From Natronosalvus caseinilyticus (GTDB lineage Archaea; Halobacteriota; Halobacteria; Halobacteriales; Natrialbaceae), in NCBI RefSeq assembly GCF_017357105.1, contig NZ_CP071596.1, positions 3,162,001-3,226,000 of the forward strand: a DNA stretch of 64,000 nucleotides, in the 5' to 3' direction. The notes beneath the pieces were generated by a model. That model did not search any database, was not told where the DNA came from, and saw only the letters and a list, made by a program, of their open reading frames with translations. Positions 1 through 64,000 of the stretch are shown here, in pieces (the first letter of the stretch is position 1; each line of letters begins with the position of its first letter). The position numbers and the translations under genes are program-made.

Positions 1-440
1 GAGGAGGGCGACATACCGACGACCTGGTTCGGGATGAAGGCCTGTCGGGTCACCTGCAGGTTGACGTTCGAGGCGGCCGGACCGACGACGGCGGGCATGC
101 CGCTGTCGACGAGGCTCTGTGCGGCAGACTGACCGGCGGAGGGGTCAGTTTCGGTGTCGCCGGTCTGGACGTCGAAGTCGAGGGAGTCGCTAAGCTGGCG
201 TTCGACCAGTAGCGCCCCGTCACGCATCGTTCCACCGAGGCTGCCGAGGTCGCCCGTCTCGGGCATCAAGACCCCATATCGAACCGTTCCACCGTAGTCG
301 ATCTCAGCACCGCCGTTGTCGGTATCGTTCCCGTTCCCGTTGCCGCCGTCTCCCTGCCCATCGAGACAGCCAGCAACACCGAGTGCACCTGCCGCACCGA
401 TACCGGTTAGCACCTTTCGTCGTGGTAGCTTATGTACCAT
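1..440 (-). CDS. Branched-chain amino acid-type ABC transporter substrate-binding lipoprotein (C-terminus cut by window edge)
   Basis: Extracytoplasmic solute receptor of an ABC importer; about 146 N-terminal residues are present. The start gives a Tat signal with RRKVLTG at residues 7-13, a hydrophobic stretch and lipobox GVAGC (Cys25), so it is exported folded and lipid-anchored. A Gly/Asn/Asp linker follows, then a YGVLMPETGDLGSLGG-like segment and a VVGPAAS segment typical of the periplasmic binding protein type 1 (LivJ-like) fold. A TATA-like element lies 30 bases upstream. Substrate cannot be told; amino acids or short-chain acids are usual for this family. Membrane and ATPase genes would lie left of the window. 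Confidence 0.85.
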   Translation of the reverse strand, partial: MVHKLPRRKVLTGIGAAGALGVAGCLDGQGDGGNGNGNDTDNGGAEIDYGGTVRYGVLMPETGDLGSLGGTMRDGALLVERQLSDSLDFDVQTGDTETDPSAGQSAAQSLVDSGMPAVVGPAASNVNLQVTRQAFIPNQVVGMSPS

Positions 441-467
441 GGTTCTTGATATCGCGGGGGATACAAA

Positions 468-477
468 GACTTTATGC
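468..477 (-). promoter_or_regulatory. TATA element for the binding-protein gene
   Basis: Read on the minus strand this is GCATAAAGTC, centred about 30 bases before the ATG at 440. It fits a haloarchaeal TATA box for a transcript with almost no leader. Confidence 0.45.
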
Positions 478-667
478 GTGAAATTGATCACGTTCCGATA
501 TATGGCGAGGGTTCGGCGATGATCGCTTCCTCCCGACGATCACCGCCGACCGATTCTCGATGATAGACGGAGATCAGCGATGTTCCGATGCGATGGGTCC
601 GTTCGGTGCTACGCCGAGAGTACGGGCGCCGATAGGCAAATACAACCGGCAAACGACCATCCCAGAA

Positions 668-677
668 CGTTTTTTGT
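668..677 (+). promoter_or_regulatory. TATA-like element before pccB
   Basis: The T-run in ACGTTTTTTG lies about 28 bases before an ATG at 701 and about 55 before the pccB ATG at 727. A transcript starting near 697-701 would begin at the mini-ORF at 701-730 rather than at pccB. Confidence 0.35.
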
Positions 678-700
678 GCCCCTGGTCGTTCCCTCGGGCA

Positions 701-730
701 ATGAGCGGACACGGGTGGAACGACCGATGA
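701..730 (+). CDS. Candidate 9-codon upstream ORF overlapping the pccB start
   Basis: The ATG at 701 opens a frame reading MSGHGWNDR and stops with TGA at 728-730. That stop overlaps the pccB ATG at 727 in an ATGA arrangement. Its distance from the T-rich element at 668-677 suits a leaderless start. Short frames this size arise by chance, so translation is inferred only from the promoter spacing and stop/start overlap. Confidence 0.25.
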   Translation: MSGHGWNDR

Positions 731-2277
731 CGATGGAAGAGCGTATCGAGGAACTCGAGTCCATGCGCGAGGAGGCGCTGCTCGGCGGCGGCGAGGAACG
801 GATCGAACGCCAGCACGAGAAAGGGAAGATGACCGCGCGAGAGCGCATCGAGTATTTCCTCGACGACGACACCTTCACCGAGTTCGACCAGCTCCGGACC
901 CACGAGGAGCGCAACTTCGGGATGGAAGAGCGCAAGGTCCTCGGCGACGGCGTCGTCACGGGCTACGGCGAGGTCGACGGACGAAACGTCTTCGTCTTCG
1001 CCCACGACTTCACCGTCTTCGGGGGCTCGTTAGGCGAAGTCTTCGCCGAGAAGGTGACGAAGGTGATGGACATGGCGATGGAGGTCGGCGCCCCCATCGT
1101 CGGCCTGAATGACTCCGCGGGCGCGCGGATCCAGGAGGGCGTCAAGAGCCTCGCGGGGTTCACCGAAATCTTCCGGCGGAACCAGCAAGCCAGCGGCGTC
1201 GTTCCCCAGATTTCCTCGATCATGGGGCCGTGTGCCGGGGGCGCCGTCTACTCCCCCGCGATCACCGACTTCATCTTCATGGTCGAGGACTCGAGTCACA
1301 TGTACATCACGGGGCCTGGCGTCACGAAGACCGTCACCGGCGAGGACGTCACCCACGAGGAACTCGGCGGGGCGCTCACGCACGCGAACGAGACGGGCGT
1401 CGCCCAGTTCGCCTGCGAATCCGAGGAACAGGCCTTAGACGACATCCGGCGACTGCTCTCGTATCTCCCGTCGAACAACGTCGAGGACCCGCCCCGCGTC
1501 GAACCGTGGGACGACCCCGACCGTCGAGACGAGGCCCTCGAGTCCATCGTCCCCGACAACCCTCAGAAGCCCTACGACATGACCAACGTCATCGAGACGG
1601 TGATGGACGAGGGCTCGTTCTTCGAGGTGGCCGAGAACTACGCGAAGAACCTCGTCGTCGGCTTCTCGCGGCTCGACGGCCGATCGGTCGGCGTCGTCGC
1701 GAACCAGCCGCGGGTCAACGCCGGGACGCTCACCGTCGACGCCTCGATGAAGGGGTCGCGGTTCGTCCGCTTCTGCGATTCGTTCAACATCCCCATCGTG
1801 ACCTTCGTCGACGTGCCCGGCTACATGCCCGGGACCGACCAGGAACACCGCGGGATCATCCGACACGGGGCGAAATTGCTGTACGCCTACTCCGAGGCAT
1901 CGGTTCCTCTGCTCACCGTCATCACCCGCAAGGCCTACGGCGGGGCCTACTGCGTGATGGCCTCGAAGAACCTGGGGGCGGACATCAACTACGCCTGGCC
2001 GACGGCCGAAATCGCCGTCATGGGACCGAAGGGCGCAGTGAACATCCTCTACCGCAAGGAACTCGCCGAGGCCGACGATTCGGACGCCCTGCGCGAGGAA
2101 CTCATCGAGGAGTACCGCGAGGAGTTCGCCAACCCCTACACCGCCACCGACAAGGGCTTCCTCGACGACGTGATCCGCCCGACCGAAACCCGGCCACGGC
2201 TGATCCGGGACCTCGAGATGCTCGAGACCAAGCGTGAGGACACGCCCGACAAGAAACACGGGAACATCCCCCTGTGA
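727..2277 (+). CDS. pccB: Propionyl-CoA carboxylase, carboxyltransferase (beta) subunit
   Basis: Transfers carboxyl from biotin to propionyl-CoA (possibly acetyl-CoA) to give methylmalonyl-CoA; in haloarchaea it serves propionate assimilation and supplies C3 units. The 516-residue protein has the two crotonase-like halves of the carboxyltransferase family. The N half carries [13 protein letters not shown] and [12 protein letters not shown]; the C half carries [13 protein letters not shown] and [12 protein letters not shown] chose the ATG at 727 because conservation begins at [11 protein letters not shown]; the frame is open further upstream (ATG at 580) but that extension is unlike the family. 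It overlaps pccX by one base (TGATG), so the two are translated together; pccA lies 1.4 kb downstream. Confidence 0.95.
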
Positions 2278-2639
2278 TGACGGCGAACGACTCCGAGGCG
2301 CTCGAGGTCGAGGGTGGCTCGGGCGAGCGAGCGAGTGGCGAACCCACCGACACCGACACCGCCAGCGACGTCGACGTGACGCTCGACAAAGACGTCTCGA
2401 TCACCCTCCCGGCGGACGCCACCAGCGAGGAGGCCGCAGCCATCGTCGCAGCGATCGGCGCCCACCTCCGGGACCTCGAAGCTGCGGCGGCCGCTCAGTC
2501 CGCCGACGAGAAGACCTGGGACGGCAAACGCTGGTCGTTCGCCGGCCGGATCGACGCCCAGCAAGGTCGAAACGTTCGCGTCCCGACTCGAGCGCCGACG
2601 AATCCCTGGGCTGCGGCAGGGCGAGCCGATCGGTTCTGA
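2277..2639 (+). CDS. pccX: Small third subunit of haloarchaeal propionyl-CoA carboxylase
   Basis: A 120-residue acidic protein whose ATG overlaps the pccB stop. After a variable Asp/Thr-rich N-terminus comes a helical segment ([18 protein letters not shown]), then [11 protein letters not shown] and a Pro/Arg tail ending [12 protein letters not shown]. This helix-plus-W..W..AGR pattern matches the small PccX (epsilon-like) subunit known from the Haloferax mediterranei enzyme and resembles actinobacterial acyl-CoA carboxylase epsilon subunits. The likely role is holding the PccA-PccB complex together or activating it. It is longer than the roughly 85-residue Haloferax protein because of the N-terminal extension. 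A GTG at 2274 is an alternative start. Confidence 0.75.
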
Positions 2640-2671
2640 GAGCGCCCGTTCTGCGGTCGTCTCTCGTCGTT

Positions 2672-3418
2672 CTACGCCGCATAGTCGAGATTGGGTCGTA
2701 GCGATTCGGTCAGCGCTTTCGCTATCGCCTCGAGTTCGTCGATGCAGGCGTCTTCGTCGCGGTCGTCCTGGAACTGGACGACCACGCCGCGTGCGCCGTC
2801 GCCGTCGTGAGCGGGAAGCAGAAAGCGCCACTGGCGATTCTCCTCGCTGCTCTGGGTGCTCTGGTAGACGTCGATCTGTTCGCCCTCGTAGGTGAACGTC
2901 CAGTCGATGCGTTCGTTCGTGCCGAAGCCGGTCACCCAGTTGGTCGTGGCCTCCTCGTTGTTGGTGGGGTCTTTGTGCTGCTGGACGAGCACGTTGACCG
3001 GGTACGACGCGCTCCGTTTCGACCCAACGTGACCCAGTTGCGCGCCGATTCCACTCTCCGACTCGTTTATCCCCTCGTTGTACCGCTCGAACGTGTTGGG
3101 GTGGTCGAAGTGAATCGGGAACGATCGGTCGCCCTGATCGAAGGGAATCCACGCGCCCTCGAGACTGGCACAGGAATCTATCACGTCTCCGTCGTCGCTC
3201 TCCTCGTTCCCGTCGTTCTCGTCACTCTCGTCGTTCTCGCCCTCGACGTTCGCGTCACCGTCGCCATCGCCATCGAGTTCGTCGTCGAGTTCACCGTCGC
3301 TCTCGTCTGTGCTTCCCGTACATCCAGCGAACGCGGTCGTCCCCGCGAGCCCCACCAGGGCGAGGAGTCGTCGTCTACTGTACCGACCGTCCGAACGTGA
3401 CCCTGAATCGATGTGCAT
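2672..3418 (-). CDS. Tat lipoprotein of unknown function
   Basis: A 248-residue secreted lipoprotein. The N-terminus has SRRRLLALVG (twin arginine), a hydrophobic core and lipobox AFAGC, followed by a run of about 45 mostly Asp/Glu/Gly/Asn residues. The C-terminal 170 residues form a compact domain with WIPFDQGDRSFPIHFDHP near its start and an RWRFLLPAHDGDG segment. I recognise no enzyme motif. It sits convergent to pccX and divergent from pccA and is probably unrelated to carboxylase function. Confidence 0.8.
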   Translation of the reverse strand: MHIDSGSRSDGRYSRRRLLALVGLAGTTAFAGCTGSTDESDGELDDELDGDGDGDANVEGENDESDENDGNEESDDGDVIDSCASLEGAWIPFDQGDRSFPIHFDHPNTFERYNEGINESESGIGAQLGHVGSKRSASYPVNVLVQQHKDPTNNEEATTNWVTGFGTNERIDWTFTYEGEQIDVYQSTQSSEENRQWRFLLPAHDGDGARGVVVQFQDDRDEDACIDELEAIAKALTESLRPNLDYAA

Positions 3419-3649
3419 GAAATCTCCGTCGAACGCGCGAGTCGATCGGTTTCGACCGCACTTACGTCGTTCGTCTCGACCAAACAGACGACAGCTCGAG
3501 CGATATACTCACCCCGTGACGAAAATTCGTCCGATGAACGCTCGGCATTTGCCCCTCGAAGTGGAGTGTATCGGCGAGAACCCGTTTCACCGCTGACTCG
3601 TTCCGTTGCGAAAAAGTAAGGTATGCCCCTTCCGTCGATTCGAACAGGA
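3419..3649. promoter_or_regulatory. Divergent promoter region between the lipoprotein and pccA
   Basis: A 231-base gap between two outward-facing genes. An A/T-rich CGAAAAAGTAAG lies at about 3610-3621, some 35 bases before the pccA ATG at 3650. No clear operator repeat is visible. Confidence 0.4.
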
Positions 3650-5485
3650 ATGTTCAGGAAGGTTCTGGTCGCGAACCGAGGCGAGATCGCGGTTCGAGTC
3701 ATGCGAGCCTGCGAGGAATTGAACGTTGGAACCGTCGCCGTCTACTCCGACGCCGACAAACACGGCGGTCACGTCCGCTACGCCGACGAAGCCTACAACG
3801 TCGGCCCCGCCCGCGCGGCCGACTCCTACCTCGACCACGAGGCAGTCATCGAGGCCGCACAAAAGGCCGACGCCGACGCGATCCACCCCGGCTACGGCTT
3901 CCTCGCCGAGAACGCCGAGTTCGCCGCCAAAGTCGAGGAGACAGAGGGCATCACCTGGATCGGTCCCTCGAGTTCGGCCATGGAGAGTCTCGGCGAGAAG
4001 ACCAAGGCCCGAACGATCATGCACGAGGCCGACGTGCCCATCGTGCCTGGCACCACCGATCCCGTTACCGACCCCGACGAGGTCCGTGCCTTCGGCGACG
4101 AACACGGTTACCCAATCGCGATCAAAGCCGAGGGTGGGGGCGGCGGCCGCGGCATGAAAGTCGTCGAAGACGAGAGCGAGGTCGACGACCAACTCGAGAG
4201 CGCCCAACGTGAGGGCGAGGCCTACTTCGGCAACGACTCGGTCTACCTCGAGCGCTACCTCGAGAAGCCCCGCCACATCGAGGTCCAGATCATCGCCGAC
4301 GAGCACGGCAACGTGCGTCATCTGGGCGAGCGCGACTGTTCACTCCAGCGCCGTCACCAGAAGGTCATCGAAGAAGGCCCATCGCCCGCGCTCTCGGACG
4401 AACTGCGCGAGCAGATCGGCGAAGCCGCCCGCCGTGGGGTCGCCGCCGCCGACTACACGAACGCCGGCACCGTCGAGTTCCTCGTCGAGGAAGAACCCGG
4501 GCGCGAGGGCGTCCTCGGCCCCGACGCGAACTTCTACTTCCTCGAGGTCAACACCCGCATCCAGGTCGAACACTGCGTGACCGAGGAGATCACCGGCCTC
4601 GACATCGTCAAGCGCCAGATTCGGGTCGCCGCGGGTGAAGAACTCGACTTCGAGCAGAACGACGTCGAGATCGACGGCCACGCGATGGAGTTCCGAATCA
4701 ACGCCGAGAACGCCGCGAAGGACTTCCAGCCCGCCACGGGCGGGACACTGACGACCTACAACCCACCAGGTGGGATCGGCGTCCGCCTCGACGACGCGCT
4801 GAGCCAGGGTGACGAACTCGTCACCGACTACGACTCGATGATCGCGAAACTCATCGTCTGGGGCGAAGACCGCGAAGAGTGTATCGAACGCTCGCTTCGC
4901 GCCCTGCGAGAGTACGAGATCGAGGGCATCACGACCATCGTCCCGTTCCACCGCCTGATGTTGACCGACGAGATGTTCGTCGAGGGTCGACACACCACGA
5001 AGTACCTGGACAACGAACTCGAGCAATCCAGAATCGAGCAGGCCCAGGAACAGTGGGGAAGCGAGGAGTCGACCGCGGCCGACGAGGAGGTCGTCGAACG
5101 CGAGTTCACCGTCGAAGTCAACGGGAAACGCTTCGAGGTCAACCTCGAGGACCGCGGCGGTGCCGTTCCGCAGGCGGCCAGCAATGGGGGGTCGAGCACC
5201 GCCGGCGCCGGTGGACCGCCACAATCTGCCAGCAGCGAGGGCTCGAGCGGCGACGTCGAGATTCAGGGCGACGGCGAACGCGTCGACGCCGAGATGCAGG
5301 GGACGATCCTCTCCGTCGAGGTCGCTGAAGGCGACGAGGTCGCCGCCGGTGACGTCGTCGTCGTCCTGGAAGCGATGAAGATGGAAAACGACATCGTCGC
5401 CTCGACGGGTGGCACCGTCTCGCAGGTGGCCGTCGAAGAAGGCCAGAGCGTCGACATGGGCGATACGCTCGTCGTCCTCGAGTGA
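3650..5485 (+). CDS. pccA: Propionyl-CoA/acyl-CoA carboxylase, biotin carboxylase plus biotin carrier subunit
   Basis: Carboxylates its own biotin using ATP and bicarbonate, then hands the carboxyl group to PccB. Residues 1-450 are a biotin carboxylase ([16 protein letters not shown] at the start, [15 protein letters not shown]-grasp loop, [12 protein letters not shown]). A linker rich in Ser/Gly/Ala follows. The C-terminal 75 residues are a biotinyl domain with EAMKMEND, the biotin-accepting lysine being about residue 577 of 611. I chose the ATG at 3650 because [12 protein letters not shown] is the family start; an in-frame ATG at 3623 would add nine residues. It forms one enzyme with pccB and pccX. 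Confidence 0.95.
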
Positions 5486-5572
5486 GTGGCGACGATAATC
5501 GGAGACGAGTAACGTACAACACACGCTGAATCCAACGCCGACTGACGATTCTCGAGGTGCTACTCGGTGTTG

Positions 5573-6148
5573 CTAGCCTTCGTGCTCGTCCTGCTCGTCC
5601 TGTTCGTCCTGCTCATCCTCAACCCCGAGCTGGGCCTTGATATGCCCGAGATCCGGGACGAACGCGCTGACGTCCTCGTGCGTCGTCATCGCGAGTTCGG
5701 TCCCATCGATGAGTTTGACCCGGGTCTGTAGCTTGCCCTCGTCGATCGCCGAGGCGATCATTCCGCGAGCGAGGTGGAGGTCGTACTGACTCGCAATGAG
5801 AATACCAGTCTCGGAGTCCGGATCGAGCAACTCGGTGACGAGATAGACGAAGCCGTCGACCGTGTTCCGGTAGGCCTCGCTCCTCGGGAACGATCCCTTC
5901 TCGTAGGCCGTCCGAAACGTATCGGCGTGATTATCTGCCAGCACGTGAATGAGCCCGAACCGATCCTCGCTCCCGTCTGCTTTCGACAATACGGACGTCT
6001 GGATCGCTGGAAGTGTCGTCATCTCCCACCCTTCGGACCGTCGCTCCTCGGCGATCGCCTGCATGTCCTCGAGCGTTCGCTTCCAGGCCTGTGTCGCCGC
6101 CGGGGTACGAGCTCGAATCCCGACTGAATCGTCATCCGGTTTTGGCAT
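5573..6148 (-). CDS. Conserved haloarchaeal protein of unknown function
   Basis: A 191-residue soluble acidic protein with no signal peptide or membrane segment. It begins MPKPDDDSVGIRARTP, has a mixed alpha/beta middle (WEMTTLPAIQTSV, FGLIHVLADNHADTF, GFVYLVTELLDP) and ends in a repeated EQDEQDEQDEHEG tail. I recognise no catalytic motif. It is downstream of the peptide transporter operon, 64 bases after the small membrane protein, with its own A/T-rich CATTAACC element, so it may be expressed separately. The Glu/Gln/Asp tail is a short tandem repeat in DNA and probably varies in length between strains. Confidence 0.7.
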   Translation of the reverse strand: MPKPDDDSVGIRARTPAATQAWKRTLEDMQAIAEERRSEGWEMTTLPAIQTSVLSKADGSEDRFGLIHVLADNHADTFRTAYEKGSFPRSEAYRNTVDGFVYLVTELLDPDSETGILIASQYDLHLARGMIASAIDEGKLQTRVKLIDGTELAMTTHEDVSAFVPDLGHIKAQLGVEDEQDEQDEQDEHEG

Positions 6149-6212
6149 ATGGGGACACAGAATCGGGACTCGGTTAATGGTTTCGAGTCAACTGCTTTCC
6201 AGGCGAAACGAC

Positions 6213-6662
6213 CTAGACGACGCCGAACATCGTCTCCATCAGATACGAGATCAGCAGGACACCCAGGCTGCTCCAGAAGAGCTTTCCCGCAGACGAGAGT
6301 TCTCGATCCGGCGGCGGCGATTCGACCCAGCGGGCGGGCGGAAGCGCTCGAGCGAATCGCTGGAAGCGGGTTTCGTTCGAGCCTGTCGGTGATGCCGACA
6401 GCCCGATTGCATCCGCCGCGTCCGTCGATCGACCGGACACCTCCTCGGGCGAGCTCGGCCAGAGGCGAACGGTCGCGTACGCGAGCAACAGGAACCCGGC
6501 GAAAAACAGAACGACCTTGGCCCCGCCGAACCCGCCACCGACAGCGAGACTGATTGGGACTGCGGTGATCGTCGCCACGACGACGACGGCGAACACGTAC
6601 GATAACGCATCCGCACAGACGAGGGCAAGCAGGCGCCACTGCACAGATTCGAGCCGGGCCAT
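6213..6662 (-). CDS. Small membrane protein at the end of the peptide transporter operon
   Basis: A 149-residue protein with two hydrophobic segments near residues 12-38 and 45-68, a soluble Ser/Pro-rich middle of about 60 residues and a third hydrophobic segment near the C-terminus (FWSSLGVLLISYLMETMFGVV). It starts 10 bases after the end of the ATPase gene dppF, so it is probably cotranscribed. No known family motif was recognised. The start at MARLESVQWR was chosen because the longer open frame upstream runs antisense-like through dppF. Confidence 0.65.
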   Translation of the reverse strand: MARLESVQWRLLALVCADALSYVFAVVVVATITAVPISLAVGGGFGGAKVVLFFAGFLLLAYATVRLWPSSPEEVSGRSTDAADAIGLSASPTGSNETRFQRFARALPPARWVESPPPDRELSSAGKLFWSSLGVLLISYLMETMFGVV

Positions 6663-6672
6663 TACACGTGCC

Positions 6673-8028
6673 CTACTCGTTCGGGACGTAACCGTGCCGT
6701 TCCTCGAGAACTGGCTCGGGGTCTCGGTAGGCGTCGTCGTGGCGATGACAGAGACTAACCCGATTGCTCTCGCCCACGGGGTAGTACTCGGGGTGTTCGC
6801 TTCCGCAGACGCTTTCGAAGTCTGCAGCCAGCACCTCGAGTGCAGTAGCCTCGTCGTTTCGCCGGACGTGTTCGGCGATTTCGTCGAGGACCGACTGTAC
6901 CTCCTCGGGAACCGAAACGTCGCTGAAGAGTTCGTCGTAAATCTCGTCGATCGTCCCAAATCGAGTCTCCCTTCCGAGTAATTCCTTGACTCGCTCCGAA
7001 ACCGACCGTTCGGCCCGTTCACGTTCTCGAAGGATTTCCTGAAGGGTATCCAGCCGCATCCAGAGTTCGTGCGACAGATGTTTGTACTCTTCTGGCCGGA
7101 TCCGCGCCGGACACCGCGTGCTGAACGGACACCCCTCGGGAGGGAATCGGGGGTTTGGTGGCGTTCCCTGTAGCGTGATTCGGTGTTTCTCCGAGGTTGG
7201 ATCCGGTTCCGGAATCGCCGAGAGCAGCGCGTGCGTGTACGGGTTCGACGGATCGGTGAACAGTTCCTCGGTCGGTCCAATCTCCATGATATTCCCGAGG
7301 TACATGACCGCTACCCGGTCACAGATGTGTCTGACGACCGAGAGGTCGTGGGCGATGAACAGGTAGGTAAGCCCGAACTCGTCCTGTAAGTCCTCGAGGA
7401 GGTTGATAACTTCGGCCTGCACGGAGACGTCCAGGGCACTCACCGGTTCGTCAAGGACGATAAACTCCGGTTCGAGCGTCAGTGTTCGGGCGATACCGAT
7501 CCGCTGGCGCTGGCCGCCGGAGAACTGGTGGGGATAGCGGTAGTAGTGTTCGCGCTGGAGTCCCACCTTCTCGAGGAGTTCGCGAACGTGCTGTCGGCGT
7601 TCGTCGGGTGTCTTCCAGTCGTGAACGTCGAGCGGTTCGCGAACGATTTCGCCGACGGTCATCCGATCGTTCAGGCTCGAGTCGGGATCCTGGAAGACGA
7701 TCTGGGCGTCTCGACGCCAGGCCTTGAGCTCCGGACCGCTGAGTTCCGTGATGTCGGTCCCGTCGAAGCGGATCGCCCCGTCCGTCGCCTGTTCGAGCTG
7801 GACGAGCGTTCGTCCGAGGGTCGTTTTTCCACAGCCGGATTCCCCGACGAGCCCGAGCGTTTCGCCGCGTTTGATTTCGAAGGAGACCCCGTCGACCGCT
7901 TTGACCGGGTTTCCACCCAGTAGGCCCCCTTCGTCGTAGTACGTCCGTAGATTCGATACCTCGACCATGACGTCCTCGTCGGCGCGCATAGCCTCGTCGG
8001 TATCTGTTCGTAGCGATTCCTGGCTCAT
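6673..8028 (-). CDS. dppF: Peptide/nickel-type ABC transporter ATPase, DppF/OppF family
   Basis: One of two ATPases powering peptide uptake. Walker A GESGCGKT is at residues 62-69, the Q-loop at VFQDP (111-115), signature FSGGQRQR at 169-176, Walker [11 protein letters not shown] at 191-200 and the switch His in FIAHD. The C-terminal peptide-transporter domain has four cysteines (300, 306, 408, 427). A paralogous subfamily binds an iron-sulfur cluster through such residues, but here an Arg/Glu-rich, probably helical stretch of roughly 100 residues separates the two pairs. The 451-residue length reflects this insertion. The start overlaps the stop of dppD by four bases, so the operon is translationally coupled. 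Confidence 0.92.
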
Positions 8029-9407
8029 TGATCTTCGTTTGCACCTCCTTCAGTCGACGGCGACTGTGCCGCCTGGTCTGTGTGGTGATCGATCCGTTCG
8101 ATTTCGGACTTCCCCTCGGGATAGAGGAGACAGGCCGCCGTGTGGTCGTCGGCTCCTTCTCGGACCGGAATCGAGACGGGATGGATCTCGTTACAGGCGT
8201 CGAACGCCTCCGGACAGCGCGGCGCGAATCGACAGTACGTCGCCGGCTCGTTCGGCGTCGGTACGTTCCCCTCGATAGTCTGGAGCCGATCTCCGGTCTG
8301 TCTGCCGGGGATCGATTGGAGTAGCCCCTGCGTGTAGGGGTGTTTCGGTGAAGCGAACAGCGTCTCGACGTCCGCCGTCTCGACGATTTCGCCCGCGTAC
8401 ATGACGTTTACCCGATCGGAGACGTCGGCGATGACGCCCATGTCGTGGGTGATGAACATGATCGCCAGGTCGCGTTCTTCCTGCAAGTCCTCGAGCAGTT
8501 CGAGAATCTGTGCCTGAATCGTCACGTCTAGCGCCGTCGTCGGCTCGTCACAGATTAGTACCTCCGGTTCGCAGGCGAGCGCCATTGCGATGACGGCTCG
8601 CTGTCGCATACCGCCGGAGAACTGGTGTGGATACTCTCTGACGCGTCGTCGGGCGTCCGGAATCCCGACGGCCTCGAGTAACTCGACGGCCTCGTTGGTC
8701 GCCTCTCCGCCGGTCATTCCCTGGTGGAGTCTGAGCGCTTCCTTGATCTGGTTGCCGACGGTGTACACGGGGTTGAGACTCGTCAGCGGATCCTGGAAGA
8801 CCATTGCAATCTTGTTGCCGCGCATGGCGCGCTGGGCCTTCCCCTCGAGACGAGTGATCTCCACGAATCCGGACTCGATGCTCGAGGGGTCGTCGGGCGA
8901 CCCTTCGGTCACGAAGACGAAATCGCCGGCGTCGACGAGGCCGAGCGATTCGCCGTAGCCGGAGCCGAGAAAGTCGACGATCGAAGCCTCCTCGGGCGAT
9001 TCGTAGCCGAACGCCGCGGGCGTCATGTCGACTTCGGGCCGGTCGAACTGCTCCGCCGGGTCGTGGGCTTGCTCGAGCGCGTTCACGTCGACTGTGTTCC
9101 CCGAGAACCGCCGGGCGAACTCCCGGACGGTCTCGAGGTGGTGGAAGCGAATGCTGCTGCCGGGCAGGATGCGGCCGGGACTATCGACGAGCCCCATGAT
9201 CGAGCGTGCGGTGACACTCTTTCCGGATCCGCTTTCACCGACGATGCCGACCGTTTCACCGCTTTCGATGTCGTAGGAGATCCCGTCTACAGCCCGAATC
9301 ACCTCCTTGTCGGTGAAGAACGCGGTCTGGAGGTTTCGAACCGAGAGGATCGTCTCAGACTGGCCTGTTTTCGTCTGCGTCGTTTGCGTCTCTGTGTTCA
9401 TGGACAT
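8025..9407 (-). CDS. dppD: Peptide/nickel-type ABC transporter ATPase, DppD/OppD family
   Basis: Partner ATPase of dppF. Walker A GESGSGKS lies at residues 57-64 and the signature FSGGMRQR and Walker [12 protein letters not shown] are intact. Between Walker A and the Q-loop (MVFQDP, 202-207) there are about 90 extra residues (roughly 89-178) compared with ordinary family members, rich in Asp/Glu and containing [11 protein letters not shown]. The C-terminus has the Cys cluster [14 protein letters not shown] and a later Cys. I take the ATG at 9407, which overlaps the permease stop; a GTG at 9410 is in frame. The insertion sits where ATPases contact permeases or each other, so it may be a haloarchaeal interface element. 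Confidence 0.92.
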
Positions 9408-11137
9408 CACGCACCACCTCCGGTCGTCGCCACGTCACCTTCGCCGGCTTCGCTCTCTGGATCCATCGCGTCTCGGATTCCGTCACCGAGGGCGTTGAAA
9501 CCGGTGACGACGAGGACGATCAGGATGCCCGGAATCGTCGCGATGTGCCAGGACTCGGTCGAGACGTACGAGCGACCGTCGGCGATGATTCGACCCCATT
9601 CGGGCGTCGGTGGGTTGATACCCAGACCGAGGAACGAGAGAGCGGCGGTGACGATGATAACGCCGCCCAACAGCAACGATGCGTAGATCATGATGTAGCT
9701 GAAGATGTAGGGCGCCATGTGTTTTCTCATCGTCATCATCGGCGTTTGCCCGTAGCTCTTCGCGGCGTCGACCCACTCCTGTTCGGCAACCTGGAGCGAG
9801 GGGCCGCGTATCGAACGCCATAATCCTGGCCAATACAGGCCAGCGAAGATGAGCGCCAGGAGTAACCCGCCGTTGTAATAATCGGCAATCGGGTGATTCC
9901 CCTGCTGGAACACGACCGAGAGTAACAGGACCATCAGGAACACCGGAACGGCGATGAGCGTATCGCTGACGATCACAGTCGCGAGGTCGACCAGTCCCTT
10001 GTAGTAGGCGGTGAGGAGGGACAATCCCAGCGCGATGAGCGTCGCCAGTCCGATCGAGACGATACCGATAACGAGCGATGTCCGGGCCCCGAAGACGAGG
10101 TACGTGAACAGATCCTTCCCGTCACTGGTCGTCCCGAACGGTGCCCACCGATCGTAGTTATCGTAACTCAGCGGACCAACAGGATCGGACCCCTGAGACC
10201 GGGCATCGAGGTTTGCCGTCCCGTGGTTGACCGTTTCGAGTTCACCGGTCTCCTGGTCCAGGTACTGGAACTCGTGGCCGTACGGACTGTATATGTTCTC
10301 TTGCGGACCGACCGGACCGAGCGCCGGTGCCCACAACGCCATTACCACGAACATGAAGACAACGAGGAGTCCAAAGATCCCCCAGTAGTGGTCCCGGAAC
10401 CGGTTGACTGAATCGTCTCGGGGCGTCCAGTCGGCCTCCCGATAGTGTTCCCGGAAGATCGTATACCCCTTCCAGAGCCACACGAGCGCTGTGAAGGCGT
10501 ACACGTAGACGAGGACGACCCGAATCGCCCAGGCCCATGCCGGAGACAGCCCCAGGAAGGTTCCTTCCCAGCCGCCACCGGGCGTTCGGTAGCCTTGGTT
10601 CGGAATCGTTTCCGGGCTCGTAATCGACCACAGCGACGCGATCCACTCGAAGAACGCCGTTAGTGCACCGACGACGAGGTCGACGGCGATCTCGGCTGGC
10701 GTCATGGTCACGAGGAACGTTACCGCTGTTAAAACGGCGAGCAAGATAATTCGCTCGAGCCGTTCTTCGGTCACGTAAGTGCTTTCGAACCGATCGTGGT
10801 GAATTCCGAATCGATCGGCGAGTGAGCCGGTGACGACCGTCGCTCTGAGAATCAACGTGACGACCGACAGGATGAGCACCGCGGTGACTGCGAACGAAAT
10901 CTCGGCGGCGATCAGTCCGGCCGAGCCGTGTACGTTTCCGTAGACCCAGCCGGGAATCGCGGCGAATCCGGCCAGAGCGACGCGGATTGCGCCACCCATT
11001 TTTACGACGCCCGCTCCGACGCGACCCAACTCGAGCAGGATCAAAATTGCTATTCCGGCGGCCCAGATCGCGGCCGGACGCGGGTTTGCGGCGATTCGTT
11101 CACGAAGTGTCGTCCCCTCGTCTAGCTCGGAACTCAT
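9407..11137 (-). CDS. dppC: Peptide ABC transporter permease, DppC/OppC family (long form)
   Basis: A 576-residue inner-membrane permease, much longer than the usual 300. The first 230 residues carry several extra hydrophobic segments before the conserved core. The core has a membrane segment after WTPRDDSVNRFRDHYWG, an extracytoplasmic loop of about 80 residues, and the permease signature near the EWVDAAKSYGQTPMMTMRKH coupling helix, which docks onto the ATPases. It ends GDGIRDAMDPES. The start overlaps the dppB stop by four bases and its end overlaps dppD, so it is an internal operon gene. Confidence 0.9.
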   Translation of the reverse strand: MSSELDEGTTLRERIAANPRPAAIWAAGIAILILLELGRVGAGVVKMGGAIRVALAGFAAIPGWVYGNVHGSAGLIAAEISFAVTAVLILSVVTLILRATVVTGSLADRFGIHHDRFESTYVTEERLERIILLAVLTAVTFLVTMTPAEIAVDLVVGALTAFFEWIASLWSITSPETIPNQGYRTPGGGWEGTFLGLSPAWAWAIRVVLVYVYAFTALVWLWKGYTIFREHYREADWTPRDDSVNRFRDHYWGIFGLLVVFMFVVMALWAPALGPVGPQENIYSPYGHEFQYLDQETGELETVNHGTANLDARSQGSDPVGPLSYDNYDRWAPFGTTSDGKDLFTYLVFGARTSLVIGIVSIGLATLIALGLSLLTAYYKGLVDLATVIVSDTLIAVPVFLMVLLLSVVFQQGNHPIADYYNGGLLLALIFAGLYWPGLWRSIRGPSLQVAEQEWVDAAKSYGQTPMMTMRKHMAPYIFSYIMIYASLLLGGVIIVTAALSFLGLGINPPTPEWGRIIADGRSYVSTESWHIATIPGILIVLVVTGFNALGDGIRDAMDPESEAGEGDVATTGGGA

Positions 11138-12189
11138 TGATCGTACCCCACACGCGGATCTAGAATCGTGTACAGGAGGTCCTGTATGATATTCATACTA
11201 ATCGTTATGATGGTGAATATGTACACCAGTGCTCCTGCGAGCGGCAAGTCACCCTGCGTCAGCGAGATGAAGTACAGCCGACCGAGTCCGTTGATACCGA
11301 AGAGGACCTCGACGATGACCGACCCGCCCAGAAGCAAGAACGCTTCGTTAGTAATGATCGGCACTAGCGGAATCAACGCGTTCCGGAAGACGTGCTTCCA
11401 GATGATGACCCGGTTCGAGAGTCCCTTCGCCTTCGCCGTCTCGACGTAGTTTGAGTTGATCGTCTCGAGCATTGCCGTTCGTCCAATTCGGAGTTCGGTG
11501 GCCATCGACGCCGAGCCGAGGACGAGCGCCGCCGGAAGGATTACTTTGATTGCAACGGCGAGCGTCCCCCCGTCGAAGAAGAACCCGCTCGGGACCGGGA
11601 GCAACTGTTCGAAGCCGATGAAGTCGAGCGGTGGCGTGCCGATGATGCTCCTGATATCGGGACCGAGAGTGTACCAGTCGAACCCGAGGAACCCCCCACC
11701 CTGCGTTCGACGCAGAACGGCGAGGAACATGATTGCGAGCCAGAAGTTCGGCATCGCCAGCCAGACGATTCCCGAAAATGAGGCGATGTAGTCGCCCCAG
11801 CTGTTCGAGTTGAGCCCGGCGTAGAACCCGAGCGGGATGCCGATGAACAGCGGGAGCAGGATCGCCCAGAATCCGAGCCAGATCGTTCGTGGCGCGTAGA
11901 TCCTGATCATCGACGTTACGGATCGACCCCGCTGGATGACCCACGATTGGCCGAGGTCGAAGGTGATCAACCCGACCATAAAGTCGATGTACTGTTGCCA
12001 CAGCGGCTCGTTCAAGCCCATGTTTTCGCGAATCTGTGCTGCTGCTGCGCCGCTCGCCTCTGGCCCGAGCATCGCTGCGACCGGGTCGAGCGGTCCCATT
12101 CTGAGGATGACGAACAGCATTGTCATCACGAGGAAGAGGACCGGAATTGAGAGCAAGACCCGCTGGAAAAAGTATCGCCAGCGACTCAT
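11134..12189 (-). CDS. dppB: Peptide ABC transporter permease, DppB/OppB family
   Basis: A 351-residue permease with the family N-terminus (first membrane segment VLLSIPVLFLVMTMLFVILR, then a GPEASGAAAAQIRENMGLNEP loop) and five more hydrophobic segments. The coupling helix is YVETAKAKGLSNRVIIWKHV, with the FRNALIPLV continuation, and the protein ends TILDPRVGYDQ. It pairs with dppC to form the channel. It follows dppA after 156 bases containing a hairpin and overlaps dppC by four bases. Confidence 0.93.
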   Translation of the reverse strand: MSRWRYFFQRVLLSIPVLFLVMTMLFVILRMGPLDPVAAMLGPEASGAAAAQIRENMGLNEPLWQQYIDFMVGLITFDLGQSWVIQRGRSVTSMIRIYAPRTIWLGFWAILLPLFIGIPLGFYAGLNSNSWGDYIASFSGIVWLAMPNFWLAIMFLAVLRRTQGGGFLGFDWYTLGPDIRSIIGTPPLDFIGFEQLLPVPSGFFFDGGTLAVAIKVILPAALVLGSASMATELRIGRTAMLETINSNYVETAKAKGLSNRVIIWKHVFRNALIPLVPIITNEAFLLLGGSVIVEVLFGINGLGRLYFISLTQGDLPLAGALVYIFTIITISMNIIQDLLYTILDPRVGYDQ

Positions 12190-12307
12190 GGCGCATCACA
12201 CGTGTCCCAGACGTTTACCATATTTCGCACTATTGGATCGGTATGCATTCGAGGGTAATAGGTATCATGATTTCCTCGGAAGCGGCTCCGAGGACGGATA
12301 ATTTCAC

Positions 12308-12326
12308 CGGCGGGTCCGATCCGCCG
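12308..12326 (-). terminator. Hairpin after dppA
   Basis: A perfect 6-bp inverted repeat CGGCGG / CCGCCG with a 7-base loop lies about 20-40 bases past the dppA stop, followed in the minus direction by an A/T-rich stretch. Hairpins here commonly protect or partly terminate the binding-protein mRNA so that dppA is made in excess of dppBCDF. No long U tract follows, so this is a weak call. Confidence 0.35.
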
Positions 12327-12345
12327 ACGGTGGTCGCTTTTCGTG

Positions 12346-14193
12346 TTATTCTTCGTTTTCGAGTTCGGCTTCCCAGTTGAGGTAGTAGCCGTCCGCTTCT
12401 CCCTGGGAGATCAGATCGGTGTTGGTGTTGGCCGGTTCGAAGCCGAACAGGCCGTAGGCGACCGAGGGGTAGCTCCAGATCCAGCCGAGCGAGTACATTT
12501 CGAGGTCGCCGTCCTGACCGCGGCTGATCAGCGTGGAGAACTCTGCCTCCTCGGTATCCAACTCGATTCCCAGGTCCGAAACCTTGTCTCGAGTGATTCC
12601 TGCGGCTTCCGAGAACGTCTCGCTCTCGTAGGTCGTCAGCGTCAGCGCGAACGGATCGTCTGCCGTGTGGCCGCCCTCTTCGAGAACCTGCTGTGCGGAC
12701 TCACGGTCGGTATCGTTTGGCGAGTACTGCCACTCGTCGACGAAGGTCTGGTAGGCCTCGTTTCCACCCGGGAAGATTCCCGGCGGCGTGAAGCTGAACG
12801 CTTCGACTCCGCGTCCTTCGAAGACCTGGTTGATGAGTTCTTCGTGGTCGGTGACGTACGCCATCGCCTGCCGGACCGGCTTCGGCACCTTGGCGGCGTT
12901 GAACGCGAAGTAGAACGTCGACATCTCGCTCACGCCGAGGTAGTTGACGACGGTTTCGCCGTCTTCGAGGGGACCGTAGGTCCCGACGTCGCGACCCATG
13001 TCGTCCTCCTCGGCGTCGATGTTCTCCTGGTCGTAGTACGCCGTTGGAATGCCGAAGATGTCGGCGTTTCCTTCGTTGACGTACGTCCAGATGGTCTCGT
13101 CGTCCTCGATGACCTGCCAGTGGATGCGGTCGAGGTTCGGCGCGCCGTCGTGGTAGTCGCCGAATGCCGTGAGGATCTGTTCCGTTCCGGGCTCCCACGT
13201 TTCGAACTGGAAGGGGCCGCAGCCGACCATCACTTCCTGGGAGATCTCCTCCTGGGTGTACTGGCCGTCGTAGCCCTCGATGTCGCCGACGAGTCCCTCG
13301 GGCATCGCCGCGAACGAGTCGTAGGTGAGGATGTCGAGTGCGGACGGCTGTGGTTCCGTGAGCGTCACCTCGAGCGTACGGTCGTCCACGGCCTCGACGC
13401 CGAGGGAGTCCGGGACGGTCGTGGCGTCCTCGCCTTCGCCCTCCGTCTCGTGTTCGACGGCAAGGAAGCCGGGTTCCAGCAGGAAGTTCGCGCGCTCGCT
13501 GGCGGCGGACTCCGCGAGACGACGCCAGGCGTACACGAAGTCGCTGGCGGTCAGCTCGCTGCCGTCGTGGTACTGCGCCTCCTTGATGGTGAACGTGTAC
13601 GTCAGCAGGTCGTCGGAGACGTTGACCTCCTCGGCGAGCTGGTTCTCGACTTCCGGCACGCCGTTGGGGTAGTGCACGAGGTTCTCGTACACCTGGTTGA
13701 TGATGACCGCGGAGGCGGTGTCGGTCGACTGAATGGGGTCCAGCGACGTAACCGTCGAGTTGATCAGGTTCAACTCACCGTCTTCGGTACTGGTCTCGTT
13801 GTGCTGCTGTCGGTGGCCGCCGAGCGAGCCCGTGGGTTCGACATCGACGTGGTCGTACCACATCCGCTCCGTCAGGCCGTGGTACAGCGGCAGCAGGACC
13901 ATGTCATCGCGAACGGCCTCCTCCATCTCGAGGTACGCTTCCATCCGGGTCTCCTCGTCCTCCGGCGCAGGGTTGTCCTGGGCACGTTCCCAGGCCTGCT
14001 GGGCCTTCTCGACGTTGGACAGGTCCCCGTCGCCGTTGCCGTTTCCGTTGCCAGATTCGTTGCCGTTACCGTCGCCGTTCCCATCACCATTTCCTTCGTC
14101 GCCGCCAAAGCACCCGGCCACCGCCGCGGTGGCTGCACCGGCGCTCGTGGCCTTCAGGAATGATCGTCGGGATACACCGTTGTCGTTGGGCAT
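12346..14193 (-). CDS. dppA: Peptide-binding lipoprotein of the ABC importer (DppA/SBP family 5), apparently circularly permuted
   Basis: Extracytoplasmic peptide receptor, 615 residues, Tat-exported (VSRRSFLKA) with lipobox AVAGC (Cys28) and a Gly/Asn/Asp linker to about residue 57. What follows is odd: residues 58-133 (KAQQAWERAQDNPAP, MEAYLEMEEAVRDDMVLLPLY, MWYDHVDV) look like the piece that normally ends this family. The usual N-terminal lobe start (LNLINSTVTSLDPIQSTDTA) only begins at residue 140. The protein then ends at GYYLNWEAELENEE, just where that missing piece should be. ORF start is the ATG at 14193; a longer frame exists but lacks signal-peptide logic. It is first in the dppABCDF operon. 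Confidence 0.9.
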   Translation of the reverse strand: MPNDNGVSRRSFLKATSAGAATAAVAGCFGGDEGNGDGNGDGNGNESGNGNGNGDGDLSNVEKAQQAWERAQDNPAPEDEETRMEAYLEMEEAVRDDMVLLPLYHGLTERMWYDHVDVEPTGSLGGHRQQHNETSTEDGELNLINSTVTSLDPIQSTDTASAVIINQVYENLVHYPNGVPEVENQLAEEVNVSDDLLTYTFTIKEAQYHDGSELTASDFVYAWRRLAESAASERANFLLEPGFLAVEHETEGEGEDATTVPDSLGVEAVDDRTLEVTLTEPQPSALDILTYDSFAAMPEGLVGDIEGYDGQYTQEEISQEVMVGCGPFQFETWEPGTEQILTAFGDYHDGAPNLDRIHWQVIEDDETIWTYVNEGNADIFGIPTAYYDQENIDAEEDDMGRDVGTYGPLEDGETVVNYLGVSEMSTFYFAFNAAKVPKPVRQAMAYVTDHEELINQVFEGRGVEAFSFTPPGIFPGGNEAYQTFVDEWQYSPNDTDRESAQQVLEEGGHTADDPFALTLTTYESETFSEAAGITRDKVSDLGIELDTEEAEFSTLISRGQDGDLEMYSLGWIWSYPSVAYGLFGFEPANTNTDLISQGEADGYYLNWEAELENEE

Positions 14194-14560
14194 CGACTGG
14201 CAAAATTCTCTCGAGTCGTATAAGTTTTGCCTTTGGGAGCGACTGATACGCACACTGGCATATAATAGCACGCGAGTTTACATGAACGGAAGTATCCAAT
14301 ACGAACATACTATGAACAGACATAGGCAATATAGGATTGAGAAGCCCATTATCTGCCAGATATTTGCATTCCAGCCACTCCTTCGCGCGCCCGAAAAATG
14401 ATGATAAATGATTGCGTGAATCGGTTCACGATTCGGTCGAGCCAATCATCGCTCTCCGTCGCTTTCGACCGTAGTACCAGATGGCCGTCGGATGGGCAAC
14501 GCTCCTCGACGCTCGTCACAGGTAAGCACGCTTAAGCGTCGCGAGGAAAAGGTTTCACGT
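14194..14560. promoter_or_regulatory. Intergenic region between dppA and hisC with divergent promoters
   Basis: This 367-base gap holds no convincing gene. The dppA TATA element (minus strand CTTATAC) is at 14218-14224, 25-31 bases before its ATG. The hisC TATA-like CTTAAG is at 14531-14536, 25-30 bases before its ATG. The centre, about 14250-14400, is distinctly A/T-rich against the rest of the window; no repeat or RNA structure stood out. Confidence 0.5.
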
Positions 14561-15712
14561 ATGCATCCGCGCGATCTGTCCGACCACGTCGCCTATCAGG
14601 CGGGTCGAGGCATCGAGGAGGTTGCCCGCGAACTCGGGCGCGACCCCTCGACGTTCGTCAAACTCGCTTCCAACGAGAACGCACTCGGCCCCTCGCCTGC
14701 GGCCGTCGACGCCATCGAGGACGCTGCTGGAAGCGTGAGTTCCTATCCGAAGGCGGCTCACGCCGATCTCACCGCTGCGATCGCCGACCGCTGGTCCATC
14801 GCGGACGAACAGGTCTGGCTCGCAAACGGCGGCGACGGCGCCATCGACTACCTCTCGAGGGCGACCCTCGAACCGGGCGACGACGTGCTCGTCCCCGCGC
14901 CGGGGTTCGCCTACTACGGCATGAGCGCCCGATTCCACCACGGCGACGTTACCGAGTACGCGCTCGCGCGCGATAACGACTTCACCCAGGACGCCGAGAC
15001 GATCCTCGAGGCCTACGAGGGCGAACGGATCGTCTACCTCACCAGCCCGCACAACCCCTCGGGATCGACGATCGACCTGGAGGACGTCGCGGCAATCGCC
15101 GATCGAACGGACGAGGAGACGCTCGTCGTCGTGGACGAGGCCTACGGCGAGTTCGCCGACGTCGACAGCGCCGTCGCCCTGATCGCGGGTCGCGACGGGT
15201 TCGACGCCCGCGACGACGTCGCCGTCCTCCGGACGTTCTCGAAGGCGTACGGTCTGGCGGGCCTGCGACTCGGATACGCACTCGTTCCGCACGCGTGGGC
15301 CGACGCCTACGCCCGCGTCAACACCCCGTTCGCCGCGAGCGAACTCGCCTGCCGGGCCGGCCTGGCCGCCATCGAGGACGACGAACACGTCGAGCGAACC
15401 GTCGCGACCGTCGTCGAGGCTCGAGCGACCATGCGCGAGGAAATCGATGCCCACGTCTGGCCGAGCGACGGGAATTTCGTCCTCGTCGACGTCGGGGAGG
15501 CGACCCCTGTCGCCGAGGCGATGCAAGAACGGGGCGTTATCGTCCGCGACTGTACGAGTTTCGGGTTGCCGGGGTGCGTTCGCATCACCTGCGGTACGCC
15601 GTCCGAAACCGAACGGGCCGTCGAGACGCTCAACGAGGTGCTCGAGGACCGAGGGCACCAGCGCGAACTCGGCGCTGACGGCGAAACCCCAACCGAGGTG
15701 AACGGCGCGTGA
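14561..15712 (+). CDS. hisC: Histidinol-phosphate aminotransferase
   Basis: PLP enzyme converting imidazole-acetol phosphate plus glutamate to L-histidinol phosphate in histidine synthesis. The 383-residue fold-type I protein has KLASNENALGPSP near the N-terminus, VYLTSPHNPSGS, VVDEAYGEF and the PLP lysine in TFSKAYGLAGLRLGY. Start ATG at 14561 is preceded by a TATA-like element 25-30 bases away; an in-frame upstream ATG at 14492 would place the promoter inside the gene. The stop overlaps the next GTG start. hisD lies far away at 60.8-62.1 kb, so histidine genes are dispersed as usual in haloarchaea. Confidence 0.93.
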   Translation: MHPRDLSDHVAYQAGRGIEEVARELGRDPSTFVKLASNENALGPSPAAVDAIEDAAGSVSSYPKAAHADLTAAIADRWSIADEQVWLANGGDGAIDYLSRATLEPGDDVLVPAPGFAYYGMSARFHHGDVTEYALARDNDFTQDAETILEAYEGERIVYLTSPHNPSGSTIDLEDVAAIADRTDEETLVVVDEAYGEFADVDSAVALIAGRDGFDARDDVAVLRTFSKAYGLAGLRLGYALVPHAWADAYARVNTPFAASELACRAGLAAIEDDEHVERTVATVVEARATMREEIDAHVWPSDGNFVLVDVGEATPVAEAMQERGVIVRDCTSFGLPGCVRITCGTPSETERAVETLNEVLEDRGHQRELGADGETPTEVNGA

Positions 15713-16287
15713 GAGTCGCGGTTACCGGCACCCCGGGAACGGGGAAGACGACGGCGACGACGATCCTCGAGGAAAGGATCGGTGATCATCGCGGGCCCCG
15801 ACTCGAGGACCGCCACGAGGACCGGCCCGAGAAACAGCTCGAGGACTACGACGTGATCCACCTCAACGACCTGCTCGACCGCGAGGGGCTGTACACGGCC
15901 GTCGACGAAGAGCGCGACAGCAAGGTCGCCGACCTCGAGGCCCTCGAGGAACGACTCGCGGAGCGAGACGACGTCCTGATCGAGTCGCACCTCGCTCACC
16001 ACCTGTCGGCCGATCGGGTCGCCGTCTTGCGGTGTGCTCCCGAGGTACTCGAAAAACGACTGCGCGAACGCGGAGAACGCACGGACAAAGCTCGCGAGAA
16101 CGCGGAGAGCGAGGCGCTCGACGTCATCCTCTCGGAGGCCGTCGACCGCCACGGCCTCGAGTCCGTGTACGAAATCGACACCACGGACCGCGAGCCCGCC
16201 GCGGTGGCCGACGAACTCGAGGCCGTCGTTCACGGCACACGAGCGCCGAGTGCCGGCGAGGTCGACTTCGTGGGGTACCTGGCATGA
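15709..16287 (+). CDS. Adenylate kinase family protein (AK6/Fap7-like)
   Basis: P-loop nucleoside monophosphate kinase/ATPase of the AK6 (Fap7, hCINAP) type, which in archaea and eukaryotes is tied to small-subunit ribosome maturation. It begins MRVAVTGTPGTGKTT (P-loop at residues 7-15), has an acidic loop after VIHLNDLL, VLIESHLAHHL as the central strand, and VLRCAPEVLEKRLRERG as the lid-side motif. The start is a GTG overlapping the hisC TGA, and the stop overlaps the next ATG, so the three genes form one coupled transcript. It is somewhat longer than family members because of residues 25-45. Confidence 0.85.
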   Translation: MRVAVTGTPGTGKTTATTILEERIGDHRGPRLEDRHEDRPEKQLEDYDVIHLNDLLDREGLYTAVDEERDSKVADLEALEERLAERDDVLIESHLAHHLSADRVAVLRCAPEVLEKRLRERGERTDKARENAESEALDVILSEAVDRHGLESVYEIDTTDREPAAVADELEAVVHGTRAPSAGEVDFVGYLA

Positions 16288-16898
16288 CGCTCGATCAGCT
16301 TCGTCCGTACGTCTCGAGGTTCCTGGATCCGTTCGTGCGTGGGTTCGATCGAGTCGGGATGTCCCCCGACGGCGTGAGCGTGATCGCCGGATTCGTGGCG
16401 ATCGCTGCGGGTCTCGCGTTCTACCTCGGTGGGGTCGCTCACCCCGTCTGGTACGCCGTCGGCGCGGCCCTCGTCTTCCTGAACGGCTGGTTCGACATCA
16501 TCGACGGCGCGCTCGCTCGAGCACAGGGCGTCTCCTCCCCCGCGGGGGACCTGCTCGATCACGTCCTGGATCGGTACGCCGACATCGTGATCATCGGCGG
16601 GCTCGCCGCCGGCGTCGGCGACTACTGGCTCGGCTTCCTGGCGGTTACGGGCGTCGTTATGACCTCCTACCTCGGCACCCAGGCCCAGGCGGTGGGTCTC
16701 GACCGGGTCTACGGTGGGCTCGTCGGCCGCGCGGATCGACTGGCGATCATCGGAATCGTCGGCTTTCTCGCGTATCCGCTCGAGTCGTTTGACGCCGGTG
16801 GCCTCTCGCTCGTCGGCTGGTTGCTCGTCTTCCTCGCCGTCGTCGGACACGTGACGGCTCTCCAGCGGTTCTTCTACTCCTGGAGCGCGCTCGAGTAG
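16284..16898 (+). CDS. CDP-alcohol phosphatidyltransferase family membrane enzyme
   Basis: Integral membrane enzyme that displaces CMP from a CDP-lipid with an alcohol head group during phospholipid synthesis. The family signature DxxDGxxARxxxxxxxxGxxxDxxxD is fully present (DIIDGALARAQG, then GDLLDHVLD). About six hydrophobic segments span 204 residues. In haloarchaea such enzymes make archaetidylglycerophosphate or archaetidylinositol phosphate; which one cannot be decided from the sequence. The ATG at 16284 overlaps the preceding stop in ATGA; the open frame extends further upstream but that part is antisense-like to the kinase gene. Confidence 0.9.
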   Translation: MTLDQLRPYVSRFLDPFVRGFDRVGMSPDGVSVIAGFVAIAAGLAFYLGGVAHPVWYAVGAALVFLNGWFDIIDGALARAQGVSSPAGDLLDHVLDRYADIVIIGGLAAGVGDYWLGFLAVTGVVMTSYLGTQAQAVGLDRVYGGLVGRADRLAIIGIVGFLAYPLESFDAGGLSLVGWLLVFLAVVGHVTALQRFFYSWSALE

Positions 16899-17006
16899 CG
16901 TCTGACTTGGTCCGGGCCCTCGTCCGGGGCAGGTTCGAGTTCGACACGACCCGCCCGGATCGCTGGCGCCGTACCCTTTATCACGCGTGGTGCGTTAGAC
17001 CCGACC

Positions 17007-17546
17007 ATGGTTCAGTGCGAGATGTGTGGCGCCGAGACGTCGTCCCCGAAGACCATCAAAGTCGAAGGCGCGAAGCTGGACGTGTGTTCGAACTGTACCG
17101 ACTTCGGTACCGAGGTGAAGACCGCCTCATCCTCGAGCACGTCGACGAAGTACTCGACGGGCTCTGGATCGGGGTCCGGGTCGGGATCCAGCAACACGTC
17201 CTCGAGCGGGGGTCGCTCCTCGGGGTCCGGTGGCTCGCGTCGCCGCGACATGTTCGACGAGATGGACGAGATCGTCACCGACTACGACGACCGCATTCGT
17301 CGGGCGAGAGAGAAGAAGGACCTCAGCCAGTCCGACCTCGCGAACGAACTCAACGAGAAGGCGAGTCTGATCCGCAAACTCGAGCGCGGGGATACCCTGC
17401 CCAGCGACCGGGTCCAGAGCAAACTCGAGCGATTCCTGGAGATCAGCCTCACCGGCGGATCCGGATCGAGCGAGGACAGCGACTGGGAGGGTGGCTCCTC
17501 GAGCGGGAGTTACACGCTCGGCGACGTCGTCAAGCGAAAGGATTGA
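17007..17546 (+). CDS. Multiprotein-bridging factor-like transcription factor (aMBF1)
   Basis: A 179-residue regulator with an N-terminal zinc ribbon (CEMCG, later CSNC), a Ser/Gly/Thr-rich linker of about 45 residues (GSGSGSGS repeats) and a Cro/XRE-type helix-turn-helix (DYDDRIRRAREKKDLSQSDLANELNEKASLIRKLERG). This ribbon-linker-HTH plan is the archaeal homologue of eukaryotic MBF1, which bridges activators or ribosomes; its archaeal role is unsettled. A CCTTTATCA TATA box lies 26-30 bases upstream. The tail is Ser/Gly-rich and ends LGDVVKRKD. Confidence 0.9.
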   Translation: MVQCEMCGAETSSPKTIKVEGAKLDVCSNCTDFGTEVKTASSSSTSTKYSTGSGSGSGSGSSNTSSSGGRSSGSGGSRRRDMFDEMDEIVTDYDDRIRRAREKKDLSQSDLANELNEKASLIRKLERGDTLPSDRVQSKLERFLEISLTGGSGSSEDSDWEGGSSSGSYTLGDVVKRKD

Positions 17547-17588
17547 TCGAGCGGCGACCAGCGTTTTTCCCGATCGCCGGTGCTGTCC

Positions 17589-18572
17589 TCACCGCGATCC
17601 GGTGTCCACTCGAGGATCGAGGAGCGAGTACGCCAGATCCTGGACGACGTTGCCGACGACGCCGAAGGCGACGACGACGACCGTTACGCCCATCACGACG
17701 GGAAGGTCGCGCGTCCAGACGGCGTTGTAGAAGAGCGAACCGATTCCGCCGATGCCGAAGACCGCTTCGATGACGATCACCGAAATCGCGAGCAACGCTA
17801 GCGTCTCCGCGAACACGAGCGAGAGCAACGGGATCGCCGCGTTTCGCAACACGTGTCTGGCGACGTCGACCCGTCCACCCCCTTTCGCGCGAACGAGTTT
17901 GGTGAGGTCCGCGGTGTAGTACTGGCGAGCGTACGCTCGAGCGTAGCTGACGATAGCAGCGAGCAGGGTCGTCGTCACCAGGACGACCGGGAGGACGCGT
18001 CCGTAGAGAAACGGCAACTCGGTCACCGTGATGTAGTTGAACTCGCTGCCCCACCTGAAGGCGGCAGCGGCAGTCGCGGACGCGCTCAGGATCAGGAAGC
18101 CGGCCCAGAAGTTCGGGATCGCAAACAGCAGGTACACCATCCCCGTGGCTCCGTTGCCGCGAATCGAGCCCACGTTCATGGCGGCATAGGCGCCGACGAC
18201 CAGACCGAGCGTCGTCGCCACCACGATCGCCGGGACGACGTACAGCGCTGTCTCGAGGGTGGCCTCGCGGACGAGCGGAAACACGGCCTCGCCGCTCTGG
18301 AAGGAGTTTCCCCACTCCAGCGTGATCATGTTTCCCATCCAGTCGACGTACTGCTCGATGATCGGTCGATCGAGCCCTCGGTCGGCGAGGTACGACTGGC
18401 GAATAGACTCGAGTTCGTCGGGGTCGGCACCGCCGTAGGCTGCGAGTGCGAGCCGCCTATCGAGCACCCAGTCTTCGGTCGCGGCGAACAGTGCGAACAT
18501 CACCGTGAGCACGGCCCAGGCGGCGATCGCCCCCAGTGCGAGACGCCGAGCCAGAATTCGCACCACTCTCAC
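17589..18572 (-). CDS. Peptide-type ABC transporter permease, DppB family (second transporter)
   Basis: A 327-residue permease with six hydrophobic segments, the loop DELESIRQSYLADRGLDRPIIEQYVDWMGN before segment 2, the coupling segment LVRAKGGGRVDVARHVLRNAAIPLL and the family ending YSLLDPRVDTGSR. It is transcribed away from its presumed partners at 18723-22342, sharing a 150-base promoter region with them. In ordinary dpp operons B and C are adjacent on one strand, so this split is unusual. A Tat-like or lipoprotein-encoding partner gene is absent nearby. Confidence 0.9.
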   Translation of the reverse strand: MRVVRILARRLALGAIAAWAVLTVMFALFAATEDWVLDRRLALAAYGGADPDELESIRQSYLADRGLDRPIIEQYVDWMGNMITLEWGNSFQSGEAVFPLVREATLETALYVVPAIVVATTLGLVVGAYAAMNVGSIRGNGATGMVYLLFAIPNFWAGFLILSASATAAAAFRWGSEFNYITVTELPFLYGRVLPVVLVTTTLLAAIVSYARAYARQYYTADLTKLVRAKGGGRVDVARHVLRNAAIPLLSLVFAETLALLAISVIVIEAVFGIGGIGSLFYNAVWTRDLPVVMGVTVVVVAFGVVGNVVQDLAYSLLDPRVDTGSR

Positions 18573-18722
18573 TGGCAGTCACCTGCGAGCGACGCAAACG
18601 TGACGACGGGGTCGCAAATCACGAGTACTGCACACGTGCCAGCCAGGGAACTATGAGTGTTGCGGTCGTGATGGAACAGAAACACTTATTCACAGAGGCG
18701 ACAGGTTCCCGCACGACTCGCA
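18573..18722. promoter_or_regulatory. Divergent promoter of the second peptide transporter
   Basis: This 150-base gap separates dppB-like (minus) and dppC-like (plus) genes. An ACACTTATTC element at about 18682-18692 lies 31-41 bases before the plus-strand ATG at 18723. On the minus strand an ACGTTTGCG lies near 18595-18603, about 25-30 bases before the start at 18572. The shared spacing suggests joint control, but I see no clear palindromic operator. Confidence 0.4.
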
Positions 18723-19961
18723 ATGACGGAATCGGGATCGAACGAACCCTCCAGAGACGAGCCACCGGGGCGGACAGACGTCGCGGCGCTCGAGCAAATC
18801 GACTGGGATCGGGTCGACTCGTCGTCGCGTCGGCTTTCGCCCGAACGAATCGCACTCGTGATCGGCGTCCTTACCGTCGGGTTGGCGTACCTCTACTACC
18901 GATGGAAGGACAGCATCTATCTCGTCTCTCGGTGGTACGTCGGCCCCGAAGATTGGCTGCTGCTGCTCGCCCTGGCCGTGGTCGTCGCCTACGGCGCCGT
19001 TCCGATGGTCCTCGATCCGTCCCGCGGCCGACGACTCCTCGCTCGGCTTCGGCGACGGTGGGCAACCGTCGTCAGTCTCGTGGTCCTCGGCGCCGTTACT
19101 CTCACCGCGCTCTACTCGATGATAACTGGGTTTCAGCCCCGGCTGACGTTATACTCGGGGACGGCCGGAACCGACAAACTCCAGCCGCCGGTCGGCTTCA
19201 GCGGTTCCTACCTGGAAACGGGAAAAGACTGCGTGGGCACGGTTACCGGGGACACGATATACGAACAGCAGTGTCACGGGAGCTGGGAGTACGTGTTCGG
19301 AACCGATCGCTGGGGCTACGAGATGGTCGACCTCCTCGTGGTCGGCGCTCGACCCGTGGCCTACGCCGTGTTCGTCACAGTCGGCATCATCGTTCCGCTC
19401 GCGACGATCGTCGGTCTCGTCGCGGGGTACTACGGGGGCCGTGTCGACGACCTCCTGATGAGCTACGTCGACGTCCAGCTCAGCATCCCGGCGATCGTCA
19501 TCTACATGATCGCGTACCTGTTCATCGGGGACTCATTTTTCGTCCTCCTCGCCGCGTTCGGCCTACTTTCGTGGGGCGGAATCGGCCGAATCGTCCGAAG
19601 CGAGACGCTGCAACGACGGGAGGAAGGGTACGTTCTCGCCGCACGGGTGCTCGGGGCCTCGAGACCGTACGTCCTGCGCAGACACGTCCTGCCGAACGTC
19701 ACCAACAGCGTAATCCCGGCGGCGTTTCACCTGATGGCCGTGCTCGTCCTGACCGAGGCCGCGCTCGCGTTCCTCGGATTCCACGCCACGTTCCAGTCGT
19801 GGGGTATGACGATGGGCGAGGGGCTGTTCAGAGCGGCCCCCCTCGACGCGTGGTGGGTCTCGACGCTTCCCGCCATCGCTCTGGGACTGACCGTCGCGTC
19901 GTTCAAGGTGGCCGGCGACGGACTGCGAGACGCGCTCGATCCACGGGGGACCCATGACTGA
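18723..19961 (+). CDS. Peptide-type ABC transporter permease, DppC family (second transporter)
   Basis: A 412-residue permease with a hydrophilic N-terminal 55 residues, two early membrane segments, an extracytoplasmic loop of about 70 residues with a cysteine pair (DCVG and QQCHG, possibly disulfide-bonded), then the conserved core. The coupling region reads EEGYVLAARVLGASRPYVLRRH and the protein ends DGLRDALDPRGTHD. The stop overlaps the following ATPase gene by eight bases. It would pair with the divergent DppB-like permease. Confidence 0.9.
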   Translation: MTESGSNEPSRDEPPGRTDVAALEQIDWDRVDSSSRRLSPERIALVIGVLTVGLAYLYYRWKDSIYLVSRWYVGPEDWLLLLALAVVVAYGAVPMVLDPSRGRRLLARLRRRWATVVSLVVLGAVTLTALYSMITGFQPRLTLYSGTAGTDKLQPPVGFSGSYLETGKDCVGTVTGDTIYEQQCHGSWEYVFGTDRWGYEMVDLLVVGARPVAYAVFVTVGIIVPLATIVGLVAGYYGGRVDDLLMSYVDVQLSIPAIVIYMIAYLFIGDSFFVLLAAFGLLSWGGIGRIVRSETLQRREEGYVLAARVLGASRPYVLRRHVLPNVTNSVIPAAFHLMAVLVLTEAALAFLGFHATFQSWGMTMGEGLFRAAPLDAWWVSTLPAIALGLTVASFKVAGDGLRDALDPRGTHD

Positions 19962-21009
19962 CGTGGACCCACTGCTCTCCGTCGACGACGTGCACGCTCA
20001 CATCGCGACTGCCGATGGCACCGTCCGGGCCGTCGACGGCGTGAGCTTCGACGTCCAGCCCGGCGAAACCGTCTGTCTCGTCGGCGAGAGCGGGAGCGGG
20101 AAGACGCTGACGTGTGATTCGATCACCGGCCTGATCTCGAGTTCGCAGGTCGACGTCTCCGGCTCGGTGACGTTCGAGGGCGAGGAGTTGCTCTCGGCCA
20201 GCGAGAGCCGGCTTCGATCGATCCGCGGCAACCGGATCGCCTACCTCTTTCAGAACGCCCAGAACGCGCTGGATCCGGTGTACACCGTCGGCGATCAGCT
20301 CGTCGAGGCGGTCACGTTCCACCGGGACGTTAGCGACGAGGCCGCTCGAGAGCGAGCGATCGATCTGCTGCAGACCGTCGGCCTCTCTCGACCGGCGGAG
20401 CGACTCGACGCGTATCCCCACGAGTTCTCCGACGGCATGCGCCAGCGCGTCCTGATCGCCATCGCCCTGGCCGCCGAGCCCGACCTGCTCATCGCCGACG
20501 AGCCGACGTCCGCACTGGACGTCACGATTCAGTCCCGAATCATCGACCTGATCGACGACCTCCGGCGAGAGCGAGCGCTGACGTTGCTGCTCGTTACCCA
20601 CGACCTCAGGGTCGTAGCCTCGCTGGCCGACCGCGTCGTCGTCATGTACGCCGGGAACGTCGTCGAGCGCGGCCCCGTCGAGGCCGTCCTCGAGCGACCG
20701 GGCCATCCCTACACGCAGTCGCTGTTCCGGAGTTTCGTGGGGCAGGGTGGGACGGACGGCTCGGTCGGCCGCACCGAAACCGTCGGACGCAACGAGCCGA
20801 TCCCGCGGGAAGGGTGTCGCTTCCGTCGAGAGTGCCCACACGCCGTCGAGGCGTGTCGCGCCGACGAACCGCCGTTCGAACCGGTCGCCGGCGTCGAAGA
20901 CCACCGTGCGGCGTGCATCTACCACGGCGACCGAAAGGATTCGAGAACGGTCCTCGACACTGCTCCCGACCTCGGCGCTAGCGGGGAGGGGGTGACCGAG
21001 GATGACTGA
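19954..21009 (+). CDS. Peptide-type ABC transporter ATPase, DppD family, with altered signature
   Basis: A 351-residue ATPase with Walker A GESGSGKT (44-51), Walker B LIADEPTSALD and switch His in VTHD. Two key spots depart from the family: the Q-loop reads LFQNAQNALDP instead of FQDPMTSLNP, and the signature reads FSDGMRQR (158-165) instead of FSGGMRQR. Both may weaken ATP hydrolysis in one site. Unlike the dppD of the first operon it lacks the 90-residue insertion after Walker A. Cysteines near 288-310 and 330 keep the family's C-terminal cluster. It overlaps neighbours on both sides by eight bases. Confidence 0.9.
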   Translation: MTDVDPLLSVDDVHAHIATADGTVRAVDGVSFDVQPGETVCLVGESGSGKTLTCDSITGLISSSQVDVSGSVTFEGEELLSASESRLRSIRGNRIAYLFQNAQNALDPVYTVGDQLVEAVTFHRDVSDEAARERAIDLLQTVGLSRPAERLDAYPHEFSDGMRQRVLIAIALAAEPDLLIADEPTSALDVTIQSRIIDLIDDLRRERALTLLLVTHDLRVVASLADRVVVMYAGNVVERGPVEAVLERPGHPYTQSLFRSFVGQGGTDGSVGRTETVGRNEPIPREGCRFRRECPHAVEACRADEPPFEPVAGVEDHRAACIYHGDRKDSRTVLDTAPDLGASGEGVTEDD

Positions 21010-22342
21010 GGCCGATCCGCTGCTTTCGGTCAGGAACCTCGAGAAGCACTACCCGATCACCGAAGGGCTCCTTCGGCGCGAGGTTGGGACCGTTTGGGCC
21101 GTCGACGGCGTGAGCTTCGACGTTCACCCCGGCGAGGCGTTCGGGCTCGTCGGCGAATCCGGCTGCGGGAAATCCACGACCGCGCTGTCGGTACTCCGCC
21201 TCGAGGAGCCGACCGGCGGCGAGGTCCGGTTCGACGGCGACGACGTCCGCGCGTACGACGACGACGAGCTGCGTCGCTTTCGCCGGCGCGCACAACTCGT
21301 GCTCCAGGATCCGGACTCGGCGCTCAACCCCCGTCGAACGGTCGGCGAGTCCGTCGAAGAGCCCCTCCGCATCCACGGCTTGCACGGCTCCCAGCGGCGT
21401 CGACACGTCGTCAAGGACACCCTCGAGCGCGTCGGACTCTCCGCCGTGGCGGCAGACCAGTACCCACACGAGTTCTCCGGCGGGGAGAAACAGCGCATCG
21501 CTATCGCCCGCGCGCTGGTGTTGAACCCGGACCTGATCGTCGCCGACGAACCGGTGAGCGCGCTCGACGGTCGAACCAAGGCTGACGTCCTCGAGCTGCT
21601 GGGGCGTCTCCAGCGGGAGTTCGACGTCGCGATCGTCTTCATTAGTCACGACGTCGAACTCGTGCGTCGGTTCTGCGACCGCACGGCGGTGATGTACCTC
21701 GGCGAAATCGTCGAGTCCGGGGCGGTCGACGACGTCTTCGACGAGCCTCGCCACCCGTACACGCAATTGCTCGTGTCGTCGATTCCCAGCCTCGATCCGA
21801 ACGCGCCACGCGCTGGCGTCGAGCCCCTGACCGACGACCTCCCCGACGCGTCCGACCCGCCGTCCGGGTGCCGATTCCACCCCCGGTGTCCGGCGATCAT
21901 CCCGCCTGCCGACGCGACCATCCCTCGCGACCAGTGGCGGGGGCTCGTACAGTTCCGATTCCGCCTCGAGAACGAGTGGACGACCGCGGACGACGTGCGT
22001 GCTGCCGTCGCCAGCGCCGGACGCCGGCCAGACGGCACCGACCACGCGGCTACCGAGTCCATCCCCGCTACCGACGACGCCGTTCGATCGACGTTCGATC
22101 TGCCCGCTAAACTCGCAGATCCGGATCTCGAGGCGGCGCTCACCGCGGCCGTCGAATCCATCGACGACGGCGACCTCGAATCGGCTCGAGCCCACCTCGC
22201 GGCGCCCACCGAGACCGTCTGTGAACGCGAGTCGCCGACGCTCGAGACCCGTGCGGACGGGCGACCGGTCGCCTGCCACCGGTACGATCCCTCGGTACCC
22301 GGCGAGCCCGAGACGGGCCTCGAGACGTCGGACACTCGGTAA
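21002..22342 (+). CDS. Peptide-type ABC transporter ATPase, DppF family (second transporter)
   Basis: A 446-residue ATPase with Walker A GESGCGKS (51-58), signature FSGGEKQR (158-165), Walker [11 protein letters not shown] (180-189) and switch His in FISHD. The D-loop continues [10 protein letters not shown] instead of [10 protein letters not shown]. The C-terminal cysteines (290, 296, 407, 425) match the first operon's DppF, again split by about 110 residues, although the inserted sequence differs and is Ala/Asp-rich. It is last in the operon; tpiA begins 32 bases later with its own promoter. Confidence 0.9.
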
Positions 22343-22373
22343 CTATTTCGGTCGCGAGGGACTCCTCTCGAGC

Positions 22374-23018
22374 ATGTTCGTTCTGATCAACCTCAAGACG
22401 TACCCGTGTGATCCTGTCGACGTCGCCGAAGCCGCCCGCGACGTCGACGAGACGACCGACGCCCGCATCGCCGTCGCTCCGCAGGCGACCCACCTCAAGC
22501 GAGTCGCCGAGACTGGGGTCGAGACCTGGGCCCAGCACGTCGATCCCATCGACTACGGGAGCAACACCGGGCACACGCTCGCGGAGGTAGTCGCGGACGC
22601 GGGCGCGACGGGCACGTTGATCAACCACTCCGAGCGCCGCCTGAAACTCGCCGACGTCGACGGCGCGATCCGGGCGGCCGAACGTGCGGGTCTCGAGACC
22701 GTCGTCTGTGCGAACAACCCGGCCCAGATCGGGGCGGCCGCGGCGCTCGGCCCCGACGCCGTCGCCGTCGAACCGCCGGAACTGATCGGCACCGGGACGC
22801 CCGTCAGCCAGGCCGATCCGGACGTCGTGGAGGACGCCGTCAACGCTGCCGCCCGGGTCGACGAGGACGTTACCGTGCTCTGTGGCGCGGGAATTAGCAC
22901 CGGCGAGGACGTCGTCGCCGCCAGCGACCTCGGCTCGAGTGGCGTCCTGCTCGCCAGCGGCGTCGCCAAGGCCGACGATCCCGCGGCGGCGCTCGCGGAT
23001 CTGGTCGAGCCGCTGTGA
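22374..23018 (+). CDS. tpiA: Triosephosphate isomerase (archaeal type)
   Basis: Interconverts glyceraldehyde 3-phosphate and dihydroxyacetone phosphate. At 214 residues it has the short archaeal length. It starts FVLINLKTY (Asn/Lys of the active site), carries the catalytic His in LINHSERR, the catalytic Glu in [11 protein letters not shown] and the phosphate-binding GAGIS and [11 protein letters not shown] loops. A TAACTATTTC element is about 30 bases upstream, so it is probably transcribed separately from the transporter. Confidence 0.95.
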
Positions 23019-23126
23019 GTGAGATTGGACCATAGACGGCACGGGGACGGAGACGAGGATGACGCGAGAGCAGGCCGGTGAGCCGGACGCTTTTTGTCCG
23101 TCGCCAGCGAACTCGAATCAGTACCG

Positions 23127-23525
23127 ATGAGCGACGACGAGCCCCGCCCGAGCGCCGACGACACGTCGACTTCACACCCACTCGAGGTCACCTTAGAGAA
23201 CCGCCTGATGAGCCAGGGCGTCTACGTCACGTCGCTCGAGCGAACCGACGACCGAACGCGACTCGAGTACGAGATGGTGCATGACGTACCGGGCGTGACT
23301 TCCCACGAGGTCAGCACCGTCGTGCGAATCGTCTTGTCCGTCGCGGAGGAACGTGAGTGGGAGCCGGGAACGCTCGAAGCAATCTCTCGGTCCACCGAGG
23401 GGGACCGGCGCGGAACGTGGCGGGTCGAGCACGAGTGGTTCGATCAGCTGGGTGACGAACTCTCCGAACTCGAATTTTCGGACTTCGTTCTCGATACTAT
23501 TACGCACGAAGAGGATACAAAGTAG
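23127..23525 (+). CDS. Conserved haloarchaeal protein of unknown function
   Basis: A 132-residue acidic soluble protein. After 20 variable residues it reads LEVTLENRLMSQGVYVTSLERTDDRTRLEYEMV, then HEVSTVVRIVLSVAEE and a WRVEHEWFDQLGDELSELEFSDFVLDTI tail. The alternation suggests a small alpha/beta fold. No catalytic residues or signal peptide were recognised. A CTTTTTGTC element 28-38 bases upstream supports the ATG at 23127; the frame also opens at 23094. It precedes the TIR-domain gene by 45 bases on the same strand, so cotranscription is possible but unproven. Confidence 0.7.
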   Translation: MSDDEPRPSADDTSTSHPLEVTLENRLMSQGVYVTSLERTDDRTRLEYEMVHDVPGVTSHEVSTVVRIVLSVAEEREWEPGTLEAISRSTEGDRRGTWRVEHEWFDQLGDELSELEFSDFVLDTITHEEDTK

Positions 23526-23570
23526 TTACATTCATTACGGATTGCTGTCTTCGGTTCCGTAGAGCTACTG

Positions 23571-24191
23571 ATGACCGGAGAACAGGTGTTCGTCTCCCAC
23601 GCACCAGTCGACCTCGACCTCGTGCAGGAGCTGTTCTCGACGGTCAAGAACTTCCCGTTCGGCGTCCACATCGCCCTCGAGGAGATCGAATCCGGTCGAA
23701 CGCGCAAGCGACTCGAGGGTCGACTCGCCAACAGCGACGTCGTCGTTGCCGTACTCACCGAGGCCTCGGCGACCAGCCCCTGGGTGAACCAGGAGGTCGG
23801 GTACGCGCTCGCGAAGGGCATTCCGGTTCTTCCGCTATACGACGACGAGACGTTCCGCGGCGGGTTCATCGCCGATATCGAAGGGGTCGCCATCGATCGG
23901 GAGAACCTCTCGTTCACGATCTTCAACCTGCTCTGTCGACTTCGGAGCGAACTCTCCCCGCTCGGAGCACTGTCAGTCCCCAACTGGTACGTCCGATTCC
24001 CGTGTACGGTTCCGGACTGCGGCCACCCCGTGACGCTGGACATCACGCAGGGACAGACGAAACTCTGGAAACTCTCGGAACACGGCCAGTTTCTCGAGGC
24101 CACCTGCGAGGTCTGCGACGCCGCCTACGCCTTCGATCCGGCGACGATCGGGTTCGTCAGGCGTATGGACGGCCTCGAACGCACAGCGTGA
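23571..24191 (+). CDS. TIR-domain protein with C-terminal zinc ribbon
   Basis: A 206-residue protein. Residues 4-125 match a Toll/interleukin receptor fold: QVFVSHA strand A, a DLDLVQELFSTVKNF helix, SGRTRKRLEGRLANSDVVVAVLTEASATSPWVNQEVGYALAKGIPVLPLY. Glu75 in NQEVGYA occupies the position of the catalytic glutamate of NAD-cleaving TIR enzymes. Residues 140-185 add a zinc-ribbon-like module with Cys145, Cys150, His152, Cys179 and Cys182. Prokaryotic TIR proteins often act in phage defence by NAD destruction or signalling; here no partner defence gene is adjacent, so the role is inferred. It is convergent with a zinc-finger J-domain gene just three bases away. Confidence 0.8.
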   Translation: MTGEQVFVSHAPVDLDLVQELFSTVKNFPFGVHIALEEIESGRTRKRLEGRLANSDVVVAVLTEASATSPWVNQEVGYALAKGIPVLPLYDDETFRGGFIADIEGVAIDRENLSFTIFNLLCRLRSELSPLGALSVPNWYVRFPCTVPDCGHPVTLDITQGQTKLWKLSEHGQFLEATCEVCDAAYAFDPATIGFVRRMDGLERTA

Positions 24192-24194
24192 CGG

Positions 24195-24884
24195 TCACTT
24201 CAGCCGGTCGTAAGCCTCTTTGACGAGTTTGAACGCCGACTCGCTGCCGCTCTTCTTATCGGGGTGGGCGTGTTTGATCTGAGTCAGGAAGGCCTCGCGA
24301 AGCTCCTGGTTCGTCACGTCGTCGTCGACGCGGAGGATCTCCCGTGCTTCCGACTCGCGCATCTCGACGCTGCTGACGACGCCTTTCTCCTCGGCCAGCG
24401 CCTTGCAGTCCGGACACAGCTCCTCGGTTCGGCCGTCGATCGTCGTCACGTGATAGAGCTCTTCGTCGACGTACTCGTGACACTGGCTACAGAGCGTTCG
24501 ACAGGTCGCGAGCTCGGTCGTTTCCGGCGTTTCGTCGACGGACGCTCCGGTACCGTCGTCTAACTCATCCGATGCCGACGTTCCCGCATCCCCATGGCCG
24601 GGAACCTCCTCGAGGCAGTCGGGACAACACGTTATCACCGCTCCATCGGGCAACACGGCGTCCTCGAGGTCGTTTCGCGGAACGCTCGAGTGGCAGCCAT
24701 CGCACGTCCCGCGCGGCCGGTCGATCGACTCGAGTTTGCGGGCGGCCTCGCGGGCGTGGGGCGCACACGTCGGGCAGCACGCCAGCCGTTCTCCGTCCGG
24801 CATCGTCACGGTAGTAAGGTCCTCGAGCGCGACGACCCGTCCGCACCCGTCACACCGCTCACGGCGTTGGTCGACCACGGCCAT
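24195..24884 (-). CDS. Zinc-finger protein with C-terminal J domain
   Basis: A 229-residue protein with three CxxC-pair zinc modules (CDGCG...CCPTC, CDGCH...CCPDC, CSQCH...CPDC), a Glu/Thr/Ser linker and a C-terminal J domain with the diagnostic HPD in KHAHPDKK, followed by AFKLVKEAYDRLK. The J domain should stimulate an Hsp70 (DnaK at 31.8-33.7 kb) and the fingers would choose the client. Each finger follows a similar pattern (CDGC...D L ... PDG...CC..C), suggesting internal duplication. The J domain at the C-terminus is opposite to classical DnaJ. Confidence 0.85.
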   Translation of the reverse strand: MAVVDQRRERCDGCGRVVALEDLTTVTMPDGERLACCPTCAPHAREAARKLESIDRPRGTCDGCHSSVPRNDLEDAVLPDGAVITCCPDCLEEVPGHGDAGTSASDELDDGTGASVDETPETTELATCRTLCSQCHEYVDEELYHVTTIDGRTEELCPDCKALAEEKGVVSSVEMRESEAREILRVDDDVTNQELREAFLTQIKHAHPDKKSGSESAFKLVKEAYDRLK

Positions 24885-25037
24885 CTATCACATCGTTTGT
24901 ATTCGAACTATATTATTGTAGTCATCTCTGAAATTCACAGCGGACGATTCGAGAGCGACGGGCGACTTCGAGTGAACCCGGCGATACCGATGCTAGAACC
25001 AGAAACCGTGACACCAATACGGGCTCCGTCCCGACCG

Positions 25038-25481
25038 ATGGGTATGGGAGCGTTACCTACCGTATTCGATACCGATCGTCCTGGACAGCGAGCCATCGCG
25101 CTTGTCGGGACGGTCGACCTCGCCCTCATCACGGCGATCATGATGATCGGCCGACGCCAGCACGGCCTGCCGATCGCGAGCGAGCCGGGAGCCGCCCTCG
25201 AGACCGCCCTGCCGTTTCTCGTCGGCTGGACGGTCGTCGCCCTCCTCGCCGGCGCGTTCGCTCGACGGGCGATCACGTCGACGAGGACCGCCGCCGTCGT
25301 CACGACCGTCGCCTGGCTCGGCGCGGCGAACGTCGGCCTCATCTTGCGCTCGTCGCCGCTCTTCGACGGCAACTCGCTGTGGGCGTTCAACGTCGTCATC
25401 ACCGCCATTGGGCTGCTCGTGCTCGGAAGCTGGCGCATTGGGCTCTCGGTGGGGCTCCGTAATGCGGGCAGGCTCGAGTAG
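25038..25481 (+). CDS. DUF3054-like four-helix membrane protein
   Basis: A 147-residue polytopic membrane protein with four hydrophobic segments (IALVGTVDLALITAIMMIG, LPFLVGWTVVALLAGAFAR, TAAVVTTVAWLGAANVGLIL, NVVITAIGLLVLGSWRIGL). The DRPGQRA before segment 1 and LPFLVGW in segment 2 resemble the DUF3054 family of archaea and actinobacteria, of unknown function. The frame is open far upstream; candidate starts are 24990, 25038 and 25044. I prefer 25038 since it puts the family start shortly before the first helix, but this is uncertain. Confidence 0.7.
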   Translation: MGMGALPTVFDTDRPGQRAIALVGTVDLALITAIMMIGRRQHGLPIASEPGAALETALPFLVGWTVVALLAGAFARRAITSTRTAAVVTTVAWLGAANVGLILRSSPLFDGNSLWAFNVVITAIGLLVLGSWRIGLSVGLRNAGRLE

Positions 25482-25820
25482 TCTTTGGTCCGCTGTCCAT
25501 ACCTCGAGTACTCTCCGGTCAGAGAGTTACGCCCGGTGGTATCACGTCAGGTACCCACGTCTCGAGTGCGGGACGACCCGGCCCGAATCAGTCGTCGAAG
25601 CGGCCGGCGATTCGAGATCCGTCGTTCACGGCCCGAGTGTGCGCCGAATTCGATAATATCGATTTTGAGAGGAGGTTTCGAACCCGGCTGCTTTCGCCGA
25701 CTTGAACCACTCGATAAGTTACGAGGATAATCTCCCCTCTATCTGAATCAGGGACAAATCCAATATCGGCTAATTATGGGAAACGCTTATATGCCTATTC
25801 CTCATAGAATGTAATAGATT
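25482..25820. other. Intergenic region
   Basis: This 339-base gap holds no supported gene. The right end carries an ACGCTTATATGCC TATA element (about 25783-25795), some 27-37 bases before the start at 25821. The left two thirds are ordinary GC-rich sequence with no repeat or tRNA-like fold that I can see. Confidence 0.5.
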
Positions 25821-26036
25821 ATGGCTGGCTATTATGACATTGTTCTCGGACTTATCCCGGTCGCACTGCTCGGTATCACCGCTGCCCTGACCGTCGTCGG
25901 CGTCTCGTTGACGGCTGCAGTCCCGATTAGCGCCACCGTCGCAATCGGCGTCATCGGTCACGCGATGTTCGTCAACGGTCCCGTCGATTCCGTCGAGGAC
26001 GCCCCAGCCACGCGCCCCAGGGTCAACTCCGAGTAA
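25821..26036 (+). CDS. Small membrane protein
   Basis: A 71-residue protein with a near-continuous hydrophobic stretch from residue 6 to 52 that can form two membrane helices (VLGLIPVALLGITAALTVVG and VPISATVAIGVIGHAMFVNG) and a short polar tail. It has a strong TATA element at the proper distance and typical haloarchaeal composition, so I consider it a real gene. Function is unknown. Confidence 0.7.
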   Translation: MAGYYDIVLGLIPVALLGITAALTVVGVSLTAAVPISATVAIGVIGHAMFVNGPVDSVEDAPATRPRVNSE

Positions 26037-26080
26037 CCTCCAGCCACGCGGTTTTTATCTCTCGGTCTCCTCGTGGGAGT

Positions 26081-27085
26081 ATGACCGACGTCCTGTTTCT
26101 CACCAGCGAAGAGACGGCAGGCCTCGCCTCGCCCGCAGACTACGTTGATGCCGTTCGCGACGGCTACCGCCAGCGCGGCGCCGGCGCGCCCGCCGAACCC
26201 AGAACCAAACTCTTTCACGCCGACCCAGGTGGGCTCCTGACGACCTACTCCGCCGTACTCCCGGAAACCGGTGCGATGGGGGGCTACATGTACAGCGCCG
26301 GATTCGGCTCGGGCGACGCCTGGTTCGTCACGCCGCTGTTCGACGCCGACAGCGGCGAACCGATCGCCCTGCTCGACGGTGCCCACATGAACCCGTTCAA
26401 GACCGGTGCTGCCGGAGCGGTCGCCGTCGACGAACTCGCTCGCCAGGACGCCACCACGCTCGCCGTGATCGGCACCGGCCCACAGGCACGCGGACAGCTC
26501 CACGCGACGGCCACCATCCGTGATTTCGAGACGGTTCGCGTCTTCTCGCCGACCGAATCGAACCGCGAGGCGTTCGCCGCCGAGTTCGACGATTTGCTCG
26601 CTGCGAGCGTCACGGCCGTCGACTCGAGCGCCGCCGCCGTCGAGGGTGCCGACGTCGTGATCACGGCGACGACGGCGAGCGACCCGGTCTTCGACGGCTC
26701 GCTGCTCGAGCCCGGAACCCACGTCACCGCGATGGGCCAGTACCACCCGAAGAAGCGCGAACTCGACGTGGAGACGATCGAACGGGCCACGTACGTTCCC
26801 GACCTCCGGGACCGGGCGACCTACGACGCGGGGTCGTTCCTCGCGGCGCTCGAGGCAGGCGCGATAGATGAAAATCACGTTCACGCCGAACTGGGCGAGG
26901 TCGTGACTGGCGAGGCGGACGGCCGAACGAGCGACGACGAGATCACGGTGTTCGACAGCGGCGGGACCGGGATCGAAACCGTCGCGGCCGCGGCGATGCT
27001 GTACGAACGGGCAGTAGAAGAGGAACTCGGCTCGACCATTTCGTTCGCGCCTGCAAGCGAGGCACTGTCGGGGCGTCTTCCTTGA
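26081..27085 (+). CDS. Ornithine cyclodeaminase / mu-crystallin family dehydrogenase
   Basis: A 334-residue NAD(P)-dependent enzyme of the family including ornithine cyclodeaminase, archaeal alanine dehydrogenase and ketimine reductases. Seen motifs: LTSEETAGL start, PRTKLFHADPGGLLTTYSAVLPE, GGYMYSAGF, HMNPFKTGAAGAVAVDELAR and the nucleotide-binding VIGTGPQARGQLHA. It ends with EDENHVHAELGEVVTGEADGR-like family features. The substrate is not decided by these motifs; alanine dehydrogenase activity is possible. A GTTTTTATCTC TATA element lies 25-33 bases before the ATG. Confidence 0.88.
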   Translation: MTDVLFLTSEETAGLASPADYVDAVRDGYRQRGAGAPAEPRTKLFHADPGGLLTTYSAVLPETGAMGGYMYSAGFGSGDAWFVTPLFDADSGEPIALLDGAHMNPFKTGAAGAVAVDELARQDATTLAVIGTGPQARGQLHATATIRDFETVRVFSPTESNREAFAAEFDDLLAASVTAVDSSAAAVEGADVVITATTASDPVFDGSLLEPGTHVTAMGQYHPKKRELDVETIERATYVPDLRDRATYDAGSFLAALEAGAIDENHVHAELGEVVTGEADGRTSDDEITVFDSGGTGIETVAAAAMLYERAVEEELGSTISFAPASEALSGRLP

Positions 27086-27128
27086 AACGGACGGAGAAAT
27101 AGCGGGCGAGCGAACGACCGGTCACTCG

Positions 27129-28658
27129 TTACTCGCTCTCGACGGCGACCTCGTGGACGACGACGGTCAGGTGATCCAGTTTCGGCGGCAAGTGCTCAGG
27201 CGGGATCGCGATCGTCGGTTCGACGCTCGAGAGGGACGGATCGTACGTTAACTTCGCTTTCTGGCCGATCGACATGGGCCCCGAGACGATCGATCCCGTG
27301 AAGTCGACGTTACCGGTGCCGATGCAGATGTCTGCCCAGTCGGCGTCGGGCGAGCAGTCCGAACTTTTCAGGTGGGTGTCGGCGAGTTCGTTCGTTCCGC
27401 CCGCCGGTTCGTCCCGTGGTGCGTAGATGGTTCCCGTGAACGTCCCCTGTCCGATCGCGAATTTCATCTCCGAGGTTCCGTAGAGCTGGAAGCGCTGGGG
27501 GTCGTCGGATTCGACGGTGACGCCGCCGTTCCCGTTACTGATCGCGACGTCACCGGTCGTATAGACCCTCGCGGCGTGATCCGTTCCTTCGCCGTTGACG
27601 ACCTCGATCTTCGCGTTGTCCAGTCCGATGTTCCCGTCGACGAGCACCGTCACGTCCCCTTCGCTTAGATCGATCTCGAGGTCGTCTCCCTTCTCGAGGA
27701 GCAACTCGTCCGCGTAGTAGGTCCCGTTCTCGAGCGTCGATCCGTCGATCGACTGAGCGTCGCCGGCCGACGTCTCGAACAGGTACGCGATGTCGTCGTC
27801 GAGCGGCCGCAGGTCGACTGCTTCGCCGCCCGTACAGTCGTCCGGCACGTCGCAGTCGACGCTGACGTTTCCGGTCGCCGAAATCGGACCGATCACCGAG
27901 GAACTTCCGCTACCAACGACGTCCCCGACGGCGGTGACCGCTCCGTCGTACGATCCATCGGGATTGGGCTGTCCGAGGAGAACGGCGACGGTCTGGTTCG
28001 CGTGATCGACCGTCACGTACTGCTCGCCGACCTGTCGCTCGTAGTGGGCCGCCCAGCCGGCGTAGTACGGGCTCTCGATCGTGATCGTGACGAACTGGCC
28101 CGCGACGCTCGGAATATCGCGGGTCGGCCGGTCGCTCCGCACTTTCGAGAGGCGAACCCGGTCGTTCGACACCGACTCGACGCCCTCGAGTCGCGTAATC
28201 GGGAGCCGGAGCGCATCCTGCCGGTACTCGACCTGCGGTGCGGAGACGACTCTCGCCTCGGAGCCCGTACCGCGGAAGACGGCACCACCCTCGTAGGCGA
28301 CGACCGTCTCGCCGTCGCGGTACTCGATCGCTCGCGTCGGTTCGTCGATAATAGGATCCTCGAGTCCGGACGCGCTCACCGTAATGTGGCCCGAGTCCAC
28401 GAGAGAAACCTGGCCGTTGGCGTCTGTCAGGCCGAGCGCGACCGACTGCGTGTCGTCGCTCGAGGCGGCGACCGTGTTCAGTTCCGAGCCGAGGGTGACG
28501 AACGACTGTTCGACGCGCTCGTCCTCGAGCTGGTCCGACGACGTCGTGAGGGCCCCGGTTCCCACGAGGACGATGCCGATGCTGGCGACGGCGACCATGC
28601 CGATGATAATCGTCAGCGCGAGCACCGGTGTCAGCCCCCGGTCGGCGCGGTCGATCAT
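27129..28658 (-). CDS. Pilin-like archaeal surface protein
   Basis: A 509-residue protein beginning MIDRADRGLTPVLALTIIIGMVAVASIGIVLVG, a short basic/polar head then one long hydrophobic helix, like haloarchaeal type IV pilin-related proteins. Residues 40-250 carry a beta-rich domain; after CDVPDDCTGGEAVDLRPL comes a second domain with repeated VTVLVDGNIGL, VYTTGDVAISNGNGGVT and FTGTIYAPRDE strands that look like a beta-solenoid (polymer-forming cytoskeletal-like). Cysteines come in close pairs (C..C in the middle, CSPDADWADIC near the end). It probably sits in the membrane with an extracellular bulk. Function unknown. Confidence 0.8.
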   Translation of the reverse strand: MIDRADRGLTPVLALTIIIGMVAVASIGIVLVGTGALTTSSDQLEDERVEQSFVTLGSELNTVAASSDDTQSVALGLTDANGQVSLVDSGHITVSASGLEDPIIDEPTRAIEYRDGETVVAYEGGAVFRGTGSEARVVSAPQVEYRQDALRLPITRLEGVESVSNDRVRLSKVRSDRPTRDIPSVAGQFVTITIESPYYAGWAAHYERQVGEQYVTVDHANQTVAVLLGQPNPDGSYDGAVTAVGDVVGSGSSSVIGPISATGNVSVDCDVPDDCTGGEAVDLRPLDDDIAYLFETSAGDAQSIDGSTLENGTYYADELLLEKGDDLEIDLSEGDVTVLVDGNIGLDNAKIEVVNGEGTDHAARVYTTGDVAISNGNGGVTVESDDPQRFQLYGTSEMKFAIGQGTFTGTIYAPRDEPAGGTNELADTHLKSSDCSPDADWADICIGTGNVDFTGSIVSGPMSIGQKAKLTYDPSLSSVEPTIAIPPEHLPPKLDHLTVVVHEVAVESE

Positions 28659-28977
28659 CGCGCGCCTCGCGAGAAAACGCTACGTCGATTGCGGTTTCGT
28701 CGTCCCCACCGATCGTTCGGTGTGCTCCCTCCCTCCCCCCGGAGCTGATGGAGCAATTGCGTCATACACGCATTCATGACCGTCACTGGTAATGACGTTT
28801 CCCATACGTTCCAGTTCCTGAACACGAATGTTGTCGCCCCTCTCGAAAATAGTCTATCGCTCCAGGAAGCGTAATTTTCACCATCGGATCGTCTGGCGTT
28901 TCGGTGTCGGTTCCCGACCAGAGTTGGGCGGGCCACGAATCGAAACGATTAGGAACGCTTTCGACGACCGACAGGAC
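28659..28977. other. Intergenic region between the pilin-like gene and a membrane protein
   Basis: A 319-base gap between divergent genes. It includes A/T-richer stretches near 28790-28870 that may hold promoters. The frame of the next gene stays open back to an ATG at 28828, but the translation there lacks haloarchaeal character, so I leave it unannotated. Confidence 0.4.
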
Positions 28978-29379
28978 GTGGCTCGAGGCGAGACGGGAAG
29001 CGGCGACCGTTCACGTCGACTGGCGGGAGCGATGGTGCTCGTCGTCGCCAGCGGACTCGCCATGTTCGTTCCGGCCGTCCGTCTCCTGCTGGCCGGGCTC
29101 GTCCTGCTGGCCGGACCGGTGTCGATTTACGGCGGCCTCTTCGCGTTCCTCCGGGGGAACCTCGGGATGCGCAACGCGTTTCGACTCGTTCTGGGGCTGG
29201 CTTCCGGGACGCTCGCCCCAATGTTGCTCGTCCTGGCGCTGATCGCGTCGGGGACCTTCGCGTTAGTCGTGGGTGTTCTCGGTGGCTCGTGTAGCGTGCT
29301 GGCGATCGTGTTCGCGTCGACCGCGTTCAGTCGCGAACGAACGCCGGCCGAGCGGTACGTTCCACCGACCGACGGTTGA
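28978..29379 (+). CDS. Small polytopic membrane protein
   Basis: About 133 residues with four hydrophobic segments (AMVLVVASGLAMFVPAVRLL, AGLVLLAGPVSIYGGLFAFL, GLASGTLAPMLLVLALIAS, FALVVGVLGGSCSVLAIVFA) and a charged tail TPAERYVPPTDG. No family recognised. The start is uncertain: a GTG at 28978 gives a compact protein; an ATG at 28828 adds 50 residues of unconvincing sequence; an internal ATG at 29032 would start right at the first helix. Confidence 0.55.
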   Translation: MARGETGSGDRSRRLAGAMVLVVASGLAMFVPAVRLLLAGLVLLAGPVSIYGGLFAFLRGNLGMRNAFRLVLGLASGTLAPMLLVLALIASGTFALVVGVLGGSCSVLAIVFASTAFSRERTPAERYVPPTDG

Positions 29380-29425
29380 CGGCTGACGTCGAACAGGAGG
29401 ATACGACCGAGAAAACGAACGACGG

Positions 29426-30211
29426 CTACTCGAGTTGGATCGCAGACAGCGGCAGAACGGGGACCGCTGTGTGAGAATGTTGGCCTTCGATCGTAACGAC
29501 GACGTCGACGTCGGCGTCAACGTCGTCGGTCGGGGGCTTCGAACGCGAACCCGGATCCGAAACCGAAACCGAAACCGAATCGGAAAGCACAGTGACCGCA
29601 TCCACGAGCAACGGCGCGACGATACCCCCGACGACCGCTCGCGGATCCGAAAGGGGCGCCCGCAACGCCACCCGATCGCCAGTCTCGAGCCCCCACTCGT
29701 CGACGACGTCGCGGGCCGCCTCGAGCACCGACCGGTGACTGTACTCGCGTCGGTCGTCGACGAGCAACGGCGTCTCGGGATCGACCTCGAGCGGTGGAAA
29801 CGACGGGTTCTCGCTCCAGAGACCACTCTCGAGGTGACGGACTCCTGGATCGTCGGGGCGCTCGCCGTAACCGACTCGCTGAGCACCTTCGGGGAGCGTG
29901 TACCCTCCGAGGTCGTCAACCGGCGCGACGAGTGTTCGCAGATCCTCGCTCCCTCGCAGGTCGCGGGGCGGATCGAACCTGGTCCGGGACTCGAGCAGCG
30001 CCGTTCCGAAAAACGAGAGCAGCGCAAGCGGGCCCGATCCGACGACGCCGACGGTGACGCCCCGGCGAACGCCCGTGTGGCGCAGAAAGTTCCCGGCCTT
30101 CCAGGCCGAGGTGCGAAGCCAGTGGGCGTCGTACGTTCGGCCGGTTGCGTCCTCGAGCGCCGGCCGCTCGCTCCGCCGCTCGCGTTCGAAACACGCAGCC
30201 AGCGTCTCCAT
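29426..30211 (-). CDS. N-terminal-only relative of AMP-forming acyl-CoA synthetases
   Basis: A 261-residue protein resembling the first part of AMP-dependent synthetases: ETLAACFERERRSERPALEDATGRTYDAHWL, RRGVTVGVVGSGPLALLSFFGTALL and a segment with YSHRSVLEAARDVVDEWGLETGDRVAL. The phosphate-binding P-loop (usually [S/T]SGTTGxPKG) and the whole C-terminal lid are missing, so adenylation activity is unlikely. It ends with a Ser/Asp/Val linker and VVVTIEGQHSHTAVPVLPLSAIQLE. It is either a stable domain with a binding role or a decayed ligase. A TTTTGTAATC element at about 30230-30240 supports the start at 30211 over 30226. Confidence 0.65.
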   Translation of the reverse strand: METLAACFERERRSERPALEDATGRTYDAHWLRTSAWKAGNFLRHTGVRRGVTVGVVGSGPLALLSFFGTALLESRTRFDPPRDLRGSEDLRTLVAPVDDLGGYTLPEGAQRVGYGERPDDPGVRHLESGLWSENPSFPPLEVDPETPLLVDDRREYSHRSVLEAARDVVDEWGLETGDRVALRAPLSDPRAVVGGIVAPLLVDAVTVLSDSVSVSVSDPGSRSKPPTDDVDADVDVVVTIEGQHSHTAVPVLPLSAIQLE

Positions 30212-30303
30212 ACTCGTCCTACTCACCGCGATTACAAAAGCGCCGTCACTTCCGGGCTGGCTCGAGGTGCAGGAAGCAGAGACTAGAAGTCAAGTACATG
30301 AAA

Positions 30304-31464
30304 CTAGAAACTCCGCTTGATCTTCTCGAAGAACCCCTCGCTGACCTCGATTTCCTCGCCACCAGCCTCGGCGAACGCCTCGAGCGCCTCCCGCTGTTCG
30401 TCGTTGAGCGACTCCGGCGTGACGACCTGTACGCGTACGTAGAGGTCCCCCTGGCCGTACCGCCGCAGGCGTGGCATCCCCTTGCCCTCGAGACGGAACG
30501 TCTCCCCGCTCTGGGTGCCCTTCGGGATCTCGAATTCGACCGAGCTCTCGAGCGTCGGGACCTGTACGCTGTCGCCGAAGGTGGCCTGCGGGAACGAGAT
30601 CGGTAGCTGGTAGTGGAGGTCGTCGCCCTCGCGTTCGAACTCGGGGTGGTCGGCGATCGAGATGTCGATCAGCAGGTCACCGTGAGGACCACCGTTCGGA
30701 CTCGGGGCCCCCTCGCCCTCCATCCGGAGGGTCTGGCCGTCGTCGATGCCAGCCGGAATCTCGACGGACAGCGAGGCCTCGTTGCGAACGTACCCCTCGC
30801 CGCGACAGTCGTCGCAGGTCTCGGAGTACAGCGTCCCCTTGCCCTCACACCGGGGACAGGTCGTCGTCTGCTGGACCCGGCCGAGCGGCGTCTGCTGGAC
30901 CTGGGTTACCTGCCCGCGACCCTGACACTCCGGGCAGGTCGAAGCGTCGGCCTCGGGCGGATGGCCCTCGCCGTCGCAGGTCTCACACGCCTCCGGGCGC
31001 TCGACCGTGAATTGCTTTTGGACGCCCTCGAACGCCTCCTCGAGACCGATCTCGAGCCCCGTCCGGAGGTCTCGTCCCTTTCGAGGCCGGTTGCGACCGC
31101 GGCCAGCACCGCCGCCGAAGACCTGCTCGAAGATGTCGCCGAGGCCGCCGCCCATGCCACCCATACCGCCCATACCGCCGAACGGATCGCCGCCCATGCC
31201 ACCTGGACCGCCACCGCCCGCGTCGAACCCGTGTTTCTCGGCCTGTTCGAATCGGTCGTGGCCCATCCGGTCGTAGGCCTGGCGCTTCTCCTCGTCGGTG
31301 AGCACCTTCTTCGCCTTCTGGATCTTCTTGAACTTCTCTTCGGCGTCCGGATCGTCGCTGACGTCCGGATGGTACTCCGTGGCCTTCTTCCGGTACGCCT
31401 TTTTGATCTCCTCGGCTGAGGCATCCTGGCTCACGCCGAGCACGTCGTAGAAGTCCTCGCTCAT
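30304..31464 (-). CDS. dnaJ: Chaperone DnaJ (Hsp40)
   Basis: Co-chaperone that delivers unfolded clients to DnaK and stimulates its ATPase. The 386-residue protein has an N-terminal J domain (FYDVLGVSQDASAEEIKKAYR, HPD in EYHPDVS), a Gly/Met/Phe-rich linker, four CxxCxGxG zinc motifs (CETCDGEG, CPECQGRG, CPRCEGKG, CDDCRGEG) and the C-terminal substrate-binding domains. It lies downstream of dnaK on the same strand, 332 bases away, so it may have its own promoter. Confidence 0.97.
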   Translation of the reverse strand: MSEDFYDVLGVSQDASAEEIKKAYRKKATEYHPDVSDDPDAEEKFKKIQKAKKVLTDEEKRQAYDRMGHDRFEQAEKHGFDAGGGGPGGMGGDPFGGMGGMGGMGGGLGDIFEQVFGGGAGRGRNRPRKGRDLRTGLEIGLEEAFEGVQKQFTVERPEACETCDGEGHPPEADASTCPECQGRGQVTQVQQTPLGRVQQTTTCPRCEGKGTLYSETCDDCRGEGYVRNEASLSVEIPAGIDDGQTLRMEGEGAPSPNGGPHGDLLIDISIADHPEFEREGDDLHYQLPISFPQATFGDSVQVPTLESSVEFEIPKGTQSGETFRLEGKGMPRLRRYGQGDLYVRVQVVTPESLNDEQREALEAFAEAGGEEIEVSEGFFEKIKRSF

Positions 31465-31796
31465 TCGTTATCCACTGGTATACCGTTGAGACACTTGAAA
31501 CGACCGTTCTGCGTTCACTGCTCGAGTGAGGGCAGAACGTGAGAGCGAAACGGCGAGGGCCGAACTCGAGTTTCCCAGTCTTTGGGTCGAGTCTTCCACT
31601 CTTCCAGTCCTCTAATCGAGCCTCCTCTCTCAGATTGAGCTTCACAGCCCGCGGGCCATCGACCACGCGCCGTTTTCGACCCGGCTCGTAATTAGGCACG
31701 TAACGGTCGCGAGCGGAGCTCACGATTACCGACTCGTTTCGTCCTCGACAGAGAAAAGTAACGCGTTGCCGACGGCCGATTCAGCGTTGTTCTCCG
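31465..31796. other. Spacer between dnaK and dnaJ
   Basis: A 332-base gap within the chaperone pair. Open frames crossing it read as low-quality extensions of shadow frames. It contains a repeated motif of CTCGAGT/CTTCCA-type short words near 31560-31620 but no clear hairpin terminator or RNA gene. Confidence 0.4.
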
Positions 31797-33737
31797 TTAC
31801 TCGTCTTCTTCGGCGTCTTCGTCGACGTCTTCGAAGTCGGCGTCGACAAACTCCTCGCCCTCGTCGTCGTCAGCCGCACCGCCGGGGCCGGGGTTCGGGC
31901 CGCCGCCCATGCCTGCGCCGGCTCCTGCGGCGCCCGCACCGCCTGCGCCACCAGCTCCGCCGGCACCGCCAGCACCACCGGCACCCGCCGCAGCCGCCTC
32001 CTGATAGATCTGCTTGCCGATCTCCTGAAGCTCCGTGCTCAGGTCATCGGTCGCCGACTCGATCGCCTCGGCGTCGGCGTCCGAATCGTCGATCGTCTCC
32101 TCGAGGTCGTCGACCGCGGCCTCGATGCTCTCGCGGAGGTCGTCGTCGACGTCGTCGTTCTCCTCGAGGAGCGTTTCGGCGCGCTGGATCGTCGCCTCGG
32201 CCGTGTTCCGGGCCTCGATGCGGTCGCGACGCTGCTTGTCCTCCTCGGCGTGTTCCTCGGCCTCGCGCTGCATGCGCTCGATCTCCGCGTCCGACAGTCC
32301 GGCACCGCCCTCGATGGTGATCTCCTCGCTGGTGCCGGTTCCCTTGTCCTCCGCGCTCACGTTGACGATGCCGTTCTCGTCGATGGAGAACGTGACCTCG
32401 ATCTGGGGCGTTCCCGCGGGTGCGGGCGGAATGCCAGTCAGGTGGAACTCGCCGAGCATCTCGTTCTTGTTCGCGAGTTCGCGCTCACCCTGGAACACTC
32501 TGACCTGGACGGACGTCTGGTTGTCCGCCGCGGTCGTGAAGATCTTCGACTCCTCGGTCGGAATCGTCGTGTTCTTCTCGATGAGGCGCTCGAAGAGGCC
32601 GCCCTTGACCTCGATACCCAGGCTCAGGGGGGTGACGTCGAGCAAGACGATGTCGTCGACCTCGCCGCCCAGCACGCCGCCCTGGATCGCCGCGCCCAGC
32701 GCGACGGCCTCGTCGGGGTTGACGTTCTTCTGGGGGGCCTCGCCGATCAGTTCCTCGACCTGCTCGCTGACCTGAGGCATCCGGGTCGACCCGCCGACGA
32801 GGATGACCTCGTCGATGTCCTCTTTCTCGTAGCCCGCGTCCTCGAGCGCCTGCTCGGTCGGTTCGACCGTGCGCCCGATCAGGTCCGAGGTGAGCGATTC
32901 GAACTTCGCCCGCGTGAGGGACTTCTCGAGGTGGATGGGTCCGTCGTCGGTGGCCGTGATGAACGGGAGGTTGATCTCGGTCTCCTTGCGCGAGGAGAGT
33001 TCGATCTTGGCCTCCTCGGCCGCGTCCTTGAGCCGCTGGAGGGCCTGTCGGTCCTCGCGGAGATCCATGCCGTGTTCGTCCTCGAACTCCTCGGCCAGCC
33101 AGTCGATGATCGCGTGGTCCCAGTCGTCGCCCCCGAGGTCGTTGTCCCCGTTGGTCGCGACAACCTCGTAGACGCCCCCACCCAGGTCGAGGATAGAGAC
33201 GTCGAAGGTGCCGCCACCGAGGTCGTAGACGAGCACCGTCTGGTCGGAGTCGTCGTCGAGGCCGTAGGCCATCGACGCGGCCGTCGGCTCGTTGATAATG
33301 CGCTCGACGTCGAAGCCGGCGATCTCGCCGGCGTCTTTGGTCGCCTGGCGCTGGGTGTCGGAGAAGTACGCCGGAACCGTGATGACGGCCTTCTCGACGT
33401 CGTCACCGAGGTACTCCTCGGCGTCGCGCTTGATCTTCTGGAGGATCATCGCCGAGATCTGCTGGGGCGTGTACTCCTCGCCCTCAATCTCGACGGTGTA
33501 GTCCTCTTCGCCCATGTGGCGCTTGATCGACGCGATGGTCTTCTCCGGGTTCTGGATCGCCTGGTTCTTCGCCGGTTTGCCGACGAGGCGCTCGTCGTCG
33601 TCGGTGAACGCAACGACGGAGGGCGTCGTTCGGTCGCCCTCAGCGTTGACGATAATCTCCGGGTCACCGCCTTCCATCACCGCGAAGGCGCTGTTCGTCG
33701 TTCCGAGGTCGATTCCGAGAATCTTGTTACTCGCCAT
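31797..33737 (-). CDS. dnaK: Chaperone DnaK (Hsp70)
   Basis: ATP-driven folding chaperone, 646 residues. It has the [11 protein letters not shown] phosphate-1 motif, [14 protein letters not shown] phosphate-2, and [10 protein letters not shown] adenosine motif of the actin-like ATPase, the [14 protein letters not shown] linker to the substrate-binding domain and a Gly/Ala-rich tail before an acidic end. The start at [12 protein letters not shown] is 21 bases inside a longer frame. No grpE is adjacent here, so its nucleotide exchange factor must be encoded elsewhere. Confidence 0.98.
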
Positions 33738-34195
33738 CTGGTCCCCACTTGTGCGCACTTTGGTTTAAAGGTTACTACACGACTCGAGGTGGCGAATATA
33801 ATCCACGTTCACCGGCGTACTCGCCGGCTAATAGGGGCCCACGAGTAATAGACGGTCAGTGAGAAAACGTCAAGTCGTTCTCGAGAAGACGGCTTTCCTG
33901 CCAAAGAGATGATACTCATCGAACGACTGTCAACGAGGTCTGTAATGCGGATTAAACAGGTTTGTTCGCCACGAGAGAACAACGACGCGAACAATCCGAT
34001 CTTCGTGGAATTACACTTAGAGAGGCCGAGTATTTCGGTGCTAATCGGCCGAAGAGGTGGATAACACTAGTTTAAGAAATTTTGTAATTCTGGCTTAATT
34101 AATACCCTTTCCTTCACGTATCGGTGAATATCACAACAAATGCTCGATTTTTGGACGAGAAAGTTTATGTATCATTGGTAAAACTCCCTGATTGT
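33738..34195. promoter_or_regulatory. Intergenic region with dnaK promoter and beta-helix gene promoter
   Basis: A 458-base gap. The dnaK TATA element (minus strand CTTTAAA) is at 33764-33770, 27-33 bases before the ATG. On the plus strand AAGTTTATGTA near 34161-34171 is 25-35 bases before the ATG at 34196. The central part, roughly 33950-34150, is markedly A/T-rich compared with neighbours, a common sign of a boundary of acquired DNA. Confidence 0.5.
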
Positions 34196-36388
34196 ATGGC
34201 ACGCGACACTCCGGTCGACTCGAGTAGCGATCAGCTACCCGAACGTAATCAGAGCCAAACGGACGATGGAATCCTCCATCGGCGTTCGTATCTCAAACTC
34301 GCCGGCACAGCCGCCGGTCTCGTCGCCGGGACGGGAACGGCGGCGGCCACCACTGGCGTCGACGCCGACGTCAACATCGTAGACGCCGGTGCGGATAACT
34401 CCGGGAACACATCGATCAACGACGTTCTCGAGTCCGTTCACGGGTATGGTACGACGATTTACTTCCCACCGGGAGAGTATCGCCTCGATTCCTTCCGGAA
34501 CGGGGCGGACGACTGGACGTGGGTCGGCGAGGACGCGACGTTCGTCGTTCCATCCCACGTCACCGAGGGGTACCTCCACCTGACGGGCAACGGCTGGACG
34601 ATCGACGGCATCGACATCGACTTGTCCGCTGATGGCGCGGCCCCAGTCAACTTCCTTCACGGCGGCGACTGGACGTTCAGGAACGTCGAGTTCATCGGGC
34701 GGATGAGCGATCCGTCGAGTCGCGCTAACTCCGAACTCCTCTACATGGACGCCGACCACGGCACCCAGGGGCTCGTCGAAAATGTCCGTGCGATGGACGG
34801 ATCTGCGGCCGTCGACGAATCGTCGAATCGCGGCGGACTACAAATCGTCGGCTCCGAGGGTGAGCTGACGCTACGAAACGTGGCGGTTTCGGGCTTCGCG
34901 AACAACTCGATGTACTTCCACAACATGCCCGGTCACCTGCTGATCGACAACTGCTACCTCGAGGACACGAACACGGGTATCAGAATCGGTGGGAACACGA
35001 CGGTTCGAAACACCGTGTTCAACCAGTCGCAAGCCCCACCGGCGCGATGGTCTGGTGCGAGCGCGGCGCGCGGTCTCTGGATCAACTCGAATAGCTCGAC
35101 TTCGGGCGACATCACCATCGAAGGCTGTGAGTTCGTAATGAGCGATCCGAGTGGTGCCCACGCAATTTATACGTCGAATTCCCACGAGGGAATCGAGATC
35201 CGTGATTGCGTGATCCGCCAGGATAGCAACTTTTACGCCGTTCAGCTCGCCGAGGGCGGTTCGGGACAGACGATTATCGAGAACGTCTCGATCACCGGTG
35301 ACTCCTCGAAGGCGGGCATATACCTCAGCGGGCGGAACGGCGCTCGACTGCGCAATCTCTGTCTCCAGAAAGCCGGAGACGGGGTTCGCGTTCGGAACTC
35401 GAGTGACGTTCGGATCGAGAACTCGACGATCAATGTCACCGGAACCCCTGTCAGTGGAAGCCCGGCAACGAACGGCATCTCGAACAGCGGGACGTGTCCG
35501 GTCCCGGATGGCGACTGGGCACCGGAGGAGACGAACGACGAAGATAACGGGAACGACGACGAACGGGAAGAGGCAACCGAACCCGACGGAACGCCGATCC
35601 GTCTCGAAGGCGAAGCCGAGTACCGGATCGCCGTTAGCGGCGACATTCAACCGGCACCCGAGATCGCCCAGTGGGTGACCGAAGGCGAGCAGTACGGCGA
35701 TGGGCAGGTCGACTGGTACCTCACCGGTTCCTGGACGGAGTGGTACTTCACCGGCGAGATCGAATCGTTCGAGCTCGAGAACGTCGAGGAGATCACCGTC
35801 TACCTCGACGGAGAGGAGGTGGACCCGGACGCGCTCGGGGCGTCCGACGACGCCGAATCAACGGAGAAGACGCTCCGACTCGAGGGCGAGTGCGACTACC
35901 TGATCGAGGTCAGTGGCAATATCCGCCCGGACGAGGAGATCGCCCAGTGGGTGACCGAGGGCGAGCAGTACGGCGACGGGCAGGTCGACTGGTACCTCAC
36001 CGGCTCCTGGACCGAGTGGCACTACACGGGCGAGATCGAGACGTTCGAGGTTGACTCGACCGACGACCTTCGGGTCTTCGTCGACGGCGAGGCGGTCGAT
36101 CCCAACAGCCTGGCTGCGTCGAGTCGGGCGGACGTGGAGTCCGTATTGCGACTCGAGGGAACCACGGACTACTTCGTCGAAGTGAGCGGCAACATCCGCC
36201 CGGACGAGGAGATCTCCCAGTGGGTGACCGAGGGCGAGCAGTACGGCGACGGGCAAGTCGACTGGTATCTCACCGAATCCTGGACCCAGTGGTACTTTAC
36301 CGGTGACATCGAAACGTTCGAAGTGAGTTCCACCGACGACCTTCGGATTTTCGTCGACGGAATCGAAGTGAACACGAGCTCATTGTAG
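34196..36388 (+). CDS. Tat-exported right-handed beta-helix protein with three C-terminal domain repeats
   Basis: A 730-residue secreted protein. The Tat signal (HRRSYLKLAGTAAGLVAG) is preceded by a polar N-terminus. Residues about 75-440 are a parallel beta-helix of the pectate-lyase type: NDVLESVHGYGTTIYFPPGEYRL entry, then IEGCEFVMSD, IRDCVIRQDS, IENVSITGDS, IENSTINVTG turns. An acidic linker leads to three copies of a domain starting at residues 468, 560 and 651, each with LRLEGxxxYxIxVSGxIxP and QWVTEGEQYGDGQVDWYLTxSWTxWYFTG. No lipobox or sortase-like anchor is visible. Such proteins usually bind or cut acidic polysaccharide; substrate unknown. Confidence 0.85.
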   Translation: MARDTPVDSSSDQLPERNQSQTDDGILHRRSYLKLAGTAAGLVAGTGTAAATTGVDADVNIVDAGADNSGNTSINDVLESVHGYGTTIYFPPGEYRLDSFRNGADDWTWVGEDATFVVPSHVTEGYLHLTGNGWTIDGIDIDLSADGAAPVNFLHGGDWTFRNVEFIGRMSDPSSRANSELLYMDADHGTQGLVENVRAMDGSAAVDESSNRGGLQIVGSEGELTLRNVAVSGFANNSMYFHNMPGHLLIDNCYLEDTNTGIRIGGNTTVRNTVFNQSQAPPARWSGASAARGLWINSNSSTSGDITIEGCEFVMSDPSGAHAIYTSNSHEGIEIRDCVIRQDSNFYAVQLAEGGSGQTIIENVSITGDSSKAGIYLSGRNGARLRNLCLQKAGDGVRVRNSSDVRIENSTINVTGTPVSGSPATNGISNSGTCPVPDGDWAPEETNDEDNGNDDEREEATEPDGTPIRLEGEAEYRIAVSGDIQPAPEIAQWVTEGEQYGDGQVDWYLTGSWTEWYFTGEIESFELENVEEITVYLDGEEVDPDALGASDDAESTEKTLRLEGECDYLIEVSGNIRPDEEIAQWVTEGEQYGDGQVDWYLTGSWTEWHYTGEIETFEVDSTDDLRVFVDGEAVDPNSLAASSRADVESVLRLEGTTDYFVEVSGNIRPDEEISQWVTEGEQYGDGQVDWYLTESWTQWYFTGDIETFEVSSTDDLRIFVDGIEVNTSSL
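35597..36385 (+). repeat. Three tandem coding repeats of about 275 bases
   Basis: Units begin at about 35597, 35873 and 36146, giving pitches of 276 and 273 bases. The core GAGCAGTACGGCGA.GGGCA is almost identical in all three, whereas the ends of each unit have diverged. This supports recent duplication or gene conversion within the beta-helix gene. Confidence 0.9.
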
Positions 36389-36681
36389 CCGCTGCAACGT
36401 ATCCGTACGTTCTTTCTATTCGTCGGATATCTGTAGAATCCTCTGAACTCAATCGGTACGTAATTGAAGAGACGCCCACTCGGGTTTTTAGCACTCGTAA
36501 CCACGTCAGCGATTCCTTCGAACGATACACTTGTCGATTCATCGCCAACTCCTTAGACTATCACTCACACGATCTCCTGACCGAGGGTGGTACTTTACGA
36601 ACGTAACTGACCGTATTCGGTGCGAGTCGCCACGCCGTTGGTTTTCACAGCTGCTTTCGCCCGAACAATCGGCGGTCAGTC

Positions 36682-37110
36682 TCAATACTTGTACAACGAG
36701 ACAACGAACGGAAGCTTGTTGTACATGATGATTGCCACCGGGAGGCCGAGAATCGTCAGCGACAGCAGGTAGGCAATCCCCATCCAGATACCGCTCGCCC
36801 ACCAGCCGACGAACACGAACCAGACGCCGCGGACGACGAGGCTGTGCTGGTCTTTTTTCGCCGATCCAACGACGTTTCCATCGGCATCGACCACTATGTC
36901 GTCTTCGGGGTCTTTCAGCGTGAGAACCTTTGGAACGACGTTGATCATCTTGATGCCGACCGGGAGGCCGATAATAGAGAGGTTCAACACCCAGGCTACC
37001 GTGAGCCAGAGCCCAGTAGCCCACCAGCCGACGAATACGAACCAGACCGCACGTACGGCAACGGATCGGTTCTCTGTCGATACACCTGATGACTGCGTCT
37101 GTGTTGCCAT
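36682..37110 (-). CDS. YccF-family membrane protein with two copies of the domain
   Basis: A 142-residue membrane protein made of two similar halves: VRAVWFVFVGWWATGLWLTVAWVLNLSIIGLPVGIKMINVVPKV and VRGVWFVFVGWWASGIWMGIAYLLSLTILGLPVAIIMYNKLPFV. This matches the YccF (DUF307) family, of unknown function, which commonly has this double form. A charged linker DPEDDIVVDADGNVVGSAKKD joins the halves. No signal peptide. Confidence 0.85.
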   Translation of the reverse strand: MATQTQSSGVSTENRSVAVRAVWFVFVGWWATGLWLTVAWVLNLSIIGLPVGIKMINVVPKVLTLKDPEDDIVVDADGNVVGSAKKDQHSLVVRGVWFVFVGWWASGIWMGIAYLLSLTILGLPVAIIMYNKLPFVVSLYKY

Positions 37111-37254
37111 CGTACTGACTATATCAACAGGATAATAAATATACTCTGGCCGAATGTCGAAACCGAAGGCTACCTGTTCATCGAGTGGTGAACGAGGAAA
37201 AAAGCGATACGCCCAACGATCAAATAGCGCCGACTACTGAGACAGGCCGCGAGT

Positions 37255-38004
37255 TCAGATGTCGGGATAGTCTTTCGGAATCCTGGTGCCCGCCGTGACG
37301 GTTTCGCCATCGTAGCCCGGAATCGAGAGGTGGTTGCCGTTCCGTTCGATAGTGAAGTGTAAGTGAGGACCGGTCGAATTGCCGGTGTCGCCCATGCCAC
37401 CGATCTTCTGGCCACGTGCGACGCTCTCTCCTTGCACCACGTCGAAACTGTTCAGGTGGCAGTACATCGTCTGGTAGCCATTTCCGTGCCCTAGCTTGAG
37501 GTAGTAGCCACAGCCATCCGCCTGGTAACTTCGGATGTCCACGACACCGCTATGGGCCGCGTAAATTGGTTCGCCGATGTTGCCGTTAGCGCCGAAATCC
37601 ACCGCGTAGTGACCAGGACGAGCGCCGTACGGAGACGTAATGTATCCGGTAATCGGCCAGTCGAAGTCCGATTCCGAACCACCGCCGGAGGTGGACTGGA
37701 GGTACCGTTCGACCGACCAGCCCCACACGTTCCGATCGAGCCAGTGGACGCCCCACCACCGGTAGCCGTCCTTGTCGGTCGGTCCGTTCATGATCTCGCC
37801 GACCTCGCCGTTGTTCAGTGTGGCGACGATGGGCGAGTCGGTACCAGGTTGTTCCCGCGTGTTCAGTGCGCTCGCAGTAACTTCGACGCGCTCGCCGTCG
37901 CTAAACGCACTCGCCGAACCGCTCAGGGCCGCAGTTCCGGTAATTCCGGTAGCGGTAATTCCGATCGATTTGACGACTGAACGCCTGCTGAATTTTCGCG
38001 TCAT
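37255..38004 (-). CDS. Tat-exported SH3-like plus M23 metallopeptidase
   Basis: A 249-residue secreted protein. A Tat signal (KFSRRSVVKSIGITATGITG) is followed by an SH3b-like domain (VTASALNTREQPGTDSPIVATL, WGVHWLDRNVWGWSVERYL) and a LytM/M23 peptidase domain. The metal ligands and catalytic motifs are intact: HYAVDFGA (H-x(3)-D), HCHL-like YCHLNSF and the HLHFTIE HxH. M23 enzymes normally cut peptidoglycan cross-links; archaea lack murein, so the substrate is perhaps a surface glycoprotein or a competitor's wall. Start taken at MTRKFSRRS; the longer frame adds nine residues. Confidence 0.88.
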   Translation of the reverse strand: MTRKFSRRSVVKSIGITATGITGTAALSGSASAFSDGERVEVTASALNTREQPGTDSPIVATLNNGEVGEIMNGPTDKDGYRWWGVHWLDRNVWGWSVERYLQSTSGGGSESDFDWPITGYITSPYGARPGHYAVDFGANGNIGEPIYAAHSGVVDIRSYQADGCGYYLKLGHGNGYQTMYCHLNSFDVVQGESVARGQKIGGMGDTGNSTGPHLHFTIERNGNHLSIPGYDGETVTAGTRIPKDYPDI

Positions 38005-38463
38005 ATCCAAACACAAAATACAGTCGTGCATGTTTAATAGTTACTGTTATTGATGCCCTTATTATATAAATTTCTCATCAATATCTTTTCAACTAGTGAT
38101 AATTCGTACTGTTTATTCAACGACACTATGAAAACCCATCACTGCTCGAGATTTCATCAAATACCAATATCTTCTGAAGCTTAGAACGGCTCGCTCACGC
38201 AGGGTAGCGTTTGATTCGGACTCCGATACGTAGCGTAGAAGTCGGCCGGGCCGATCGTGAACGACGCCCAGAAATGCTCGCTTCGCTGTACTCTTCTGGT
38301 CTACCGCAAATCGTAGGGCCGTATTGTCGCTCGCGAATCTGCTCGCGGCAAAGGTGGAACGGGCGCGATTTGAACACACGGTCGTTCCGCTTCGCTTCTC
38401 CCTGCGTTCAAATCGCGCCGGATCCAGTACCTGTCGCTCACGGGTTTGTTCGCGACAGGATAG
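38005..38463. other. Intergenic region with tRNA-derived repeats
   Basis: 459 bases with no protein gene I would defend. The left part (38040-38160) is A/T-rich. The right part contains two partial copies of the tRNA-Lys 3' end, one direct and one inverted, described as a separate repeat feature. Short open frames here (MFKSR-type translations) come from the repeated tRNA sequence and are not genes. Confidence 0.5.
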
Positions 38464-38486
38464 CGGGCCGGGCGCGATTTGAACAC
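38325..38486. repeat. Duplicated tRNA-Lys 3' end with flanking sequence (candidate att scars)
   Basis: The 17-base word GGGCGCGATTTGAACAC occurs at 38361-38377 and inside the tRNA at 38470-38486. Similarity extends left: TGTCGCTCxCG...TCGCGxCA precedes both copies. A 14-base inverted copy, GTTCAAATCGCGCC, lies between at 38406-38419. Duplication of a tRNA 3' end in direct orientation is the mark of tyrosine-integrase integration or imprecise excision, though no integrase gene is seen in this window. Confidence 0.6.
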
Positions 38487-38537
38487 GCGACCGTCTGATT
38501 AAGAGTCAGACGCTCTGCCTAACTGAGCTACCGGCCC
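38464..38537 (-). tRNA. tRNA-Lys (CUU anticodon)
   Basis: Reads on the minus strand as a full cloverleaf: acceptor GGGCCGG pairing CCGGCCC, D arm GCUC...GAGC, anticodon stem UCUGA/UCAGA with loop CUCUUAA (anticodon CUU), and T arm GCGUG-UUCAAAU-CGCGC. No intron and no encoded CCA is seen; the discriminator base is G. It lies between an SH3/M23 gene and the RCK-DHH gene. Confidence 0.95.
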
Positions 38538-38685
38538 TGTACACTCGAGTTTTTGCCCGCCGCCCAAATAGGTTTCCTTTAGGACCCAATGTGGCACGCA
38601 CGGACACGCCCCGACCGGACAGTGCAACGACAACCGTAACCGCCTTCGGGAACGTTAAGTACAGTCGGTTCAACCGGACTGTCAC

Positions 38686-40128
38686 ATGAGTACGGGGGTT
38701 ACAATTTCGTCGATCTCGGACTATGCGATCCTCGGGTGCGGGAGCGTCGGCTACGCCGTCGCCGAGGAACTCGCCGAGCAGGGAAAAGACGTCCTGATCA
38801 TCGACCGCGACGAAAACCGCGTCGAGTCCCTCCGCGACCAGGACCTCGACGCCAGAACCGCCGACATCCGCGAGGTCGAGGCCGCCGAACTCGTCGCCGA
38901 CCGTTCGGTCGTCCTCATCCTCGCCTCCGACGTCGAGGCCAACAAACAGGCCGTCGAGCGCATCCGCGACACCAACGGCGACCAGTTTATCGTCGCGCGC
39001 GCGAGCGATCCCGTCTCCGGCGACGAACTCGCCGAGCTGGGAGCCGACATCGTCATCAATCCCTCGACCGTCATCGCCGACTCCGCACTTCGAGCCCTCG
39101 AGTCCGGCGAACTCGAGCACAACGCCGCGACCCTCGCGGGCCTGCTCGAGGAGACGACGGGCCGGCTGGCGATCCTCACCCAGCCGAGCCCCGACCCCGA
39201 TTCGATCGCCAGCGGGGCGGCGTTGCAGGCGATCGCGGCCCACCTCGGCATCGAATCCGACATCATCTACCTCGGTGACATCGGCCACCAGGAGAACCGG
39301 GCGTTCGTCAACTTACTCGGCATCGACCTCCTGCAATGGGACGACGTCGAGGACCAGTCGGTCTACGACACCGTCGCGCTCGTCGACCACACGAGCACCG
39401 AGGACCTCACGCTCGAGGTCGACGTGCTGATCGACCACGCCGAGCCCGAAGAGGGAATCGAGCCCTTCTTTACCGACATTCGACCCAACATGTCCTCGAC
39501 CTCGACGATCATGACGAAGTACATCCAGGAGTTCGACATGAACGTCTCCGAGGAAGTGGCGACGGCGCTGCTCTACGGCATCCGCGCCGAAACCCTCGAC
39601 TTCAAGCGCGACACGACGCCCGCGGACCTCACTGCCGCCGCCTACCTCTATCCCTTCGCGAACCACGACACGCTCGAGCAAGTCGAGTCACCCTCGATGT
39701 CGCCCGAGACGCTCGACGTGCTGGCCGAGGCCATCGCGAACCGGGACGTCCAGGGGAGCCACCTCGTCTCGAACGCGGGCTTCGTCCGCGACCGAGAGGC
39801 GCTGATGCAGGCCGCGAGCCACCTCCTGAACCTGGAGGGCGTGACGACGACGGCCGTCTTCGGGGTGGCGGAGGAGACGATCTTCCTCGCCGCTCGGTCG
39901 AAGGACATCCGCATGAACATCGGGAGCGTACTGGCCGACGCCTACGGTGAGATTGGCGAGACGGCGGGCCACTCGACGCAGGCCAGCGCGGAGATTCCCC
40001 TCGGGATCTTCACGGGGATCGAAATCTCCGACGACACGCGAGAGACACTGTTGACGCTGACCGAGGAGGCCGTGAAGCGAACGCTGTTCGACGCGATGGG
40101 CGTCGAGGGCGAAGGAAACGGGAGCTAG
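38686..40128 (+). CDS. RCK/TrkA-N domain fused to a DHH-family phosphoesterase with degenerate active site
   Basis: A 480-residue cytosolic protein. Residues 1-140 are a TrkA-N (NAD-binding) domain with YAILGCGSVGYAVAEELAEQGKDVLIIDRDENRV. The rest is a DHH/DHHA1 phosphoesterase: PDPDSIASGAALQAI, GDIGHQENRAFVN, ALVDHTS and LIDHAEPEEG, with a C-terminal GGH-like AGHSTQAS. The first motif reads TQPSPDPD, lacking the usual His, and the signature DHH reads DHA, so hydrolysis may be impaired. Such fusions could sense dinucleotides in potassium control. A paralogue with complete motifs is at 62610-63626. A GTTAAGTAC TATA box is 28-34 bases before the ATG. Confidence 0.88.
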   Translation: MSTGVTISSISDYAILGCGSVGYAVAEELAEQGKDVLIIDRDENRVESLRDQDLDARTADIREVEAAELVADRSVVLILASDVEANKQAVERIRDTNGDQFIVARASDPVSGDELAELGADIVINPSTVIADSALRALESGELEHNAATLAGLLEETTGRLAILTQPSPDPDSIASGAALQAIAAHLGIESDIIYLGDIGHQENRAFVNLLGIDLLQWDDVEDQSVYDTVALVDHTSTEDLTLEVDVLIDHAEPEEGIEPFFTDIRPNMSSTSTIMTKYIQEFDMNVSEEVATALLYGIRAETLDFKRDTTPADLTAAAYLYPFANHDTLEQVESPSMSPETLDVLAEAIANRDVQGSHLVSNAGFVRDREALMQAASHLLNLEGVTTTAVFGVAEETIFLAARSKDIRMNIGSVLADAYGEIGETAGHSTQASAEIPLGIFTGIEISDDTRETLLTLTEEAVKRTLFDAMGVEGEGNGS

Positions 40129-40203
40129 GACGGCTCGCTCTCGTCGGGAGAATAGAATCGAGTTCGTGAACCGCGTCCGTTTCCGCGTCGGCGTACCGCC
40201 AGC

Positions 40204-40497
40204 CTACGCGACCAGTTCGTCTTCTTCCTCGTCCGGTTCCTTGACGCGTTCGACGACGTCGGTCACGAGAATGATGTCGCCGACGGATCGTACCCACCGG
40301 TACGGCAGGATGACGCCGCGTGCGGTGGTGACCTCGTCGCCGAAGAGTTCGTAGTTGAGTCCCCCCAGTGCCAGTCCGGTGACGGCTTCGCCGCCGACGT
40401 TCAGTCGCAGGTCCTCGACTTCGCCGACGAAGACGCCGTTGTTCGAGTAGACCTCGCGTCCGACGAGCGAGGTAATCTCCTGTGGAGTGTCGTCCAT
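40204..40497 (-). CDS. PRC-barrel domain protein
   Basis: A 97-residue PRC-barrel protein: EITSLVGREVYSNNGVFVGEVEDLRLNVGGEAVTGLAL, then RGVILPYRWVRSVGDIILVTDVVERV. PRC barrels are small adaptors that bind RNA (RimM) or photosystem proteins; in haloarchaea one variant (CdpB) works in cell division, but identification with it is not justified here. Start 40497 gives MDDTPQE; an in-frame ATG at 40509 gives MGGYMDD. A GAATTAAG element near 40519-40526 slightly favours the later one. Confidence 0.85.
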   Translation of the reverse strand: MDDTPQEITSLVGREVYSNNGVFVGEVEDLRLNVGGEAVTGLALGGLNYELFGDEVTTARGVILPYRWVRSVGDIILVTDVVERVKEPDEEEDELVA

Positions 40498-40550
40498 GTA
40501 CCCACCCATGCACGGTGGACTCTTAATTCTTAGTCAGACAGTCCGGCGCT

Positions 40551-40620
40551 CGAGTGGGTGTTCGTCGTTCACTCGATTGCTCGGTTACTCGATTACTCGA
40601 ACTCTCGTTCACTCGAGTTC
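40551..40620. repeat. Short CTCGA-containing degenerate repeat
   Basis: Between the PRC-barrel and HD genes the word CACTCGA, TACTCGA or related forms recurs about seven times in 70 bases. It does not look like a CRISPR array because there are no fixed spacers. Confidence 0.5.
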
Positions 40621-40691
40621 GCGCGGCCGATCGAGGATCGGCCCGTCGGCCGTTCCCGAACAATTTTGTCGACGGCCACGAACGAGTGTCC

Positions 40692-41444
40692 ATGAACGAC
40701 GTTCTCGAGCGGGTTCGTCCCGTCGCCAGGTCCTACTTCGACGAGGCGGTGACGCCGGCCCACGACTGGCACCACGTCAGGCGCGTCGAGACGAACGCGC
40801 GCCGCCTCGCCGCCGAGCGAACAGACGTCGACCAGGACGTACTGCTGCTGGCTGCGGTCCTCCACGACATCGGCCGACTGAAGGAAGATGCGGGCGCCAT
40901 CGACGACCACGCCGAGTGGGGCGCCCGCGAGGCCCGGACGATCCTCGAGTCGGTCGACCATCCTCCAGAGTCGGTCGACGCCGTCGCCCACTGCATCCGC
41001 GCGCATCGCTTCTCGAACGACGTCGACCCGCGAACGACCGAGGCGCGACTCCTCTCGGACGCCGACAACCTGGACGCGCTCGGAGCCATCGGCCTCGCGC
41101 GCACGTTTTCGTACGGAGGCGAACTCGGAACGACGATTTACGATCCCGCCCTCCCGCCGGCCGAGGACGACACGCGCGCCGGCGCGACCAGTATCAATCA
41201 CGTTCACAAGAAGCTGCTCCGACTGCCCGAACGAATGTACACGCCAGAGGGGCGGGCAGTCGCCGAGGAGCGCGCCCAGGTCGTCGAATCGTTCCTCGAG
41301 ACGCTCGAACGCGAGGTGAGCGGTGAGCGCGAGGAGGGCAGTGGGTCGAGCGACCACGATGCGAGCGGCGAGCCGATCGATCACGACTCGAGCAGCGAGC
41401 CACTAGCGCAAGGCTCGAGCGAGGAGCAAAGAGACGGGGCGTGA
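40692..41444 (+). CDS. HD-domain phosphohydrolase
   Basis: A 250-residue HD-superfamily metal phosphohydrolase. The ligands are visible as H27/H28 in HDWHHV, HD at residues 58-59 (VLHDIGR), a later His in DDHAEWGA and a late Asp in LSDADNLDALGA. The family includes YedJ-like nucleotide phosphohydrolases; the substrate is not known. The last 45 residues are a Ser/Glu/Asp-rich tail with two repeats of DHDxS.GEP-like sequence. It precedes the cyclase gene by four bases, so they form an operon. Confidence 0.88.
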   Translation: MNDVLERVRPVARSYFDEAVTPAHDWHHVRRVETNARRLAAERTDVDQDVLLLAAVLHDIGRLKEDAGAIDDHAEWGAREARTILESVDHPPESVDAVAHCIRAHRFSNDVDPRTTEARLLSDADNLDALGAIGLARTFSYGGELGTTIYDPALPPAEDDTRAGATSINHVHKKLLRLPERMYTPEGRAVAEERAQVVESFLETLEREVSGEREEGSGSSDHDASGEPIDHDSSSEPLAQGSSEEQRDGA

Positions 41445-41448
41445 GCCG

Positions 41449-42141
41449 ATGCCCGTCCACGACCTCTCGTACCCGCTCGAGACCGGTATGCCCGTCTATC
41501 CCGGCTCGCCGCCGGTCGCGGTCGAACCCGCAACGACCGTCGAGGACGATGGCTACGCAACCACGAACCTGTCGTTCGATTCCCACACGGGAACGCACGT
41601 CGACGCACCCGCGCACATGCGATCGGATGGTCCGACGCTCGACGACTTCGACGTGGAACGGTTCCGATTTCGGGCCATTCTCGCGGATTGCCGTCCGCTC
41701 GAGCCTCGAGAACCTGTCGGGGCGGACGACCTCGAGCGAGCGGTAGCCGCTGATGCGGACGCAGACACGACCGGCAACGAAGACGAAGATGTCGACCTCC
41801 TCGTCTGCCGAACCGGCTGGGAAACCCACTGGGGAACCGACCGAGCGTTCGACCACCCCTACCTGACCGCGTCGGCCGCCGACTGGCTAGTCGAGCGCGA
41901 ACTCGACCTCGGCATCGACGCGATGAACGTCGATCCGACGCCCGGGAGCGACCCCGCCCCGGACGAACCGGACGGCTACCCCTTCCACCGGACGATGTTC
42001 GCCGACGACCGGATCCTCCTCGAGAACCTCCGGGGAGTCGAGGCGCTCCCCGTCGGCGAAGTGTTCACCGTCCACGCGTATCCACTCGCGGTCGCGAACG
42101 CCGACGGCGCCCCGGTACGGGCGGTCGCCGTGCTCGAGTGA
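41449..42141 (+). CDS. Cyclase / kynurenine formamidase-like metal hydrolase
   Basis: A 230-residue member of the cyclase family, which includes arylformamidase (KynB) and antibiotic cyclases. The metal-binding signature HTGTHVDAPAHM occupies residues 46-57. Other conserved stretches are LSYPLETGMPVYPGSPP at the start, LLVCRTGWETHWG and GIDAMNVDPTPGSD. In most archaea the substrate is unknown. It starts four bases after the HD gene. Confidence 0.88.
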   Translation: MPVHDLSYPLETGMPVYPGSPPVAVEPATTVEDDGYATTNLSFDSHTGTHVDAPAHMRSDGPTLDDFDVERFRFRAILADCRPLEPREPVGADDLERAVAADADADTTGNEDEDVDLLVCRTGWETHWGTDRAFDHPYLTASAADWLVERELDLGIDAMNVDPTPGSDPAPDEPDGYPFHRTMFADDRILLENLRGVEALPVGEVFTVHAYPLAVANADGAPVRAVAVLE

Positions 42142-42249
42142 AACGGGAGAAAGCGAGATTGGTGAGGGTGAGATAATTGAGAGCGAGACGACCGAGAGTG
42201 AGCCGTCGTCTCAGAACGCTTTTGCCCCGATCGGTCCTTGCTCGAGGTG

Positions 42250-42645
42250 ATGGTCATGGCACTTCCCGCCCAGCTCGTGGTCGCCCTCGTCGGCGCCGTG
42301 CTCGTCGCCGTCGCCACCATCGTCGTCTACCGGGACGCCGACCGCCTCGGGTTCGAGCGCCCGTGGCTGTGGGCCGCCGTCGTCGCCGCTCCGATGCTCC
42401 TCGCGCTGTCGCTCCACATCGTGATCGGAACCGTCCCGATCCCGGGCCTGCTCGTGCTCGTGGTCTCGGGGCTCGCCTTCTACGCGTTCGAACGCGATGA
42501 TGCGGTCCACGGCGACGAGACCGCCGACCCACACGTCCTCCCCGGTGGACCGGGCGCAGGTGAGGGGGCTCCAGCCAGCGAATCCGGGCCGGAGGGTGAC
42601 GAAGACGGGGCCGAAGGCGAGGATGTCGGAGACGAAGATCGGTGA
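42250..42645 (+). CDS. Small membrane protein with acidic tail
   Basis: A 131-residue protein with three hydrophobic segments in the first 80 residues (LPAQLVVALVGAVLVAVATIVVY, WLWAAVVAAPMLLALSLHIVIG, PGLLVLVVSGLAFYAF) and a 50-residue Gly/Glu/Asp tail. No family recognised. The start is ATG 42250 (MVMALP) or 42256 (MALP); a GCTTTTGCC element near 42218-42226 suits the first. Confidence 0.65.
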   Translation: MVMALPAQLVVALVGAVLVAVATIVVYRDADRLGFERPWLWAAVVAAPMLLALSLHIVIGTVPIPGLLVLVVSGLAFYAFERDDAVHGDETADPHVLPGGPGAGEGAPASESGPEGDEDGAEGEDVGDEDR

Positions 42646-42715
42646 CCGGAGCCTGAACGCCCGAGACACGAAACTGGCCCGTCACACCTTTTGCCAGCCA
42701 GCACGTACGACGCCC

Positions 42716-43255
42716 ATGGAACGAGCGACCGTCGGCGGCGGCTGTTTCTGGTGTGTCGAGGCGGCGTACAAAGAACTCGAGGGAATCGAGTCGGTCACGT
42801 CGGGCTACGCGGGGGGCCACGTCGAGGATCCGAGCTACGAGGCCGTCTGCAGGGGCGAGACCGGCCACGCGGAGGTCGTCCAGCTCGAGTACGACCCCGA
42901 CGTGATCGGGTACGACGAGATTCTCGAGGTCTTCTTCACCGTCCACGATCCGACGCAGGTGAACCGACAGGGACCGGACGTCGGCACCCAGTACCGGTCG
43001 GCCATCTTCACGCACGACGACGAGCAACGCGAACTCGCGACAGCGTTTATCGAGGAACTCGAGGCTGAGGGCGTCTACGACGACGAAATTGCGACCGAGG
43101 TCGAGTCGCTCGAGGCGTTCTACGAGGCCGAGGCGTATCACCAGGATTACTTCGAGAAGAACCCTACGGACGCCTACTGTCGGATGCACGCCGCACCCAA
43201 GATCGACAAGGTTCGCGAGCGGTTCACCGAGCGCGTAGCCGAATCGACGCAGTAA
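42716..43255 (+). CDS. msrA: Peptide methionine sulfoxide reductase MsrA
   Basis: Reduces methionine-S-sulfoxide in oxidised proteins. The 179-residue protein has the catalytic motif GGGCFWC (Cys10 nucleophile) near the N-terminus, VTSGYAGG, YEAVCRGETGHAEVVQLEYDP and TQYRSAIF, all characteristic of MsrA. A further Cys near the C-terminus (DAYCRMH) is the likely resolving cysteine. The in-frame ATG at 42716 was chosen since conservation starts immediately after it. Confidence 0.96.
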   Translation: MERATVGGGCFWCVEAAYKELEGIESVTSGYAGGHVEDPSYEAVCRGETGHAEVVQLEYDPDVIGYDEILEVFFTVHDPTQVNRQGPDVGTQYRSAIFTHDDEQRELATAFIEELEAEGVYDDEIATEVESLEAFYEAEAYHQDYFEKNPTDAYCRMHAAPKIDKVRERFTERVAESTQ

Positions 43256-43339
43256 CGAGTGGCAGACGGAACTGTTTCGAACCTGGCAACGCCCGAGAGT
43301 TATTACTCCCTCGCCACGAACCACGAGACGAACTGATGC

Positions 43340-44092
43340 ATGGACGAATTACTCGCGGCGCGAAACGCCCTCCTCGAAGCCCTCCTCGAGACGCCACGGA
43401 CCAAACCCCAACTCGTCGAGCAGCTGTCCACGTCCCGGTCGACGGTCGACCGCGGAATCGCGTCGTTGCTCGAGACCGGGTGTATCGAACGACGCGACTC
43501 GGCGTACCTCGCGACCGAGACTGGCCGACTCGCCTGTCGCGCTCGACAGGACTACCTCGCCGACCTGGAGCAGATCGAACGGGCCGAGCCCATCCTGGCG
43601 GAACTCCCTCTCGAATCGATCGACCTGTCGTTCATTCGCGAGGCATCGATCGACGTGCCGAGTCCGCAGGCGCCGTGGACGGCCCTCGAGACGAGCATGC
43701 GGTACATCCGCGAAGCGTCGGCGGTGTACGGCACGGCCCCAGTGGTCTTCGACCTCTACTTCGACGAGTTCCTGGAGTCGATCGAGAACGGCGGGTTACG
43801 CGCGGAACTGATCCTCGACCGGAACCTGTTTTCCTCCCTCGACGACGAGCAGCACGACCGACTTCGCGAGATCATCGAAGCGGACTGCGGCCGGCTGTAC
43901 ACGACCCCGCTCGAGGCACCGTACGCCGTCTGGATCGCCGAAGGTGAGACCGTCGTCGCCGGACTAACGGTGTACTCCGAGAACGGGCTCGCGGGCGTCC
44001 TCCGAACCGACGACCCCGAGAGGGTCGACTGGGTTCGCGCACGGTACCGCGAACGCCGAGCCGAGTCCGAACTCGTCTGGGACCCCGACTGA
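43340..44092 (+). CDS. Winged-helix transcription regulator of the haloarchaeal HTH/FilR1-like type
   Basis: A 250-residue regulator. Residues 1-70 form a winged helix (NALLEALLETPRTKPQLVEQLSTSRSTVDRGIASLLETGCIERR), followed by a ligand-binding-like domain: PWTALETSMRYIREASAVYGTAPVVFD and YAVWIAEGETVVAGLTVYSENGLAGVLRTDDPE. This layout is common to many haloarchaeal transcription regulators, whose effectors are largely unknown. A GTTATTACTC element is about 35-45 bases upstream. Confidence 0.85.
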   Translation: MDELLAARNALLEALLETPRTKPQLVEQLSTSRSTVDRGIASLLETGCIERRDSAYLATETGRLACRARQDYLADLEQIERAEPILAELPLESIDLSFIREASIDVPSPQAPWTALETSMRYIREASAVYGTAPVVFDLYFDEFLESIENGGLRAELILDRNLFSSLDDEQHDRLREIIEADCGRLYTTPLEAPYAVWIAEGETVVAGLTVYSENGLAGVLRTDDPERVDWVRARYRERRAESELVWDPD

Positions 44093-44159
44093 GGCCGGTC
44101 GAGGCGGGGGAGGCGGTTGGGAGCACAAACGGTTAGGTCGTGACGGTCCGAGTTGACTC

Positions 44160-44936
44160 ATGGACGAACCAGCGGCGAACGGCGGCGAACGTGAGGCCGA
44201 CAGCGACGGCGAGAAGGAGGGTGATATTGACGGCGGGCCGGAGACAGAGGTCGACGTCGACAACGAGTCCGACGTCTTCGAGAACACTCCTGGCGGCGGA
44301 ACCACGCCCGCCGCTCGACCGATCACGCCAGACGCCCCCACGGCGTTCGGCCTGGTGCAGGTGTGGTGGGGCGACGGCAAGGGAAAGACCACGGCTGCGA
44401 TGGGGATGGGACTACGGGCTGCGGGAAACGGCTTTCGGGTCCACATGCTCCAGTTCATGAAAGGCGGCGCCTCGAGCGTCGAGGCCGTCCGCGGCGAGTA
44501 CAACGCCATCGAGGCGCTCCCCGGGTTCAGCTACGAGAACCTCGGCCACTACGGCTGGCACGGGATGGCCGACGGGAGCGACGACGTCGACCACGAGCGC
44601 GAGGCCCGATCCGGACTCGAGCGCGCTCGCGACCTGGTGTCGGCGGCGAACGAAGCTGACCTGACGACGCCGTTTCCGCTCGATTCCGATCCCGACGAGG
44701 GCGTCCACATGCTCGTTCTCGACGAGATCCTCTACGCCGTCGAAAGCGACCTCATCGAGCCCGAGTCCGTGATCGAACTTCTCGACGACAAGCCCGACTC
44801 GCTCGAGGTCGTACTCACGGGCGGTCACGCCGAACCGGTATACCTCCTCGAGCACGCCGACCTCGTGACGGAGGTCGCCAAGCGTCGTCACCCCTTCGAC
44901 GACGGCCAGCGAGCACGGCGCGGGACGGAGTACTGA
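44160..44936 (+). CDS. cobO: Cob(I)yrinic acid a,c-diamide adenosyltransferase (CobA/BtuR type)
   Basis: Adenosylates corrinoids in cobalamin synthesis and salvage. After an acidic, variable N-terminus of about 60 residues comes GLVQVWWGDGKGKTTAAMGMGLRAAG with a P-loop (GDGKGKTT), then VHMLQFMKGG, LVLDEILYAV, and VVLTGGHAEPVYLLEHADLVTEV. These match the CobO/BtuR family. The cysteine-free core is normal. It is preceded by a 67-base gap and followed by a possible short duplication of the C-terminal codons (GCGGGACGGAGTACTGA occurs twice at the end). Confidence 0.92.
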   Translation: MDEPAANGGEREADSDGEKEGDIDGGPETEVDVDNESDVFENTPGGGTTPAARPITPDAPTAFGLVQVWWGDGKGKTTAAMGMGLRAAGNGFRVHMLQFMKGGASSVEAVRGEYNAIEALPGFSYENLGHYGWHGMADGSDDVDHEREARSGLERARDLVSAANEADLTTPFPLDSDPDEGVHMLVLDEILYAVESDLIEPESVIELLDDKPDSLEVVLTGGHAEPVYLLEHADLVTEVAKRRHPFDDGQRARRGTEY

Positions 44937-45041
44937 CGCGGGACGGAGTACTGACTATCCGAAACCGACCCGCCGTGCTGTCACTCCTCGACAAAACGGA
45001 CAGTACAGTTATGGGGAACGCCCGACGAATCGTCCACAGCA

Positions 45042-45806
45042 ATGGTCGCGCTCCGCGTCGCCGGGCTCGAGAAGTCGTTCGGCTCGGTGACCGCACTTTC
45101 GGGGATGGATTTCGCCGTCGAGTCGGGCGAACTCTTCGGCTTTCTCGGCCCTAACGGCGCCGGCAAGACGACGACGATCGGCATCCTCACGGGCCGACTC
45201 GCGCCCGACGCGGGCGAAGTGTCCGTGCTGGGGACCGATCCCACGACCGAGCCGGTCGAGACGCGCCGGCGGGTCGGAATCCTCCCCGAGCAACAGTCGC
45301 CGCCGAGCTTCCTGACGCCGCGCGAGTACTTCGAGTTTGTGGGCTCGATTCGCGGGCTCGAGCCCGAAACCGTTTCCGCCCGCGTCGACACCTGGGCCGA
45401 CCGCCTCGGCTTCGCGAGCAAACTCGAGACGCTGCATACCGATCTCTCGCGAGGCCAACAGCAAAAGGTCATGATCACGCAGGCGTTCCTCCACGGACCC
45501 GACCTCGTCTTCATCGACGAACCGCTCGTCAACCTCGACCCGCTCGTCCAGGAACGGGTGAAGGCGTTCCTGCTCGAGTACGTCGACCGCGGACACACGA
45601 TCTTCGTGTCGACGCACAACGTCGACGTCGCGGAAGCCATCTGCACTCGTGTCGGGTTCGTTGCCGACGGGACCTGCCGGATCGTCGAGACGACCCCCGA
45701 CGGTGGTGGACTTCGCGAGCAGTTCCTCGCGTACGTCGAGACGACCGACTCGGAGGACGTGCCGACGCTCGAGGACGAGGGCTCGAGTCCGGTGGCGCGC
45801 CAGTAG
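45042..45806 (+). CDS. ABC transporter ATPase (export type)
   Basis: A 254-residue ATPase of the ABC-2/NodI-like type. Walker A GPNGAGKTT is around residue 36, signature LSRGQQQK (Arg replacing the first Gly), Walker B LVFIDEPLVNLDP and switch His in VSTHN. It partners with the following permease gene, 103 bases downstream. Typical function is export or membrane remodelling; substrate unknown. Its permease is frameshifted, so the system may be non-functional in this strain. Confidence 0.9.
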   Translation: MVALRVAGLEKSFGSVTALSGMDFAVESGELFGFLGPNGAGKTTTIGILTGRLAPDAGEVSVLGTDPTTEPVETRRRVGILPEQQSPPSFLTPREYFEFVGSIRGLEPETVSARVDTWADRLGFASKLETLHTDLSRGQQQKVMITQAFLHGPDLVFIDEPLVNLDPLVQERVKAFLLEYVDRGHTIFVSTHNVDVAEAICTRVGFVADGTCRIVETTPDGGGLREQFLAYVETTDSEDVPTLEDEGSSPVARQ

Positions 45807-45810
45807 CCCT

Positions 45811-45905
45811 GCCCACGCACTCACGCGCTCACGCACTACCGTACTCACACCCACACCCGACCACACTCACGCACTCACACTCAACTACACTCACGCACTA
45901 CTGAA
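45811..45905. repeat. CACTCAC-type degenerate repeat
   Basis: The gap between the ATPase and permease genes is filled with CACTCAC, CGCACT and CACACC words for about 95 bases. There is no fixed repeat/spacer structure, so it is not a CRISPR array. It may have expanded by slippage. Confidence 0.6.
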
Positions 45906-45908
45906 CCA

Positions 45909-47340
45909 ATGACCGCGTCCCACGACTGGCTCGTCTTCCGCGCGCTCGCCCTCGAGGAGTGGCGACTCCACGCCCGTCTGTTCGGCGGCCGACGGTTCTA
46001 CGCCTTTCCACTCGTCGTCGCCGCCCTCGTCGTCGCCGGCGGGGTCGCCCTGCGCGAGACGGGCTACGCGACCGACTCGATCCTGGCCGGCGTCCACGTC
46101 GCGGCCCTCGCCTTCGGCCTCTACAGCGGCACCGCCGCCTTCGCCGGCTCGGACATGCTCGAGAACGTCATCGGCGACCTCTCCTTGCTCCTCTCGAGCG
46201 CGGACACCCTGCCGCTATCCCGGCGACGGTTGCTCGCACACTTCCTGCTGAAGGACGCCCTCTTCTACGGGGTGACGATGATTCTGCCGCTCTCGCTGGT
46301 GGTCGTCCCGCTCGAGGGGCTCTCGGTCTCGACGCCCTGGGGCGTCATCGGGCTCTGGCTCTCGCTGTGGTTCCTCTTCGCTGCCGGAATGACGGCGACG
46401 GGCACCCTCATCGCCCTTCGAACCCGAGGACTCTCGACCCGGGGCGGACTGCTCGGCGCCCTCGCAGTCGGCGGCGCGTGGTTGGTCGCGGGCCGCCCAC
46501 GCCCGTCCGTCTCCGTGACCGACCTCGTCCTGACCGGGGTGCCGCTCTGGCTAACTGTCTCCCTCGTCGCCGTGCTCGTCGTGACCGCCGCACTCTCCGT
46601 GCGAGTCTACGACCCCGCGTACGCGCGCCCGATGCGGACGCACCGCCAGCGCTTTCGTCCGCTCGAGTCCCTGCCCGGAAGCGACCCCCTCGTCGCGAAG
46701 ACGCTGCTCGACCTGGCGCGCTCGAGCGGCGGCGTCTGGAAGCCGCTCGTGTCGGTGGGAATCCTCCTTGGCCTCGTCGTCGTGCTCGTCGGGGTCGTTC
46801 GAGACGGCGTCGGGATCGAACCCGCGCTCGGCCCGTTCTTCGGGAGCGTGCTCGGCCTGTCGGCCTTCACGACCTACAACTGGCTGACCCAGTTCGACGC
46901 AGTCGAGTCCTACGCGGCCTACCCTGTCTCGGTCGCGGCAGTCTTTCGGGCGAAGCGAGTCGCCTTCTACCTCGTCGGCCTCCCGACGATGACGCTCGCC
47001 TACCTCGTCGCGCTCGCCTGGGCGCGACCGCCGCTTCTCGATGCCGTCGTCGGGTTCGTACTCCTCGTCGGCCTCGCGCTGTACTACTACGGCTTGACCG
47101 TCTTCGTCGCCGGCTTCGACCCCGAACGAGTTCCTCTTCGACGCGGTCCGGTTCGGCGCGTTCACCCTCGGTGTCGCCGTGGCGCTGGTGCCGACGCTCG
47201 TGATCGGGTTCGTCGCCGCGCCACTGACCACCGCCGTCGCGGCCGCACTGACCGTGATCGGCTGTATCGCCGGGGTTCTCGGGTGGCGGCTCGCCATCCG
47301 TTCGGAGCCGCGGTGGACGCGACGGTATCGCCGCGGGTGA
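45909..47340 (+). pseudogene. ABC transporter permease disrupted by a one-base insertion
   Basis: A membrane protein of about 477 residues if read through. It has nine or more hydrophobic segments and a start MTASHDWLVFRALALEEWRLHARL. In frame it runs smoothly to YYYGLTVFVAGFDP at about 47123, then becomes Arg/Pro-rich junk. Shifting by one base at 47124 restores NEFLFDAVRFGAFTLGVAVALVPTLVIGFVA and ends in RRYRRG with TGA at 47338-47340. The simplest reading is a single inserted G in CCCCGAACGAG. It is either a real mutation or a sequencing error; the continuation in good haloarchaeal composition favours recency. Confidence 0.85.
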
Positions 47341-47391
47341 CGATGACCCAAACCGACGGAGCAAAGACCATCGAATCGAAAGGATCGGCGA

Positions 47392-48786
47392 ATGCCCGCT
47401 CGCGTCCTCCAGTACTCCGACGTCGAAAACGCCTGCGACGAGCCCGCACGGATCGGTCGGCTCGCGACCGCCCTCCACCAGTACCGGGACGCGGACACGA
47501 TAGTCGTCGGGACCGGCGACAACACGGCACCCGGCGTGTTGCCGCTCGTGATGGAGGGAAGACAGGCCCTGGAATTTTACGACGCCGTCGACCCCGATCT
47601 CGAGACCTTCGGCAACCACGACTTCGATTTCGGCGTCGACGCGACCCGCGAGGTCGTTCGACGCTCCCCCCAGGCCTGGCTGAGCGCGAACGTGCAGCGC
47701 AACGGTGGGCCGTTCGGGTCGGACGTGGGCGTCCGGCCGTGGACCGTCCTCGAGCGAAACGAGACGCGGATCGGCTTCACGGGAGTGACGACGCCGCGGA
47801 CGGTGTCGCTGAACCCGGTGGCGACGGACATCGACGTTCACGACCCCGTCGAGACGGCGCGGGCGGCGATCGATTCCCTCCGCGACGAGGGGGTCGACTA
47901 CGTCGTTGTCTGTTCGCACCTCGGGCGGGGCGACGACGCCCTCGCTCGGCAGGTCGATGCCGACGTCGTCCTCGGCGGGCACGTCCCGAGCGCCCGGAAC
48001 GAGGTCGTCGAAGGGACGCTCCTCACGCGACCCGGCGACGGCGGGACGGCGATCGTAGACCTCTCGTTCGAACGCGACGGTCCGACCGCGACGATTCGGC
48101 GGACGACCGGACTCGAGCCGCACGTGGACGTGGTCCGGTCGTTCGAAGCCCTCCAGGCCGAGACGGGTCTCGACGACGTGATCGCCCGCGTCGACGAGCC
48201 GCTCGACCGGTCCGAGACGACGCTCTTTGGCGGCGAGGCCAAGCTCGGCAACTTCGTCACCGACGCCTACCGCTGGAAGACCGGGGCCGACGTCGCCATC
48301 CAGAACAGCGGTGGGCTCAGGACCGGGACGACGCTCTCGGGTGACGTCACGGTTGCCGACGTGATCAGCCTCGTCCCGTTCGAGGAACCCGTCGCCGTCG
48401 CCGAAGTCAGCGGCTCGACCCTCGAGGCCATCTTCGAGGGGAGTGCCGGACTCGACCTGGGCTTCGCCGAACCGGACTGGTGGCACGCCCAGGTGAGTGG
48501 CGCCGTCCTCGAGTGGGATCCGACGGATCACTCCGTTACGGTCGACAGCGTCGGCGGGGATCCCCTCGACCCTGACCAGCGTTACCGCGTGGCAACCTCC
48601 GATTACCTCTTTCACACCGACGACGAGTTTCCCGCGCTCGACCCGGCGGACCGCGTCGAACGAACCGAGGTTTGCCAGTACGACGTGCTGGTCGAATACG
48701 CCAGACGGCACGGCATCGACCCCGCTATCGAGGGGCGCGTGCGTCGACTCGAATCACGACTCGAGTCGAGCGAACGCACCGAGTGA
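47392..48786 (+). CDS. 5'-nucleotidase / 2',3'-cyclic phosphodiesterase family phosphoesterase
   Basis: A 464-residue UshA-like two-domain metallophosphatase. The N-terminal domain has QYSDVENA (in place of the usual DxH start), GTGDNTAPG, FGNHDFDFG, CSHLGRGDD and VVLGGHVPS metal motifs. The C-terminal domain has LGNFVTDAYRW, AIQNSGGLRTG and the substrate-stacking SGSTLEAIFE region. There is no signal peptide, so unlike bacterial UshA it seems cytoplasmic. It may salvage nucleotides. It follows the frameshifted permease by 51 bases. Confidence 0.9.
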   Translation: MPARVLQYSDVENACDEPARIGRLATALHQYRDADTIVVGTGDNTAPGVLPLVMEGRQALEFYDAVDPDLETFGNHDFDFGVDATREVVRRSPQAWLSANVQRNGGPFGSDVGVRPWTVLERNETRIGFTGVTTPRTVSLNPVATDIDVHDPVETARAAIDSLRDEGVDYVVVCSHLGRGDDALARQVDADVVLGGHVPSARNEVVEGTLLTRPGDGGTAIVDLSFERDGPTATIRRTTGLEPHVDVVRSFEALQAETGLDDVIARVDEPLDRSETTLFGGEAKLGNFVTDAYRWKTGADVAIQNSGGLRTGTTLSGDVTVADVISLVPFEEPVAVAEVSGSTLEAIFEGSAGLDLGFAEPDWWHAQVSGAVLEWDPTDHSVTVDSVGGDPLDPDQRYRVATSDYLFHTDDEFPALDPADRVERTEVCQYDVLVEYARRHGIDPAIEGRVRRLESRLESSERTE

Positions 48787-48821
48787 AACGTTTACCACTA
48801 CGGACCGCGTTTCCTCTCCTG

Positions 48822-49232
48822 ATGACACTGGTCGTGGTCCCCGTTCGGTACCCATTAACGAACAATTCTCGCCGCACGCTCGAGGAGGCCATCGAGGTCG
48901 CCAGGGAGCGGAACGCGGCTCTCTCGGTGCTGCACGTCAATCTCTATCAGAACGGAAAGACGGTGACGCGGACGGATCTGAAATCGGCTGTCGAGCGCCA
49001 GTTCGGCCGTCTAGAGAACACTCGATACGTCGTCCGATCGGGATTTCTCGTCGAAGAGACGATTCTCGACGAAGTCGCCGGCGAAGAGGCGGACGTCGTC
49101 GTCGTGGGCAGCAAGCAGGTGAGCCGCTGGCGACGCATCCTCGGACGGGTGATGGACAACCCCAACATCGAACGCTACCTCAAGAACCACCTCGAGTGCG
49201 AAGTGATTACAGTCGGGCAGGCAGTCGCGTAG
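48822..49232 (+). CDS. Universal stress protein family (UspA-like)
   Basis: A 136-residue UspA-like protein: MTLVVVPVRYPLT, then EAIEVARERNAALSVLHVNLYQ, ILDEVAGEEADVVVVGSKQVSRWRRILGR and CEVITVGQ. The ATP-binding glycine-rich loop usually GxxGxxx...GS is only partly kept (VVVGSKQVSRWRRILGRVMD), so nucleotide binding is not certain. The ATG at 48822 is preceded by ACGTTTACC 26-34 bases away. The longer frame upstream overlaps the nucleotidase gene and is not real. Confidence 0.85.
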   Translation: MTLVVVPVRYPLTNNSRRTLEEAIEVARERNAALSVLHVNLYQNGKTVTRTDLKSAVERQFGRLENTRYVVRSGFLVEETILDEVAGEEADVVVVGSKQVSRWRRILGRVMDNPNIERYLKNHLECEVITVGQAVA

Positions 49233-49372
49233 GCGGATTCGGGGACGCTTTTACGGCGAGAGTGTCAGTACGTTCACGGCCAGACTGTCGCCGCTCGGCA
49301 TCACTTCTGTAACCCGGCTCTGGACGGCTACCGGTCGGGACCGTAGTACGGACTCCAGGGGCCGCTCGAGAG

Positions 49373-50374
49373 CTATTCGTTCCCGCTTCCGTCCCCATCC
49401 CCGTCGGCGACCTGTTCGTGTTTTCGGCTCGTCGGCCGTGGCTCGAGCTCGCGGTCGACCTGTGCGACCCGGGCGGTACCGCTGGTCTCGTCGAAGACGT
49501 GATGGGTGTGTGGGTAGGCGAACTCGACACCCTCTTCGCTGAACCGGTCGCGGATCGCCCGATGGACTGCCGAGCGGACGACCGTAATCTTGTACGGGTG
49601 ATTCACCCAGTACCGGACCTGCAGGGTGACGCCGCTGTCGCCGTACTCGAGGACGTCACACGTCGGCGAGGCGGCGTACCGGGCGCTCCCGATGCGAATA
49701 TCCGGGCCGCCGGCGATCACGTTGTCGACGCCTCGTGTCGCTCGCTCGGAGACACGTATAGCCGTCTCGAGGTCGCTCTCGTAGGTAATTTCGAACGAGA
49801 CGGACAGCCGCGTCCGTTCGTCTTCGGCCGAGAAGTTGACGACGTCCCGGGCGTTGATCTCGGAGTTTGGGATGACGATGAACGTATTCTCGAGCGTGAA
49901 TATTTTCGTATAACGGATCGTGATGTCCTCGACGAACCCTCGATGGCCGCTGTCGGTGACCTCGATCATGTCGCCGATTTCGTAGGGTTGGTCCGAGAGG
50001 ACGAACAGGCCGTTGATCAGGCTGCCGACCAGCGGCGCGAGCACGATACCCACCATGGCCGAGATGACCGTCACCGGAAGCAGGATTTCGACGCCGGTCA
50101 GCCCGAGGATGTTGGCCGCGATCAGGACCGTGAACGCGATGACCGTGATTCGAACGGCCCGCAGGACCGTCCGTGTCACCGACGGCCGTTCGATCTTCTG
50201 GGCGATCGTTCGGCCGGTGAGGCGAACGACGACCTTCGAGAGGTACCAGCCGACGATCAGCACGAACGCGGCGAACGCCACGTCGACGACTCCGGGCGGA
50301 ACCCAGTCGGGAGCGAGTGACCGCAATCCCTCCTCGAGGGCCGTCTCGTTGCCACCCGTGGCGTTCTGCAGCAT
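49373..50374 (-). CDS. Small-conductance mechanosensitive channel (MscS family)
   Basis: Opens on membrane tension to release osmolytes in hypo-osmotic shock. The 333-residue protein has three hydrophobic segments, the pore-lining helix region LIAANILGLTGVEILLPVTVISAMVGIVLAPLVGSLINGLF, then the MscS beta domain with EIGDMIEVTDSGHRGFVEDITIRYTKI, TFIVIPNSEINARDVVN, and a C-terminal ferredoxin-like part. Start MLQNATGG at 50374 is supported by a TTAAC element about 30 bases upstream; the longer frame is not convincing. Confidence 0.9.
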   Translation of the reverse strand: MLQNATGGNETALEEGLRSLAPDWVPPGVVDVAFAAFVLIVGWYLSKVVVRLTGRTIAQKIERPSVTRTVLRAVRITVIAFTVLIAANILGLTGVEILLPVTVISAMVGIVLAPLVGSLINGLFVLSDQPYEIGDMIEVTDSGHRGFVEDITIRYTKIFTLENTFIVIPNSEINARDVVNFSAEDERTRLSVSFEITYESDLETAIRVSERATRGVDNVIAGGPDIRIGSARYAASPTCDVLEYGDSGVTLQVRYWVNHPYKITVVRSAVHRAIRDRFSEEGVEFAYPHTHHVFDETSGTARVAQVDRELEPRPTSRKHEQVADGDGDGSGNE

Positions 50375-50500
50375 ACCCTCACTGTCAGGGGCGTGGTGGT
50401 TAAGCGTTCTGAAGGGTTCGACGCCGGAGTACTCCGTTCTGGAATCAGGTGCTACTCGAAACATAAGAAATGTTTTAGCGGCCGCGTTCGATGAACGCGT

Positions 50501-51559
50501 ATGGCCACAGACGAACTGCGTTCGACGGTCGAACGCGTGGGCGATCGATTCAATCTCGGCGAGTACGAGATCGACGCCTACCTGACCGTCCTCGCACACG
50601 GACAGCTCACGGCGAGCGAGATCGCCGATCGAACCGACATCCCTCAGCCGCGCGTCTACGATACGGTACGCAGCCTGAGCGACCGCGGCCTGGTCGAACT
50701 CCGCGAATCCCGCCCGATGAAGATCGTCGCAATCGACCCCGGCGACGCGTTCGACGACGTCCAGGACGCCCTCGAGGAGATGGTCGACGAACTCGAGGCC
50801 CGGTACACCGCTCCGGCACGGGAGACCGAGGCCGTCTCCCTCGTGAAGTCGCGGTCGACGATCCTGCGTTACCTCGAGGAGATCATCGAGCAGGCCGAGT
50901 ACGAACTGGCGCTGTCGCTGACGCCCGACCTGCTAATCCGCTTCGAGGACCAGCTCCGGGCGGCGACGAGCGCCGACGTCAGCGTCGATCTGATCGTGAC
51001 GCCCGCCGTGGAGGCGCCCCTCCCCGCGGAGTTCGACTACGAGGTTGTGGCGACGACGGCGCGTGCGCGACGCGGGATCACGACCCCGGTCATCGCCGTC
51101 GCCGACGGCAACTACTCGATGTACGCGACCCAGGACGCCCTCCGGGACGACCAGGACCGCTACGGCGTTATCTTCAACCGCTCCGCACTCGGCTTCCTGG
51201 TGTCGGGCTTCTTCGGCACCGTGCTCTGGACGACCGCCGAGCAAACCCTGGGCGAGAACGGCAAAGGTCGTCCCTATCCTCGGAAGTACGCCTCCATCCG
51301 CCGCTGCGTCAAGGACCTCATCGAGGACGGCGGCGAGTTCTACGCCACTATCGAGGGGCGCGATGTCGAGCGCGGAGGCTCGCGGGTCGTTCGCGGCCAG
51401 GTCGTCGACGTCTCCTTCGAGATGAGCGAGGAGGTCGCCAGCCTGACCCTCGAGACCGACGACGGCTCCGTGAGTGTCGGCGGCCGGGTCGCCGCACTCG
51501 AGGACGTCGAGGCGCACGAGATTCACATCGGCCGCCAGGAACCGCCGACGCTCGAATAG
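50501..51559 (+). CDS. trmB: TrmB-family transcription regulator
   Basis: A 352-residue regulator with an N-terminal TrmB HTH ([51 protein letters not shown]), a coiled-coil/dimer segment and a sugar-sensing C-terminal domain ([25 protein letters not shown]). The length and layout match the TrmB of Halobacterium salinarum, a global regulator of glycolysis and gluconeogenesis. Identity with that exact orthologue is inferred. It is divergent from mscS. tpiA, a possible target, is in this window. Confidence 0.88.
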
Positions 51560-51770
51560 TGCTGACGTGGTGGGTGCGTCGATGGGTACGTGAGGTGGTG
51601 GGTGCGTCGATGGGTACGTCAGTGGGTATGTAATGCGGTGGGCGTATCCAATCGAACGTCGAGTCAGCGAACGATGGGACACTCGAGGAGCGAGTCGGTA
51701 CCCGAACCGCGAACGCCGCCCTCGACGACCGAATGATAAAGGTTCTTGATGGAATTACCGACTAGCGGAT
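51560..51770. repeat. Tandem GGTGGGTGCGTCGATGGGTACGT repeat between trmB and the aminopeptidase
   Basis: Between 51567 and 51630 the phrase GTGGGTGCGTCGATGGGTAC occurs twice, with a third partial copy (GTGGGTATGTAATGCGGTGG). The rest of this 211-base gap holds the TATA-like ATGATAAAGGTT near 51732-51743, about 30 bases before the next ATG. Confidence 0.65.
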
Positions 51771-52862
51771 ATGGACCCACGCGTCCGCGAACACGCCGAA
51801 ATCATCGTCGACCACTCCGTCGACGTACAGAAAGGCGACAACGTCAGAATCAGCGCACCGCCGATCGCCCAGGACCTCGTCGTGGCGATCCACGAACTGC
51901 TCGGCGAGCGCGGCGCCCACCCGTCGCTCAGCGCGTCGAACAGCGCCGCCAGCCGCGCCTACCGGCGAGCCGTCGATCCCGAGGACCTCGAGTGTCCCAG
52001 CCACGTCCTCGCAGCCGCCGAGGAGACGGACGTCTTCATCTCGATCCGGGCCTCGGAGAACACCTACGAGACGAGCGACGTCGACCCCGAAGTCACCGCA
52101 GCGTTCGGGCAGGCCTACAAGCCAATCCAGGACGAGGTCATGGGAAAGCGCTGGGTCGGCACCCAGTACCCCGCGCCGGGGAACGCCCAGGACGCGGAGA
52201 TGAGCACCGAGGCCTACGAGGAGTTCGTCTGGGGCGCGATCACCAGAGACTGGGACGCCCAGCGGGAGTTCCAGCAGCAGCTGGTCGAGATCCTCGATCC
52301 CGCCGACGAGGTTCACATCGTGAGCGGCGACACGACGGACGTGACGATGTCAGTCGCCGGGAACCCGACGCTCAACGACTACGCGGAGAAGAACCTGCCC
52401 GGCGGCGAGGTGTTCACCGCGCCCGTCCCCGACAGCGTCGAGGGCGAGGTCCTCTTCGACAAGCCGCTGATGGCTCAAGGGCGAGAGATCACGGACGTGT
52501 ACCTCGAGTTCGAGGACGGCGAAGTGGTCTCCCACGCGGCCGAGAAGAACGAGGAGGTGCTCTCGACGGTGCTCGAGACCGACGACGGCGCCCGTCGGCT
52601 CGGCGAACTCGGCATCGGGATGAACCGTGACATCACCGAGTTCACCTACAACATGCTGTTCGACGAGAAGATGGGCGATACGGTCCACATGGCGATCGGT
52701 CGCGCCTACGAGGAGACGGTCGGTGAAGGCAACGAGCGAAACGACAGTTCCGTCCACATGGACATGATCGTCGACATGAACGAGGAGTCGTTCATCGAGG
52801 TGGATGGCGAGGTCGTACAGCGAGACGGGACGTTCGTGTTCGAGGACGAGTTCGAGGGCTGA
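51771..52862 (+). CDS. M29-family (AmpS/thermophilic) aminopeptidase
   Basis: Metal-dependent aminopeptidase of 363 residues, cytosolic. Family M29 landmarks: REHAEIIVDHSVDVQKGDNVRISA, HPSLSASNSAASRAY region, FDKPLMAQGREITDVYLEFEDGEVV, HMAIGRAYEETVGEGNERNDSSVHMDMIVD carrying the metal-binding His and Glu residues. It probably helps peptide turnover with the peptide importers. The final 16 codons plus stop are duplicated immediately downstream (52933-52986). Confidence 0.9.
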   Translation: MDPRVREHAEIIVDHSVDVQKGDNVRISAPPIAQDLVVAIHELLGERGAHPSLSASNSAASRAYRRAVDPEDLECPSHVLAAAEETDVFISIRASENTYETSDVDPEVTAAFGQAYKPIQDEVMGKRWVGTQYPAPGNAQDAEMSTEAYEEFVWGAITRDWDAQREFQQQLVEILDPADEVHIVSGDTTDVTMSVAGNPTLNDYAEKNLPGGEVFTAPVPDSVEGEVLFDKPLMAQGREITDVYLEFEDGEVVSHAAEKNEEVLSTVLETDDGARRLGELGIGMNRDITEFTYNMLFDEKMGDTVHMAIGRAYEETVGEGNERNDSSVHMDMIVDMNEESFIEVDGEVVQRDGTFVFEDEFEG

Positions 52863-52986
52863 ACAGCCGCTTTTTGGTCCAGCTTTTGCGAGCGAGTCGC
52901 GGGAGCGGCGAGCGAGACAAAAGGTGGGTGCAGGTCGTACAGCGAGACGGGACGTTCGTGTTCGAGGACGAGTTCGAGGGCTGAAC
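52811..52986 (+). repeat. 54-base duplication of the aminopeptidase 3' end
   Basis: Bases 52811-52864 recur identically at 52933-52986, offset 122. The copy includes the last codons (VVQRDGTFVFEDEFEG) and the stop. Sequence after both copies is similar but diverged (TTTTTGGTCCAGCTTTTGCG against TTTCTGGTCCAATTTTTGCG). A local 122-base tandem duplication is the simplest explanation. Confidence 0.9.
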
Positions 52987-53028
52987 GAACAATTTCTGGT
53001 CCAATTTTTGCGAACGAACCGCCACGGG

Positions 53029-53646
53029 CTACAGCCGACGCATGAACTCGGGCAAGATCCCGCGCTCTTCGGAGTCACCGCCCGTGGGCGCGGGTTCGGC
53101 GCCCAGATGGCCACTGCTCGAGTCATCGCTCGAGACGTCTGGTTCGGTCGCTGTTTCGTCCTCTGTACCCTTCTTACCTTCGTCAGTCGCGGCTACGGCC
53201 TCCTCGAACTCGTCTGACGAGTCCGGCCCGAAGTAGTACGGTTCGGTGGGCTCGAGGGTCGCCATCAACTGGAGATTGGCGTACCCGGCGATGACGAGCG
53301 CCAACGGAAAAACGACGTCCGGGAGCAGGATGACCAGGAAGACCGACAGCGGCGAGTAGACGAAGAAGGCGGCCACCCGGAACCAGTTGGCGACGTAGGC
53401 GTCGACCACGTAGGCGTAGAGGCCGTACGCGCCGATCACGACGCCGATGTCGAGGTAGAGACCGACCGGCATCCAGACCCCGCCCGCGATGACCGAGTGG
53501 GTGTAGAGGGCGATCGCTCCCGTCAGCACCGTCGCCCGGTTGACGTAGGTCTCGTCGAGGGCCATCCCGAAGACGAGGATACCCAGCTGTAACAGTGGCG
53601 CGGCGATCCACCACGGCAGCGATTCGAAGATGAGTCCAGAATACAC
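53029..53646 (-). CDS. Polytopic membrane protein with acidic tail
   Basis: A 205-residue protein with five hydrophobic segments in the first 135 residues (WWIAAPLLQLGILVFGMAL, VLTGAIALYTHSVIAGGVW, GVVIGAYGLYAYVVDAYVA, RVAAFFVYSPLSVFLVILLP, FPLALVIAGYANLQLMATL) and a 70-residue Ser/Glu/Asp tail. No family recognised. It ends about 40 bases past the duplicated aminopeptidase fragment, convergent to it. Confidence 0.75.
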   Translation of the reverse strand: MYSGLIFESLPWWIAAPLLQLGILVFGMALDETYVNRATVLTGAIALYTHSVIAGGVWMPVGLYLDIGVVIGAYGLYAYVVDAYVANWFRVAAFFVYSPLSVFLVILLPDVVFPLALVIAGYANLQLMATLEPTEPYYFGPDSSDEFEEAVAATDEGKKGTEDETATEPDVSSDDSSSGHLGAEPAPTGGDSEERGILPEFMRRL

Positions 53647-53829
53647 GTGGGTCTCCCTGTCGTCGTCCGAAGAGAGCCACGGAGGCCCCTAAAACGTTCG
53701 CGCCGTTTCGAGCGTCGATACGAGTCTCGAGTCTCGAATCCTGAATCTCGAGTCTCAGCTCTCCCGTTCGAGATGGAAGTGTCACACATCATATCGTTTC
53801 CGCAACAATAATGCTGTCGTAGCAGTGAG

Positions 53830-54228
53830 ATGGAAGGTATGGCAAAAGATACCGTCAGATATCCCGACGACGTCGTCGAAGCCATCGACAACCTCGTCGA
53901 CGACGGTATGTTCGAGAGCAAATCGGAGTTCTACCGGTTCTCCGCGGAGTACGTGCTGACCCTGATCAACCCGGACCACGAGGTCGAGACGTTCAACTTC
54001 GACGAGATCAAGAGCGAGTTGAATATCGACCGACCTGCTCGAACCGAGGAGGTGGGCGCAGACGGCGGGACGTTCTTCCTCGACGCGCTCATCACCGTCC
54101 GGAAGTACGGGCTTCGCGGGAACTACGAGGACGCCGAGGACTTCATCGACATGCACTACGAACCGACCGACCAGGAGTGTCTGGTTCTCGAGGAGGTACT
54201 CGGCACCTACCGGGAACGGTCGGGCTAA
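53830..54228 (+). CDS. Ribbon-helix-helix DNA-binding protein
   Basis: A 132-residue protein starting MEGMAKDTVRYPDDVVEAIDNLVDDGMFESKSEFYRFSAEYVLTLI, a CopG/MetJ-like ribbon-helix-helix (TVRYPDDVVEAID strand-helix, then SKSEFYRFSAEYVL). The other 80 residues are a conserved helical part with FFLDALITVRKYGLRGNYEDAEDFIDMHYEPTDQE. The haloarchaeal cell-division regulators CdrS/CdrL are also RHH proteins, but no ftsZ is adjacent and I do not claim identity. Start may be the ATG at 53839. An ACAATAATG element is about 25-33 bases upstream. Confidence 0.8.
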   Translation: MEGMAKDTVRYPDDVVEAIDNLVDDGMFESKSEFYRFSAEYVLTLINPDHEVETFNFDEIKSELNIDRPARTEEVGADGGTFFLDALITVRKYGLRGNYEDAEDFIDMHYEPTDQECLVLEEVLGTYRERSG

Positions 54229-54274
54229 GACCCGGAAGGACAGCCATTTACCCGCCGATTCCGTAGCGGGCGGT

Positions 54275-54514
54275 ATGCAAGCGGTGGCTACTGACGATGG
54301 GGACACGGTCTACGTCGCGACGACCGACGGCGACCGCGGATCCAAAGGGCCGTTCCTGGTCGCCTACGAGAGCCGCGAGCGGGGGCGTCGCTACGGCTGG
54401 TTCTGTTCGAATTGCGAATCGATCGACAACGCGATGGACCCGATGGGACGTATCCTGTGTAACCAGTGTGGCAACCTCCGGAAACCGACCGAGTGGGACG
54501 CCGCCCACGAGTAA
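54275..54514 (+). CDS. Small zinc-finger protein
   Basis: A 79-residue protein with one zinc-binding module: WFCSNCESIDNAMDPMGRILCNQCGNLRKPTEWD (CxxC...CxxC). The N-terminal half is a beta-rich segment VYVATTDGDRGSKGPFLVAYESRERGRRYGW. Haloarchaea encode many such one-finger mini-proteins, several tied to stress or biofilm traits. A CATTTACC element is about 26-33 bases before the ATG. Confidence 0.8.
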   Translation: MQAVATDDGDTVYVATTDGDRGSKGPFLVAYESRERGRRYGWFCSNCESIDNAMDPMGRILCNQCGNLRKPTEWDAAHE

Positions 54515-54611
54515 TTACCAGAAGTCGTTGAAGGTAGCGACGTCTTTCGAGAGGTCCATTGCCTGTCGCCGTGCAAACGTTTATCATGGTGTCCGATGTA
54601 GTTCTATTCGA

Positions 54612-54932
54612 ATGGGTCCTGTTAACATGCGACTCGTCGAGCAGGCCAGGTCGATCTTCGCTGAACTCGGCTACACGGTCGAGGGCAACGGACCGGATTT
54701 CCGGGCAGAACGGGCGTGGAAAGTCGTTCACGTCAACGCCGTCTCCGACGTCGAACAGCTTCCCCGATGCTCGGGTCAATTTCACTGTTTCGTCACCGAA
54801 CCCGGTGACGTAGACGACCTCGAAGTCCGACTCGAGAGCCTGGATCCGGGCTACGAGTGGGCCATCATCGCCGCCGACGGCGAGGATTATCAGGTCGAAC
54901 GCGCACCGCCAGGACCGACAGTCACTGTCTAA
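54612..54932 (+). CDS. Conserved haloarchaeal protein of unknown function
   Basis: A 106-residue soluble protein: MGPVNMRLVEQARSIFAELGYTVEGNGPDFRAERAWKVVHVNAV, then LPRCSGQFHCFVTEPGDV and VRLESLDPGYEWAIIAADGEDYQVERAPP. The pattern suggests an alpha/beta fold; no catalytic motif. Two Cys in CSGQFHC could be a metal pair or disulfide. ATG 54612 was chosen because CGTTTATCA lies about 27-36 bases upstream; ATG 54627 is an alternative. It is convergent with the aminotransferase gene. Confidence 0.75.
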   Translation: MGPVNMRLVEQARSIFAELGYTVEGNGPDFRAERAWKVVHVNAVSDVEQLPRCSGQFHCFVTEPGDVDDLEVRLESLDPGYEWAIIAADGEDYQVERAPPGPTVTV

Positions 54933-54951
54933 CGACAGTCCCCGCACCCAC

Positions 54952-56154
54952 TTATCGGAGGGCCTCACGACACGCAGCGACGCCGCCGTCCGGATCGACA
55001 TCCGCACCGAAATCGTCGAGCACGTCGCCCAGCGCCGCGACGAGGAGCGTGACGTTCTCTGGACGCGCGGAGTAGCCCATACAGCCGATACGGAAGATTT
55101 CGCCGGCGAGGTCGCCTAGGCCGCCCGCAATCTCGAGGTCGTAGCGCTCGAGGAGTTCGTCACAGACTTCGCCGTCGTCGATCCCGTCCGGAACGCGGAC
55201 GGCGTTGAGACTCGGGAGCCAGTACTCGTCGTCCGGGTTCATCTCGAGGCCCATCCCCTCGGCGCCGGCCTTGAGCGCGCCCGCGAGTCGGCGGTGGCGC
55301 GCCCAGCGGTTCTCGATGCCCTCTTCGGCGACCAGTCGGAGGGCCTCTCGGATCGAGTAGACGTTCGTGATTGGGGCCGTGTGATGGTACGCTCGCTCGT
55401 CGCCCCAGTACCCCTCGAGCAGCGAGAGGTCGAGGTACCACGACCGGGACGGCTCCTCGCGCGAGAGCACCTTCTCCATCGCCTCGTCGGAGAGGGTGAG
55501 CGGACTCGCTCCCGGCGGGCAGGAGAGACACTTCTGCGGCCCGGAGTAGGCCACGTCAATGTCCCACTCGTCGACGCGGAGCTCGACGCCGCCCAACGAG
55601 GTGACGGTGTCAGCGATCACGATTGCGTCGTGGTCGTGGGCCGCGGCGGTGAGTTCGGGGACGTTCGGCTGGCGAACGCCCGTGCTCGTCTCGGCGTGGA
55701 CGAATCCGAACACGTCGGGATCGTGTTCCGCGAGCGCGTCCGAGACCGTCGCCGGATCGAGCGGTTCGCCCCACGGCGCGTCGACCTCGACGACCTCGCC
55801 ACCCGCCCGGCGAGCCATCGACGCCATGCGGCCGCCGAAGTAGCCGTTGGTCGGGACGAGCATCGTGTCTTCCGGTTCGACGACGTTGCCGATCGCGGCC
55901 TCCATCGAGGCCGAGCCGGTCCCCGAGACGGGGATCGTCCACTGGTTGTCCGTCCGGAAGGCGTATCGGAGTAACTCCTGCACCTCGTTCATGATCTCGA
56001 TGAACGAGGGATCGAGGTGCCCGACCAGGGGCGTACTCATCGCCCGAAGCACGCGCGGGTGCACGTCGCTCGGCCCCGGTCCCATCAGGGTTCGCGTCGG
56101 CGGCGTCAGTTCGCCGACCTGCGGTGCGCTCGAGTCGTCGCTAGCTGGTGGCAT
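54952..56154 (-). CDS. Class V aminotransferase (alanine/serine-glyoxylate type)
   Basis: PLP-dependent aminotransferase of 400 residues. Seen: LMGPGPSDVHPRVLRAM start, GTGSASMEAAIGN, VFGFVHAETSTGVRQP, VIADTVTSLGGVELRVDEW and the PLP lysine in YSGPQKCLSCPPG. Closest relatives are alanine-glyoxylate and serine-glyoxylate aminotransferases; the amino donor is not decided. The start MPPASDD at 56154 is preferred over 56181. It faces away from the rRNA promoter region on its right. Confidence 0.9.
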   Translation of the reverse strand: MPPASDDSSAPQVGELTPPTRTLMGPGPSDVHPRVLRAMSTPLVGHLDPSFIEIMNEVQELLRYAFRTDNQWTIPVSGTGSASMEAAIGNVVEPEDTMLVPTNGYFGGRMASMARRAGGEVVEVDAPWGEPLDPATVSDALAEHDPDVFGFVHAETSTGVRQPNVPELTAAAHDHDAIVIADTVTSLGGVELRVDEWDIDVAYSGPQKCLSCPPGASPLTLSDEAMEKVLSREEPSRSWYLDLSLLEGYWGDERAYHHTAPITNVYSIREALRLVAEEGIENRWARHRRLAGALKAGAEGMGLEMNPDDEYWLPSLNAVRVPDGIDDGEVCDELLERYDLEIAGGLGDLAGEIFRIGCMGYSARPENVTLLVAALGDVLDDFGADVDPDGGVAACREALR

Positions 56155-56509
56155 GGCAGAGAGTGGTGTGGGAACGACCAAAAGCGTTCACTCCCCGGCG
56201 AATCTGTGGCTGGGCTCTCGAGCGCTCCCGGGTACGTCTCGACTCGAGTAGACCCGTGTCAGTGATGATCATGTGGGGGCGTCACCAGGCGATGTCGAAT
56301 CCGTGCCCTTAAGTACGTGACCGAGAGAGAATACAATCCGTAAGCAAAACCGATGCACCTCCCGGCGCAAGCGAGGGAGGGAAGGGTCGATGTCGCCAGC
56401 CGTCTACTGGTGGCAGATGAGACCGTGTGTACGTGTAGTCCAGGCGTCCACTGGACCCGTTCCCGGGTCACAACCGCTACACTTCGTGTAGCAACCGATC
56501 CGAAAGAAC
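56155..56509 (+). promoter_or_regulatory. rRNA promoter and 23S leader
   Basis: This 355-base region between the aminotransferase and the 23S gene has no protein gene and no 16S rRNA. A TTAAGTA element at 56309-56315, preceded by TCGAAT at about 56295-56300, matches the haloarchaeal rRNA promoter style. It would start transcription near 56335-56345, leaving a leader of about 165-175 bases. The 5' arm of the processing stem is at 56429-56462. Confidence 0.7.
56429..56462 (+). promoter_or_regulatory. 5' arm of the 23S rRNA processing stem (bulge-helix-bulge)
   Basis: GTACGTGTAGTCCA (56429-56442) pairs with TGGACTACACGTAC (59467-59480), a 14-bp outer helix. GGCG (56443-56446) pairs with CGCT (59460-59463) as the 4-bp centre. 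CTGGACCCGTTC (56451-56462) pairs with GAACGGGTCCAG (59447-59458). Unpaired TCCA on this side and AAT on the other make the bulges. Archaeal tRNA-splicing endonuclease cuts such motifs to free pre-23S. Confidence 0.8.
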
Positions 56510-59424
<2,915 letters not shown>

Positions 59425-59446
59425 TTTCGCATGGATCAACCCGTAA

Positions 59447-59480
59447 GAACGGGTCCAGGCGCTAATTGGACTACACGTAC
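59447..59480 (+). promoter_or_regulatory. 3' arm of the 23S rRNA processing stem
   Basis: Partner of 56429-56462: GAACGGGTCCAG, then G-CGCT, the three-base bulge AAT and TGGACTACACGTAC. Position just after the mature 23S 3' end fits processing of the pre-23S from the 5S. Confidence 0.8.
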
Positions 59481-59559
59481 ATAACGGTCACAGAGACCAA
59501 GACATCGGACACCGTACACCGACCCTGGCAGTATCGCGGTTCGACTCCGCGAGTCGGCG

Positions 59560-59682
59560 TTACGGCGGCCAGAGCGGCGGGGCACCACCCGTACCCATCC
59601 CGAACACGGCAGTTAAGCCCGCCCGCGTTTCGGCCAGTACTGGCGTGGGAGACCCGCTGGGAACCCCGGCTCGCCGCCGACA
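59560..59682 (+). rRNA. rrf: 5S ribosomal RNA, copy 1
   Basis: About 123 nt. Core CCCGTACCCATCCCGAACACGG and GGCCAGTACTGGCGTG are the archaeal 5S landmarks. Helix I is CGGCGGC against GCCGCCG. It is 135 bases after the 23S 3' end; no tRNA gene intervenes, although the spacer has a T-arm-like GCGGTTCGACTCCGC hairpin seen before haloarchaeal 5S genes. Confidence 0.93.
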
Positions 59683-59750
59683 CCACTCATACAACATACA
59701 CCATCCACCGATACTGGCGTCCTGCGGCGGTTCGATTCCGCCGATCGGCA

Positions 59751-59872
59751 TTAGAGCGGCCAGAGCGGCGGGGCACCTCCCGTACCCATCCCGAACACGG
59801 CAGATAAGCCCGCCTGCGTTTCGGCCAGTACTGGCGTGAGAGATCCGCTGGGAACACCGACTCGCCGCTTTC
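59751..59872 (+). rRNA. rrf: 5S ribosomal RNA, copy 2
   Basis: About 122 nt, about 90% identical to copy 1, 68 bases after it. Helix I has changed to AGAGCGGC against GCCGCTTT, with both strands altered so that pairing is kept. The spacer hairpin GGCGGTTCGATTCCGCC is also duplicated. The whole spacer-plus-5S unit of about 190 bases is a tandem duplication. Confidence 0.93.
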
Positions 59873-60129
59873 ACTCATATCGTTTTCATACCGTAGAGCG
59901 GCGGCACTCGTCGGGTCACCGCCAAACTCCCGTCCCTCGAGCGGACGCTTGGACGACCAGATCGGACACTCCAGGACGTCGAGGACTACAGCACTGACGC
60001 CGGATACAGACCTCGAGGGCTCATTTCGAGCCTAGAAGCGGGACCCGGCGGCGGGGTTCGTGCTCGTGGTCGTATTCGAACAGTGCTCAGCGTACGTTTA
60101 AGGCAACGACCGATGTAGGGGGCCGTGCA
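59873..60129. other. Intergenic region after the rRNA genes
   Basis: No tRNA-Cys, which follows many haloarchaeal 5S genes, is seen. A CGTTTAAGGC element at about 60095-60104 lies 26-35 bases before the dodecin ATG. T-rich TATCGTTTTCATAC at 59878-59891 could help end the rRNA transcript. Confidence 0.5.
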
Positions 60130-60330
60130 ATGGTCTTCAAGAAGATCACCCTGATCGGAACGAGTACGGAGAGCTTCGACGCTGCGGCGGACGACGCCAT
60201 CGACCGGGCGGAGTCGACGCTGAACAACGTCTACTGGGTCGAAGTCGACGAACTGGGCGTCGAAATCGCGTCCGTAGAGGAGCGACAGTACCAGGCGGAA
60301 GTGACGGTCGCGTTCGAACTCCAGGAGTAG
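60130..60330 (+). CDS. Dodecin (flavin/riboflavin-binding dodecamer)
   Basis: A 66-residue dodecin: [33 protein letters not shown], then [32 protein letters not shown]. The flavin-stacking Trp36 and the neighbouring Gln55 are at the positions known from the Halobacterium salinarum protein. The dodecamer binds riboflavin or lumichrome and is thought to buffer free flavin. Convergent with the Fe-S carrier gene, 5 bases apart. Confidence 0.95.
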
Positions 60331-60335
60331 CGCGG

Positions 60336-60704
60336 TCAGGTCCGGAAGGACTCGCCGCAGCCACACTCGCTGACGACGTTCGGGTTCTCGACGTGGAAGC
60401 CCTCGGCCTGGAGGCCGCTCTCGTAGTCGAGGACGCTGCCCTCGATGTACTTCAGGCTCGCGGGGTCGACGAAGACCCGCAGGTCGTGGTGGTTGTAGAT
60501 CGCATCGTCGCCCTCCGGTTTTTCGTCGAATCGCATCCCGTAGGAGAGACCGGCGCAGCCACCTTGCTGGACGAACAGTCGGAGTCCGGCCTCCGTCGTA
60601 TCGTAGTCTTCGGCCTCGAGTAACTCGAGGGCGCGCTCGGCGGCGGTCTCGGTCACCTCGATTCGTGGGTTGGCGGATCCACCGTCTGCGCTCTCCGTGC
60701 TCAT
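60336..60704 (-). CDS. A-type iron-sulfur cluster carrier (IscA/ErpA/SufA family)
   Basis: A 122-residue carrier that passes Fe-S clusters to target proteins. The three conserved cysteines are at 50 (GGCAGLSYG), 114 and 116 (CGCGESF), with FVDPASLKYIEGSVLDYES in between. The N-terminal 12 residues are a variable Ser/Gly segment. It is monocistronic. Confidence 0.93.
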   Translation of the reverse strand: MSTESADGGSANPRIEVTETAAERALELLEAEDYDTTEAGLRLFVQQGGCAGLSYGMRFDEKPEGDDAIYNHHDLRVFVDPASLKYIEGSVLDYESGLQAEGFHVENPNVVSECGCGESFRT

Positions 60705-60758
60705 AGTGCACTCAACGGCTGCCTCGGTGTTAACTGTGACGCTCGCCGAGGGAGGAAT

Positions 60759-62054
60759 TCACTCGTCGTCCCGGTCGTCGAGACAGACGCGAACGCTCTC
60801 GGCGTGGGCCTCGAGGCCCTCCGCGTCGGCGAGGGTGGTGATGGCGGGAGCCAGTTCCGCCAGCCCGTCGCCGGAGAGCCGTTGCACCGTCGTGGCCCGG
60901 AGGAAGTGCTCCACTGAGAGGCCGCCCGTGACTTTCGCGCCGCCGTTCGTCGGAAGGACGTGGTTGGTGCCGCTGGCGTAGTCGCCCGCCGCGACGGGGG
61001 TGTTCGGGCCGAGGAAGACGCTCCCGGCGCTGTCGACGCGGTCCAGGATGGACTCGTCGTCGTCAGCGACGATCGCGAGGTGTTCGGGGGCGTACTCCTC
61101 GGTGAAGAGGATCGCCTCGCTCATCGAACGGGCGAGCAACACGGCGCTGGCGTCGTTCTCGAGCGCCTCCCGGACCGTCTCCTCGCGCTCCCGTTCGGGG
61201 AGCGATTCCTCGAGCGCGTCGACCACGGCCTCGGCAGTCGCTTCGTCGTCCGTGACGGCGACGACGGAGGCGTTCGGGTCGTGCTCGGCCTGGGCGAGGA
61301 GTTCGGCGGCGACGTAGTCGGGATCGGCAGTCTCGTCGGCGACGACGACGACCTCGCTCGGCCCCGCGAGGAAGTCGATCTCTACCTCGTCGCGAACCTC
61401 GGCTTTCGCGGCGGTCACCCAGCGGTTGCCGGGTCCGACGACCTTCTGGACCGAGGTGACGGACTCGGTCCCGTAGGCCAGGGCGGCGACGGCCTGGGCG
61501 CCGCCGACGCTGTAGACGGCGTCGGCCCCGGCGAGGTGGATCGCCGCGAGCGTGACCGGGTTGATCTCCTCGGCTGGCGGTGTCACCACGGAGACGTGCT
61601 CGACGCCCGCGACGACGGCGGGAACGACGCCCATGATCGCGCTCGAGGGGTACGCCGCTGTGCCGCCGGGGACGTAGACCCCGACGCGCTCGAGCGGCCG
61701 GAATCGTCGACCGAGTTCACGACCGTCGTCGAACTCGCGTCGCCAGTCCTCCGGCAGCTGAGCCTCGTGGAACTCGCGGACGTTCTCGATGGCAGTGTCG
61801 ATGGCGTCGCGGACGTCGCTCGATAGGCCCTCGACGGCACGCTCGCACTGGTCGGTGATCTCGAGGTTGCCGACGTCGACGCCGTCGAACTCGCGGCAGT
61901 ACTCCCGGACGGCGACGTCGCCTTCCTCGCGGACGCGCTCGACGATCTCGCGGGCGTCGTTCCGGGCGGCGTCGATTCCGGCGTCGCGCTGGAACAGGGC
62001 CGCCCGGGTCTCGAGGCCGAGGTCGGCGATTTCGGTGACAGAGAACGCGCTCAT
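60759..62054 (-). CDS. hisD: Histidinol dehydrogenase
   Basis: Last two steps of histidine synthesis: oxidises L-histidinol to histidine with 2 NAD. The 431-residue protein carries GVYVPGGTAAYPSSAIMGVVPAVVAGVE, VGGAQAVAALAYGTESV, VQKVVGPGNRWVTAAK, VEIDFLAGPSEVVVVAD, EYAPEHLAI with the catalytic Glu-His pair, and the Zn/GHV-like SVEHFLRATT. Start MSAFSVTEIADL at 62054. The frame remains open for another 1.4 kb upstream as a shadow of the DHH gene. The other his gene here, hisC, is 45 kb away. Confidence 0.96.
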   Translation of the reverse strand: MSAFSVTEIADLGLETRAALFQRDAGIDAARNDAREIVERVREEGDVAVREYCREFDGVDVGNLEITDQCERAVEGLSSDVRDAIDTAIENVREFHEAQLPEDWRREFDDGRELGRRFRPLERVGVYVPGGTAAYPSSAIMGVVPAVVAGVEHVSVVTPPAEEINPVTLAAIHLAGADAVYSVGGAQAVAALAYGTESVTSVQKVVGPGNRWVTAAKAEVRDEVEIDFLAGPSEVVVVADETADPDYVAAELLAQAEHDPNASVVAVTDDEATAEAVVDALEESLPEREREETVREALENDASAVLLARSMSEAILFTEEYAPEHLAIVADDDESILDRVDSAGSVFLGPNTPVAAGDYASGTNHVLPTNGGAKVTGGLSVEHFLRATTVQRLSGDGLAELAPAITTLADAEGLEAHAESVRVCLDDRDDE

Positions 62055-62104
62055 ACGCTCGGGTTCGGGCGACCGGTGAAAAACGGTTGCGTTCGCGGCC
62101 GGGG

Positions 62105-62380
62105 TTACGCGCTCTCGTTCCCACCTGCATTCCCGTCCCCGCCCCCGCCCCCGTCCCCGTCTGCGCTTTCCTCGATCGGCGCGAGGCCGATCGCCGCGGC
62201 GGTCGCCCGGAGAAAGAGGAAGACGGCGAGCGCGAATCCGACGAGACCGATGGGGGCAGCGACTGTTTGAGCCGCTCGGAACGACGGGAGGACGATCCGA
62301 CTGAATCCGAGCACGACGAAGCTCAGGACGACGAGTCCGAAGGCGAGCAGCGAGAGTCGAACGAAGTCGTGCTGGTCCAT
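62105..62380 (-). CDS. Small membrane protein (two-helix)
   Basis: A 91-residue protein with two hydrophobic segments (LSLLAFGLVVLSFVVLGFS and VAAPIGLVGFALAVFLFLRATAAAIG) and a Gly/Asp-rich tail. Its start is MDQHDFVRLS at 62380. No family recognised. It is followed on the same strand, 50 bases downstream, by hisD. Confidence 0.7.
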   Translation of the reverse strand: MDQHDFVRLSLLAFGLVVLSFVVLGFSRIVLPSFRAAQTVAAPIGLVGFALAVFLFLRATAAAIGLAPIEESADGDGGGGGDGNAGGNESA

Positions 62381-62609
62381 ACTCGAGGTTCGTGGCGTCG
62401 TCGCTAAGTGGTATCGGAACGTGTGCGTGTGGCTTCCAGAGCGAGGCGATTCGTCGACCCTGGTCCGCTCGAACCACGACGGCCGGAAACCACGAGTGAC
62501 ACCGTGCCGCCGAGGAAACACCTCGATCGGCAACCGACAGTATTTGTTTCGATGACGACACATCGAATTCAGGAGCGACGTTGAAGCGTTTCCCTCTCCT
62601 ACAGTGGGC

Positions 62610-63626
62610 ATGACTCGTGCAGCGGATCTCGCGGACGTCCTCGCCAACTGTTCGTCGCTCGTGATCGTCTGTCACGACAATCCCGATCCGGACACGCTCG
62701 CGAGCGCGCTCGCACTCGAGGCGATCGCGACCGATCAGGACGTCACCGAGACGGCCATCGCCTACGGCGGCGAGATATCCCACCAGCAAAACCGGGCGTT
62801 CGTCAATCGCCTCGAGATCGACGTGGAACCGCTCGAGGACCTCGATATCGGCGAGTATGACTGTCTCGCGTTCGTCGACCACTCCATGCCAACGGCGAAC
62901 ACGGCACTCGACGCGCGGTTCGAACCGGACGTGATCGTCGACCACCACCCCGGCGAATCCGGCGACGCGACGTTCGTCGATGTCCGAACCGACTACGGGG
63001 CGACGGCGACGATCTTCGTCGAGTACCTCCACGAACTCGAGGTCCCGCTGACGACGCGACTGGCGTCCGCGTTGCTCTTCGCGCTCCACCGCGAGCGTCT
63101 GGACTTCGTCCGCGAGCCGACCCAGCGAGAGTACGAAGCAGCGCTGGCGGTGTACCCCGAGGCCGACCTCGAGACGCTCGAACAGCTGTACGGTAGCGCC
63201 TTCTCGCCGGCAACGATCGACGCGATCGGTCGGGCGATAACAACCCGCGAGCGTCGCGGATCGGCCGTTACCGCGAGCGTCGGTCGAACGGTCGAGACGG
63301 ACGCGCTTCCCCAGGCAGCCGACTACCTCCTCAACATCGAGGGCGTCGACACGACGCTCACCTACGGCATCGTCGACGGGACGGTTCGACTGAGCGGGCG
63401 CTCGATCGATCCGCGGGTTAACATCGGCGACGTACTCGTGGACGCCTACGGCGAGTTCGGGTCGGTCGGCGGTCACCACGACATGGCTGGCGGCCGAATT
63501 GGGCTGGGACTGTTCGCCGACGAAGCCAGCGACGACGAGAGCGTGCTGGCGTTCGTCGGCACCCGGGTTCGACGACGATTTTTCGAGGCACTGAATCTCG
63601 ATTCCGGGAACGGTTCCAAGGAGTGA
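62610..63626 (+). CDS. DHH-family phosphoesterase
   Basis: A 338-residue DHH/DHHA1 phosphoesterase of the NrnA/RecJ-like or cyclic-dinucleotide phosphodiesterase superfamily. Motifs are complete: CHDNPDPDTLAS (I), FVDHS (II), VDHHPGES (DHH signature III), and GGHHDMAGG (GGH in DHHA1). It shares with the RCK-DHH fusion HQQNRAFVN/HQENRAFVN and the DGTVRLSGRS.xDPRVNIGDVL region, so they are paralogues. Substrate not decided: short oligonucleotides or cyclic di-AMP/pApA are candidates. ATG 62610 preferred over GTG 62604. Confidence 0.9.
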   Translation: MTRAADLADVLANCSSLVIVCHDNPDPDTLASALALEAIATDQDVTETAIAYGGEISHQQNRAFVNRLEIDVEPLEDLDIGEYDCLAFVDHSMPTANTALDARFEPDVIVDHHPGESGDATFVDVRTDYGATATIFVEYLHELEVPLTTRLASALLFALHRERLDFVREPTQREYEAALAVYPEADLETLEQLYGSAFSPATIDAIGRAITTRERRGSAVTASVGRTVETDALPQAADYLLNIEGVDTTLTYGIVDGTVRLSGRSIDPRVNIGDVLVDAYGEFGSVGGHHDMAGGRIGLGLFADEASDDESVLAFVGTRVRRRFFEALNLDSGNGSKE

Positions 63627-63631
63627 ATCGC

Positions 63632-64000
63632 TCAGTCGATGTCGATCCGCCTGGGTTCGTCCGCCGGCTGGCGTTTCGCGAGCGTAACAGTCAGGACGCC
63701 GTTGTTGAGCGTCGCGTCGACAGCGTCGGTCTCGACCGGGTCGGGAAGCGCCACCCGTCGGTTGAAGGAACTGGCTCGCCGTTCGTGTCTGATGATGCTC
63801 GCATCGTCGCGATCTCGCGTCTGGTCCCGAGTACCGCGTATCTGCAGGCTCTCGGCCGACACCTGGATCTCGAGGTCGTCCGCGTCGTAGCCGGGGACGT
63901 CGGCGCTGACGACGAACGCGTGGCCGTAGTCGGTGACGTCGACGTTCGGGTCGCGATCGTGGAGCGACCAGCCGAGGCCGCCTCTGGGGGTAAACTCGGG
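63632..64000 (-). CDS. Hsp20/alpha-crystallin small heat-shock protein (N-terminus beyond the window)
   Basis: The C-terminal 122 residues of an Hsp20 chaperone: VDVTDYGHAFVVSADVPGYDADDLEIQVSAESLQIRG, then SFNRRVALPDPVETDAVDATLNNGVLTVTLAKRQP and the end RRIDID. The GVLTVTL is the alpha-crystallin core signature. The frame is open through the right window edge (GGLGWSLHDRDPN before the quoted part), so the start codon is missing. It prevents aggregation without ATP. It is convergent with the DHH gene, five bases apart. Confidence 0.9.
   Translation of the reverse strand, partial: PEFTPRGGLGWSLHDRDPNVDVTDYGHAFVVSADVPGYDADDLEIQVSAESLQIRGTRDQTRDRDDASIIRHERRASSFNRRVALPDPVETDAVDATLNNGVLTVTLAKRQPADEPRRIDID

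Follow-up and report, generated by a model that had tools for sequence, protein, structure and literature searches.

Repeated circular permutation of a haloarchaeal family-5 peptide-binding lipoprotein

The lipoprotein DppA, encoded in a stretch of 64,000 nucleotides of the Natronosalvus caseinilyticus genome (hereafter the window), has very probably arisen by natural circular permutation from an ordinary substrate-binding lipoprotein of cluster C (family 5), and is the predicted binding protein of the dppABCDF importer. Compared with the profile of ordinary proteins no part of it is missing and none is doubled; the order alone is swapped. Similar permutations were found among its haloarchaeal orthologues, where they arose repeatedly and at several loops of the protein.

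Results

The dppA gene (12346..14193, minus strand) is a single intact open frame that starts with an ATG at 14193 and encodes a family-5 (SBP_bac_5) peptide-binding lipoprotein of 615 amino acids. The protein starts with a twin-arginine signal that leads into a lipobox (SRRSFLK ... AVAGC28; 14110..14193, minus strand), both recognised in the sequence; the TAT_signal model PF10518 matches with E 0.00038 and 20.7 bits, slightly below its 22.7-bit cut-off. They are followed by a Gly/Asn/Asp-rich linker of residues 29-57 (14023..14109, minus strand), the apparent tether of the relocated segment described below. PF00496 matches residues 181-585 (E 9e-65, 219.6 bits versus a gathering score of 32.4), and the near-complete genome of 4.2 Mb holds 11 PF00496 matches.

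A profile built only from 67 ordinary orthologues, from body start to end (550 positions), matches DppA in two pieces. Residues 58-138 (the "tail"; 13780..14022, minus strand) correspond to positions 466-548 (91 bits), the C-terminal ~83 positions of ordinary orthologues, and residues 141-610 (12364..13773, minus strand), the body from N-lobe to C-lobe, to positions 1-464 (681 bits). The family-5 order of N-lobe, C-lobe and closing segment is not kept, as the body comes after the closing segment. The natural C-terminus is fused in frame to the natural N-terminus by two residues, 139-140, which form the gap between the profile matches (13774..13779, minus strand), and the chain now stops behind GYYLNW, at the loop that was opened. 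Thus both parts are complete, swapped, in one frame and without a second copy, as in a circular permutant. The preliminary description of this locus had likened residues 58-133 to the segment that closes family-5 proteins, had placed the end of the body where this segment is expected, and had read the arrangement as a circular permutation. Its coordinates were exact (14022-13795 with the ATG at 14193, minus strand), the segment, which reaches to residue 138, does align to the C-terminus of homologues, residues 141-610 end where ordinary proteins continue into it, and the permutation reading is supported. The tails of ordinary and permuted proteins can be aligned over their whole length. A single-sequence search against the PDB shows the swap as well: DppA residues 146-576 correspond to OppA 21-421, and OppA 455-490 matches DppA residues 76-111 weakly (0.3 bits).

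The swap is invisible in an ordinary annotation, where the Pfam match covers the middle domain. This would also suit a different origin of residues 58-138, as an insert, unrelated or duplicated, or as an artefact of assembly, in a protein that has lost its true C-terminal segment. We consider this extremely improbable: the residues match specifically the ordinary C-terminal positions, with the 91 bits given above, a second copy is absent within or beside the gene, and the same order recurs in 46 further proteins from many genera. Chance is excluded by the same order in 47 orthologues and by the clean gap in the closed-junction profile matches, to which we turn now.

Since any permutant must close the natural termini, whichever loop was opened, a profile of the closed junction was searched against 392 haloarchaeal genomes. 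It returned 71 full-length matches that span the joint (E <= 2e-32), while the next best matches were of half length and came from ordinary genes (E >= 5e-24). In the 125 genomes from the family and the 392 from the order that were covered, close matches to DppA were either colinear (permuted) or in two pieces (ordinary). Classification of 151 distinct orthologues gave 77 ordinary proteins, 47 with cut A, among them DppA of the window, 25 with cut B and two with cut C. The permuted order is therefore not universal in the family, whereas universality would have spoken against the earlier reading: 74 of the 151 orthologues have it. In all 74 the ordinary profile is fully covered in swapped order, with overlaps of a few positions at the cuts. 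The joint measures 2-5 residues in most cut-A proteins and 2-22 residues among the permuted proteins. Ordinary examples are L026, L013 (Halobacteriales archaeon QS_8_65_32) and the Halomarina proteins L012, L014 and L016.

The three cuts lie at profile positions ~465 (A), ~342 (B) and ~110 (C). Cut B falls between FPGGxxxYxxHW and the YPYG..EAxxVMEEAG helix, and the cut-B proteins start with the C-lobe half and finish at FPGGxxxYxxHWQG. Cut C falls in the loop preceding LGVEAVDD; the two cut-C proteins (L173, 729-2591, plus strand; L174, 5396-7264, minus strand of their loci) start at the strand before this first-lobe block and finish at an ETE-rich loop. An assignment of 27 divergent loci to cut A was ruled out by the full profile, which placed 25 of them in cut B and two in cut C. 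Two further loci found by the closed-junction search (L232, L233) are also cut B, which is thus present in at least 27 loci (L175-L198, L172, L232 and L233, of families f3, f4, f5 and f12). In a phylum-level search of 197 genomes, the haloarchaeal order included, closed junctions were confined to members of that order. The viral contigs searched contained no relatives, and plasmid records gave no permuted match that covers the query.

In the window dppA heads a dppABCDF operon, in which it is followed on the minus strand by two permease genes, dppB (11134..12189), which served as independent phylogenetic marker, and dppC (9407..11137; PF00528, OppC_N), and by two ATPase genes, dppD (8025..9410) and dppF (6673..8028), both with ABC_tran and oligo_HPY matches. 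Beside this operon the window contains a second peptide-type permease gene set with a DppD-like ATPase, divergently arranged (17589-21009). Whatever the class, dppA is followed in most loci by a dppB orthologue, at a distance of 108-356 bp in the permuted ones. The Tat signal and lipobox are present in 44/47 cut-A, 25/25 cut-B, 2/2 cut-C and 66/77 ordinary proteins. Because operon place and leader are kept, the permuted protein is very probably the binding protein of the operon rather than a fragment or an extra copy. In one locus (L095, G048:C29) all that precedes dppB is a C-terminal remnant of 193 residues from an ordinary dppA, probably a broken gene.

For the number of origins, trees were calculated from homologous columns only, with the segment order as label. 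On a tree of 97 rows the four states require 8 changes. The ordinary order was taken as ancestral, since it is found in the relatives of solved structure and on the remaining branches of the tree. Cut B forms one clade (support 100). A cut-A protein from genome G364 (L106, termed A') falls with both core and tail among ordinary Halomarina proteins, and joining it to clade A was rejected (p-AU 0.0001). The two cut-C proteins stand apart in the tree, and joining them was rejected as well (p-AU 0.011). The minimum is therefore five independent permutations in the orthologous group (A, A', B, C1 and C2), which opened three loops, two of them (A and C) on two occasions each.

Within clade A four ordinary proteins are found (L026, L055, L100 and L101), which suggests either that the chain returned to its ordinary order or that the same site was permuted again. 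The candidate for a reversal comes from the genus of N. caseinilyticus itself: genome G112 has the ordinary order (L026/L142), while five members of the genus, N. caseinilyticus included, and the related genomes G007 and G183 have permuted proteins. The ordinary operon of G112 is nested among permuted ones in the dppB tree, at a depth of two supported forks (96/88 and 98/92). A single clade of all A rows was not rejected by the core only (p-AU 0.069; the core-only AU tests gave p 0.069 and 0.101); monophyly of A was rejected by core plus tail (AU p 0.023) and by the neighbouring dppB (p 0.0235). A single loss explains G112 more simply than separate gains at one site, and we put a reversal inside clade A at even or slightly better, not higher because the backbone of the clade is weak.

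The same weak backbone leaves room for many gains within clade A, none of them undone, with the nested ordinary proteins simply keeping the ancestral order. As L106 demonstrates that site A was certainly used twice, a repeated gain at one site is possible, and this account deserves serious, if lesser, credence. Against it stand the depth at which the ordinary G112 operon is nested in the dppB tree and the count on resolved trees, where one gain and three losses require fewer changes than gains alone. Haloarchaea commonly exchange genes, and the pattern of clade A could also have come about by horizontal replacement between species that carry ordinary and permuted genes, with no further rearrangement. 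The dppA and dppB trees differ slightly as to which relative is closest to the ordinary G112 protein, a difference that would agree with such exchange. However, both tail and core of L026 are closest to clade-A proteins (76% to L047 and 75% to L022, respectively), dppB gives the same picture, and the origins B, C and A' are beyond the reach of this explanation, which we hold to be rather unlikely.

Two distant family-5 paralogues in the genome of N. caseinilyticus provide a strong lead to permutation at a fourth site. L008 (G000:C1:504475-506325; L008:700-2550, plus strand) and L009 (G000:C1, about 3376834-3378738; L009:727-2643, plus strand) match only PF00496 positions 1-282 and 1-284, respectively, and both matches lie at the C-terminal ends of the proteins. 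In comparison with binding proteins in the PDB, residues 76-205 of L008 correspond to the C-terminal third and residues 233-576 to the first two thirds. Relatives of L008 occur in 49/61 genomes searched, and the close ones are mostly colinear with it. Taken together, a picture of frequent and reversible permutation, which occurred at least five times at three loops in the orthologues, was undone at least once in the genus of N. caseinilyticus and reached a fourth site in paralogues, has in our view about an even chance of being correct in all its parts.

Discussion

The permuted DppA would fold into the same bilobed structure and bind peptide as before. Only a few residues bridge the natural termini, and each cut falls in a loop that separates conserved blocks; from this we infer that the fold is retained, as the preliminary description had also supposed. 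AlphaFold models were of low confidence, with a mean pLDDT of 48.3 and 46.7 on shallow alignments of 11 and 5 rows. Alignments to OppA, together with the domain limits of this protein, assign cuts A and B to the second lobe and cut C to the first. The domain limits of EppA were used for the same placement (PMC7312458). The lipid tether would accordingly enter the second lobe in proteins with cut A or B, and another part of the first lobe in those with cut C. By homology, the anchor of DppA in the window probably leads into the second lobe and not the first, and it is plausible that the receptor hangs differently from its lipid anchor, as had been supposed at the outset.

As a likely genetic route, the mature region may have been partly duplicated and then trimmed behind an unchanged Tat/lipobox leader; alternatively, the segment may have been relocated. 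A doubled tail was looked for inside the proteins, remnants of either segment next to the permuted genes and DNA common to both ends of the cut, and none of these was found; nor did a duplicated intermediate appear among the proteins and loci examined. Since the searches for doubled tail, remnants and shared DNA were all negative, we do not favour one genetic mechanism over another.

Ordinary family-5 proteins, that is OppA, DppA, MppA and the ordinary haloarchaeal orthologues, share with the permuted DppA the PF00496 domain and the same segments in full, and the ordinary orthologues have the same Tat/lipobox leader and operon position. They differ from it in the order of the segments and in the point where leader and tether enter the folded domain. 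DNA methyltransferases, too, have one fold in several circular permutations, but there an ancient split defines classes, whereas here the orders differ within one orthologous operon gene and down to a single genus.

Our literature search, with subscription journals mostly outside its scope, yielded no paper that deals with permutation in haloarchaeal or family-5 proteins, and the sole natural circularly permuted binding protein found was TpMglB-2 (Tp0684). Together with its relatives, this protein of Treponema pallidum represents the "type Ic" or "cluster Bc" binding proteins, and structure and biophysics revealed that TpMglB-2 is still bilobed, binds its ligand and closes when the ligand is bound (PMC4990184). 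Like DppA, it is an ABC binding protein that is held by a lipid anchor and naturally circularly permuted. However, its sugar-binding fold is that of cluster B (type I), and it was cut differently, so that the first three strands of the N-lobe stand at the C-terminus (PMC4990184); DppA belongs to cluster C. DppA does not fall under "cluster Bc", since it matches PF00496 and its moved part is the C-terminal one. In TpMglB-2 the permuted part is only 13% identical to the ordinary N-terminus and a fourth hinge crossing was added, while in the haloarchaeal proteins the swap is plain in the sequence and the cuts vary; the available part of the TpMglB-2 report describes neither repeated origin nor reversal (PMC4990184). 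Tethering was suggested there as driver of the permutation (PMC4990184). In the haloarchaea, tethering alone is not the cause, because ordinary and permuted proteins are tethered alike. New in comparison to the TpMglB-2 precedent are the repetition, the several cut sites and a possible reversal.

The swap also affects annotation. Pfam and NCBIfam models pass over it or split the match, and methods that depend on domain order therefore misread such proteins.

Natural circular permutations are usually viewed as single ancient events between distant proteins. The orthologues described here are close and occupy one operon position, and what sets them apart is mainly how the chain is ordered, a change that arose at least five times. 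Sister proteins can thus serve as controls when one asks how chain order affects folding, Tat export, anchoring and transport, and the family constitutes a natural experiment on whether a protein depends on the order of its parts.

Follow-up and report, generated by a model that had tools for sequence, protein, structure and literature searches.

TIRZ, a single-copy archaeal protein joining a TIR domain to a four-cysteine domain that resembles the Hsp33 redox switch

The gene which we here name TIRZ (TIR + zinc ribbon protein) encodes a previously undescribed architecture of a known protein kind, the TIR proteins, combined with the unusual lifestyle of a core gene. Its fold, a glutamate and four cysteines that never vary across two archaeal classes, the likeness of its C-terminal part to Hsp33, inheritance in single copy and an upstream promoter-like element are observed; from these we infer that TIRZ is catalytic, binds zinc, is gated by redox state and assembles, and what its physiological role may be. 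On this basis TIRZ is tentatively read as a stand-alone, Glu-dependent, NAD-consuming TIR protein that would be gated by a zinc-thiolate stress switch. Rather more doubtful is the broader proposal that Halobacteriota carry, as a core gene and outside immunity, a redox-gated TIR in which an NAD+-consuming TIR domain is fused to an Hsp33-like zinc-thiolate switch. The original prediction did not know a TIR-ribbon design as a described system. Indeed, no description of an archaeal TIR-zinc ribbon protein, or of a TIR with an Hsp33-type domain, was found in the open-licence papers searched, including the available parts of PMC7159879, PMC10663502, PMC7075850 and PMC11249213. The features discussed below lie in the window, by which we mean the whole stretch of DNA analysed (64,000 nucleotides).

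22374..23018, + strand: tpiA, triose-phosphate isomerase, context only (Pfam TIM, 135 bits)
23127..23525, + strand: gene of 132 aa, conserved neighbour (Pfam, NCBIfam and PADLOC give it no family above cut-off)
23527..23535, + strand: promoter-like element TACATTCAT, upstream of TIRZ (upstream motif pattern)
23571..24191, + strand: TIRZ, 206 aa (ORF, Pfam, AlphaFold model, orthologues)
23577..23954, + strand: TIR domain, residues 3-128 (TIR_2 and ThsB_TIR matches; PDB fold matches)
23781..23795, + strand: WVNQE (W71 to E75), WxxxE signature with the catalytic-type Glu (conservation)
23958..23981, + strand: interdomain linker of low confidence, residues 130-137 (pLDDT <50; linkers of methanogen relatives are shorter)
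23985..24164, + strand: putative four-Cys zinc domain, residues 139-198 (C145, C150, C179, C182), Hsp33 redox-switch-like (invariant Cys; Hsp33 as top PDB sequence match; shuffles and profile comparison)
24195..24884, - strand: Cys-rich J-domain protein, convergent, context only (Pfam DnaJ, 34.1 bits)

Occurrence, inheritance and genomic setting

The TIRZ reading frame is intact, starts with ATG and is present in one copy in the genome, where it is also the sole match to TIR_2 or ThsB_TIR. Among 391 sampled genomes of the class, TIRZ was found in 94, once in each, and a profile search returned the same 94. These comprise 87 of the 101 genomes of the window's family and seven more spread across two other families; 14 family genomes lack the gene. 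The named relatives at 66-81% identity come mostly from genera of Natrialbaceae such as Natronosalvus, Natrialba and Natrinema, and Halostella follows at 54% (a degenerate-pattern scan of genome contigs reaches close relatives only).

The order of genes at the locus is tpiA, the 132-aa gene, TIRZ and then the convergent J-domain gene. Upstream tpiA is found in 82 of the 86 TIRZ loci, and the J-domain gene adjoins TIRZ in 60 of them. The product of the latter has several Cys-rich knuckles and carries its J domain at the C-terminus; the presence of a zinc-binding J-protein beside a possible Hsp33-like switch may be a coincidence. The 132-aa gene occurs in 34 of 61 sampled relatives, TIRZ-less ones included, and is not thought to be part of a TIRZ system. 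Four fetched genomes without TIRZ (L073-L076) retain both tpiA and the 132-aa gene and are read as clean losses. In family f7 two small genes intervene, one of them PadR-like (named by inspection, without a family call), and in family f10 the setting is altogether different.

A TAsATTvAw element is located 30-40 bases upstream of TIRZ in 39 of 72 regions, with 0.47 expected after shuffling, and this pattern suggests that TIRZ may have a promoter of its own. The copy in the window is more divergent, as no site was found there, the TIRZ upstream region included, when the motif consensus was searched with three mismatches allowed. An operon of TIRZ with tpiA was judged unlikely in view of the promoter-like element and of the other contexts in f7 and f10. 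The original prediction would have been given up if conserved gene neighbourhoods had pointed to a housekeeping role. The conserved tpiA context does point that way in part; however, since TIRZ apparently has its own promoter, the neighbours do not reveal its function.

TIRZ is under purifying selection. Of ten hand-chosen close pairs, nine have a dN/dS of 0.075-0.159 for TIRZ, and the tenth has 0.416. These values are close to those of tpiA, at 0-0.107 in nine pairs; the 132-aa neighbour, at 0.144-0.512 in eight pairs, exceeds TIRZ in every pair having both. Pairwise distances of TIRZ and tpiA are correlated with a rho of 0.59, the best of 999 permutations reaching 0.34 (68 loci). Scans of viral contigs gave zero TIRZ relatives, while the phage scan gave one partial match, TIR part only, in an unannotated phage record, and the plasmid scan one full-length copy (Natrinema) and one partial, again the TIR part only (Megaira endosymbiont). 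In Natrinema thermotolerans (L117, CP031304.1) a 987-kb replicon called a plasmid carries the tpiA block with genes for histidinol-phosphate transaminase, adenylate kinase, tpiA, TIRZ, the J-domain protein and ornithine cyclodeaminase; this copy is the same housekeeping block as at the usual locus.

These data bear on the suggestion of the original prediction that TIRZ takes part in antiviral defence, for instance by abortive infection in which the ribbon would sense viral nucleic acid or protein and the TIR domain would deplete NAD+, all within one gene. Defence is the role of most prokaryotic TIR NADases that have been studied, the PADLOC ThsB model PDLC00436 matches 55 of 60 TIRZ members (best E 5e-10), and the losses in the 14 family genomes would also fit such a role. 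The defence effectors among prokaryotic TIR NADases are summarised in the accessible portion of PMC11249213. The antiviral explanation is nevertheless unlikely, as it is opposed by the near-core distribution, the single copy at a fixed housekeeping locus, the purifying selection, the distances that follow those of tpiA and the absence of relatives from the viral scans. A defence island as the default reading was rejected as well, on the tpiA context in the 82 of 86 loci and on one named record. TIRZ thus looks more like a vertically inherited, near-core gene of the haloarchaeal family, encoding a built-in stress enzyme, than like a mobile antivirus gene.

The haloarchaeal TIRZ profile was also searched against the phylum, in 392 genomes. 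Among the matches listed, those outside the class that take in the ribbon, ending at position 190-195 of 204, belong to families f19 and f33 only. The methyl-coenzyme M reductase alpha family is present in each of the nine such genomes that were tested, and the f19 and f33 carriers are therefore methanogens. At E 1e-8, matches occur in 97 of the 199 genomes of the methanogen class, and 87 of these matches are full-length in one frame (at least 172 of 186 positions). In four genomes (G466, G779, G792, G828) the match covers the TIR part alone, and the remaining matches that are not full-length are split or truncated; the split or truncated TIR-ribbon genes of G672, G761 and G721 are possibly pseudogenes or assembly errors. 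Twenty methanogen loci were fetched for detailed comparison, and their proteins are about 185-200 aa long and 22-27% identical to the window protein. No conserved neighbour was found in these loci, the broadest non-TIR cluster covering five of the 20 (one TIRZ gene was lost to the overlap filter). The two-domain TIR-ribbon architecture is common to two archaeal classes, without a fixed partner. The search for TIR-ribbon homologues proposed in the original prediction has hence been answered in haloarchaea and, at full length, in methanogens, and its remark that an obvious partner effector is missing holds for the neighbours in both groups.

The TIR domain and its glutamate

TIR_2 is the top-scoring Pfam family on TIRZ (48.1 bits, cut-off 28) and ThsB_TIR also passes (27.0 bits, cut-off 21.2), while zero families are over cut-off on the C-terminal half. 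The best NCBIfam match is Thoeris type III ThcB4, with 33.9 bits against the 220 required. The AlphaFold model, built on an input alignment of 60 orthologues, has a mean pLDDT of 83.4 and a pTM of 0.79. In a PDB fold search it is nearest to the TIR domains of SPARTA and SARM1 (Z about 14-15.6 over 121-136 residues; top match Z 15.6, 128 residues, 2.4 A), and plant and animal TIR domains are also matched. The TIR fold claimed originally from the letters is thereby confirmed at the level of the model and of the family match.

Glu75 is encoded at 23793-23795, within WVNQE, and in alignment it coincides with the glutamate of TIR domains of the BtTir and TcpB type. Conservation in haloarchaea was counted in 72 distinct proteins out of 86, some loci being one genome fetched twice, and W71, E75, G77 and A79 are unchanged in all 72. 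Counterparts of Glu75 and of the four Cys are kept in all 20 fetched methanogen proteins. When 12 haloarchaeal and 20 methanogen proteins were aligned (32 in total, approximately 25% cross-group identity), the columns that never change besides Met1 were E75, G77, A79, R125, W139, the four Cys and T192. That the catalytic Glu position is kept, as had been predicted, is well borne out by this invariance. In the available text of a TIR survey, the equivalent Glu, numbered 75 there too, is described as conserved in more than 70% of TIR domains and as critical for NADase activity in one TIR subclass (PMC7075850). Since it is common across TIR domains, Glu75 is what would be expected of an active TIR and is not unique to TIRZ. 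The TIR domain probably cuts NAD, for which it would use Glu75.

Two other readings of this domain have to be considered. MilB, DNPH1 and deoxyribosyltransferases match the model with Z about 13, near the values of the TIR matches, and Pfam Nuc_deoxyrib_tr scores 24.3 bits, below its cut-off. Together with the near-core distribution, this would be compatible with an enzyme of the DNPH1/MilB/deoxyribosyltransferase type, a nucleotide N-glycosidase working in nucleotide cleaning or salvage, but such an enzyme is quite improbable given that TIR_2 is the strongest family, both in the window protein and in 20 of 20 methanogen members. Equally remote is a non-catalytic TIR scaffold, which would merely assemble with partners. 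It is stated in the accessible part of PMC11249213 that some TIR domains work through assembly alone, and Trp71 is not kept in methanogens, a point that also weighs against the catalytic stress-switch reading. The scaffold, however, is at odds with a Glu75 that never varies in the 72 haloarchaeal or the 20 fetched methanogen proteins, and with the lack of a conserved partner gene.

The four-cysteine domain and its likeness to Hsp33

The C-terminal ribbon had been described as Cys/His-rich, and only the cysteines have stood. Cys145, Cys150, Cys179 and Cys182 are invariant in all 72 haloarchaeal proteins and His152 is present in just 42, and therefore the predicted metal site is C4 and not Cys/His. 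The first knuckle is C-x4-C in 72 of 72 haloarchaeal and C-x2-C in 20 of 20 methanogen proteins, and the residues between the knuckles number 28 and 27, respectively, without exception. In Hsp33 about 27-32 residues separate the knuckles, with 29-30 in the 12 domains sampled here. The second knuckle is CxxC in both TIRZ and Hsp33. In hhalign comparisons of the haloarchaeal and methanogen groups, the probability was 74% for the ribbon alone and 99.3% for the whole protein.

A combined ribbon profile (A4; 16 C-termini, eight haloarchaeal and eight methanogen) was searched against 177,635 distinct PDB sequences. The isolated Hsp33 redox switch 1xjh headed the ranking (E 4.1e-5), followed by E. 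coli Hsp33 (E 9.5e-4). With the haloarchaeal ribbon profile alone 1xjh was again on top, weakly (E 0.1), and with the methanogen profile alone Hsp33 (E 0.0077) was outranked by designed, repetitive TPR proteins and by a ribosomal ribbon. When E. coli Hsp33 was shuffled with every Cys fixed, the real score was reached by 0 of 5000, 0 of 4999 and 0 of 4988 shuffles with three ribbon profiles, a test conditional on Hsp33 having already been chosen as the best match. The two further profiles were A5 (12 sequences) and A6 (15 of the 20 methanogen sequences). Hsp33 from diverse bacteria was sampled at 13 loci, 12 of which gave usable domains (L124 gave none). With 500 shuffles each, most of the 12 domains had no shuffle attaining the real score, and the maximum was five with A4, 28 with A5 (the worst case) and 22 with A6. 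Profile-profile comparison of Hsp33 with the ribbon gave probabilities of 96.8, 96.0 and 85.3%, in one-against-one comparisons whose E-values are not database E-values. In the reverse direction, an Hsp33 profile run over the 10,829 ORFs of the loci gave 48 of the first 50 ranks, and 98 of the first 100, to TIRZ proteins, these rows being related to one another and not independent. The Hsp33 of Qingshengfaniella alkalisoli (L122, hslO) ends its switch domain nearly as haloarchaeal TIRZ does, with CxxCxxxYxxDPxTxGF.

Several results speak against an Hsp33-like switch. The first knuckles are mismatched, TIRZ scores only modestly in the reverse search, with a median of 11 bits and E 3e-4 at best, and rank 8 of that search goes to an unrelated ORF rich in CxxC (16.9 bits). 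Foldseek and VIA-align searches with the ribbon model alone had no useful match and Hsp33 was not among the matches listed, which is not the same as its being excluded, and other ribbons, including CpXC and PyrI_C, are weakly matched too. Binding to nucleic acid or to proteins is the common function of zinc ribbons, and the weak generic Pfam ribbon matches on methanogen members, such as CpXC, would agree with a TIR NADase or cyclase whose ordinary zinc ribbon binds a nucleic acid or protein partner and has no redox role. We do not favor this explanation and consider it improbable, as no other ribbon ranked as high as Hsp33 when the combined profile was searched against the PDB sequences. On sequence evidence, the TIRZ ribbon is probably a distant relative of the Hsp33 switch or a close functional analogue of it, most likely so in its second half.

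A possible stress switch and its counterparts among known systems

In Hsp33, as described in the available part of PMC10598452, zinc is held by four Cys, and oxidation leads to two disulfides, zinc release and unfolding. According to passages of an Hsp33 evolution paper, the C-terminal domain is an independent redox module, and its fusion to a domain of another kind may be possible; natural redox-domain-only proteins were not found, and Hsp33 is reported as absent from archaea (PMC7423844). By analogy, TIRZ would be a chromosomally fixed archaeal stress enzyme that acts alone. The reduced, zinc-bound four-Cys domain would hold the TIR domain inactive, and oxidation or unfolding of the zinc center would be relayed via the weakly ordered linker. 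The released TIR domains would then assemble and consume NAD+, with Glu75 cleaving NAD+ or a close nucleotide like the TIR NADases. The linker between TIR and ribbon (residues 130-137, AlphaFold pLDDT below 50) as the place where the switch would act is suggestive only, the model having low confidence there. A point against this mechanism is that methanogens are strict anaerobes as a rule; since they carry TIRZ too, the oxidant sensed there would have to differ.

Prokaryotic TIR enzymes are known chiefly as immune effectors. If the stress-switch reading is true, TIRZ would be a one-protein link from oxidative or unfolding stress to NAD+ loss outside immunity, with TIR chemistry serving the cell under stress and a single gene offering a simple model of how a TIR is switched. 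It would also mean that an Hsp33-like switch domain is used in archaea, and a TIR-borne domain of this kind would alter the picture, as drawn in the accessible text of PMC7423844, of no redox-domain-only proteins and no archaeal Hsp33.

Among known systems, the CpXC family (PF14353) has a CPxC...CxxC ribbon that is matched, over profile positions 1 to 50, by several methanogen members. The match is weak (eight of 20 methanogen proteins, best E 0.0035; the five scored are all below the 25.4-bit cut-off), and CpXC is not listed by Pfam for the window protein. Thoeris ThsB is similar to TIRZ in ThsB_TIR above cut-off and in a size of about 200 aa, and the PADLOC ThsB search gave the window protein at best 28 bits, over residues 4-81. 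Unlike ThsB, TIRZ has an extra zinc domain and no adjacent ThsA effector gene, its neighbours being tpiA, the 132-aa gene and the J-domain gene. When the whole genome was searched for a STALD domain of the ThsA type, neither it nor any control genome gave a match. The SPARTA layout of a TIR-APAZ fusion with a short Argonaute differs as well, since TIRZ is a TIR plus ribbon without an Argonaute neighbour. SARM1, AbTir, BtTir and SPARTA TIR-APAZ share with TIRZ the TIR fold and the Glu at the catalytic position, haloarchaeal TIRZ having WxxxE. These TIR NAD+ hydrolases and cyclases carry accessory domains where TIRZ has its C-terminal four-Cys domain, and compared with them TIRZ is partnerless and near-core. 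Hsp33 (HslO) has an N-terminal chaperone core that is absent from TIRZ, whose N-terminal part is the TIR domain, and its first knuckle is CxC, in contrast to CxxxxC or CxxC in the archaeal TIRZ. Nevertheless, TIRZ and Hsp33 share four Cys of similar spacing and a similar second half around CxxC, up to the CxxCxxxYxxDPxTxGF ending common to TIRZ and one alphaproteobacterial Hsp33.
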